A program made the translations under genes and the position numbers. The notes beneath the pieces were generated by a model. That model did not search any database. It was given only the letters and a program-made list of their open reading frames with translations, and was not told the DNA's origin. A DNA stretch of 32,261 nucleotides from a virus. The DNA is taken from the IMG/VR virus record IMGVR_UViG_3300020185_000160, positions 1 to 32,261 of that record. The stretch is one strand, 5' to 3'. Shown here piece by piece: positions 1 to 32,261 of this stretch (position 1 is its first letter; each line of letters begins with the position of its first letter).

Positions 1-5
1 GGCGG

Positions 6-25
6 CTTAACTTAACTTAACTTAA
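6..25. repeat. four tandem CTTAA pentamers
   Basis: CTTAA is repeated four times without interruption, ending directly at the AAGGAG ribosome site of the first gene. Because the unit is 5 bp, TAA occurs in all three plus-strand frames, so any gene reading in from the left must stop here. The array could vary in length by slippage. Confidence 0.8.
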
Positions 26-37
26 AAGGAGATCACG

Positions 38-256
38 ATGGCCGAAGATAAAAAGGTAATCACGATCAACGATGTTGACTACACAGAAGACCAGCTAACC
101 GATCAGCAGAAAGTGATGATTAACCATATCAACTCCCTACAACAGAAGATCAACTCGGCCCAGTTTAACTTGGATCAGTTGATGGTCGGCAAGGATGCTT
201 TTGTAAACATGCTGACGGCTTCACTTGAAGCACCAGCGGAAGACGAAGCTGAATAG
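38..256 (+). CDS. small DUF6447-like phage protein
   Basis: A 72-residue acidic protein. An N-terminal strand-like stretch (KVITINDVDY) is followed by a helix rich in Leu, Gln and Asn with coiled-coil character (about residues 20-60) and an acidic tail. This arrangement matches the DUF6447-type small proteins of marine phages, whose function is not known. The start is fixed by AAAGGAG eight bases upstream. It lies between the adaptor gene implied at the far end of the window and the nozzle-like gene, so a small virion-assembly role is possible but not shown. A strong terminator follows. Confidence 0.75.
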   Translation: MAEDKKVITINDVDYTEDQLTDQQKVMINHINSLQQKINSAQFNLDQLMVGKDAFVNMLTASLEAPAEDEAE

Positions 257-277
257 CTCGCACAACATAACGCAACT

Positions 278-300
278 GGCCAGCTATATGCTGGCCTTTT
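278..300 (+). terminator. rho-independent terminator
   Basis: GGCCAGC, loop TATAT, GCTGGCC, then TTTT: a perfect 7-bp GC-rich stem with a short U-run. It would reduce read-through from the small gene at 38-256 into the tail gene at 356. Confidence 0.8.
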
Positions 301-355
301 GCATATTTGGTACAATGTGCTATATTGGCCGCAATGCGTTTTCCGAGAGGCGACA

Positions 356-1837
356 ATGGCTTTAATTGATCTAAACATTCCAGCTGGCGTCTATCGCAAC
401 GGCACTGACTTGCAGAGCATGGGCCGTTGGCGTGATGCAAGCCTCATTCGCTGGCATGACGGCGTTATGCGTCCGGTAGGTGGGTGGCGCACGCGCAACA
501 ACAACGCTGCAAACGCAAGCATACGCGGCATGACCACTTGGATCACAAATAGCAGCGACCGCTGGATTGCCGCTGGCACATACAACAAACTTTATACTTG
601 GGCCGAGACTGGCACTCAGTATGACATTACCCCGGTTGGCTTAACTGCTGGTCGTGAGGACGCAATATCCTTCACAGGCTACGGCGGCGCGGAGTTTGGC
701 GCATACGCATACGGCATTGCCCGGCCTGACACAGTTCGCATCCAGCCAGCGACCAGCTGGGACTTGGAAACGTGGGGCGAATACTTGCTGGCGTGCAACG
801 AGGACGATGGCAAGATTTACGAATGGCAACTTGGCACAGGTACGCCCGCTGCGGTTTTGTCTAACGCGCCGACAAGCAATCTTGGTTGCGTTGTAACTGA
901 GGAGCGTTTTTTGTTTGCGCTTGGCGCGGGCGGCAATCCTCGCAAGGTGCAGTGGTCTGACCGTGAGGATAACAATTCATGGACGCCAGCCGCTACAAAC
1001 GAGGCGGGTGATCTTGAGCTAAACACGTCTGGCGCATTGATGAAGGGCGTGACTGTTGCCGGTCAAACCTTGCTTTTGACAACGCGCGATGCCCACGTTG
1101 CCAACTACATTGGCCCGCCATACGTTTACGGCATTGAGCGCGTTGGCACGTCTTGCGGGCTTGCAGCAAAGCAGGCTGCCGTTGTTGTGGATGCGGGTGC
1201 ATTCTGGATGGGCGTTAATTCGTTTTACGTTTACACGGGCGGTCAGGTTCAGGAGTTACCCTGCGACGTGTCAGATTATGTTTTCAATGACATCAACCGT
1301 GGTCAAATCAGTAAAGCGTTTGGAATGTCCAATTCCATGTTTGGCGAGATTACTTGGTTTTACCCAAGCGCGGCGTCAACGGAAAACAATCGCTATGTGA
1401 CGTTTAATTACACAGAAAACACATGGTACATTGGCGAGCTGGCCCGCACAGCTGGCGTTGACCGCAGCGCATTCCGCCAGCCAATGATGGCTGACCCAGC
1501 GGATTACAAAATTTACGAGCATGAGATTGGCTTTGATTATGGCGCTTTGACACCTTACGCCGAGACGGGTCCGTTCCGCATTGGCGCTGGGGATCAAGTT
1601 ATGAGCGTGACTGAGCTTCTGCCGGATGAAAAGTCGCAAGGTGACGTAAATGCCGTCTTTAAGACGCGCTTTTACCCAAATGGCACTGAGCGGTCATACG
1701 GGCCTTACTCTATGAGCAACCCAACATCTGTGCGGTTTACCGGGCGTCAAGTGCGGATGCGCGTTGAGGGCCAGCGCTTGTCTGATTGGCGCGTTGGCAT
1801 TAATCGGCTTGAAGCTGTTGGCGGTGGCCGTCGATGA
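356..1837 (+). CDS. tail nozzle / DNA-stabilisation-like structural protein
   Basis: 493 residues. The ATG at 356 (MALIDLNIPAG) is preferred over an in-frame ATG at 299 because GAGAGG lies just upstream and the 299 codon lies at the foot of the terminator. The protein is rich in Trp, Gly and Tyr and is predicted all-beta. Short repeating segments (W-x-TRNN, GGNPRKVQWSDRED, WYIGELAR) suggest beta-propeller blades, as in P22 gp10-type tail nozzle proteins. It sits after the adaptor and before the fibre-like gene, the usual place for a nozzle. The fold is inferred from composition and context; no motif proves it. It overlaps the next gene by 4 bp. Confidence 0.6.
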   Translation: MALIDLNIPAGVYRNGTDLQSMGRWRDASLIRWHDGVMRPVGGWRTRNNNAANASIRGMTTWITNSSDRWIAAGTYNKLYTWAETGTQYDITPVGLTAGREDAISFTGYGGAEFGAYAYGIARPDTVRIQPATSWDLETWGEYLLACNEDDGKIYEWQLGTGTPAAVLSNAPTSNLGCVVTEERFLFALGAGGNPRKVQWSDREDNNSWTPAATNEAGDLELNTSGALMKGVTVAGQTLLLTTRDAHVANYIGPPYVYGIERVGTSCGLAAKQAAVVVDAGAFWMGVNSFYVYTGGQVQELPCDVSDYVFNDINRGQISKAFGMSNSMFGEITWFYPSAASTENNRYVTFNYTENTWYIGELARTAGVDRSAFRQPMMADPADYKIYEHEIGFDYGALTPYAETGPFRIGAGDQVMSVTELLPDEKSQGDVNAVFKTRFYPNGTERSYGPYSMSNPTSVRFTGRQVRMRVEGQRLSDWRVGINRLEAVGGGRR

Positions 1838-2493
1838 CGCAGCAAAACCGTCCACCAGAGCCGCGAGATAAGGACTGGCAGACGTGGGGTCGGCGCATGA
1901 TGTCGTACCTCTCGCAAACTCGTTCTGCGCTGGTTCAGCAGACTGGCGACGAAAGCGCTGCCGATGATGGCACGTTGATGTGGGACAGGGAAAACTTGTA
2001 TCCGGTTGTAAGCAAAAACGGCGCGTGGGTTCAAGTTGTGTTAGAGGACGGCAATGCCAGCGGCTCAATTACAACTGACCAAACAGCTGTTGCGATAAAC
2101 ACAGCGTACGCTTTAACGTACACTTTATCATCATCTGATGGCATTACTAGCGGCACACCAGCCTCGCGCTTGGTATTCGAGGAAGCTGGCGAGTACATGG
2201 TTAGCTTTTCGGCGCAGATTTCGTCCACATCCAGTTCAACTGTAAACTTCTGGTTTTGGCCTCGCGTCAACGGAGTTGACCTTGCTGGTTCGACTATGAA
2301 AAACGCTTTACATCAAAATGGCGCAACTCTTGTGGTTAGCCGATCTGCAATACTTGACCTTTCCGCTGGAGATTACTTGGAGGCCATGTGGGCCGTTGAC
2401 AGCACCAGCGGTTTTCTTGATGCAACTGCGGCAACGGCGTTTGCACCCGCAGCACCGGCGTCCACTATTGCAATAACGAGGCTGCATGGATGA
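1834..2493 (+). CDS. fibre or head-decoration protein with C1q/TNF-like domain
   Basis: 219 residues, starting within the stop of the upstream gene (ATGA). Residues 1-50 are polar and helical (DKDWQTWGRRMMSYLSQ). The rest is beta-rich: FEEAGEYMVSFSAQIS, then VNFWFWPRVNGV, then LSAGDYLEAMWAVDS, ending STIAITRL. This strand pattern is typical of the jelly-roll C1q/TNF-like heads found at the tips of phage fibres and on capsid decoration proteins. It likely forms a trimer on the virion surface. The N-terminal part would anchor it to the tail. The domain call is by pattern, without a search. Confidence 0.55.
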   Translation: MTQQNRPPEPRDKDWQTWGRRMMSYLSQTRSALVQQTGDESAADDGTLMWDRENLYPVVSKNGAWVQVVLEDGNASGSITTDQTAVAINTAYALTYTLSSSDGITSGTPASRLVFEEAGEYMVSFSAQISSTSSSTVNFWFWPRVNGVDLAGSTMKNALHQNGATLVVSRSAILDLSAGDYLEAMWAVDSTSGFLDATAATAFAPAAPASTIAITRLHG

Positions 2494-2852
2494 GTGAAGA
2501 ACTAACGCGCTGCAAGCCTTGGATTGAGGCAGCTTTAAGCTACAGCGGTGGCACTCATAACTTTGAGGATGTGGTTGTTGGCTTGCAAAAGGGTACGATG
2601 CAGTTGTGGCCAACGCCAAAGGGGTGCATAGTAACTGAAATCGTGGTATATCCGCGAAAGAAAGTTTTAAACGTGTTCCTTGGCGGCGGTGAATTGGAGC
2701 AAATTTTGGATATGCACAACGATGTGATAGAGTGGGCAAAAGCGCAAGGATGCGCGGCCCTAACCATGACTGGTCGCTTTGGCTGGAAAAAACCATTGGC
2801 GAAGCACGGTTGGAAGCCACTGCACACGTCCTATGTTAAGGAGTTTGAATAA
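2490..2852 (+). CDS. GNAT-like phage protein
   Basis: 120 residues, overlapping its neighbours by 4 bp and 1 bp. The segment from KGCIVTEIVVYPRKKVLNVFLGGG to the helix LDMHNDVIEWAKAQGC, then LTMTGRFGWKKPLAKHGWKPLHT, follows the strand-helix order of the GNAT acetyltransferase core. Similar short GNAT-like proteins occur in tail/internal-protein modules of marine podoviruses and T7-like phages. The canonical acetyl-CoA loop (Q/R-x-x-G-x-G/A) is not clear, so catalysis is doubtful and a structural or chaperone role is equally possible. Confidence 0.55.
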   Translation: MSEELTRCKPWIEAALSYSGGTHNFEDVVVGLQKGTMQLWPTPKGCIVTEIVVYPRKKVLNVFLGGGELEQILDMHNDVIEWAKAQGCAALTMTGRFGWKKPLAKHGWKPLHTSYVKEFE

Positions 2853-4474
2853 TGGGAAAAGGTGGATCAACCTCTTCAACAGTTGAAGTCCCAGAGTACA
2901 TTGAGGACGCGGCTCGGCGCAATCTAACCCAAGCTGACAAGATCTCAAAGTTGGGGTTTATTCCTGAGTATGGCCCAACCGTTGCTGCGTTTACTCCCTC
3001 GCAGGAAGCTGCGTTTCAAGGCACGGCACAAGCAGCTGGCGCTTTTGGCCTGCCCGGTGGCGGAATGTCAATGGAAGATATTTCTGGTGGTATGCCAGCG
3101 CCAACGACATACGCAGGCGGTGTGCGTGGTTATTCTGCTCTGCCAATTTATGAGCAAGCTCTTGAGGCCTTTGGGCAAGCCCGCCCCGGTCAAAAGCAAT
3201 ATATAGATAGCTTCTTTATTGACCCGTTCACAGGCGCTGCTGGCTCAAATATGCAAGCTCCAGTTGACTACACCGTAGCGTCTACTCCGGGTGATTTGGG
3301 TGGGATTGGCGCTGGTGGTGGAGGTGGTGTTGCTGGCGCTGGTGCTGGCGCTGGTGTTGCTACTGGTGGCATGGGTGCTGGAACGGCTAGTGGCTCAACT
3401 TTAACTAACGATGAAATAGCAGACTACAGCCAAATAATAGCTGACTCAGTCGGCCTTGACAGTTTTGACCCGACGCGCACAGCCGAGTCTCAAATGACGC
3501 CAGAGCAGTATGCTGCATATCAGTCTCAGTCTATGAGTAATCCAGCTCAGTTGGCTGCTGACAATATTTACATGAACAATCTCGGCAACGCAAACAGCAC
3601 CATTGTTGATACGGCTAAGGGTCTACTAAATATTGAGCCTTCCTTTGACAGCCCGTCTAGCGCAGGCTCATACGGTGGTTCTCTTGTTACTGGTGGATTA
3701 AGCGGCAATCTCACCGGAATTCCCGGGGTTGCCGGAAACATTGCTGATAACATATTAAGTAGCGCCGCGCCGGAATATGCAATAGGTCTGCAAGGCCAAA
3801 ACTTTGCCGAGTCTGGTGGGTCAACTTACGATCCAAACATGGCTATCACAAACCCAATGACAGGCAAGACGACAGCTGGCGGGTATGACTTTGATCCCAA
3901 TGCGTTTAGTTCTGATTACGGGAGCGCAAACTTTGGGTTTTCTGACTTAACTCCCGTGCCAGAGCCTGCTCCTGTTGGATTTACATCGCTTCCAAACACA
4001 GGCATGACCGCCATACCGGGTTACACTACTCCCTTACCTACAACCTTTGTAAATGATTACTCAGACCCAGCCACGTTGGCGAAATTCGAAGCAGACAGAG
4101 CGCCGGGTGGAATACATTACGAAAGCTCAGGCTCTCGAAGAAACGAACTAGCGGCAGCAGCGGCTGTGAAAGCCAAGGATGACGCATTGGCCCAAACCGT
4201 TGACACTTCAGAGGTTTTAAATCTAGCAAAAAGCAAAAATTCGGCTCAGCAATGGCTCAAAGAAAACGGTTATGGGAATTATGATAAAGATGATGCAACA
4301 GATGTTCTTCGGAGCAAAGTAGCTGACATTGAAAAGTCTCAATTACAGCAAGGCTTAAAAGACGGCGTTGTTATGGAAAATGACCGTTATAGCGTTTACG
4401 TTAATGGGCAATTAGTTTCCAGCGAAAAGAGATCAAGTGAGGCTAAGGCAAGACTCAAGGCGGCGACGAGTTAG
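2852..4474 (+). CDS. Gly/Ala-rich putative internal virion protein
   Basis: 540 residues; start overlaps the previous stop (TAATG) with AAGGAG upstream. The N-terminus (about 1-70) contains YIEDAARRN and the phrase GPTVAAFTPSQEAAFQ, which recurs in virion proteins of marine podoviruses. Residues about 140-185 are nearly pure Gly/Ala/Val and must be flexible. The last 110 residues are charged and helical (SAQQWLKENGYGNYDKDDATDVL). Its size and position in a row of large proteins before the portal suggest an ejected or internal virion protein. No enzyme motif was found. Confidence 0.5.
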   Translation: MGKGGSTSSTVEVPEYIEDAARRNLTQADKISKLGFIPEYGPTVAAFTPSQEAAFQGTAQAAGAFGLPGGGMSMEDISGGMPAPTTYAGGVRGYSALPIYEQALEAFGQARPGQKQYIDSFFIDPFTGAAGSNMQAPVDYTVASTPGDLGGIGAGGGGGVAGAGAGAGVATGGMGAGTASGSTLTNDEIADYSQIIADSVGLDSFDPTRTAESQMTPEQYAAYQSQSMSNPAQLAADNIYMNNLGNANSTIVDTAKGLLNIEPSFDSPSSAGSYGGSLVTGGLSGNLTGIPGVAGNIADNILSSAAPEYAIGLQGQNFAESGGSTYDPNMAITNPMTGKTTAGGYDFDPNAFSSDYGSANFGFSDLTPVPEPAPVGFTSLPNTGMTAIPGYTTPLPTTFVNDYSDPATLAKFEADRAPGGIHYESSGSRRNELAAAAAVKAKDDALAQTVDTSEVLNLAKSKNSAQQWLKENGYGNYDKDDATDVLRSKVADIEKSQLQQGLKDGVVMENDRYSVYVNGQLVSSEKRSSEAKARLKAATS

Positions 4475-4527
4475 CATAAACATGATGTATAAAACTTTAA
4501 TATCTTCAGCAAAGAAAGGCGTGTAAA

Positions 4528-5457
4528 ATGGCAGGACCAGCTCCAGCACCAACAATGGCGGCGCAGCCTACTGCACAGCCCAACGCAACATACCAGCCAG
4601 CTCCAATGGCTCCACAGCCGGGTTTCAACGTAAACCAAGCCGCTGCTGGGGCGTTGCAGGGGGCAATCGGCGGTACGCAGCGCGCAATGCAGGCTCCACT
4701 TCAAGTCGGAGCGTACGCAAACCCGTACACTAGCGAGGTTATTGACCGCACACAACAAGACATTGAGCGGCAACGTCAGATGGCAATGAACACGCTCGGC
4801 GCGCAGGCAACTGCGGCCAACGCATTCGGCGGGTCTCGCCAAGGTGTTGCTGAAGGCGTTATGGCTGGCGAGTATGGTCGCATGGCGGGCGACATGGCAG
4901 CGCAGCAGCGTCAGCAAAACTACAGCCAAGCGTTGCAGGCTGCGATGTCTGACCGTCAAGCTCGACTTGGCGCCGCGTCTCAGATGGGCCAACTTGGCCA
5001 GCAGGCATTTGGCACAAGCCAAGCAATTCAGCAGCAGCAAGCCCAGCAGGGTCTGTTGCAGCAGGGTATCCAGCAAGCGTTAATCGACGCGGCGAGACAG
5101 CAATACGCTGGCTACACTGGTGCGCCAGCGCAGTCGCTTCAAGCACCGCTAAGCGCGCTTGGCATTGCTCAGGAAGGCGGGGCTAAAACAATTACGGAAT
5201 CACAAAGCCCCGGCCTGCTTAGTTACTTGCAGACTATAGGGCAAATGTGCTGGGTGGCCCGTGAGGTTTACGGCGAGGATGATCCAAAATGGATGCAGTT
5301 CCGCGAGTGGGTTATCGGTTATTCACCAAACTGGTTTTACAACGCTTACAGCAAATATGGCGAAAGAGTGGCAAAAATTGTGGCAAAAGTGCCAGCACTT
5401 AAACTTGTCATTCGCCCGTTTATGGACGCTAAGCGCAAGGCAATGGGGTATAAGTAA
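4528..5457 (+). CDS. Gln/Ala-rich internal virion protein with conserved C-terminal domain
   Basis: 309 residues, with AAAGG upstream. Residues 1-45 are Pro/Ala/Gln-rich and probably disordered. Residues about 70-195 form a long Gln/Ala-rich helix. The last 70 residues form a separate compact domain: CWVAREVYGEDDPKWMQFREW, then a basic helical segment ending KAMGYK. This Cys-Trp...Arg-Glu-Val-Tyr-Gly ending is found at the C-termini of otherwise unrelated phage structural proteins. The protein is likely packed in or ejected from the virion. Role is inferred from architecture and neighbours. Confidence 0.5.
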   Translation: MAGPAPAPTMAAQPTAQPNATYQPAPMAPQPGFNVNQAAAGALQGAIGGTQRAMQAPLQVGAYANPYTSEVIDRTQQDIERQRQMAMNTLGAQATAANAFGGSRQGVAEGVMAGEYGRMAGDMAAQQRQQNYSQALQAAMSDRQARLGAASQMGQLGQQAFGTSQAIQQQQAQQGLLQQGIQQALIDAARQQYAGYTGAPAQSLQAPLSALGIAQEGGAKTITESQSPGLLSYLQTIGQMCWVAREVYGEDDPKWMQFREWVIGYSPNWFYNAYSKYGERVAKIVAKVPALKLVIRPFMDAKRKAMGYK

Positions 5458-6714
5458 ATGGTCATGAATCCGCAGCAGCCAAGTCAACCGCGTGGCGGTC
5501 TCCTAGGCTTATTCGACAAAGCAACAACGGTAAGTGAGGACACGGGCCTTAGCCCTTTCCAAAACTTTGCTGCGGCGCTTGACCCTTTAATTATGAAGGA
5601 CATGCGCATTGGCGCAGATATTCGCAAGCAAGGCGTTCAGCGCGTAGCAGACATGTCTCGAAACAAGACTGTTGCTATGCTTCGAGCGCAAGGTCGTGAC
5701 GATTTAGCCGATGCTGTGTTAAACCGCACGATTGGCGTTAAGGACGCGTTTAGCGTTATGCAGAGTGAGAAGGCTGCTGATTTGGCGTTTAGTCGTCAAA
5801 AGCAGCTAAAGCAAATGGGTACTGGCAGCAAAGTGGACTTGACCACCGACATGAAAAACTGGCTTCAGGTTAAATCCAGCAAGCCAGATTTAACCTTTGA
5901 GGGCTATCTGGCTCAATATAAATCACCCAAAGGCATTCAGAGCAAAGGCGTTTATAGGGACTCTGGAACAGGTGATATTATCGGTGAGGTCAACTTTGAC
6001 CCAGCCTCCGGCCAATACTTTCAGCTGGGGGAGAGCGGCGAGCGTAAAAATTTAGATATTACAAAGTATTCTCCTGTCTTGGATTCTACCTTTGGTCAAA
6101 CTGTTCCAAACTTTACTCAATTCAACAAACTTAGTGATGAATTAGCAACAGACCGATCCAGCATTAGAACCTTTGAGAAGTACATGCGCTCAATTGGAGA
6201 TACCAATGAGGGTTTAAATCGTTTGGCGGATCAATTCAGCGCAGGCGCTAAAACATTGCTTAGTGGTTACTTCGGTGATGAATATACAAAATTGTCGCCA
6301 TCTGAATTAAATACTAAAGTTGCGCAAGGGCTTTTACAGGGCTTGATAGGGCGGTCGCGTTTGGAGGTTGTCGGCGGTGGCGTTATGACCGAGCAAGACG
6401 CTTTAAGAATTATTCAGAACCTTGGTGGCGATGTAAATCTTCTTCAAAATAAAGAAGTTGTTGCAACTCAAATTAAAAATCTTCTTGAGCAGAAAATGGC
6501 GTCTTTTGACCGAAAGAAAAAGGTGCATGACAACGCTATTTTTCAAATCTACGGGTCTCAAGGATATGAGCCTATAGAGCCATACGAGATAGACATGAGC
6601 GTTTTTAATGCGTCTTCGACATCTTCAGGCAATGCAAGCGCAGCCTCTTCAAGCAATGGTAGGGAAAGGGTATGGGATCAATCCCTTAACAACGGACAGG
6701 GGGGGTTTAAATAA
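5458..6714 (+). CDS. putative internal virion / ejection protein
   Basis: 418 residues, starting immediately after the upstream stop. A second ATG lies two codons downstream, so the exact start is uncertain. Mostly helical and polar, with an N-terminal segment (NFAAALDPLIMKDMRIGADIRKQG) that recurs in phage internal proteins. The last 35 residues are Ser/Asn/Gly-rich and look disordered. There are no membrane segments or catalytic motifs. It is part of an unbroken string of overlapping structural genes up to the portal, which supports a virion role. Confidence 0.5.
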   Translation: MVMNPQQPSQPRGGLLGLFDKATTVSEDTGLSPFQNFAAALDPLIMKDMRIGADIRKQGVQRVADMSRNKTVAMLRAQGRDDLADAVLNRTIGVKDAFSVMQSEKAADLAFSRQKQLKQMGTGSKVDLTTDMKNWLQVKSSKPDLTFEGYLAQYKSPKGIQSKGVYRDSGTGDIIGEVNFDPASGQYFQLGESGERKNLDITKYSPVLDSTFGQTVPNFTQFNKLSDELATDRSSIRTFEKYMRSIGDTNEGLNRLADQFSAGAKTLLSGYFGDEYTKLSPSELNTKVAQGLLQGLIGRSRLEVVGGGVMTEQDALRIIQNLGGDVNLLQNKEVVATQIKNLLEQKMASFDRKKKVHDNAIFQIYGSQGYEPIEPYEIDMSVFNASSTSSGNASAASSSNGRERVWDQSLNNGQGGFK

Positions 6715-8360
6715 TGGTTGATGTAACGCTTCCGGACGGAACAATACTGCGAGACATACCCGACACTATGAGTGCGGCGGAGCAAGAGGCAGTGGTGCGT
6801 CAATATTTAGTAAACAATCCAGTATCACCCAAAGAAGGCAAAATAGACGCGTCTGGCGAATACACTGAAGAGGTCTCATACGGTGCTGGCTTGGCGCGGG
6901 CGGGGCTACAGGGTTTAAGTTTTGGGTTTGCTGATGAAATTGAAGCGTTTTTGCGCAAGGGCGACATGCCGTATGAAGAAAAGTTGGCTCAGGTCCGGCA
7001 AGCTATAGACCAGTTTTCAGAGCAAAATCCCGGCACAGCACTAACCGCAGAAATTGTTGGTTCACTTCCAACCGCACTTTTGGGTGGAGCTGGTTTGGCT
7101 AGAGCTGGCGTAACTGGCGCGGCAAAAGTTGCGGGCTTAGAAGGCGCGCTTTACGGCTTCGGCGCTGGAGAAGGCGGTGCGACTGAGCGTGCTAAGTCGG
7201 CAGCTATCGGCGGAACTGTTGGCGCGGTTACAGGTAAGGCGTCTGACTTTCTTTTTCCAAGATTAAATAAAGCCGCCAGCGAACTAAAAAAGAAAGGGGT
7301 TCGTTTGACCCCGGGGCAAAAGTTTGGCGGAAAAACAGCCGCGTTTGAGCAAAAGCTCACGTCCGTTCCTTTTGCCGGAGACGTTATTGCCGAGCAACAA
7401 GTAAGGGCAACTGCGGACTTTAATAGAGCTGCAATGGACAACGCATTAAAAGTATTAAATGAGTCTGGAACCAAAACGCGCGCAGCGTTGTCAATCTTGA
7501 AGTCGGGCCTAAAAGTTCCAAAGAATTTAAGCGGAAATGATGCTTTTGATTTTGCAAACAACGAAATTTCAAATGCTTACGATAAAATAATTCCAAAACT
7601 ATCAGCAAACTTTGACTCCGAGTTTGAAGACGAATTGCTTAAAATTCTTGTAAAAAGCGACGAGCTTGGGGATCAGGGAGCAAAGCAATTTTCAACAATA
7701 GTTAACAATATTATTGGCAAGACTGGTGATAGGCTTGTTTCGGGAAGGCAACTAAGCACTATAGATTCCGACCTTGGGGCTAGGGCTATAAATTTTTCCA
7801 CAAGCAATTCAGCATCTGAAAGGGAGTTGGGTACTGCATTGTTTAATGTTCAAAAGTTAGTTCGAGACAGTATGAACAGTGCAAACTCGGAAGTTGCCGA
7901 GCAATACAGAAATGTTCAAAACGCTTGGAAAACATTGCTTCCCGTCAGAACGGCAGTCGCCAATGCAACCGCTAAGAAAGGGGTGTTCACCCCAAAACAA
8001 CTTGCTCAAGCCTCTAAGACCATTGATAAGTCAAGTAAAAAGTTAAAAACAGCGAAGGGTCAAGGCGTTCAGCAGAAATTTGCACAAGAGGCAGAAGAGG
8101 TGCTTGGGCTGACAACAGCCGATCTTGGGACAGCTGACCGCGCAGCGCTCATGCTTTACTTAAATCAAGTTAAAAATAGGCCAGCGGCTTCTATCCTCGG
8201 CGGCCTAGGACTTACCGCCGCCTCTCAAGCAATTTATGGAAATCCTTTGGGGCGCGGCGCTTTAACTTCTGCCCTAGCTGCGCCCGGCTTATTGGGACGA
8301 CAGGGCGCTCCTGCTATTGGCGCAATGACGGGTCGAGCATTTGAAGAGGACCAGCAATAA
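6714..8360 (+). CDS. large internal virion / ejection protein
   Basis: 548 residues, start overlapping the previous stop. The N-terminus VTLPDGTILRDIPDTMSAAE resembles the small N-terminal domain seen in many T7-like internal virion proteins. It is followed by GLSFGFADEIEAFL, a recurrent phrase in the same proteins. Residues about 110-155 and 490-530 are Gly/Ala-rich and hydrophobic enough to insert in membranes; the middle is a long helical region. I infer a protein ejected with DNA that helps span the envelope. No lysozyme or protease motif is visible. Confidence 0.55.
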   Translation: MVDVTLPDGTILRDIPDTMSAAEQEAVVRQYLVNNPVSPKEGKIDASGEYTEEVSYGAGLARAGLQGLSFGFADEIEAFLRKGDMPYEEKLAQVRQAIDQFSEQNPGTALTAEIVGSLPTALLGGAGLARAGVTGAAKVAGLEGALYGFGAGEGGATERAKSAAIGGTVGAVTGKASDFLFPRLNKAASELKKKGVRLTPGQKFGGKTAAFEQKLTSVPFAGDVIAEQQVRATADFNRAAMDNALKVLNESGTKTRAALSILKSGLKVPKNLSGNDAFDFANNEISNAYDKIIPKLSANFDSEFEDELLKILVKSDELGDQGAKQFSTIVNNIIGKTGDRLVSGRQLSTIDSDLGARAINFSTSNSASERELGTALFNVQKLVRDSMNSANSEVAEQYRNVQNAWKTLLPVRTAVANATAKKGVFTPKQLAQASKTIDKSSKKLKTAKGQGVQQKFAQEAEEVLGLTTADLGTADRAALMLYLNQVKNRPAASILGGLGLTAASQAIYGNPLGRGALTSALAAPGLLGRQGAPAIGAMTGRAFEEDQQ

Positions 8361-10441
8361 TGGAACTTAAACCAAAATCACGCAGCGAAATTGAGGCCAT
8401 TGTTCAAGACGCAATCTCAAGTGCAGTGGACTTCATTGAGAGTGAGATCAGCGATGACCGGATCAAGGCTCAGCGCTACTACGACGGCGAGGTTGACCTT
8501 GGCTATGAGGATGGACGCAGCAAGGTTGTAGCCACAAAAGTACGGGATACTGTACGTTCCGTGAAGCCAAGCCTAATGCGCATATTCCTCAGCACAGCCA
8601 AGCCCGTTGAATTTGTGCCGCGTGGCCCAGAGGACGTGGCGATGGCCGAGCAGGCCACTGAGTTTATGCACCACGAGTTTACCCGGCTGAACGGATACCG
8701 TGTCATCAATGACGCCTTCCAAGATGCTTTGGTTAAAAAGCAAGGTATCGTGAAGGCATACTGGATGACATATCCAGAGGCCGAGATTTTCACATTCACC
8801 GACCTATCCGACGATGAGTACACATATCTGGTGGACGATGACAGCGTAACTGTGCTTGAGCATAGCGTTGAGATGGTAATCTCAATGGATCAGATGGGTA
8901 TGGAGATTGAGCTGCCCGTGCATAGCGTAAAGCTAAACCGCCAGAAGGAAATGGGTGAGCTGTGCATTGAAAGCGTCCCGCCGGAAGAGTTCTTCATCAA
9001 CCGTGACGCACGCAGCTTTAACGATGCGTATATAGTTGCGCATCGCACAGACATGCGCGCTGGCGATCTGATTGCGATGGGCTACGATCCTGACGTTGTT
9101 CTCAAGCTAGATAGCTTGGAGAGCGGGTCAGAAATGACAGAGGCAGAGGTGTATGAGCGCCGTGGCTATGACATGGACACCTCTGACGATGATGAGCAAG
9201 ACCCGGCGATGCGAAACGTCACTGTGACGGAAGCGTATATGCGCATTGATGCTGACGGAACTGGCGTGCCAATTCTGCACAAGCTCACATGCGGTGGCAC
9301 TGCCTATGAGTTGCTGGACGTTGAGCCATGCGATGAGTTGCCGTTTGCCAAATTTGAAATCGACCCAGAGCCACACACATTTTACGGTCGCTCACTGGCC
9401 GAGATTGTTATGGATGACCAAGACGCCGCCACATCTGTGCTGCGTTCAATCCTTGATAACGTGGCGATGACAAACAACCCTCGCCTTGGCATCGTTGAAG
9501 GCGCAGTTAATATTGACGACGTTCTAAACAACGAGATTGGCGCAATCGTGCGTATGCGCCAGCCCGGCTCAGTTCAAGAGTTGTCCGTTCCGTTTACTGC
9601 CGGGCAGACACTTGGCGCGCTGACATACCTAGATGGCCTCGTAGAGAGCAAGACAGGCGTTTCCAGAGCCTCAATGGGCCTCGACCCAGATGCAATGCAG
9701 TCAACCACAAAGGCTGCTGTGCAGGCCACTGTGCAGGCCGCAGCGGGTCAGGTTGAGGTTATGGTGCGCAACCTTGCCGATGGTATGCGTGATCTATTTG
9801 GCATCATGCTGCGCTTGATGAGCAAGAATGTTGACGAAGAGCAAATGATGCGGATGAATGGCTCGTTTGTGCCAGTTGACCCGCGCGTTTGGGATCAGTC
9901 GATGGACGTGAGCATCAACGTGGGCCTCGGCACTGGCCGTGAGGAAGAGAAGGCAATGGCTCTCAGCCAAGCCCTCCAGATGCAAACAATGGTTTATCAA
10001 ACATACGGCCCGATGAATGGTCTGGTGAGCCTGACCAACATTCGCAACACGCTGGCAGATCAGCTTGCTGTTGCAGGCATACGCAACGCAGACCGTTACT
10101 TTGCACCAATCACGCCAGAGATTGAAATGCAGATGTTGCAGATGCAGCAACAGGCACAGGCCCAGCAGGGTCAGGCCGCTGATCCAAACGCCGCGTTCTT
10201 GCAGGCTGAGCAAATGAAGGCTCAGACAAAGGCGCAGACAGACATGGCGAAGTTGCAACTTGAAATGCAGAAGGCTGCCGCAAATGATGATCTCAAACGG
10301 GATCAGATGGCGCAGGACTTGCTGGTTGATGCCGCCAAAATCTATGGCGAATACGGCACAGCGGTTGACGTTGCCCGCGTGCAGGCTGAGCAGGATAAAA
10401 TGCGCATGATTGGCGGCATGGCTCAGGGAGTGCCGCAGTAA
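8360..10441 (+). CDS. portal protein (P22/SU10-like)
   Basis: 693 residues, the usual length for P22-type portals. The start overlaps the upstream stop (TAATG). Family-like features include the N-terminal helix pair with DDRIKAQRYYDGE, then RSKVVATKVRDTVRSVKPSLMRIF, EFMHHEFTRLNGYRVINDAFQDALVKKQGIVKAYW (wing/stem), and DQDAATSVLRSILDNVAMTNNP. The C-terminal 130 residues are Gln/Met/Ala-rich helix, like the barrel of P22-type portals. It forms the dodecameric DNA channel at the capsid vertex, contacting TerL during packaging and the adaptor afterwards. It is followed without a gap by a small gene and the scaffold. Confidence 0.93.
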   Translation: MELKPKSRSEIEAIVQDAISSAVDFIESEISDDRIKAQRYYDGEVDLGYEDGRSKVVATKVRDTVRSVKPSLMRIFLSTAKPVEFVPRGPEDVAMAEQATEFMHHEFTRLNGYRVINDAFQDALVKKQGIVKAYWMTYPEAEIFTFTDLSDDEYTYLVDDDSVTVLEHSVEMVISMDQMGMEIELPVHSVKLNRQKEMGELCIESVPPEEFFINRDARSFNDAYIVAHRTDMRAGDLIAMGYDPDVVLKLDSLESGSEMTEAEVYERRGYDMDTSDDDEQDPAMRNVTVTEAYMRIDADGTGVPILHKLTCGGTAYELLDVEPCDELPFAKFEIDPEPHTFYGRSLAEIVMDDQDAATSVLRSILDNVAMTNNPRLGIVEGAVNIDDVLNNEIGAIVRMRQPGSVQELSVPFTAGQTLGALTYLDGLVESKTGVSRASMGLDPDAMQSTTKAAVQATVQAAAGQVEVMVRNLADGMRDLFGIMLRLMSKNVDEEQMMRMNGSFVPVDPRVWDQSMDVSINVGLGTGREEEKAMALSQALQMQTMVYQTYGPMNGLVSLTNIRNTLADQLAVAGIRNADRYFAPITPEIEMQMLQMQQQAQAQQGQAADPNAAFLQAEQMKAQTKAQTDMAKLQLEMQKAAANDDLKRDQMAQDLLVDAAKIYGEYGTAVDVARVQAEQDKMRMIGGMAQGVPQ

Positions 10442-10683
10442 TGACAACAGAAATACGCATCGAGGCCGATGAGGCACGTCGCTTGAAAAACGACACTGCA
10501 TTTAAGCAGTTCATGCAGAGTGTGCGCGAAAATCAAATGCAGATTTTCGCAAGCAGTGGGGCGGCTGACGTAGCTGTCCGTGAGGAGGCGCACGCGATAA
10601 TCCGTGCGCTTAACCGGATCGAAGTGAACCTTGACGCCGCGCTTGCGGCAGAGACACTTTTGGATCGCAAACAGAGGAAGTAG
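10441..10683 (+). CDS. small helical protein between portal and scaffold
   Basis: 80 residues, overlapping the portal stop by one base (TAATG). Charged and predicted all-helical, with no Cys or Trp (DEARRLKNDTAFKQFMQSVREN; EEAHAIIRALNRIEVNLDAAL). I do not recognise the family. Its position in the head operon suggests a head-assembly accessory. Confidence 0.75.
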   Translation: MTTEIRIEADEARRLKNDTAFKQFMQSVRENQMQIFASSGAADVAVREEAHAIIRALNRIEVNLDAALAAETLLDRKQRK

Positions 10684-10688
10684 CACCG

Positions 10689-11678
10689 ATGGAATCGACT
10701 ACCCTAGAACAAGCCGCAGAAAGCCTGCTGGCAACCTCCGAGGAAGTATCCGCAGGAGAAGATAATCTTGACGCAGCCGTCAATGAGATTACTGAACCCG
10801 ATGACGATCAGGTTGAGGAAGTCGAAGCTGGCGGTGAAGAGCAAGATGACGTTGAGGCATCCAGCGAAGATCAGGATGAGTATGATCTTGATGATGTCGA
10901 GGTTGACGACGAAGACCCTGTAGAGGCTACTGAAGACACCACTGTTTTCTCCGTCAAGGTTGACGGCAAGGAAGAACAGTGGACACTGGATCAGTTAAAG
11001 CAATCTGCTGCGGGACAAGCGGCAATTAATAAGCGGTTTCAAGAAGTTGCTGAGGCGCGTAAGCAAATTCAGCAACATGCAGCCGCATTGCAACAGCAGC
11101 AACAGCAAATCATGCAGCTGCACCAGCAAGCGCAAAACGGTGGACTGCAAGCTCCAACCCCGCCAACACGCGAGCTATTTGAAAGTGACCCAATCGGGTA
11201 CATGGAAGAAAAGCTCAAGTATGACGAGGCTCACGCACAGTACGCCCAAAACATGCAGCAACTAAACCAAGTGCAGCAGCAACGGACGCAAGCTCAAGAA
11301 CAGGCACGTCAGGCCTACCTTCAAGAGCAAGCGGAACTTCTGCAACGGCACATTCCTGAATTTGCCGACCCCGATAAGGGAGACAAGCTCAAGAATAGTT
11401 TAGTCCAAACTGGCGTTCAGTACGGCTTTACGGAGCAAGAAATGGCGGCAGTTACAGACTCACGTTATGTGCGGGCATTAAATGATGCGCGCAAGTATCG
11501 CGAGCTGGTTGCAAAGCGCAAATCAGTACAGGCCAAAGGCGAGAAAGCCCGGCCAGTGGTGAAAGCTGGAGCGAAAAAGCGAAATGATGGCAACGCTGCA
11601 ACTCGTAACAAAGCGAAAACTCGCTTGCAGAAAACTGGCTCAATCGACGACGCATTGAGCTTGATCTTAAATCAGTAA
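10689..11678 (+). CDS. scaffolding protein
   Basis: 329 residues with GAGGAAG upstream. Residues 1-90 are extremely acidic (runs of Asp/Glu). They are followed by a small segment TVFSVKVDGKEEQWTLDQLKQ and a Gln-rich coiled coil (about 110-210), then a basic C-terminus (KRKSVQAKGEKARPVVKAGAKKR). An acidic front, coiled-coil middle and basic tail that could bind coat protein is the standard composition of phage scaffolds. The gene directly precedes the coat gene. No protease motif is seen, so the scaffold may be released rather than self-cleaved. Confidence 0.8.
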   Translation: MESTTLEQAAESLLATSEEVSAGEDNLDAAVNEITEPDDDQVEEVEAGGEEQDDVEASSEDQDEYDLDDVEVDDEDPVEATEDTTVFSVKVDGKEEQWTLDQLKQSAAGQAAINKRFQEVAEARKQIQQHAAALQQQQQQIMQLHQQAQNGGLQAPTPPTRELFESDPIGYMEEKLKYDEAHAQYAQNMQQLNQVQQQRTQAQEQARQAYLQEQAELLQRHIPEFADPDKGDKLKNSLVQTGVQYGFTEQEMAAVTDSRYVRALNDARKYRELVAKRKSVQAKGEKARPVVKAGAKKRNDGNAATRNKAKTRLQKTGSIDDALSLILNQ

Positions 11679-11698
11679 GTCTTTGAAAGGACACACTA

Positions 11699-12655
11699 AT
11701 GGCACAGCCAACAAACACATTCGACTCATATGATGCCGTGGGCATCCGTGAGGACTTGAGCAATGTTATTCATAACATTTCCCCAGAGGAAACTCCATTT
11801 TACAGCAAGTCTGCTAAAAAATCTGCCAAGAACACTTTGGTAGAATGGCAGACAGATAGCCTTCGTGCTTCCGCTGCAAACGCTCACATTGAGGGTGACG
11901 CAACAGCAGGCGAAGCTCGCTCTGCAACAACACGTCTCGGCAACTACACACAAATCTTCAAAAACGCTGTTGTCGTTCCAGACACAGACGAAGGTTTGGA
12001 CAAAGCTGGTCGTGCAAAAGAAGTTGCATACCAAACTTTGAAAATCGCCAAAGAGCAAAAATTGGACATCGAAAAAGCACTTTTCGACAACAATGCTCGC
12101 GCTGCTGGTAACTCCACCACAGCCCGTGAACTTGCTGGCGCTCCTGCATGGATCACCACCAACACCGACCACGGTGCTAACGAAGGTGCTGACCCAACTG
12201 GCGACGGTACAGATGCTCGTACTGATGAGACCACAACTTTGATTGCGTTCTCACAGGCTCGTTTCGACGGCGTTATGCAGTCCATCTGGGAAGAAGGCGG
12301 CAAGCCAGACACAGTTTATTTGTCTGCTTTCCAAATGAATGTAGCTCTGGGCTTCACAGGTAACAACAACCAGCGTTCAGCAGTTCAAGCTGGCGATGAG
12401 CGTGTTATCAAATCCTTGGCAGTATATGTAACCCCTTGGGGAAGCGTAGAATTTATGCCAAGCCGTGAGAACCGTTCCCGTGACATCTTCATCATGCAAG
12501 ATGACATGTGGGAAATCGCATCCCTGCGCGGCACAAAGAACGTAGCTTTGGCAAAAACTGGCGACAACACTACTCGCCAAGTTGTAACAGAGCTTACACT
12601 TTGCGCCAAAAACGAAGCTGCCAACGGCGGCATCTTCGACAACACAACTTCTTAA
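11699..12655 (+). CDS. major capsid protein (DUF5309/SU10-like)
   Basis: 318 residues with AAAGGA upstream. The N-terminus NTFDSYDAVGIREDLSNVIHNISPEETPFYSK and following VEWQTDSLR match the HK97-fold coat proteins grouped as DUF5309/SU10 major capsid proteins. AWITTN and DTVYLSAFQMNVALGF are consistent with E-loop and A-domain regions, and the C-terminus KNVALAKTGDNTTRQVVTELTL is typical. Codon use is visibly biased to a few codons (GCT, CGT, AAC), as expected of the most abundant virion protein. It has its own downstream terminator. Confidence 0.88.
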   Translation: MAQPTNTFDSYDAVGIREDLSNVIHNISPEETPFYSKSAKKSAKNTLVEWQTDSLRASAANAHIEGDATAGEARSATTRLGNYTQIFKNAVVVPDTDEGLDKAGRAKEVAYQTLKIAKEQKLDIEKALFDNNARAAGNSTTARELAGAPAWITTNTDHGANEGADPTGDGTDARTDETTTLIAFSQARFDGVMQSIWEEGGKPDTVYLSAFQMNVALGFTGNNNQRSAVQAGDERVIKSLAVYVTPWGSVEFMPSRENRSRDIFIMQDDMWEIASLRGTKNVALAKTGDNTTRQVVTELTLCAKNEAANGGIFDNTTS

Positions 12656-12666
12656 TTGTGTAAATT

Positions 12667-12691
12667 GGGGGCGGCTTGTGTCGCCCCCTTT
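12667..12691 (+). terminator. rho-independent terminator after coat gene
   Basis: GGGGGCG, an 8-nt loop, CGCCCCC, then TTT. A perfect 7-bp stem placed 11 bp after the coat stop. It likely separates highly expressed head genes from the smaller genes downstream, although the U-run is short and some read-through is likely. Confidence 0.8.
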
Positions 12692-12709
12692 CACCATCTG
12701 GAGGCTTAA

Positions 12710-12961
12710 ATGAAAAAAGTTATTGTAAATGCACTGAAGATGAAGTGCAGCAAAGGCCGGATTGAGAAGGGCGAAACAGTTATTCTCTCCGACGAAGAAA
12801 TTGAAAAAATCACCAAAATTCGCCCAGCCATTTTAACTGTGCTGGAAGAGGTAAAGCCAGTGGCCGCTGCGCCCGCTAAACCCGCAAAAACCAATGGCGC
12901 GAAGGTTGCCAAAAAGCCAACTAAAAGGTCGATCAATGTTAAAAGCAAATCACTCAACTAA
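12710..12961 (+). CDS. small head-module protein with Ala/Lys/Pro tail
   Basis: 83 residues with GGAGG upstream. Residues 1-45 look like a small beta domain (KVIVNALKMKCSKGRIEKGETVILSDEEIEKI), of the type found in short proteins encoded after phage coat genes. The remainder is a basic Ala/Pro/Lys-rich flexible tail that could contact DNA. Function unknown. The end overlaps the next gene by 26 bp in another frame. Confidence 0.65.
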   Translation: MKKVIVNALKMKCSKGRIEKGETVILSDEEIEKITKIRPAILTVLEEVKPVAAAPAKPAKTNGAKVAKKPTKRSINVKSKSLN

Positions 12962-13244
12962 GGTCTCGGAAAAGTTTACTGTTGATGATGATAAAATCAT
13001 TATCAAGAAAACCTTTGACGCCTCCCACATGCTCAGGGACGTGGCACAGGCGCGTGAGGTAGCGCAGAACAGCTTTGGCTCGGACTATAAGCACGTTGGC
13101 AACGTAGACATGGGCTTGCTGGCCGTATGGCTTAAAGAGGCAGGCGTGTCATGGACTGATACCCAAGCGGTCAAAGATGTGTTAAAACGTAAGTTGGCAA
13201 GCAACGAATTTAGCGCCCTTCGGGTCTGGGAAGGCAGTTACTGA
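12936..13244 (+). CDS. conserved hypothetical phage protein
   Basis: 102 residues. I chose the ATG at 12936 (MLKANHS) because AAAAGG precedes it; the frame is open further upstream inside the preceding gene. The core HVGNVDMGLLAVWLKEAGVSWTDTQAVKDVLKRKL followed by FSALRVWEGSY is a pattern I associate with a small protein family common in marine phages, of unknown function. It overlaps the 12710-12961 gene by 26 bp, suggesting coupled translation. Confidence 0.7.
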   Translation: MLKANHSTKVSEKFTVDDDKIIIKKTFDASHMLRDVAQAREVAQNSFGSDYKHVGNVDMGLLAVWLKEAGVSWTDTQAVKDVLKRKLASNEFSALRVWEGSY

Positions 13245-13245
13245 A

Positions 13246-13479
13246 ATGGAAATGGACGCGATCTTGAATATACTATTCGGAGTTGTCATCGCTGGCATTA
13301 GCTGGTGGTTAAAGACGCAACGCGAAGAGCTGGATCGCCTTCGTATTCTGCTTAATCGAACCCGCGAAGAAATGGCTAAAGAATACGTCACAAAGTCTGA
13401 CAGCTCTGAGGTTCTTTCTCAAATTATGAACAAGTTTGATCGGCTTGAAGAGAAAATTGACCGACTAATGGAGCGGTAA
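13246..13479 (+). CDS. small membrane-anchored coiled-coil protein
   Basis: 77 residues: one N-terminal membrane segment (about 5-22, ILNILFGVVIAGISWWL) and then a charged heptad-rich coil to the end. This single-TM plus coiled-coil layout resembles holin-like accessory or spanin inner-membrane subunits. No outer-membrane partner with a lipobox was identified next to it, so a spanin role is unproven. It begins the membrane/lysis cassette. A second in-frame ATG lies two codons downstream. Confidence 0.65.
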   Translation: MEMDAILNILFGVVIAGISWWLKTQREELDRLRILLNRTREEMAKEYVTKSDSSEVLSQIMNKFDRLEEKIDRLMER

Positions 13480-13480
13480 G

Positions 13481-13954
13481 ATGATTGAGGTTCTCGCTCT
13501 CGCAAGTGCGGTTAGCACTATCGCAGGCGGGATCAGTTCCGCCGTGCAGGCGGGCAAGGACGTTGGCTCTGTGCTGCCGCAGTTTGGCAAGCTGGCCAAG
13601 CTCGAGGCTGACATTCACCTCGCGGAGCAAGGCCGACACAAAGGCCCGCTGGGCAGGCTTACCTCTACTGAGGAGGAAGGCTTTGCAATTGCCAATGCCA
13701 AGATGAAGCACAAGGAAGCTATGGACACGCTCCGCAGCCATTGCCGCCTGTATGGCCCGCCGGGTATGTGGGAGACAGTACAGCGTGAGATGGGCGCAGC
13801 CAGAGCGCGGCAGAAACGTGCGCTTGAGGAGCAGGCAGCAAAGCGTGACCGCATCTTTTACTTCATTACAATCGCGATTGCCTGCACAGTGTTTGCCGTG
13901 GGCAGCGGCGGCTTGCTATGGCTCGCAGCCTTGCTAGCGGATGAGGTGAGATAA
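13481..13954 (+). CDS. membrane protein of the lysis cassette
   Basis: 157 residues. A Gly/Ala/Ser/Val-rich N-terminus (residues 3-25) is followed by a soluble helical middle and a strong C-terminal membrane segment (about 127-151, FYFITIAIACTVFAVGS...). The middle contains HCRLYGPPGMWETVQ. It probably sits in the inner membrane with most of the chain in the cytoplasm. Not a recognised holin class. It overlaps the next gene by one base, which suggests coordinated expression with the small secreted protein and holin. Confidence 0.65.
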   Translation: MIEVLALASAVSTIAGGISSAVQAGKDVGSVLPQFGKLAKLEADIHLAEQGRHKGPLGRLTSTEEEGFAIANAKMKHKEAMDTLRSHCRLYGPPGMWETVQREMGAARARQKRALEEQAAKRDRIFYFITIAIACTVFAVGSGGLLWLAALLADEVR

Positions 13955-14118
13955 TGTGGGTGCTTCTTTGGTTTCAGCTTTCTGCAAGCGTCGTTCACTT
14001 CGAGGTCGGGCAGTATGGCTCTGAAAAAGATTGCACGGATGAGCTGCGCAAGGCGTCTGTTCTAGTGACGAAAAACAATGAATATTTGCAGTGCTTGAAA
14101 ATTGGAGTTAGCCAATGA
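13954..14118 (+). CDS. short secreted-type protein with two cysteines
   Basis: 54 residues, overlapping both neighbours (TAATG before, ATGA after). The N-terminus MWVLLWFQLSASVVHF is hydrophobic and resembles an uncleaved or short signal sequence. Cys27 (SEKDC) and Cys47 (QCLKIG) could form a disulfide outside the cytoplasm. The same S-E-x-x-C ... C-x-K-[IV]-G arrangement recurs in the gene at 14756-14944, so the two appear to be one family. Function unknown. Confidence 0.65.
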   Translation: MWVLLWFQLSASVVHFEVGQYGSEKDCTDELRKASVLVTKNNEYLQCLKIGVSQ

Positions 14119-14414
14119 CTGAATATGACCTGAACGGCAATGGTAAGATTGACCTAGATGAGCGCGAGCTTATGCTTGAGGATCGACGCTTACGCATGGA
14201 AGACGCCGACCACAAGCGCGACGCGCAGTTACGCATGACGTGGTTCGCGCTTTTTGGATTGTTAATCTATCCTGTTGGTATCGTGGCTGCTGACATCTGG
14301 GGTTATGACACCACAGGTCAATTGCTGGCAGACATAGCACCCACATACTTTATAGCTATATCGGGCCTTGTTGCTGCGTTCTTTGGATTTAGCGCAATGG
14401 GGGCTAAGAAATGA
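14115..14414 (+). CDS. EF-hand-like two-TM membrane protein (holin-like)
   Basis: 99 residues. Residues 5-16 form a textbook 12-residue EF-hand calcium loop (D5, N7, N9, G10, I12, D13, E16). A charged helix follows, then two membrane segments (about 42-62 and 72-94). A cytoplasmic or periplasmic Ca-binding loop fused to a small two-TM protein beside the holin suggests an ion-sensitive lysis regulator, antiholin or pinholin. That role is inference; the loop itself is plain in the sequence. It overlaps both neighbours by 4 bp. Confidence 0.75.
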   Translation: MTEYDLNGNGKIDLDERELMLEDRRLRMEDADHKRDAQLRMTWFALFGLLIYPVGIVAADIWGYDTTGQLLADIAPTYFIAISGLVAAFFGFSAMGAKK

Positions 14415-14755
14415 TCGGCCAGATAATCGGGTCACTCGGCGGTCTGGCTGCAAGCTACATTGACGGCAAGACTGCCGTGAAGAAAGCGGAAGCCGAGACC
14501 AAGATGAAAATTGCTACTGGCGAGATCAGCTGGGAGCAGGCTGCTATCGAGGCCAGCAACAATTCGTGGAAGGATGAAGCGTGGACAGTGGCGTTCATAG
14601 CCATCGTGCTTGGCAGCTTCATACCGGGCATACAGCCTTACATGGCGCAGGGTTTCGCTAATCTGGACGCTGCGCCTCAGTGGTTTCAGTGGGCAATGTA
14701 TGCCAGCATCGCGGCGAGCTTTGGCATACGCACAGTAAAGGGGCTAAAGAAGTAA
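14411..14755 (+). CDS. 3TM holin-like protein
   Basis: 114 residues. It has an amphipathic N-terminus (MIGQIIGSLGGLAASYIDGK), a helix with Lys/Glu and Trp (EISWEQAAIEASNNSWKDEAW), and two clear membrane segments (about 57-76 and 90-108), ending GIRTVKGLKK. This matches the layout of the 3TM holin family known from gene transfer agents and related phages. It would make the inner-membrane lesion that lets the GH19 endolysin reach the wall. Sits four genes before the endolysin. Confidence 0.75.
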   Translation: MIGQIIGSLGGLAASYIDGKTAVKKAEAETKMKIATGEISWEQAAIEASNNSWKDEAWTVAFIAIVLGSFIPGIQPYMAQGFANLDAAPQWFQWAMYASIAASFGIRTVKGLKK

Positions 14756-14944
14756 ATGTTTCTCGCGGCCATCCTGATATGCCAGACGCTAAACGCGAAG
14801 TCTTGCACGGTGATCGCAAACTCAAATAATATATGGTATAGCGAAGCTGAGTGCCAAGCCGACGCGATGAACTTTGCGATGGAGTTGGCTGACAAGGGCT
14901 TTTTGGTCAAACCGTATTGTTTCAAAGTTGGAGAAAATACATGA
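14756..14944 (+). CDS. short secreted-type Cys protein, relative of 13954-14118
   Basis: 62 residues, starting directly after the holin stop. The N-terminus MFLAAILICQTLNAKSC is signal-like. SEAEC and YCFKVG repeat the S-E-x-x-C ... C-x-K-[IV]-G pattern of the protein at 13954. An extra Cys pair near the N-terminus could add a second disulfide or, less likely, a lipid site. It probably acts in the periplasm. Function unknown; its position suggests lysis or lysis control. Confidence 0.65.
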   Translation: MFLAAILICQTLNAKSCTVIANSNNIWYSEAECQADAMNFAMELADKGFLVKPYCFKVGENT

Positions 14945-15201
14945 GTAGAGCTACACCAGCTAAGGGCAAAGCCCGTGTCAAAGTCACATCAAGCGGACGT
15001 AAAGTAAGCTACGGTCAAGCGGGCAAAGCGAAAGACGGCGGCCCACGGGTCAAGCCCGGCACATCCAAGGGCGATGCGTATTGCGCACGTTCTGCCGCGC
15101 AGAAGAAAAAGTTTCCCAAGGCTGCGGCTGATCCAAACAGCCCGCTAAATCTTTCACGCAAGCGCTGGAAATGCTCCGGCACTAAATCGAAGAGGACTTA
15201 A
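14941..15201 (+). CDS. DUF6321-like basic protein
   Basis: 86 residues. The ATG at 14941 overlaps the previous stop (ATGA), so I prefer it to the ATG at 14917. Very basic. The phrase KDGGPRVKPGTSKGDAYCARSA, then NSPLNLSRKRWKCSG, is the DUF6321-type pattern, with two conserved Cys that could bind metal or form a disulfide. Such proteins are common in marine phages; function unknown. A nucleic-acid-binding role fits the charge but is inference. Confidence 0.75.
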   Translation: MSRATPAKGKARVKVTSSGRKVSYGQAGKAKDGGPRVKPGTSKGDAYCARSAAQKKKFPKAAADPNSPLNLSRKRWKCSGTKSKRT

Positions 15202-15205
15202 TGAA

Positions 15206-15355
15206 ATGGCAAAGCTTACACCTGCACAAAAGGCTAAGGCCAAAGCAATGTCTGCTAAAAGGGGCGTTAAGTATCCAAACGCTTGGAGCAACCTTGCCGT
15301 GGCCAAGGGCCAAAAGCCCAAGAAAAAGACAACAGCGAAAAAGACAACAGCATGA
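15206..15355 (+). CDS. short Lys/Ala-rich peptide (LTPAQKAK type)
   Basis: 49 residues: MAKLTPAQKAKAKAMSAKRG, then VKYPNAWSNLAVAKGQ and a Lys/Thr tail. The LTPAQKAKAK ... YPN phrase recurs in tiny marine-phage proteins encoded near structural and lysis genes. The alternative start ATG at 15201 is in another frame and gives an unconvincing product. The stop overlaps the endolysin start (ATGA), indicating translational coupling. Highly basic; function unknown. Confidence 0.65.
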   Translation: MAKLTPAQKAKAKAMSAKRGVKYPNAWSNLAVAKGQKPKKKTTAKKTTA

Positions 15356-15972
15356 GCAAGGCAATGGCAACGCTCCAAGCTAAAATCGGCGCAACAGCCG
15401 ATGGCGAGTTTGGCCCAAATACAGCGCGAGCAATCGCAAAACACTTCAACCTATCCCCGGCGCGTGGCGCACACTTGATGGGTCAGGCATCTCATGAGAG
15501 TGGTGGCTTCAAGCGAACCCGTGAAAGCCTGTATTACAGCACGCCAGAGCGCATCCAAGCTGTCTGGCCATCACGCTTCCCAACTGTTGCCGATGCAGAG
15601 CCGTATGCCAAAAACCCAACCGGTCTTGCTGGCAAGGTTTACGCTGGCCGCATGGGTAATGAGAATGAAGCGCAGGCCAGCCTGTACATTGGTCGGGGAT
15701 TTCTTCAGTTGACCGGGCGCAATAATTATCGGGCGTTTGCGTCCGACATGGGAATGCCAAAGGTTATGACAGACCCAGACTTGGTGGCTAACGAATATGC
15801 CTTTGAGACTGCGCTGTGGTTCTTCAATAAGAATGGATTGTTTGACATTGCTGACGAGGGCGTGACGGATGACGCTATCAAGCGCATCACGCGCCGTGTG
15901 AACGGCGGCTATCATGGCTTGGATGATCGGAGCAACCAGAGCAAGAAAATCCACACTTGGCTCATGGCTTAG
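15352..15972 (+). CDS. GH19-type endolysin
   Basis: 206 residues from the ATG overlapping the preceding stop. Residues 8-34 (LQAKIGATADGEFGPNTARAI) look like a cut-down peptidoglycan-binding repeat. The catalytic region has HESGGF with Glu49 as the likely acid, and GRGFLQLTGRNNY at 114-126, the glycoside hydrolase 19 signature. The domain cleaves the glycan of peptidoglycan (or chitin). There is no signal peptide, so release depends on a holin, which is encoded just upstream at 14411-14755. Confidence 0.9.
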   Translation: MSKAMATLQAKIGATADGEFGPNTARAIAKHFNLSPARGAHLMGQASHESGGFKRTRESLYYSTPERIQAVWPSRFPTVADAEPYAKNPTGLAGKVYAGRMGNENEAQASLYIGRGFLQLTGRNNYRAFASDMGMPKVMTDPDLVANEYAFETALWFFNKNGLFDIADEGVTDDAIKRITRRVNGGYHGLDDRSNQSKKIHTWLMA

Positions 15973-15998
15973 TTTAGCCAAGTTAGCTAAGTTAGCTA
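15971..15998. repeat. AGTTAGCTA tandem repeats
   Basis: Two exact 9-bp copies (15981-15989, 15990-15998) are preceded by a degenerate copy (AGTTTAGCCA). They fill the gap between the endolysin stop and the GTG start of the next gene and contain TAG/TAA in two frames. Length variation by slippage is plausible. Confidence 0.75.
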
Positions 15999-15999
15999 A

Positions 16000-16383
16000 G
16001 TGGCGAAGCAAGATCAAAAAGCCAGCGCGGCGGTAGGTAGGGCCGGAGAGCATTTAGCTCTCGCCTACTTATCGCTTGCTGGCTACATCTGCACGCTCTG
16101 CCAGATCAAAGATCACGATGCGTATATACAGACGGATACACAGACGCTGACCTTGCAAGTGAAGACAGCCAGCAAGACGCATAAAACCAGCAGAAGTTAC
16201 GCATTCCACACGCCCAAAAAGAATGTAGATGTGTCAGACGTGTTTGCGTTTGTATCCATTGAATTAGGCGCTGTGATCTTCCGCCGAGGTGACGAGCTGA
16301 CTTCTGTGACAACATACATTTCGCCAGAGGAATTTATGGATGAAAAGCAGTCGATGCAAAAAACATTCGACAGCTTCAAATAG
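16000..16383 (+). CDS. small PD-(D/E)XK-type nuclease
   Basis: 127 residues from a GTG start at 16000 without a clear ribosome site. The motif series G-R-A-G-E17-H, D40 (KDHDAYI), and Q53-V-K55 (LTLQVKTAS) matches the PD-(D/E)XK nuclease core, in the compact form seen in Holliday-junction resolvase-like and mobile-intron endonucleases. A Gln in place of the second acid is common in this superfamily. It may process branched DNA or act on incoming or host DNA. It is the last gene of the late plus-strand block. Confidence 0.65.
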   Translation: MAKQDQKASAAVGRAGEHLALAYLSLAGYICTLCQIKDHDAYIQTDTQTLTLQVKTASKTHKTSRSYAFHTPKKNVDVSDVFAFVSIELGAVIFRRGDELTSVTTYISPEEFMDEKQSMQKTFDSFK

Positions 16384-16422
16384 TTGCTTGTGGGTTGGTG
16401 TATGGTTGATTAGAAAGTCTGA

Positions 16423-16493
16423 GTGGGTGGCTCAACCGTAACCTTTGTTTATTGGTTTTGCGTTACCGAATGTGCCAACATCACGCCACCCAC
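16423..16493. other. 9-bp inverted repeat at convergent gene junction
   Basis: GTGGGTGGC (16423-16431) and GCCACCCAC (16485-16493) are exact complements 53 bp apart, between the convergent ends of the plus and minus blocks. No U-run follows. It could slow convergent transcription or be chance. Confidence 0.35.
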
Positions 16494-16499
16494 ACGACC

Positions 16500-16610
16500 T
16501 CAAAATATAATGCCGACCAGCGCCATCAAGCCAGCGCCGCTTGCAAAGCCAAAGATGGCTCCTACAAGTCCGGCGATGTGAATTTTACGCTCTACCTCTT
16601 CGTCAATCAT
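16500..16610 (-). CDS. 36-residue single-TM peptide
   Basis: An ATG overlaps the methyltransferase stop by 8 bp. It encodes a charged head (MIDEEVERK) followed by one membrane segment that runs to the end (about 12-36, LVGAIFGFASGAGLMALVGI). Placed last in the operon, it relies on translational coupling. Its composition is too regular to be random, but its reality rests on one reading frame. Function unknown. Confidence 0.5.
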   Translation of the reverse strand: MIDEEVERKIHIAGLVGAIFGFASGAGLMALVGIIF

Positions 16611-17709
16611 CTAAACTCTCCACCATTTGTATTCTCTCGCCAATCCAACGCATAACCGGAACAGCCATTGAGTTGCCCATAGCCTTGTATCGAGGCCCAT
16701 CTGGGCAATCTTCTGCTGGCTTATTGCGCCACGGTATCTGCGTGAAGTCGTCAGGGAAGCCTTGCAAGCGCTCACATTCGGTTGGGGTCAAGCGTCTGAC
16801 TTGTGTACCCTGCGAAATAGAATTTCTTGGCGCGCCTTGCGGTCCTCTTATTAACGGCCCCATAAGCTCTTTCGCTGCGTTCAAGTCGTGGTCAATCCCA
16901 AAAGCCACCGCTGGCGTCTTACTCTTGTCCAGCGTTGGCTTGACTTCCGTTGACACGCTGTCGCCTTGGTTGGCGCTGTTTTGCGCGCCGAAGGCTATTG
17001 GCAAGGTTTCTGTTGTCGGATCGTATGCGCTGCCAGTGCGTGTTGTAAGGCACTGAGCCACAATGGCTTCCGCCTCTACTCGCTGGTTTCCTGTGCGACT
17101 GAATGGAGCGCCTTGTGTAACTGTGGGGGCAGCTTCTTGCCCCGCTTCTCGGCTCGGCGCAGGATGCCCTGACAGGCTTTCGCGCTCAAAAAGAACCGCT
17201 GCGGCACGTCTCCAGTCTCCAAGGTATCCGACAACGAACACACGGCGGCGTCGCTGGGCCACTCCGAAGTATTGAGCGTCAAGCACTCTGTAGGCGAACC
17301 CATACCCGAGCTGGCCCAGCGCCCCGAGGAAGGTTCCAAAATCCCGTCCTCGTTGGCTAGACAAGACACCGGGGACGTTCTCCCAAACCAGCCACTTGGG
17401 CTGATATTGTGCAGCAATGGCAAGATAGGTGAGCATGAGATTTCCCCTTGGGTCATCAAGTCCCTTGCGAAGTCCTGCGACTGAAAAACTTTGGCAGGGG
17501 GTTCCTCCGACCAAAAGGTCAATTGATCTGTCAATGGGCCACTCCTTAAATTGTGTCATGTCGCCAAGGTTAGGGACATCTGGGTAATGATGCGCCAGCA
17601 CGGCGCTTGGGAACTTTTCTATCTCGCTAAACCACTGCGGCTCCCATCCAAGTGGATGCCACGCGGCAGTGGCGGCTTCAACGCCAGAGCAAACTGAGCC
17701 GTATTTCAT
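16603..17709 (-). CDS. DNA (cytosine-5) methyltransferase
   Basis: 368 residues. It carries the C5-methyltransferase motifs in order: motif I CSGVEAATAAW (from Cys7), motif IV GGTPCQSFS with catalytic Cys72, motif VI ENV at 110-112, motif VIII AQRRRRVFVVGY near 151-162, a variable target-recognition stretch of about 160 residues, and motif X YKAMGNSMAVPV near the end. All key residues are present, so it should be active. No cognate restriction enzyme is adjacent, so protection against host restriction or regulation is likelier than a phage restriction system. It overlaps the upstream gene by 4 bp. Confidence 0.93.
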   Translation of the reverse strand: MKYGSVCSGVEAATAAWHPLGWEPQWFSEIEKFPSAVLAHHYPDVPNLGDMTQFKEWPIDRSIDLLVGGTPCQSFSVAGLRKGLDDPRGNLMLTYLAIAAQYQPKWLVWENVPGVLSSQRGRDFGTFLGALGQLGYGFAYRVLDAQYFGVAQRRRRVFVVGYLGDWRRAAAVLFERESLSGHPAPSREAGQEAAPTVTQGAPFSRTGNQRVEAEAIVAQCLTTRTGSAYDPTTETLPIAFGAQNSANQGDSVSTEVKPTLDKSKTPAVAFGIDHDLNAAKELMGPLIRGPQGAPRNSISQGTQVRRLTPTECERLQGFPDDFTQIPWRNKPAEDCPDGPRYKAMGNSMAVPVMRWIGERIQMVESLDD

Positions 17710-18476
17710 GTGTCACCCTCATCAAAACAGTTATTCAACGGCTGAATAGGTTGCTTGCTAAACACCCATCGCCACTGCCGCTTGGTGTAGCCCGGAACCT
17801 CAACAAAATCACGCACACGATAAACCTTGTTCGCCTGCCACATTTTCTTGAGGTAGCTTGACGTTCGAGGAACGCTGTCACCCAGCAGCTCAGCCGCCTC
17901 TGCTGCCGTCACGCGCTGGTCATACGGTATTAGCGAAAACAGGCGATTGCCTTGGTCAATGCTGTGCTGTTTGCTGGCATCGGCTGCGCGCTGCATAGAT
18001 GGGGCCATAGTTGTCGGCCTTCGAGGGCCAGTTGGCAGGGCCTCACGTTTGTGCTGGCGATACATGAGCGTTTCAAACTCCCACAGGCAGTGGCCGTATG
18101 TGATCTCAAAGCGCTCGTGCTTATCGGTCACGCCCTCCAGCTTGGCCCTCAACCGTTCTGCTGCATCTTTTTCATATCGCGCTTTAGCAGATCGAGAAGC
18201 GCTTGCTGCTCTTCCAGCCGCTGCTTCAAGTTTGGCCGCATCGCTGTCTTCTGCTCCGTCAGCATTATGCTGTTGTTGCGCTCTAGCCTTTTTATAATAA
18301 TCTGAGTTTGGTCCGTACTCACGTTTTTTCCTTTCAAGTTTTATGTTTGCTGCCGAGCATATGCGGGCAATTGTTGACGGTGATACGCGCAGCAATTCAG
18401 CCGTCTCAATCTGTGACATGCCTTGCTGAGCGCAGTCAAGAACGTGGCGGGTGAGCGCATCTGGATCGTATTTCAT
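17706..18476 (-). CDS. HTH DNA-binding protein
   Basis: 256 residues, start overlapping the upstream stop (ATGA). Residues about 15-45 form a helix-turn-helix (GMSQIETAELLRVSPSTIARICSAANI). A charged coiled section covers about 55-115, and a second winged-helix-like element lies near 195-235 (TAAEAAELLGDSVPRTSSYLKKMWQANKVYRV). Two DNA-binding modules joined by a helical linker suggest a transcription regulator or replication-associated DNA binder. It is coupled to the methyltransferase and the PAPS-reductase-like gene. No known family is recognised. Confidence 0.65.
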   Translation of the reverse strand: MKYDPDALTRHVLDCAQQGMSQIETAELLRVSPSTIARICSAANIKLERKKREYGPNSDYYKKARAQQQHNADGAEDSDAAKLEAAAGRAASASRSAKARYEKDAAERLRAKLEGVTDKHERFEITYGHCLWEFETLMYRQHKREALPTGPRRPTTMAPSMQRAADASKQHSIDQGNRLFSLIPYDQRVTAAEAAELLGDSVPRTSSYLKKMWQANKVYRVRDFVEVPGYTKRQWRWVFSKQPIQPLNNCFDEGDT

Positions 18477-19207
18477 TCGTCTTCCTCGCAAAATAAGCCA
18501 CAGTCGGGCATAGTTTTCAGTGGGCGACCCTTCGCCTTGGGGTCAAGTTCATCAAGAAAGATGCGCTCGTTCTTTACGCGCACAAGCCTTGCTCCAAGTC
18601 TGCGTGATTGCTCTGCGCGCTGGTCAAAAACTTCTGGAAACTCGCGGCGTACCAAGTTCCAATATGTCGGGCTGGTCGCCTTTACACAGCCAATGCAGTT
18701 AGCGTTTGGAAACCCGCGCCCGTAAATTTCAGGCAACTTTATGCCAGCGGCGCGGATCATGTCGGCGCAATCATTCTTTGTCATGTTGGCGTCAATCAGG
18801 ATCGGCAATACATTGTCGCGCTCAGTCATAACGAACCTGTCATGCCTGTTGCGCTCATCAACAGTAAAGCCAAGGACATGCCAATCAACTGGATGGCTCT
18901 CCTCCCACTCTTGGCGAGCGCGCTTTTTAAGCTCAACCGTACATGGTGCGCCGTGTGGGAAAGCCATGCCCTTGCGGCGGTCAAATACGTCAACCACAGA
19001 TGCCAATGGATATTTTGAATTGACTGCGTATTGAATATCAATGCCAACCCATTTGGCTACATCTTCAGCAAAACGCTTATTATCGTGATGCTCCTCAATG
19101 ACAGGATTGTTGACAGCGTAAACATTGTCAGCGCCATACTTGTCAACGGTTAGCTTGAGTGCCGCCGCGCTGGCCGCGCCGCAAGAAAACCAGACTGCAA
19201 TTTTCAT
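18473..19207 (-). CDS. PAPS-reductase-like (adenine nucleotide alpha-hydrolase fold) protein
   Basis: 244 residues; start overlaps the zinc-knuckle gene stop (ATGA). The N-terminal loop WFSCGAASAA (residues 6-15) is the PP-loop of the PAPS reductase/ATP-sulfurylase-like superfamily. Further family-like segments are GAPCTVELKK and GRGFPNANCIGCVKA, the latter giving a Cys pair. Members adenylate a substrate; phage versions are of unknown function and some relatives (DndC) take part in DNA phosphorothioation. The dndB/D/E partners are absent, so DNA sulfur modification is only one option; tRNA or base modification is another. Confidence 0.75.
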   Translation of the reverse strand: MKIAVWFSCGAASAAALKLTVDKYGADNVYAVNNPVIEEHHDNKRFAEDVAKWVGIDIQYAVNSKYPLASVVDVFDRRKGMAFPHGAPCTVELKKRARQEWEESHPVDWHVLGFTVDERNRHDRFVMTERDNVLPILIDANMTKNDCADMIRAAGIKLPEIYGRGFPNANCIGCVKATSPTYWNLVRREFPEVFDQRAEQSRRLGARLVRVKNERIFLDELDPKAKGRPLKTMPDCGLFCEEDE

Positions 19208-19371
19208 TGGTAATCCTCCAAGGGGTCTATCTGGCCTATGCCGTTGCAGACTTCGCATTCCTCCATGTGGCTTCCAAAGTCGCCGTGCCAAGTTGAGCTT
19301 TGGCGAACCCAGACATCGCGCTCAACCTCGCCTTCGCCATCGCATTCAGGGCAGTTAATCCAATCTTCCAT
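19204..19371 (-). CDS. small zinc-knuckle protein (CxxCxGxG type)
   Basis: 55 residues from an ATG with AGGAGG upstream. CPECDGEGEV and CEVCNGIGQI form two CxxCxGxG-type knuckles like those of DnaJ, expected to bind one zinc between them. The acidic middle is otherwise unremarkable. It overlaps the PAPS-reductase-like gene by 4 bp. It could be an adaptor for the primase-helicase just upstream or for the following modification genes. Confidence 0.75.
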   Translation of the reverse strand: MEDWINCPECDGEGEVERDVWVRQSSTWHGDFGSHMEECEVCNGIGQIDPLEDYQ

Positions 19372-19382
19372 AGCCTTCCTCC

Positions 19383-21290
19383 TTATACGTTTTTGCATTT
19401 GCCTTCGTTGTCAGTGAACCAAACATGGCCATCGTTTATAACCATGTGGCCAGCGCCAATAAGCGCGTCTACAGCTTGCTTGTATGTGGAGCGCGGATTT
19501 GCGGCTGAGGACACCTTGCCTATGAAGTGGTCTTTCAACGTCTCTTCAGAGATAACCCAATATGTTCTCGGCTCTGGCCACCCAACCCCTCCGGGGTTTG
19601 GTTGCCCGACACCCTCACCGCGCAGCTGTGTAAACACCTTGCGGATCAAGACTTGGTTCTTGCCCTTGATGCGTGGCTTGTTGGCCTCTTCAATCTCGCT
19701 TTCAGTGGCCTGCACAACAGTACAAGTCGTAACGCTGTCACCATCCTCATCAACGCCAAGCTCGATGACGTTTAACTTAAACTGAAATATAACGCCCGTT
19801 TCCATGTCACGCTGTTTCGTGGCTTTTGCCGTGCGCAGGCCAGTGTTCTCATCGTAATCAAGCTCAATCTCTGTATCGGTCGCAGCGCGTAGACTTGAGT
19901 GGCCACGCGCGCCAGCGGCTTTATCCTTGCCGGAGTGGTGAACAACGTCCAAGTGTGCGCTTGTAATCTCGCGCAGCTTATCGCAGTTGCCGATAAACTT
20001 TGTCATATCCTCTGGCGAGTTTTCATTGCCGCCAGCCATTGAGCGGCTGAGCGTGTCAACAAATATGCACTTCACCTGACCGTGCTTCTTTGACACCTCG
20101 CGACACAGCTTCTCAAGCACAGCCATGTCAACTTCGCCGTCAAGCAAGTTGACCGGGGCAGGGCGCACAGCCAGCTTCACATCCTTATGCTCTGGATACT
20201 TTTTCCTTAGCGCAACAACGCGATTGTGGAACGCCATGCCGCCCTCGGTCGCGAGGTATAAAACGGAACCGCCAATAACCTTGTGGCCATTCCACTCCTC
20301 ACCGCAGGCAATGTGCCATGCAAGGTCAAGCGCAAAGAATGACTTGCCCACGTTTGACGGGCCATAGATCACAGACATCTGGCCCTCGCCAAGCCAGCCC
20401 TTCACAAGATAGTTGCGACTAAGCTGGGGAATGGCCTCATCCGGCATGAAGATTTGATCCATGACGCTCTGCACGGTCAATGCTTTCTTCGCCGCTGCCG
20501 GACCTTGGTTTACCCATACGTCAGAATAATCCCAGCCCTCCATGTCGGGCAGGATGTATTCAACGCCCAGCTCAGAGAAAGCGCGCTCGCACTCTTTGCG
20601 CCCGGCATCGTCATTGTCGCCTGCAATGACAAGCTCGGCATCTGGCTTGGCTTGTTGCAGGTTGTCAATCACAGCCAAAATGTTCCCTGCATTTAGAGCA
20701 AACACGCATGGCTTGCCCGTGGCCTCATGCACAGTCGCGGCTGTTGCCCAGCCCTCTGCAACATATGCAAACTCACGAATGGGTCCGCCAATCACGCTAA
20801 AGTTGCCAATCACGGGAAGCTGGTAGGAAAACTTTTTCTTTCCGTCAGCATCAATGAACTGCGCGCCAACGCGCCTGCCCTTCACGTCAATGATCGGGAT
20901 GGTTAGCGTGTCGCCGTCAATCTTGGCGTTGTGCAGTTTAATCTTTTTCTTCTCAAGGTATGGGTGACTGCTCATGGGGTCACGCTCCGGCCATTCAATA
21001 TCAACTCTCGTTACCTCCACTGTCGGCGTATGCCCCGGCTGGGGCCAGAGAGACATATCGCGCAGCCTGTCCTTGATGGCCTTATAGTCATTGCACTTGC
21101 GGCAATGAACCATGACCTCGCCTTGAAACTCTTTAATCCAAAACCGATCCGTGCCAGCGCAGGATGGGCATGGGCCATGATACTCGCCCTGCGCAGTCTT
21201 TTTCAACTCAAGACTGCGAATGATCGTGTTGCCAAACTCCGACCAGCGAGCGGCTGGAAACTTGCTTTCGCGGCTAAGATCGGCTACCAT
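19383..21290 (-). CDS. primase-helicase (Zn ribbon, Toprim, RecA-like ATPase)
   Basis: 635 residues from the ATG at 21290, chosen because TTGGAG precedes it. Zinc ribbon: Cys41, Cys44, Cys63, Cys66. Toprim: Glu180 in VAEGWATA, and Asp-Asn-Asp in AGDNDDAGR (225-227). RecA/RepA-like ATPase: Walker A GPSNVGKS at 310-317, Walker B CIFVDTLSRS, then DVVHHSGKD and GHSSLRAATD. The order matches phage bifunctional primase-helicases, which unwind DNA at the fork and lay primers. The C-terminal 120 residues look like a winged helix. No phage polymerase is present, so it likely recruits the host's. Confidence 0.9.
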   Translation of the reverse strand: MVADLSRESKFPAARWSEFGNTIIRSLELKKTAQGEYHGPCPSCAGTDRFWIKEFQGEVMVHCRKCNDYKAIKDRLRDMSLWPQPGHTPTVEVTRVDIEWPERDPMSSHPYLEKKKIKLHNAKIDGDTLTIPIIDVKGRRVGAQFIDADGKKKFSYQLPVIGNFSVIGGPIREFAYVAEGWATAATVHEATGKPCVFALNAGNILAVIDNLQQAKPDAELVIAGDNDDAGRKECERAFSELGVEYILPDMEGWDYSDVWVNQGPAAAKKALTVQSVMDQIFMPDEAIPQLSRNYLVKGWLGEGQMSVIYGPSNVGKSFFALDLAWHIACGEEWNGHKVIGGSVLYLATEGGMAFHNRVVALRKKYPEHKDVKLAVRPAPVNLLDGEVDMAVLEKLCREVSKKHGQVKCIFVDTLSRSMAGGNENSPEDMTKFIGNCDKLREITSAHLDVVHHSGKDKAAGARGHSSLRAATDTEIELDYDENTGLRTAKATKQRDMETGVIFQFKLNVIELGVDEDGDSVTTCTVVQATESEIEEANKPRIKGKNQVLIRKVFTQLRGEGVGQPNPGGVGWPEPRTYWVISEETLKDHFIGKVSSAANPRSTYKQAVDALIGAGHMVINDGHVWFTDNEGKCKNV

Positions 21291-21330
21291 TTTATTATAC
21301 TCCAAGCAGGGGGGTGTTCGTGTATCTATT

Positions 21331-21367
21331 GTATAGCCCGACACTTTTGTGCCGGGCTATACTTTTT
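21331..21367 (+). terminator. strong hairpin with U-run on the plus strand
   Basis: Arms 21331-21344 and 21349-21362 pair over 14 positions (one G-U), loop TTTT, then TTTTT on the plus strand. By shape it is an excellent rho-independent terminator for plus-strand RNA, yet flanking genes run on the minus strand, where no U-run follows. It could block antisense transcription or act as an RNA-processing hairpin between the SSB and primase-helicase genes. Confidence 0.7.
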
Positions 21368-21368
21368 C

Positions 21369-22013
21369 TTAAAACGGGATTTCGTCGTCAAGACCAGCAT
21401 GTGCTGCTGGCGATGGTGTAGATACAGGCATTGCAAATGGATCATCCGCAGCTGCCACTGGCGTTGCCGTCACGCTAGACGTAAAGCCACCAGAGACCGA
21501 AGTGAACGGATCATCTGAGCCTTGCATCTCTGCAAGCTCCAAGACCTGCACAGCACGCAGCCTAAGCGAAACGCCATTCAGGCTGCCTGTATTGTACGGC
21601 ACAACAACAACGGCCACGTTGACCTTGCTTCCGCTGGTCAGCATGAAATCATCCGGCAACTTATTGCGCTGGGCATCAACTTGCTTTGGTGGCTGTGTCT
21701 TGTCACCACCGTAAGCACCTTTCAGCTTGCACTTGCCGACGACTTCGCCATCGTCATTGCGTTTGTATGGAAGCATTGCTGGCTTCTCTGGCCATTTGCG
21801 CTTCGTGTCCAACGCCGCAGCGTTAGAATATGCCTCCATACAGATACGATGAAGCTCCTTTGCCTTCTCATCGGACATTACGAAGCTCATTTCGTATGCT
21901 GCGCCGTCATCAAACGCATCGCATTTCACTGACTTGTTCTCGTAAGTATCGAACTTGTAAGTGGAATTTAGGCGCGGGTAACGTGCGACGACTTCTGTAA
22001 TCATGTGTTGCAT
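21369..22013 (-). CDS. single-stranded DNA-binding protein (DUF2815/gp2.5-like)
   Basis: 214 residues from the ATG at 22013, preceded by GAGGAG; an upstream ATG at 22043 has no such site. The N-terminal half has the OB-like pattern of phage ssDNA-binding proteins (ITEVVARYPRLNSTYKFDT, then AYEMSFVMSDEKAKELHRI). The middle holds VNVAVVVVPYNTGSLNGVSLRLRAVQVLEL, and the Ala/Pro/Ser-rich linker ends in the acidic tip DDEIPF typical of SSBs. It would coat unwound DNA and recruit helicase and nuclease. GCACAACA in its leader resembles the repeated leader of other minus genes. Confidence 0.8.
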   Translation of the reverse strand: MQHMITEVVARYPRLNSTYKFDTYENKSVKCDAFDDGAAYEMSFVMSDEKAKELHRICMEAYSNAAALDTKRKWPEKPAMLPYKRNDDGEVVGKCKLKGAYGGDKTQPPKQVDAQRNKLPDDFMLTSGSKVNVAVVVVPYNTGSLNGVSLRLRAVQVLELAEMQGSDDPFTSVSGGFTSSVTATPVAAADDPFAMPVSTPSPAAHAGLDDEIPF

Positions 22014-22060
22014 TTTGCAACTCCTCTCAATGTTGTGCAGCACCCCTGCACTGGGATAGG

Positions 22061-22858
22061 TTAAAACGCTTCTTCACTGTCCAGCCAAGCTGGCAAGTGG
22101 ATCGTGTTCAAGTCAGGCCAATTCGTGACATATTCCTCAGTCTCAATCGCCTGCTTTATGTCAACCAATGCAGAAAGCATACGGTTGTGAGCGTGGCGCA
22201 AATACATCTCAGAAAGCTCATGGCACGCTGTGACGTGCGGCGCGTCCTTCTCGATGCAGATGAAGATAAAGTTCTCCACACGAATGCCGTTCAGTTTCAA
22301 GACGTGCATGTAAAATGCAGCCTGCAAATCGTAACCGAACTGACGCACAGAACGCTCAAAGCCTCGCGGTGATGCGTCTTGGGTCGTTTTGATGTCCAGT
22401 ACAATGCCTGCGTTGCGCAGGAGGCCATCTGGGCGCGTCTTTAGGTCAATGTCAATGTCTGGGTCAGTGGCGAAGAATGAAGCCTCAGCCAGCATGTCAG
22501 GATTTGTGAGCAAATGGTTCGCCATGCGGTTCTTCAGGCAGGCCTCTGCCATTCTGTTTGCCAGATCATAATCGGCCTCGGTGAGCAATATCTTGCCAGC
22601 AGCATCGCATTCATCTTTCAAGTCAGACCATGCCTTGCCGCGCCGCGTCTCAGGGCCGCGCACAACAAGGTCTTTCTCTGGCTCAAGCAAGTAAGCGTGA
22701 ACCGCGCTGCCCAATGCAAATGCCGGGCTATCCTTACGTTCAGCGCCGAACAAATGCGCAATGCTTTTGTTTGCTGCGGTCTTGATTGCAGTCGAACCAA
22801 ACGCATGATGCGCGTGATACTCTTCGTTCGACATGTCTTCTGATTTGATGATTGTCAT
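22061..22858 (-). CDS. RecE-like PD-(D/E)XK exonuclease (DUF3799-like)
   Basis: 265 residues from the ATG at 22858 with GGAGG upstream. It has the RecE/DUF3799 pattern: SMS-like start (SNEEYHAHHAFGSTAIK), FALGSAVHAYLLEP with His54, DLKTRPDGLL with Asp144, IVLDIKTTQDAS with Asp155 and Lys157, then QFGYDLQAAFYMHV. All catalytic positions are present. It is expected to digest one strand from DNA ends to start recombination or concatemer processing. A separate annealing protein is not obvious; the adjacent SSB may serve. Confidence 0.82.
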   Translation of the reverse strand: MTIIKSEDMSNEEYHAHHAFGSTAIKTAANKSIAHLFGAERKDSPAFALGSAVHAYLLEPEKDLVVRGPETRRGKAWSDLKDECDAAGKILLTEADYDLANRMAEACLKNRMANHLLTNPDMLAEASFFATDPDIDIDLKTRPDGLLRNAGIVLDIKTTQDASPRGFERSVRQFGYDLQAAFYMHVLKLNGIRVENFIFICIEKDAPHVTACHELSEMYLRHAHNRMLSALVDIKQAIETEEYVTNWPDLNTIHLPAWLDSEEAF

Positions 22859-22921
22859 GTTTTCCTCCGTTTCCTCATTGTTCGCATATATGTTTTGCAT
22901 ATGCAATACCTAATTCTGGGG

Positions 22922-22989
22922 GAACTTCTTTTATTTTTTAGAAGTTCTATTGTTAAGGGGGTAATGACTTCGTGAAGTTGTTACCCCTT
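22922..22989. promoter_or_regulatory. two hairpins between minus-strand genes
   Basis: GAACTTCT (22922-22929) pairs with AGAAGTTC (22940-22947). A second, larger structure pairs AAGGGGGTAA (22955-22964) with TTACCCCTT (22981-22989), with inner ACTTC/GAAGT also pairing. The second lies exactly at the stop of the upstream minus gene. There is no minus-strand U-run. They may be processing or pausing elements in the 130-bp gap before the exonuclease gene. Confidence 0.45.
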
Positions 22990-23321
22990 TAGCGGACAGG
23001 CTGGACATGTCCGGGCTTTGTCCGTGTCTGTTCAGCTCTTCTTTCAAGCTCCTCTACAATTCCGTCACGAAGAGCCTTTAAATGTGTGTCAGATGACCCA
23101 TCAATTATTGACCAAATCAGATTATTTGCCACCTTCCCATCAAGCCAGATAATAGGAGCCTCACCCCTATATATTGTGAACCTGCTTTTGTACGCGAAAT
23201 CATTAGCATCGTCATGGAATGTTACGCCTTGGCTTGAGTGGGTTCCGTTTATACTAATAGTTTCATGTTCGCAGTTGCCCGGACCAATCCCAATCTGCTT
23301 TGGGTTCAGAAATATACTCAT
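22989..23321 (-). CDS. hypothetical protein
   Basis: 110 residues from an ATG overlapping the previous stop (TGATG). Contains SRFTIYRGEAPIIWLDGKVANNLIWSIIDG and a charged helical C-terminus (LKALRDGIVEELERRAEQTR). No family recognised. It is co-transcribed with the OB/winged-helix gene, and its stop lies at the foot of a hairpin, suggesting the end of a sub-operon. Confidence 0.7.
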   Translation of the reverse strand: MSIFLNPKQIGIGPGNCEHETISINGTHSSQGVTFHDDANDFAYKSRFTIYRGEAPIIWLDGKVANNLIWSIIDGSSDTHLKALRDGIVEELERRAEQTRTKPGHVQPVR

Positions 23322-23812
23322 CACACCACCTCGATAAATGTTTTGGCGCTTGCCGACCATAGGATCATTGTCGGGCGTTGCTGGCCCACACGATTAAACA
23401 CATCTGCCTTGGCAATCTTGCCGGAGTTAAAGAGGCGCTGCGCTGCGTTGCCTGCGGTCTTGTGGTCAAGCTCAAAATAATCCGCAAGCTCTGCGGTGGT
23501 ATGATACCCGCCTGCAAGAATATATGTGAACATTTCAGCATCAAGCGCTTCATTATTTAATGTTTGCGAATTATCTATGATTGCTTTTTCGCAAACTTCA
23601 TTATCGCGCTGCAACTTCACAGCCTGCCACGGCGTGCCTTTGTCTGACTTGTCTTGATAATTAGGCACAAGCACAGCGTTTATTTCATCGCCCGGCGCAA
23701 GGTCAAAGCCGTCAGCGATGTGAACCGGGATAAAAACCTGCCCCTGTGTTTCGGTATCGCAGGCAAATGCAAAGCCATGAGCGTGCGCGTTTGTTATGAT
23801 GATCTTGTTCAT
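23321..23812 (-). CDS. OB-like plus winged-helix protein
   Basis: 163 residues, start overlapping the previous stop (ATGA). Residues 1-55 have a cold-shock/OB-like strand order with HGFAFACDTETQGQVFIPVHIADGF and PGDEINAVLVPN. Residues about 95-140 form a winged helix (HTTAELADYFELDHKTAGNAAQRLFNSGKI). The OB part suggests RNA or ssDNA binding, the winged helix dsDNA binding. This pairing is unusual and points to a regulator or replication accessory. The two-domain call is from strand/helix patterns only. Confidence 0.6.
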   Translation of the reverse strand: MNKIIITNAHAHGFAFACDTETQGQVFIPVHIADGFDLAPGDEINAVLVPNYQDKSDKGTPWQAVKLQRDNEVCEKAIIDNSQTLNNEALDAEMFTYILAGGYHTTAELADYFELDHKTAGNAAQRLFNSGKIAKADVFNRVGQQRPTMILWSASAKTFIEVV

Positions 23813-24318
23813 TTTGCTTCCTTCAATTTAATGCTGCGGGCAGTCGCCCATAGTTTTTCAAGCGGCAATAGATTTTCCTGATCCATTGCCCAGCCTTTGC
23901 CGTGGCCAAGGTCAATTTCATAAGCCTGATCTAAAAAATGCGTGCGGGGTATGTAGCCCACAACGTGCATACGGTCAGGCGCTTGCTGGCACACCAGAAT
24001 AGAGCAATCAGCCTTGAATGCCTCGCGCTTCTTAAACAGCAGCCGCCCGGTGGTGTAGAACGTGGCTTTCACATCTACAGAAATATTATCCAGCCATACG
24101 TCTCGGCCATCATCTACGCCTATGGCGTGGATGTGGTCGAGATCAAACACCTTCGACACGGCAAGCTCTGCCTTTACGCCCAGCAAATCCAAGTCAGCGT
24201 CAGACCTGCCCTTGTCCCGGCGCTGATTAACAACGCCAGATGCTCGGGCCAATTGCCAGCGCATTGCTGCGGCCTGATTGCATTGCGCAACCTCCTTTTG
24301 CGTTAGACTTACAAGCAT
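23809..24318 (-). CDS. PD-(D/E)XK nuclease-like protein
   Basis: 169 residues. GVKAELAVSKVF (Glu51), GRDVWLDN (Asp70/Asp73) and SVDVKATFY (Asp82, Lys84) line up with the E...D...(D/E)xK series of restriction-endonuclease-fold nucleases. The rest is mixed. The start has AAAGG nine bases upstream and follows a noncoding stretch with inverted repeats, suggesting its own promoter or regulator. It may process recombination intermediates or degrade host DNA. The family call is by motif spacing. Confidence 0.55.
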   Translation of the reverse strand: MLVSLTQKEVAQCNQAAAMRWQLARASGVVNQRRDKGRSDADLDLLGVKAELAVSKVFDLDHIHAIGVDDGRDVWLDNISVDVKATFYTTGRLLFKKREAFKADCSILVCQQAPDRMHVVGYIPRTHFLDQAYEIDLGHGKGWAMDQENLLPLEKLWATARSIKLKEAK

Positions 24319-24339
24319 GGTTTGTTACCTTTCTACGTC

Positions 24340-24366
24340 AGACAAAACCTGTCCTGAATTTTGTCT
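24340..24366. promoter_or_regulatory. 8-bp inverted repeat, operator-like
   Basis: AGACAAAA (24340-24347) and TTTTGTCT (24359-24366), 11 bp apart, about 20 bp upstream of the 24318 start. The symmetry and distance suit a repressor-binding site or a 5' leader hairpin. Confidence 0.45.
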
Positions 24367-24396
24367 AACACACTAAAATGGCGGTTCTTGATCCGG

Positions 24397-24434
24397 GTGT
24401 GCCGGAACCCAACCCCCGAAAGGTTCCGGCACAC
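24397..24434. other. 13-bp perfect inverted repeat
   Basis: GTGTGCCGGAACC (24397-24409) and GGTTCCGGCACAC (24422-24434) are exact complements with a 12-nt loop. They lie in a 194-bp gap between two minus-strand genes (24319-24512). No U-run follows on either strand. As RNA this would be a very stable stem with a G-rich loop on the minus strand. Confidence 0.7.
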
Positions 24435-24512
24435 TATTGGTTTGAGCATCCCGCAACGCTACAACGGGGCCGAACATTTGCATCAAAAATGTCGGCAGAT
24501 GCTCAGACCAAA

Positions 24513-24770
24513 TCACTTGCGAGCCTTCGCGGCAGCTCGCGCAATTACATCGTCAGCGGCTTGCGCTGCGCGCTCATCTTTGCGCATGTCAGCCTCAAGC
24601 ATGACGTTTAAAACACCCTCACAAATATCAACGCGGGTCTCATGGCCAAGCCCAAACGCCTCAAACATCGTGCATATGACAGAGCCTAAATGGCCGTTCT
24701 TCATTTTGTCAGGCAAGGCCATCAAAAAATCTTGCGTGGCTTGCGAAATTTGCTCCTCACGTTCAGTCAT
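24513..24770 (-). CDS. small helical hypothetical protein
   Basis: 85 residues, start overlapping the upstream stop by 4 bp. Charged, helical and Ala-rich at the C-terminus (ADMRKDERAAQAADDVIARAAAKARK). The middle GHLGSVICTMFEAFGLGHETRVDICEGVLNVML is more hydrophobic and may form a small core or dimer. No family recognised. Confidence 0.65.
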   Translation of the reverse strand: MTEREEQISQATQDFLMALPDKMKNGHLGSVICTMFEAFGLGHETRVDICEGVLNVMLEADMRKDERAAQAADDVIARAAAKARK

Positions 24771-25045
24771 AACCCTTGCTCCTCTTTCTCCAGAACAATG
24801 CTGATAATTGAGCGGTGGATGCCTGTGTCGCCATTCAGGTCAAGCCCATCCCTCACAAGCGCTGCGTGTATCTTGCGCCGGGCAGAAACAGATGCACGGC
24901 TCAATCGCGTGTTCTGCGGGTGTGACCAGTCCCAGAACTGAGCCACACCCATATAATCCGGCGAGCCAATAAACTCGCGGTCAATCTCTGTGATCCTGCA
25001 CAAAGCATTGAACGTAACGTCGGGCAATCCTACCTTAATGCTCAT
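24767..25045 (-). CDS. hypothetical protein
   Basis: 92 residues from the ATG at 25045, which overlaps the upstream gene end by 11 bp; the frame stays open far upstream but only inside that gene. Segments include DVTFNALCRITEIDREFIG and RASVSARRKIHAALVRDGLDLNG. No recognised domain. Overlaps on both sides indicate coupled translation in the early operon. Confidence 0.65.
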   Translation of the reverse strand: MSIKVGLPDVTFNALCRITEIDREFIGSPDYMGVAQFWDWSHPQNTRLSRASVSARRKIHAALVRDGLDLNGDTGIHRSIISIVLEKEEQGL

Positions 25046-25511
25046 CGACTTCGCCCTCCCATACAATGCCATGCTCGGCAAAGCGTTCCATTTGGTATTT
25101 GTTTGGCTTGGTATGCAGAAGGCCAGTGATGCGCGGATATATGCCGCCAAAATCCTTGGCTTGGCCGTAAGACAAGCGCGGTCCATCGCCAGCATCTCCG
25201 CGCAGAGCCTCAGCAAGCGCAAGCGACTTCTTGCCAATGTCGCGCTTGTCTTCGTTTTCAGATGTGTTCCAGCTGTATTCTTCGCACAAGAAGTCAGCTG
25301 CGCGGCAGAATTCAATCACGTCGCTGTAGCAAAAGTCCATCAAATAGTTAACGTCTTCAGATATGGACATGCTGGCCCAGCGCAATTCGTTTAGCGCCTC
25401 ACGCTCATCATCTGCAAATTCAGCAACAATGTCTGCGCGGTCAAGCATTTCTTGCTTGATACGCTCCCAGCGTGCAATGTCTTTTGCGGATGGTTTGGTT
25501 TCGTTTGTCAT
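25035..25511 (-). CDS. hypothetical acidic early protein
   Basis: 158 residues from the ATG at 25511 with GGAG seven bases upstream. The open frame extends further up but across the predicted promoter and leader. Acidic and helical (IVAEFADDEREALNELRWASMSISEDVNYLMDF), with Cys residues in a Tyr/Phe-rich section. First gene of the minus operon behind the 18-bp leader, so likely expressed early. A five-codon reading frame in the leader overlaps this start, which could tune translation. Function unknown. Confidence 0.7.
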   Translation of the reverse strand: MTNETKPSAKDIARWERIKQEMLDRADIVAEFADDEREALNELRWASMSISEDVNYLMDFCYSDVIEFCRAADFLCEEYSWNTSENEDKRDIGKKSLALAEALRGDAGDGPRLSYGQAKDFGGIYPRITGLLHTKPNKYQMERFAEHGIVWEGEVDEH

Positions 25512-25519
25512 TTGTTTAA

Positions 25520-25537
25520 CTCCATGTTTGTGTTGTG
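25520..25537 (-). repeat. 18-bp leader repeat, copy 1
   Basis: On the minus strand CACAACACAAACATGGAG; identical to copies at 28082-28099 and 28344-28361. Its GGAG is the ribosome site of the 25511 gene. Confidence 0.9.
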
Positions 25538-25542
25538 CCACC

Positions 25543-25572
25543 AGTATAAACATGGAAAAAACATATCTGCAA
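25543..25572 (-). promoter_or_regulatory. predicted sigma70-type promoter of the minus operon
   Basis: Minus-strand -35 TTGCAG (25567-25572), 18-bp spacer, -10 TATACT (25543-25548). The expected start lies at about 25536, the beginning of the 18-bp leader repeat. Divergent from the gene at 25643. Confidence 0.65.
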
Positions 25573-25642
25573 GTATATTTTTAACTGGCTCCCTATATTT
25601 TAAACATATATAAAGAAAACAGACACAAGAGGAGTCAAAACC

Positions 25643-25807
25643 ATGTCGGATAAGAAGCGCTTAATCAATTTCGCAGAAGAATATGACCGCATAATCACAG
25701 AAGCCGCGCGCAGGTCAGGGCTATCCTTTAGCGCGTTCTGCCGGAGCGCAGCACTAGAAAAAGCCGCAACAATTGTGGAGCATGTACAGCAGCCGAGGGC
25801 TGATTGA
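25643..25807 (+). CDS. ribbon-helix-helix DNA-binding protein
   Basis: 54 residues with AGAGGAG upstream. KKRLINFAEEYDRIITEAAR is a strand followed by helix A, and RSGLSFSAFCRSAALEKAA is the turn and helix B of an Arc/CopG-type ribbon-helix-helix fold. Such proteins bind DNA as dimers at short repeated sites and act as repressors. It is the first gene after the divergent promoter region and 490 bp before the iteron cluster at 26294-26450, a possible target. Stop overlaps the next start (TGATG). Confidence 0.7.
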   Translation: MSDKKRLINFAEEYDRIITEAARRSGLSFSAFCRSAALEKAATIVEHVQQPRAD

Positions 25808-26277
25808 TGCTTATCTACGGATGCGATCCGGGCTTCACCGGGGCCGTGGCGTTATATTGGACCGATACAGGCAAGCTGGAAGTGCATGACATGCCTACGG
25901 TCAAAAACACCAAAGGCAAAACGGTCATAAACTGCCCGGCATTGCTGGACGTTCTACAGAACGAAAGCGGCGAGCGCTGCCTTGCCGTCATCGAGCAAGT
26001 GGCCGCAATGCGTGGGCAAGGCGTGTCCAGCATGTTTCGCTTTGGCGAGGGATATGGAATGCTGCAAATGGGATGCGCTGCAAACAAGCTGCCCGTGCAA
26101 TTCGTAACGCCTGCAAAATGGAAAGGCCACTTCGGGCTGAGCCGGGACAAAGGCGTGTCGCGCGGTCTCGCAATGCAGCGCTTTCCAGATAACGCCAGCG
26201 ATTTTGGCCGGGCGAAAGACGATGGAAGGGCTGAAGCGGCCTTGCTTTGCCTTTACGCGGCAGAAAATATGGTTTGA
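25807..26277 (+). CDS. RuvC-like Holliday-junction resolvase
   Basis: 156 residues from the ATG at 25807. Catalytic acidic residues follow the RuvC pattern: Asp7 in GCDPGFTGAVAL, Glu63 in VIEQVAAMRGQG, and Asp138/139 with Glu143 in KDDGRAEAALLCLY. The segment FVTPAKWKGHFG is also family-typical. It would cut four-way junctions to debranch DNA before packaging. Its neighbour codes for the ribbon-helix-helix protein, and the iteron region follows. Confidence 0.85.
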   Translation: MLIYGCDPGFTGAVALYWTDTGKLEVHDMPTVKNTKGKTVINCPALLDVLQNESGERCLAVIEQVAAMRGQGVSSMFRFGEGYGMLQMGCAANKLPVQFVTPAKWKGHFGLSRDKGVSRGLAMQRFPDNASDFGRAKDDGRAEAALLCLYAAENMV

Positions 26278-26293
26278 GCGGTTTGAGGTGGGT

Positions 26294-26450
26294 GTATTAA
26301 ATGTGTATTAATTGTGGAGCCATATAAACAAGGGGTTTAGCGGTGTGTTTAGTACAATTAATACAAATTAATACAGTAATTCATACAATGGGCGTATTTT
26401 GTATGAATGTATGAATGTGTCTGAAAGACACATTAATAATACATTCATAC
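26294..26450. repeat. iteron cluster GTATNAAT(T/G), eight copies
   Basis: Copies on plus: 26294, 26305, 26401, 26409. On minus: 26356-26364, 26366-26374, 26378-26386, 26442-26450. Two subtypes: GTATTAAT on the left and GTATGAAT on the right. Spacing is 8-12 bp within groups. The 197-bp gap has no gene. It could be a replication origin or operator array. Confidence 0.8.
26401..26450. other. long hairpin inside the iteron region
   Basis: 12 bp (26401-26412 with 26439-26450) plus 9 bp (26414-26422 with 26426-26434), loop GAA, and a small asymmetric bulge. The arms contain three iteron copies. It could extrude as a cruciform or form a structured leader upstream of the 26475 gene. Confidence 0.75.
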
Positions 26451-26474
26451 ACCGTGGAACGTGAGGTTTAATAT

Positions 26475-26747
26475 ATGGCATATGATTGGGCTAAGTGGGT
26501 TAAGCATAAGATTGAGAAGGGCGAGGCGATTGTCCGTCCTGTAGGCTATCATAAAGGGGTCGAGCGGCTGCAGGGGTTTAGATCAAGGCTTGACGCTTGC
26601 CGGGATTTAGCAGAGCTAGAGGGCTTCGCCAATCGGCGCAGGTTTGATCCAACATTGCCGCGATGGAACGCAACCGAGCGAGATGCAATCCTGCGGCGCA
26701 AGTTTGAGATGGAGAATGGTGGGGATGAACGACGCAAGAAAAAATGA
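26475..26747 (+). CDS. hypothetical basic protein
   Basis: 90 residues. Start follows GTGAGGTTTAATAT. Basic, with Trp and Tyr near the N-terminus (MAYDWAKWVKHKIEKGE) and KGVERLQGFRSRLDACRDLAEL, ending in KKK. No recognised family. It is the first gene after the iteron/hairpin region. Its end overlaps the next gene by about 23 bp. Confidence 0.65.
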   Translation: MAYDWAKWVKHKIEKGEAIVRPVGYHKGVERLQGFRSRLDACRDLAELEGFANRRRFDPTLPRWNATERDAILRRKFEMENGGDERRKKK

Positions 26748-27066
26748 CGAAGGTAAAGAGCCAATCGAATTGGTTGCGCCGGAGTTTATATTTGGCACGG
26801 CGCGAGTGCTGGGCTTTGGCGCGGACAAATACTCTGCGCGCAATTGGGAGAAGGGTATGAGATGGGGCCGCGTGTTTGGCGCGCTTATGCGTCACCTCTG
26901 GGCTTGGTGGGGTGGAAAGACTGCAACGCGCAATTTTGCGTTTGATGAGCTTGATGGTGAAACGCAAGTATCACACCTATGGCACGCCGCTTGCTGTCTT
27001 ATGTTTCTCATCGCATATGAGGAGCGTGGAACGGGTGAGGATGATAGGCCGGGCAAAGACGCATAA
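26725..27066 (+). CDS. dATP/dGTP diphosphohydrolase-like (DUF5664) protein
   Basis: 113 residues from MNDARKNDEG; an ATG at 26716 is an alternative. KEPIELVAPEFIFGTARVLGFGADKYSARNWEKGM, then FGALMRHLWAWWGG, and ETQVSHLWHAACCLMFLIAYEE match the phage family annotated as dATP/dGTP diphosphohydrolase N-terminal domain. The His and Glu residues of the HLxHAxxC helix would bind metal. It may adjust nucleotide pools. No purZ-type gene is present, so it is not part of a base-Z system here. Confidence 0.75.
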   Translation: MNDARKNDEGKEPIELVAPEFIFGTARVLGFGADKYSARNWEKGMRWGRVFGALMRHLWAWWGGKTATRNFAFDELDGETQVSHLWHAACCLMFLIAYEERGTGEDDRPGKDA

Positions 27067-27068
27067 AC

Positions 27069-27098
27069 TTGCGCTTTGGGCTTGTGTGTGGCTATAAA
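27069..27098 (+). promoter_or_regulatory. possible promoter before a structured RNA
   Basis: -35-like TTGCGC (27069-27074), 18-bp spacer, -10 TATAAA (27093-27098). The expected start near 27105 coincides with the first base of a GC-rich hairpin. The -35 is weak. Confidence 0.4.
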
Positions 27099-27105
27099 TG
27101 CGCAC

Positions 27106-27173
27106 GGCGCGTCGTTCCTCCCAAGGACGCGCCTAAACTGGCCCGGCGCTTGTCCCAATCCATGCGCCGGGCA
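27106..27173 (+). ncRNA. two tandem GC-rich hairpins, leader or small RNA candidate
   Basis: Stem 1: GGCGCGTC (27106-27113) with GACGCGCC (27127-27134). Stem 2: GCCCGGCGC (27142-27150) with GCGCCGGGC (27165-27173). Both loops contain TCCCAA, and loop 1 has CCTCCC, which resembles an anti-Shine-Dalgarno sequence. The frame through here is open but lacks a good start. It leads into the 27192 gene and a terminator at 27392. Confidence 0.5.
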
Positions 27174-27191
27174 TATTTGAGGGCTGGGCCT

Positions 27192-27392
27192 ATGTCATTC
27201 CAGATTGATTTTCGTATGATGCTCAATTGCGAGGATACAGAGACGCAAGAGATTGTGACGGGTGAGCTGATTGACCACGTTGAGGAGCAACTATCTGCCG
27301 GCGTGCCTGTGGAGCGGGTGCTGCAAGGGCTTGCTGAGGTCATTCTTGAAATGCACGAAATGATTAATCCGGAGGGTGAGACTGTGCATTAA
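27192..27392 (+). CDS. small helical hypothetical protein
   Basis: 66 residues from ATG at 27192, with GAGGGC upstream. A longer reading from TTG at 27069 would cross the hairpins and is less likely; an ATG at 27162 is inside stem 2. Acidic and helical (GELIDHVEEQLSAGVPVERVLQGLAEVILEMHEMINPEGE). Unknown family. Ends directly at the bidirectional terminator. Confidence 0.6.
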   Translation: MSFQIDFRMMLNCEDTETQEIVTGELIDHVEEQLSAGVPVERVLQGLAEVILEMHEMINPEGETVH

Positions 27393-27421
27393 AAAAGCCC
27401 GGCGCGATGGCCGGGCTTTTT
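27392..27421. terminator. bidirectional rho-independent terminator
   Basis: A 12-bp perfect inverted repeat: AAAAAGCCCGGC (27392-27403), loop GCGATG, GCCGGGCTTTTT (27410-27421). A-run and U-run flank the GC stem symmetrically, so it can stop the plus-strand genes ending at 27392 and the minus-strand genes ending at 27441. Confidence 0.92.
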
Positions 27422-27440
27422 GTTGCGTTGTGGGTGTGGC

Positions 27441-27623
27441 TTATTTTACGCAAGGCGACAGTGCGACGGGGAATGTCTCACCAATCTCAAGCATACAGTC
27501 AATGGCCGCAATCTTAGCCTCCTCTAATGTTGCAAAGCTAGACTTTAACAGGCTCTCATGGACGCGGCCAACAAAGCTATAGCGTCCAGATGGCGTTTTC
27601 ATAATTGTAGTAACCTTAAGCAT
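27441..27623 (-). CDS. small hypothetical protein
   Basis: 60 residues with AAAGGGAAAG upstream. The first half is beta-like (MLKVTTIMKTPSGRYSFVGRV), the middle is a helix (ATLEEAKIAAIDCMLE), similar to small DUF1508/YegP-like beta-alpha units, but the match is loose. Last gene of its minus operon before the terminator. Function unknown. Confidence 0.6.
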   Translation of the reverse strand: MLKVTTIMKTPSGRYSFVGRVHESLLKSSFATLEEAKIAAIDCMLEIGETFPVALSPCVK

Positions 27624-27634
27624 TCGCTTTCCCT

Positions 27635-27751
27635 TTACAGATTGAGCGCTAATACAGCGCCGATGATAATCCCGGCGGCAATGCCAAGGCTAACTTGAGT
27701 TAAGATTGCCTTGACTTGTTGGCGGATTTGTTTTGTTTGGCGACGCGTCAT
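27635..27751 (-). CDS. 38-residue single-TM peptide
   Basis: ATG overlaps the stop of the upstream gene (TAATG). A basic, Gln-rich head (MTRRQTKQIRQQVKAILTQ) precedes one membrane segment (about 20-38, VSLGIAAGIIIGAVLALNL). The charge pattern predicts the N-terminus in the cytoplasm. Eleven bases separate it from the next gene. A membrane-acting early peptide is plausible; nothing more can be said. Confidence 0.6.
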   Translation of the reverse strand: MTRRQTKQIRQQVKAILTQVSLGIAAGIIIGAVLALNL

Positions 27752-28074
27752 TATGCTGCCTCCTCTTCGCGCTCTTCAAATATCTCCCACAAGCGTGCGC
27801 AAATGCGTGCGTTGATTTCGCCATATGCCATGATGCAGGCAATTTCGTCATATGACTTGCCATGTTCATTGCCATAGCATTCAGAGAAGAAATCTTCGCC
27901 TTGCTCAATGTTGCAGTTTTGGCAAATGGTATGGGCTTTGGCGTAGTATATGACATACTCGGAGCCGTCCGCGCTTTCATGCGCCCAATCAATAGCCTGC
28001 TCAATGTCGCTGGCATCGCGTGCAATCTCTTCGGCAATGTCGTTGCAATACTGTGTGAGGTCATAATCTTGCAT
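27751..28074 (-). CDS. acidic early protein
   Basis: 107 residues from the ATG at 28074, preceded by the GGAG of the 18-bp leader. Strongly acidic (Asp/Glu at about a quarter of positions) with a Cys pair (CQNC) and an acidic tail EEREEEAA. EYVIYYAKAHTICQNC and ACIMAYGEINARICARL recur in small proteins of unknown function from phages and plasmids. Small acidic early proteins are sometimes DNA mimics that block host nucleases; this is speculation here. Confidence 0.65.
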   Translation of the reverse strand: MQDYDLTQYCNDIAEEIARDASDIEQAIDWAHESADGSEYVIYYAKAHTICQNCNIEQGEDFFSECYGNEHGKSYDEIACIMAYGEINARICARLWEIFEEREEEAA

Positions 28075-28081
28075 TGTCTTT

Positions 28082-28099
28082 CTCCATGTTTGTGTTGTG
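28082..28099 (-). repeat. 18-bp leader repeat, copy 2
   Basis: Minus-strand CACAACACAAACATGGAG upstream of the 28074 gene. Unlike copies 1 and 3 there is no clear -10 element before it, so the shared element probably works at the RNA level. Confidence 0.9.
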
Positions 28100-28119
28100 T
28101 CATGCGGCTGCATGTGAAG

Positions 28120-28139
28120 GCCGCGCCGTGAAGCGCGGC
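28120..28139. other. 7-bp GC hairpin between minus genes
   Basis: GCCGCGC (28120-28126) pairs with GCGCGGC (28133-28139), loop 6 nt, in the gap between the genes at 28152 and 28074. No U-run. Likely an RNA pause, processing or stability element. Confidence 0.55.
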
Positions 28140-28151
28140 TAACAGATGCGG

Positions 28152-28334
28152 TCAGTCAAACTCGGCTGCCATACAGCGCAGCTCTTCCTGATAGTCTTCC
28201 CAGCGCATATGCGCCCAATTGTGCTTGCCGTTTGCATCGAGCCATTTGGAGAGCCTATCAACCTGCTCTTCTGTAGCCAGCGCGAATTCAAACTCTTCGT
28301 TAAGGTAGTGGGATTTTACTTGCTCATATGTCAT
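28152..28334 (-). CDS. small hypothetical early protein
   Basis: 60 residues from ATG at 28334, using the leader's GGAG nine bases upstream. An in-frame ATG at 28349 lies inside the leader repeat and would consume the ribosome site. Sequence features: NEEFEFALATEEQVDRLSKWLDANGKHNWAHMRWEDYQEELRC, with three Trp and net acidic. No family recognised. First gene behind the promoter at 28367-28395. Confidence 0.65.
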   Translation of the reverse strand: MTYEQVKSHYLNEEFEFALATEEQVDRLSKWLDANGKHNWAHMRWEDYQEELRCMAAEFD

Positions 28335-28343
28335 TTTGTTTGT

Positions 28344-28361
28344 CTCCATGTTTGTGTTGTG
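28344..28361 (-). repeat. 18-bp leader repeat, copy 3
   Basis: Identical to copies at 25520 and 28082 and, like copy 1, placed right at the predicted transcription start. Supplies the GGAG ribosome site of the 28334 gene. Confidence 0.9.
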
Positions 28362-28366
28362 CAATC

Positions 28367-28395
28367 AGTATCAGATATTTTTTGCATATGCTCAA
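28367..28395 (-). promoter_or_regulatory. predicted sigma70-type promoter
   Basis: Minus-strand -35 TTGAGC (28390-28395), 17-bp spacer, -10 GATACT (28367-28372). The start should fall at about 28360, at the head of leader copy 3. The layout closely mirrors the promoter at 25543-25572. Confidence 0.65.
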
Positions 28396-28411
28396 TACAG
28401 ATAATGAGCAA

Positions 28412-28426
28412 GTGACGTAACGTCAC
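28412..28426. promoter_or_regulatory. perfect palindrome GTGACGT-A-ACGTCAC
   Basis: Two 7-bp arms around one base, about 17 bp upstream of the minus -35 element. Its size and position suit a dimeric regulator's operator. It lies in the 450-bp noncoding region 28335-28785. Confidence 0.5.
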
Positions 28427-28485
28427 AAACTGACTTGCCTCCACGCAACACACCGCAACACCGCAGCGCAGAGGCGCGCCCGCGT

Positions 28486-28505
28486 AATTGAACAAGCGTT
28501 CAATT
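28486..28505. other. 8-bp inverted repeat AATTGAAC/GTTCAATT
   Basis: Exact arms 28486-28493 and 28498-28505 with loop AAGC. It directly precedes the 11-bp repeats. Could be a protein site or small hairpin. Confidence 0.5.
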
Positions 28506-28516
28506 GCAATATCTAG

Positions 28517-28560
28517 AATGTGGCAGAAGTGTGGCACAAGTGCGGCGCAGGTTAGGCGCA
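28517..28560 (+). repeat. four degenerate 11-bp tandem repeats
   Basis: Units AATGTGGCAGA, AGTGTGGCACA, AGTGCGGCGCA and GGTTAGGCGCA follow without gaps; consensus AGTGTGGCRCA, with units decaying toward the right. They lie 226 bp upstream of the small terminase gene, a usual place for pac/cos recognition repeats. Confidence 0.6.
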
Positions 28561-28601
28561 ATACAATGCGCGCAGCTTGAGGTATCTATGTACCACAATG
28601 C

Positions 28602-28613
28602 TTAACATGTTAA
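28602..28613. other. 12-bp palindrome TTAACATGTTAA
   Basis: Perfect 12-bp palindrome in the noncoding region upstream of terminase; a candidate regulator site. Nothing else distinguishes it. Confidence 0.4.
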
Positions 28614-28653
28614 ACAAGTGTTCGCTTATATTCAGGATGGTGAATGTCAAAAG

Positions 28654-28732
28654 CCCCCCCCGGTCAAGCATTTGCGGGGTAGTGTTATTATTATACAATC
28701 CACACACACGGGTGCCACCCCCCCGTACCCCC
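28654..28732. other. cluster of C-runs
   Basis: Eight C at 28654-28661, seven at 28718-28724, five at 28728-28732, all on the plus strand, with GCGGGG between. The minus strand could form G-rich structures. The only homopolymer cluster of this strength noticed in the window. Confidence 0.6.
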
Positions 28733-28785
28733 TTGCCAATCACATGCTACACAGCGTAAAATTATAAAAAATGGGAGTTTATCAA

Positions 28786-29286
28786 ATGGCAGGCAAGGCG
28801 TTACAAAAGCGAATACTGTCCGATGTCACCAAGCAAGGCGGCGCAGAGTATTTGTTTGAATATTTTTCTTCTGGCGGCACAATGGCGCAACTTGCGGCGC
28901 ACTATGAGTGCAGCCGGGGTTATGTCAGCACGGCACTGCACAAGGTTCCTGAGTATTCCGAGGTTATAAACAAGGCTCGGCAGGAGGCAGCTGACGCGCT
29001 GGTTGAGCAAGGCTTGGAGATGGTTGACGCGTTAGATGGCGGCAGCTCCACGCAGGAGATTGCTGCCACGCGTGAGAAGGTGCAGTGGCGTAAGTTTATG
29101 GCTGGCTCGTATAATCAGGAGCGTTACGGCAATCGGCCTCAGACCAATGTTACGATTAGCGTGAGCGACATGCACTTGGACGCGTTACGCAAGGTTAATG
29201 CTGACTTGGCGCAGATTGATGCTGAGGACCGCCAGCGTGAGGTGATGGCTATTGACGCGGATTACAAGGATGTCACCGATGAGTGA
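28786..29286 (+). CDS. terS: terminase small subunit
   Basis: 166 residues from the ATG at 28786, which has GGGAG eight bases upstream; the ATG at 28771 precedes that site. An N-terminal helix-turn-helix (TMAQLAAHYECSRGYVSTALHKVPEY) is followed by a central helical segment (EEVINKARQEAADALVEQGLEM-like oligomerisation region) and an acidic C-terminus. This matches TerS proteins that ring-assemble and recognise the packaging site. It overlaps TerL by 8 bp. The repeats at 28517-28560 are a likely target. Confidence 0.8.
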   Translation: MAGKALQKRILSDVTKQGGAEYLFEYFSSGGTMAQLAAHYECSRGYVSTALHKVPEYSEVINKARQEAADALVEQGLEMVDALDGGSSTQEIAATREKVQWRKFMAGSYNQERYGNRPQTNVTISVSDMHLDALRKVNADLAQIDAEDRQREVMAIDADYKDVTDE

Positions 29287-30679
29287 AGCTAACCCGTTAG
29301 AAGAGTTTGTGCTGCGTTACCGCGATGACCCTGCGCTGTTTGTGCAGGAGGTGCTGGGCGCTACTCCGCACGATTATCAGGCTGAGTTTCTGCGGGCTGT
29401 TGCAGACGGTGAGCGCAAGGTTAGCATCCGCAGTGGCCACGGCACGGGTAAGTCTACGTCGGCTAGTTGGATTATGCTGTGGTTTGTTTTGCTGCGTTTT
29501 CCGAATAAGGTTGTTGTCACGGCGCCGACCAGTGGCCAGCTGTTTGATGCCTTGTTTGCCGAGCTGAAGCGTTGGATTAACGAGCTGCCGCCGCAGTTAA
29601 AGGTTTTGCTTACGGTTAAGTCTGACCGGGTTGAGCTGAACGCGGCTCCAAGCGAGGCTTTCATTTCGGCTAGGACAAGCCGTGCGGAAACGCCGGAAGC
29701 GTTAGCTGGGGTTCACTCGGAGAATGTGCTGTTGGTTGTGGACGAGGCTTCTGGTGTGCCTGAGAAGGTGTTTGAGGCTGCTGCTGGCTCGATGTCTGGC
29801 CACGCTGCGACTACGATTTTGCTGAGCAACCCGACGCGTTCGTCTGGCACGTTTTACGAGAGCCAGACGCGGATGGCTGACAGCTGGTGGACACGGCGTT
29901 GGTCGTGCATAGATAGCCCGCTTGTGTCTGACGAGTTTGTTGACGAGATGCGTATGCGGTATGGCGAGGACAGCAATGCCTTTCGCATTCGTGTGCTTGG
30001 CGAGTTTCCTATGGCGGATGACGACACGATCATTCCGTTTCACTTGGTTGAGAGCGCGATACATCGTGACGTTGAGGTGACGCCTGACGTTAAGCCTATT
30101 TGGGGTTTAGACGTTGCGCGCTTTGGCTCGGACAAGACTGCTCTGTGCAAGCGGTATGGCAATGTTGTGACTGAGATTACCAGCTGGCAGGGTTTGGATT
30201 TGATGCAGACTGTCGGGCGCGTTATGGCCGAATACGAAGGCTTATCGCCTTCTATGCGGCCCAGCGAGATATTGGTTGACAGCATTGGCGTTGGCGGCGG
30301 TGTGGTTGATAGGCTGCGCGAGCTTGGTGCGCCGGTTAGGGGCATTAACGTGGGCGAGGCTCCTGCTATGGGCAAAACGCACATGAACTTGCGCAGCGAG
30401 CTTTGGTTTAAGGCAAAGGGTTGGCTTGAGGATCGGTCGTGCAAGCTGCCGAAGGACGACCAGCTTCTCGCGGAGCTGACTGCAATTAGATACAGCTTCA
30501 CATCGTCAGGCAAAATGAAGGCTGAAAGTAAGGATGAGATGCGCAAGCGTGGGTTAAGGTCGCCTGACCTTGCGGATGCTTTATGTCTGACAATGGCCAG
30601 CGACGCTGCGACTGCGTTATCTGGCGCAATGTCAAGTTGGAAGCAATCCATTAAACGCAATTTAAAAGGCATTGCATGA
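29279..30679 (+). CDS. terL: terminase large subunit
   Basis: 466 residues from MSEANPLEEF. Walker A: SGHGTGKST at 52-60. Walker B: VLLVVDEAS with Asp155 and Glu156. Coupling motif: LLSNPTRSSG. RNase-H-type nuclease: Asp278 (GLDVARFGSDKT), Asp334 (ILVDSIGVGGG) and Asp430/433 (SPDLADALCL). Complete motor and nuclease, normal length. It pumps DNA through the portal and cuts it. The DEAS and VARFG phrases are typical of P22/Sf6-like large terminases. Confidence 0.95.
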   Translation: MSEANPLEEFVLRYRDDPALFVQEVLGATPHDYQAEFLRAVADGERKVSIRSGHGTGKSTSASWIMLWFVLLRFPNKVVVTAPTSGQLFDALFAELKRWINELPPQLKVLLTVKSDRVELNAAPSEAFISARTSRAETPEALAGVHSENVLLVVDEASGVPEKVFEAAAGSMSGHAATTILLSNPTRSSGTFYESQTRMADSWWTRRWSCIDSPLVSDEFVDEMRMRYGEDSNAFRIRVLGEFPMADDDTIIPFHLVESAIHRDVEVTPDVKPIWGLDVARFGSDKTALCKRYGNVVTEITSWQGLDLMQTVGRVMAEYEGLSPSMRPSEILVDSIGVGGGVVDRLRELGAPVRGINVGEAPAMGKTHMNLRSELWFKAKGWLEDRSCKLPKDDQLLAELTAIRYSFTSSGKMKAESKDEMRKRGLRSPDLADALCLTMASDAATALSGAMSSWKQSIKRNLKGIA

Positions 30680-30864
30680 AGCCAGTTCCGTTCCACAAGC
30701 TGTCGCCTAAGATGAAAAACATCCGCATGAACCAGTGGATTAAAACTTATATTGGCCGAGGTTTAAGTTTAGAGGATGCCCAGCACGCAGCAAGGTGGCG
30801 CGCTGGCCATTGGAAGCTAAATGCGCGTATGGAGAAGGTTCTAGCGGATATTGAGGATGTGTGA
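30676..30864 (+). CDS. small basic protein after TerL
   Basis: 62 residues, overlapping TerL's stop (ATGA). Basic and helical (MKNIRMNQWIKTYIGRGLSLEDAQHAARWRAGHWKLNARMEKVL), with conserved-looking Trp residues. Unknown family. Co-translation with TerL hints at a packaging accessory. Confidence 0.7.
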   Translation: MKPVPFHKLSPKMKNIRMNQWIKTYIGRGLSLEDAQHAARWRAGHWKLNARMEKVLADIEDV

Positions 30865-30931
30865 TATGCAGCCTGCGTGGTATTATTAATTAAACTGTGC
30901 TAATGTGCAAAAAAAGCTAGAGGATAATGAT

Positions 30932-31012
30932 ATGAAACCATGTAAAGGTTGCCCCACCCCAGCAGCATGCAAACGTGCAGGCAAATGTCTTGCGAAAAAA
31001 TACGGAAAATAA
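30932..31012 (+). CDS. 26-residue Cys4 mini-protein
   Basis: ATG with AGAGGA eight bases upstream; encodes KPCKGCPTPAACKRAGKCLA and a basic end. Four Cys spaced C-x2-C-x6-C-x5-C suit one zinc. Similar CxGCPTPxxCKxAGxC peptides occur beside virion genes of marine phages. Three bases separate it from the next gene. Function unknown. Confidence 0.7.
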   Translation: MKPCKGCPTPAACKRAGKCLAKKYGK

Positions 31013-31015
31013 GTC

Positions 31016-31747
31016 ATGGGCATTTTTGATTTTTTAGGCGACTTATCTTCAAAGCGCAGTAAAGAGCTTGGCCTTGGCGGCATACAGTCTTTGCTTGGCA
31101 CGCGCCGCGCTGCACAAGCTGGCGCAATTGGCGATGAGATGATGGGAATTACAAACAAAGATAGTTTGCCCGGTTACTTTAATGAGCAGACGCGTGAGTA
31201 TGTTCCTTGGTACGTTGATTTGTTTGACGGCGGTGGATTGAATGCTGCTGGCAGTGTAGCGGAGCAAGAGGCTGCGCAGTCTATGGCTGCTAGCGTTACG
31301 CCCGGTAGTAGCCCCGGCGGCGCTCCTACGCAATCTCCCGGTTTGCTTGCAAATAATCAATTTTCTGACATGGAGCGTAGGCAAAGGTCAAACCCACTTG
31401 AGCCATTTGGCGGGTTTGGTCCTGCAATACAAGATACGCCAGACACGTCATATTACACGCCACCTTCGTCTATGCAGATGCCAACTCCCGCTGGTCCGGG
31501 TATGCCAAGTTATACGCCTCCTTCATCTATGCAGATGCCTACCCCAGCTTCAGCTGCAAGGCCTTTTACCCCTGCGCCTGAAAGCACGCCTCGTTTAAGC
31601 GAAATGCAAACGCCTATGATGCAGCACCCTGAGTTTCCACAGTTTGTTGATATTATGAAAAGAGCAGGCAACGAGTCTGTATTCCAAAACCCAGAGCAAG
31701 CTTCGTTTGTGTTTAATAGCTACCTAAAGCAAATAGGTTATAAGTAA
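31016..31747 (+). CDS. Pro/Met/Ser-rich putative virion protein
   Basis: 243 residues. N-terminus MGIFDFLGDLSSKRSKELG is amphipathic, with Gly/Ala stretches following. Residues 90-200 are Pro/Ser/Gly/Met-rich and likely disordered; YTPPSSMQMPTPA occurs twice (147-159, 166-178). The C-terminal 45 residues are helical (FPQFVDIMKRAGNESVFQNPEQASFVFNSYLKQIGYK). Lies between TerL and the adaptor, so a structural role is likely. No known family. Last base overlaps the adaptor start. Confidence 0.55.
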   Translation: MGIFDFLGDLSSKRSKELGLGGIQSLLGTRRAAQAGAIGDEMMGITNKDSLPGYFNEQTREYVPWYVDLFDGGGLNAAGSVAEQEAAQSMAASVTPGSSPGGAPTQSPGLLANNQFSDMERRQRSNPLEPFGGFGPAIQDTPDTSYYTPPSSMQMPTPAGPGMPSYTPPSSMQMPTPASAARPFTPAPESTPRLSEMQTPMMQHPEFPQFVDIMKRAGNESVFQNPEQASFVFNSYLKQIGYK

Positions 31748-32261
31748 TGGCAATAACAACTTACGCAGAGCTGCAATCTAACGTCACGGATTTTCTTAAC
31801 CGTGATGATTTGGCGTCGGTTACGCCGACGTTTATATCGCTGGCCGAAGCTGACATGCAGCGTCAGGTGCGTCACTGGCGTCAGGAGAAGCGCAGCACTG
31901 CGGAGCTTGACACGCAGTACAGCGCAATCCCCGCTGACTTTCTTGAGGCTATTCGGTTTTACATTACGTCGGGCGAGACGCGTCCGCTTGAGTTAATAAG
32001 CCAGTTTCAGTTGCTTGACCGCAAATATAAGAGAGCGAACACCAGCGGTGAGCCAGCTTATTATGCAATTACTGCCGGTGAGATTGAAATATTCCCTGCG
32101 CCTGATGGCACTTACACTGCCGAACTATATTACAACGCGCGCATTGAGCCTTTGACTGACAGCAATACATCCAACTGGATGTTGGAATACTTCCCTGACG
32201 CATACTTGTATGGTTCACTCATACACTCCGCGCCATACTTGAAGGATGATGCGCGCTTGCA
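31747..32261 (+). CDS. head-tail adaptor protein, partial
   Basis: 171 codons are present before the window ends; the C-terminus is missing. YAELQSNVTDFLNRDDLASVTPTFISLAEADMQRQVRHWRQEKR is typical of the phage adaptor (SU10/P22 gp4-like) family. Later, PLELISQFQLLDRKYK, AGEIEIFPAPDGTYTAELYYNARIEPL and WMLEYFPDAYLYGSLIHSAPYLKDD also match it. It forms the ring between portal and nozzle. Start overlaps the previous stop (TAATG). Confidence 0.85.
   Translation, partial: MAITTYAELQSNVTDFLNRDDLASVTPTFISLAEADMQRQVRHWRQEKRSTAELDTQYSAIPADFLEAIRFYITSGETRPLELISQFQLLDRKYKRANTSGEPAYYAITAGEIEIFPAPDGTYTAELYYNARIEPLTDSNTSNWMLEYFPDAYLYGSLIHSAPYLKDDARL

Follow-up and report, generated by a model that had tools for sequence, protein, structure and literature searches.

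A repeat array behind the RuvC gene of a marine phage as a probable replication origin matched to the winged helix of its primase-helicase

The window, i.e. the whole stretch of DNA analysed here, comprises 32,261 bases and represents the complete IMG/VR record IMGVR_UViG_3300020185_000160. Its left side holds head genes. The leftward genes encode a C5 methyltransferase, an HTH protein, a PAPS reductase-like protein, a primase-helicase, a Gp2.5-like single-stranded DNA-binding/annealing protein and an exonuclease VIII-like protein, and the rightward genes a ribbon-helix-helix (RHH) protein, RuvC, a 90-residue ORF, a dATP/dGTP pyrophosphohydrolase domain and the two subunits of terminase. Among the window genes scanned, none was recognised as a DNA polymerase gene. 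Between the stop codon of RuvC at 26277 and the ATG of the 90-residue ORF at 26475 lies a non-coding gap of 197 bp that harbours no gene and has a GC content of 33.5%, compared with 51.1% for the contig, and a short repeated unit fills much of it. A DNA-level search of the 4-kb region against phage records returned just two short matches, both to a nucleotide-metabolism gene. The features of the locus are as follows:

19383-21293, minus strand: primase-helicase, about 636 amino acids from the ATG at 21293 (a longer ORF runs from a GTG at 21344)
19386-19691, minus strand: C-terminal winged-helix domain, 102 amino acids, proposed iteron-binding domain (AlphaFold2 mean pLDDT 90.3, pTM 0.83)
19488-19514, minus strand: putative specificity patch SSAANPRST, perfectly associated with array type and top segment of a blind scan
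25643-25807, plus strand: 54-residue ribbon-helix-helix-like protein (Pfam NikA-like, E 1.8e-6)
25804-26277, plus strand: RuvC-like Holliday junction resolvase, left flank (PHROG 1770, E 5.5e-35)
26278-26474, no strand: whole non-coding putative origin region, from RuvC to the 90-residue ORF, swapped as a cassette in relatives with flanks 97-99% alike
26293-26301, plus strand: unit 1, TGTATTAAA, TAAT type, one mismatch, ends in AAA
26304-26312, plus strand: unit 2, TGTATTAAT, TAAT type
26316-26353, no strand: spacer between the two inverted unit groups, CATATAAACAAGGGG, a motif that recurs in relatives; candidate unwinding element
26357-26365, minus strand: unit 3, TGTATTAAT, TAAT type
26367-26375, minus strand: unit 4, TGTATTAAT, TAAT type
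26379-26387, minus strand: unit 5, TGTATGAAT, GAAT type
26400-26408, plus strand: unit 6, TGTATGAAT, GAAT type
26400-26451, no strand: long imperfect hairpin built from units, seen by folding, with a GAA loop at 26423-26425; candidate single-strand initiation (priming) site
26408-26416, plus strand: unit 7, TGTATGAAT, GAAT type
26435-26443, minus strand: decayed ninth unit, TGTATTATT
26443-26451, minus strand: unit 8, TGTATGAAT, GAAT type
26475-26747, plus strand: 90-residue ORF, right flank, which matches no family

Several genes of the neighbourhood vary in their own right. RuvC (25804-26277) occurs in two alleles, with about 98% and about 69% identity to that of the window, amid neighbours that are otherwise near-identical and regardless of array type, which reflects either ordinary mosaic exchange or selection on the resolvase. 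Small genes at 24513-25315, 27069-28415 and 31016-31747 are replaced or strongly divergent among near-identical contigs and mark hypervariable cargo spots, and the HTH protein (17706-18491), which bears a weak similarity to a sigma-factor profile, is 86-94% identical in close relatives and about 47% identical in the 35.6-kb relative G006.

In a search of the whole record, TGTATNAA was found in eight exact copies inside the gap and in one copy elsewhere, and all seven exact copies of TGTATNAAT lie inside the gap. Short units that are clustered in non-coding DNA and almost absent from the rest of the replicon are a hallmark of iteron origins. For GTATNAAT, 0.16 copies are expected in the gap by chance, and the highest count among 5,000 Markov shuffles was 3; when any 8-mer with one free position was allowed, as a look-elsewhere test, the shuffles mostly contained 2-3 copies and exceeded the 8 observed in 1 out of 500. 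An earlier, sequence-only reading of this DNA had reported eight copies in both orientations within a 197-bp gap, which the exact count bears out, and its division of the array into a TAAT subtype on the left and a GAAT subtype on the right also holds, with four units each.

As single-stranded DNA, the gap is predicted to form two hairpins, and it folds far more strongly than shuffled sequences (z = -6.3). The same reading had described a 21-bp hairpin with a GAA loop; the hairpin and its loop are present, but the stem is not an uninterrupted 21 bp and instead comprises 22 bp (26400-26451) with one mismatch and a 3-nt bulge, and a second, larger inverted repeat (26293-26315 with 26354-26375) had escaped it. 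Beside the units, an A+T-rich gap and a recurrent spacer motif are seen at the sequence level: many relatives with other repeats have kept either ATATAAA(C/T)AAGGGG or the alternative CAATGG(G/C)TTA at the spacer site. The hairpin tip CCT(A/T)TA(A/G)G recurs in 78 of the 110 arrays collected (1.1 expected), and the tip in the window is a variant of it, CTGAAAG. A switch in GC skew had been suggested as a mark of an origin at this position, and the sign of the skew does change near the array, at about 25.5-26.5 kb; this lends weak support because the direction of transcription switches at the same place.

Relatives of the window's RuvC protein are encoded in 74 viral contigs, which makes it possible to compare what lies behind this gene. 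Where RuvC is 97-99% identical to that of the window, the gap behind it holds either the TGTAT(T/G)AAT array (T1) or an array of AATTATGAT/ATCATAATT units (T2), and ATTAGTATC units (T3) are found behind more distant RuvC proteins. T2 arrays share the spacer motif CATATAAA(C/T)AAGGGG, the inverted group and the hairpin; across the three types, one unit has taken the place of another at every site within a conserved layout. The exchange is sharply bounded: the window and contig L018 differ at about 5 positions per 60 nt in RuvC, at 37-39 in the cassette and again at fewer beyond it, and the 90-residue ORF is 93-99% identical in many T2 contigs, whose array is different. Repeats that are not conserved between conserved flanks had been named in the sequence-only reading as evidence against it, and this is literally what is found in L018 and L043. 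The swapped array is nonetheless the strongest evidence for an origin, since all repeats of an array switch jointly and their switch is matched by that of the recognition helix of a distant protein.

This partner emerged from the coding sequences. No gene whose presence or absence follows array type (T1/T2) was found in the fetched flanks. When 47 window genes were scanned residue by residue for columns that separate TGTATNAAT from AATTATGAT contigs, a sole contiguous, well-sampled run came to light, at residues 612-620 of the long primase-helicase ORF; where a gene is represented by just 2-3 sequences per side, such columns are uninformative. The patch lies 7 kb from the array and reads SSAANPRST in T1 and TTASNKSQV in T2. 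All 19 distinct contigs that hold both array and patch are concordant, with NPRS paired with TGTATNAA-type arrays, NKSQV with AATTATGAT and NPSSI with ATTAGTATC. At the DNA level, contig L085 and the window differ at 17 of the 27 nt of the patch, as many differences as in the surrounding 300 nt together, and the patch bin is the most divergent one of the entire gene. Simple linkage fails to explain the match, since 7 kb of DNA, including genes that show no such association, separates the array from the patch; metagenome contigs could be chimaeric, but many independent ones agree.

The primase-helicase joins a zinc ribbon, a Toprim domain, a RepA-type AAA_25 helicase and a C-terminal winged helix in one ORF, with Pfam matches to PF13481, PF13362 and PF08273 (AAA_25 E 5.5e-36; Toprim_3), and the sole PDB sequence match of the helicase domain is RSF1010 RepA (1g8y, E 3.9e-4). 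An AlphaFold2 model of the whole protein is of low confidence except in the helicase and at the C-terminus, and the C-terminal domain was therefore modelled alone. Its 102 residues are predicted to form a helix, a strand, two further helices and a two-strand wing, with the patch (residues 61-69 of the modelled domain) at the turn and N-terminus of the third, or recognition, helix. The third helix is the part with which winged helices usually read DNA. A Foldseek search of the domain against the PDB returned general winged helices (CRP-type, histone H1 and ORC), none below E 0.001, and no credible relative emerged when PDB sequences were searched with a profile.

Three further scans added about 150 contigs and extended the comparison to 110 unique helicase/array pairs. 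The primase-helicase gene is followed directly by the array in most relatives, and it is in the window's lineage that the array is found behind RuvC instead; the common layout consists of one or two units, a spacer, three or four inverted units, a gap and a hairpin of units. Given the rest of the protein, the distance between arrays correlates with the distance between helices (partial r 0.29; none of 999 permutations as high). A blind scan of 9-residue segments across the last 330 residues placed three segments that overlap the recognition helix at the top (0.34, 0.31 and 0.30; next 0.15). Among close pairs, those with different helices have array distances of at least 0.85 and those with the same helix of at most 0.78.

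Individual pairings point in the same direction. An NPRS helix goes together with GTATNAA in four divergent groups (the window, CRP-831, L197-L204 and L335), and other helix/unit pairs include NPDS/CTACAAA, NPSGAY/AATCGTA, NPHTP/GTGTAAA and KNGTW/ATGTGAA. On a tree built without the patch, seven independent pairs are concordant for NPR(S/A) with GTATNAA and none is opposite (p = 0.016); T1/T2 alone provide three switches, all concordant and too few for significance. The patch is not the whole code, because one NPRAA lineage has the unit GTAGAAA and not GTATNAA. No array was recognised in the fetched contigs of the group with an NPKTS helix (L147-L161, L057 and L058), where it perhaps lies outside the contigs or is too weakly repeated.

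The arrangement extends to named phages. Directly 3′ of the primase-helicase gene, arrays are found in the Roseobacter phages CRP-831/821 (TGTATAAA) and CRP-811/823 (ACTACAAA), of which CRP-831 and CRP-823 are in culture, as well as in Rhizobium phage RHph_N65 and Alteromonas phage XX1924. A position 3′ of the primase/helicase gene is shared by Roseobacter phage CRP-406, Salicola phage CGphi29, Idiomarinaceae phage 1N2-2 and two Methylobacterium plasmids. Rhizobium phage 16-3 (L344, record 56250 onward) carries 10-11 GCGTGACA units directly 3′ of p101, which we predict to be the origin of this classical phage. In 7 of the 17 annotated relatives sampled, mostly distant ones, no array was found 3′ of the gene. 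In the Methylobacterium plasmids (L348 and L355), RepA-type ATPase genes have directly behind them unit arrays whose hairpins are of the CCCTATAGGG or CCCTATGGGA type, and pMRAD08 may be a phage-plasmid because it contains a terminase gene. In a separate clade whose RuvC is about 63-67% identical (L054 10150-10459, L068 9400-9680, L071 9050-9330 and L072 9380-9640), hairpin-bearing arrays are built from AACTGTGGA, GGTGTGGA or GGTGAGGA units, apparently another set of origin types.

Overall, we consider it highly probable (roughly 0.88) that the array is an iteron origin recognised by the one-protein primase/RepA-type-helicase/winged-helix initiator of a marine phage. The origin already suspected in the sequence-only reading gains support from the co-variation with the recognition patch of the primase-helicase and from the position of the array directly 3′ of that gene in most relatives. 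Alternatively, the winged helix could bind the array mainly for transcriptional or copy-number control (autoregulation, handcuffing or a crr-like element). Co-variation by itself would also fit an operator read by the same winged-helix domain, as all of these data concern recognition and not initiation, and an array between genes could affect transcription of the downstream gene. However, such an array occurs only once in the window genome, it follows the helicase gene in most relatives rather than preceding its promoter, its spacer and hairpin modules are as in RSF1010-type origins, and the precedents with such a layout are origins (PMC7581432, PMC4234260); we therefore regard a main role in control as improbable.

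The operator array for the 54-residue RHH protein that the sequence-only reading had offered as its alternative fares worse and appears very unlikely. The protein is a plausible DNA binder encoded upstream of RuvC, 0.5 kb from the array, but it is 100% identical to that of the window in L018 and L043, whose arrays differ completely, and none of its residues tracks array type in the residue-level scan; the same protein with different array types excludes it as the reader of the array. Even less can be said for a structured RNA, terminator or attenuator in which the repeats would co-vary only through mutual pairing: it would suit the strong predicted folding (z = -6.3) and the hairpins kept in relatives, but pairing among the repeats gives no reason for a recognition helix at a distance of 7 kb to change along with them, nor for the change of units that lie outside the hairpin, and the orientation and spacing of the units fit protein sites. 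A packaging (pac/cos) or partition site, suggested by the distance of about 2.3 kb between the array and the gene for the small terminase subunit in the window, is just as hard to uphold, given that the array of most relatives directly follows the primase-helicase gene, away from terminase, and co-varies with the primase-helicase only.

An origin read by the primase-helicase can be compared with several known systems. SaPI Rep/ori and SCCmec Cch2/ori of staphylococcal mobile elements likewise combine an initiator helicase, a C-terminal domain and short iterons 3′ of the gene; the C-terminal domains of both proteins read iterons just downstream of their own genes, and binding has been shown for the isolated domain of Cch2 (PMC7581432). 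Their helicases are of the Cch/MCM-like type with separate primase or polymerase proteins, whereas the protein of these marine tailed phages fuses a RepA-type (AAA_25) helicase to a Toprim primase, and the putative origin of the window's lineage is kilobases away from the gene. RSF1010 (IncQ) shares the iterons, the RepA-type hexameric helicase and the hairpins, which serve priming in the plasmid; at its oriV, RepC acts on the iterons, followed by RepA and then by RepB′ at ssiA/ssiB (described in PMC4234260). RSF1010 divides these functions between three separate proteins, RepA, RepB′ and RepC, unlike the single polypeptide with a Toprim primase found here, which is thus not of the separate-protein IncQ kind. 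The helicase of the satellite phage P4 alpha protein belongs to superfamily 3 (SF3). Alpha, too, is a single protein with Toprim-type primase, helicase and winged-helix parts, the last of which binds the origin repeats (described in PMC4234260), but the iteron layout differs and the AAA_25/RepA-type helicase of the marine phages sets them apart from the P4 alpha type. The pRN1 protein ORF904 resembles the present case in its primase, helicase and winged-helix domains, the origin directly 3′ of its gene and a stem-loop, which is required there (PMC4234260). It differs in its archaeo-eukaryotic primase and SF3 helicase, and pRN1 has no iterons. Lambda O is not known to have a primase or a helicase domain. 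O is, similarly, a phage-encoded initiator that reads its own phage-specific iterons beside an A+T-rich tract (PMC7466680), but these lie inside the O gene and the protein is unrelated to the primase-helicase.

In the mechanism that we propose, the C-terminal winged helix of the primase-helicase would read the units as iterons, as suggested by the co-variation and the predicted structure, and the inverted unit groups would set several initiator copies around the short A+T-rich spacer. By analogy with RSF1010, P4 alpha, SaPI Rep and Cch2, the spacer would melt and the RepA-type helicase ring would be loaded there, and the long hairpin, once single-stranded, would probably be where the Toprim primase portion of this protein primes synthesis; a DNA polymerase would take over after priming. 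Replication would thereby start at the array, and the specificity of the predicted initiator, as judged by co-variation, is matched to the unit.

A self-contained initiator with iterons beside its gene is already known. What is new, as far as the searchable literature shows, is the domain combination in this phage group and the origin layout that recurs among its members, the fact that unit and patch switch as a pair between near-identical phages, and a separate predicted origin behind RuvC in the window's lineage. No description of the primase-helicase/array arrangement turned up in searches of open-licence PMC papers, and the words 'repeat', 'primase' and 'intergenic' are absent from the paper that describes the CRP phages.

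The findings provide a rule for finding origins in phages in which they are unmarked, namely to look directly 3′ of a RepA-type primase-helicase gene for a unit array and a hairpin tipped with CCT(A/T)TAGG. With over 100 recognition helices matched to their DNA units, many of them in near-identical proteins, a winged-helix recognition code becomes directly testable. Each phage seems to possess its own matched lock and key for replication, and the fact that near-identical phages have switched origin and initiator jointly raises the question of selection on origin specificity. It is conceivable, though we hold it to be rather doubtful, that origin specificities are exchangeable types under diversifying selection. 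Recombination would then exchange cassette and patch as a pair within an otherwise freely mixing genome, and this would keep co-infecting relatives, satellites and decoy origins in the host from exploiting or titrating one another's initiator. Interference among co-infecting phages, with satellites or with decoys would be one guess at why types switch, and its single precedent is the decoy experiment in lambda, where extra origin copies in the host block infection (PMC4488673).
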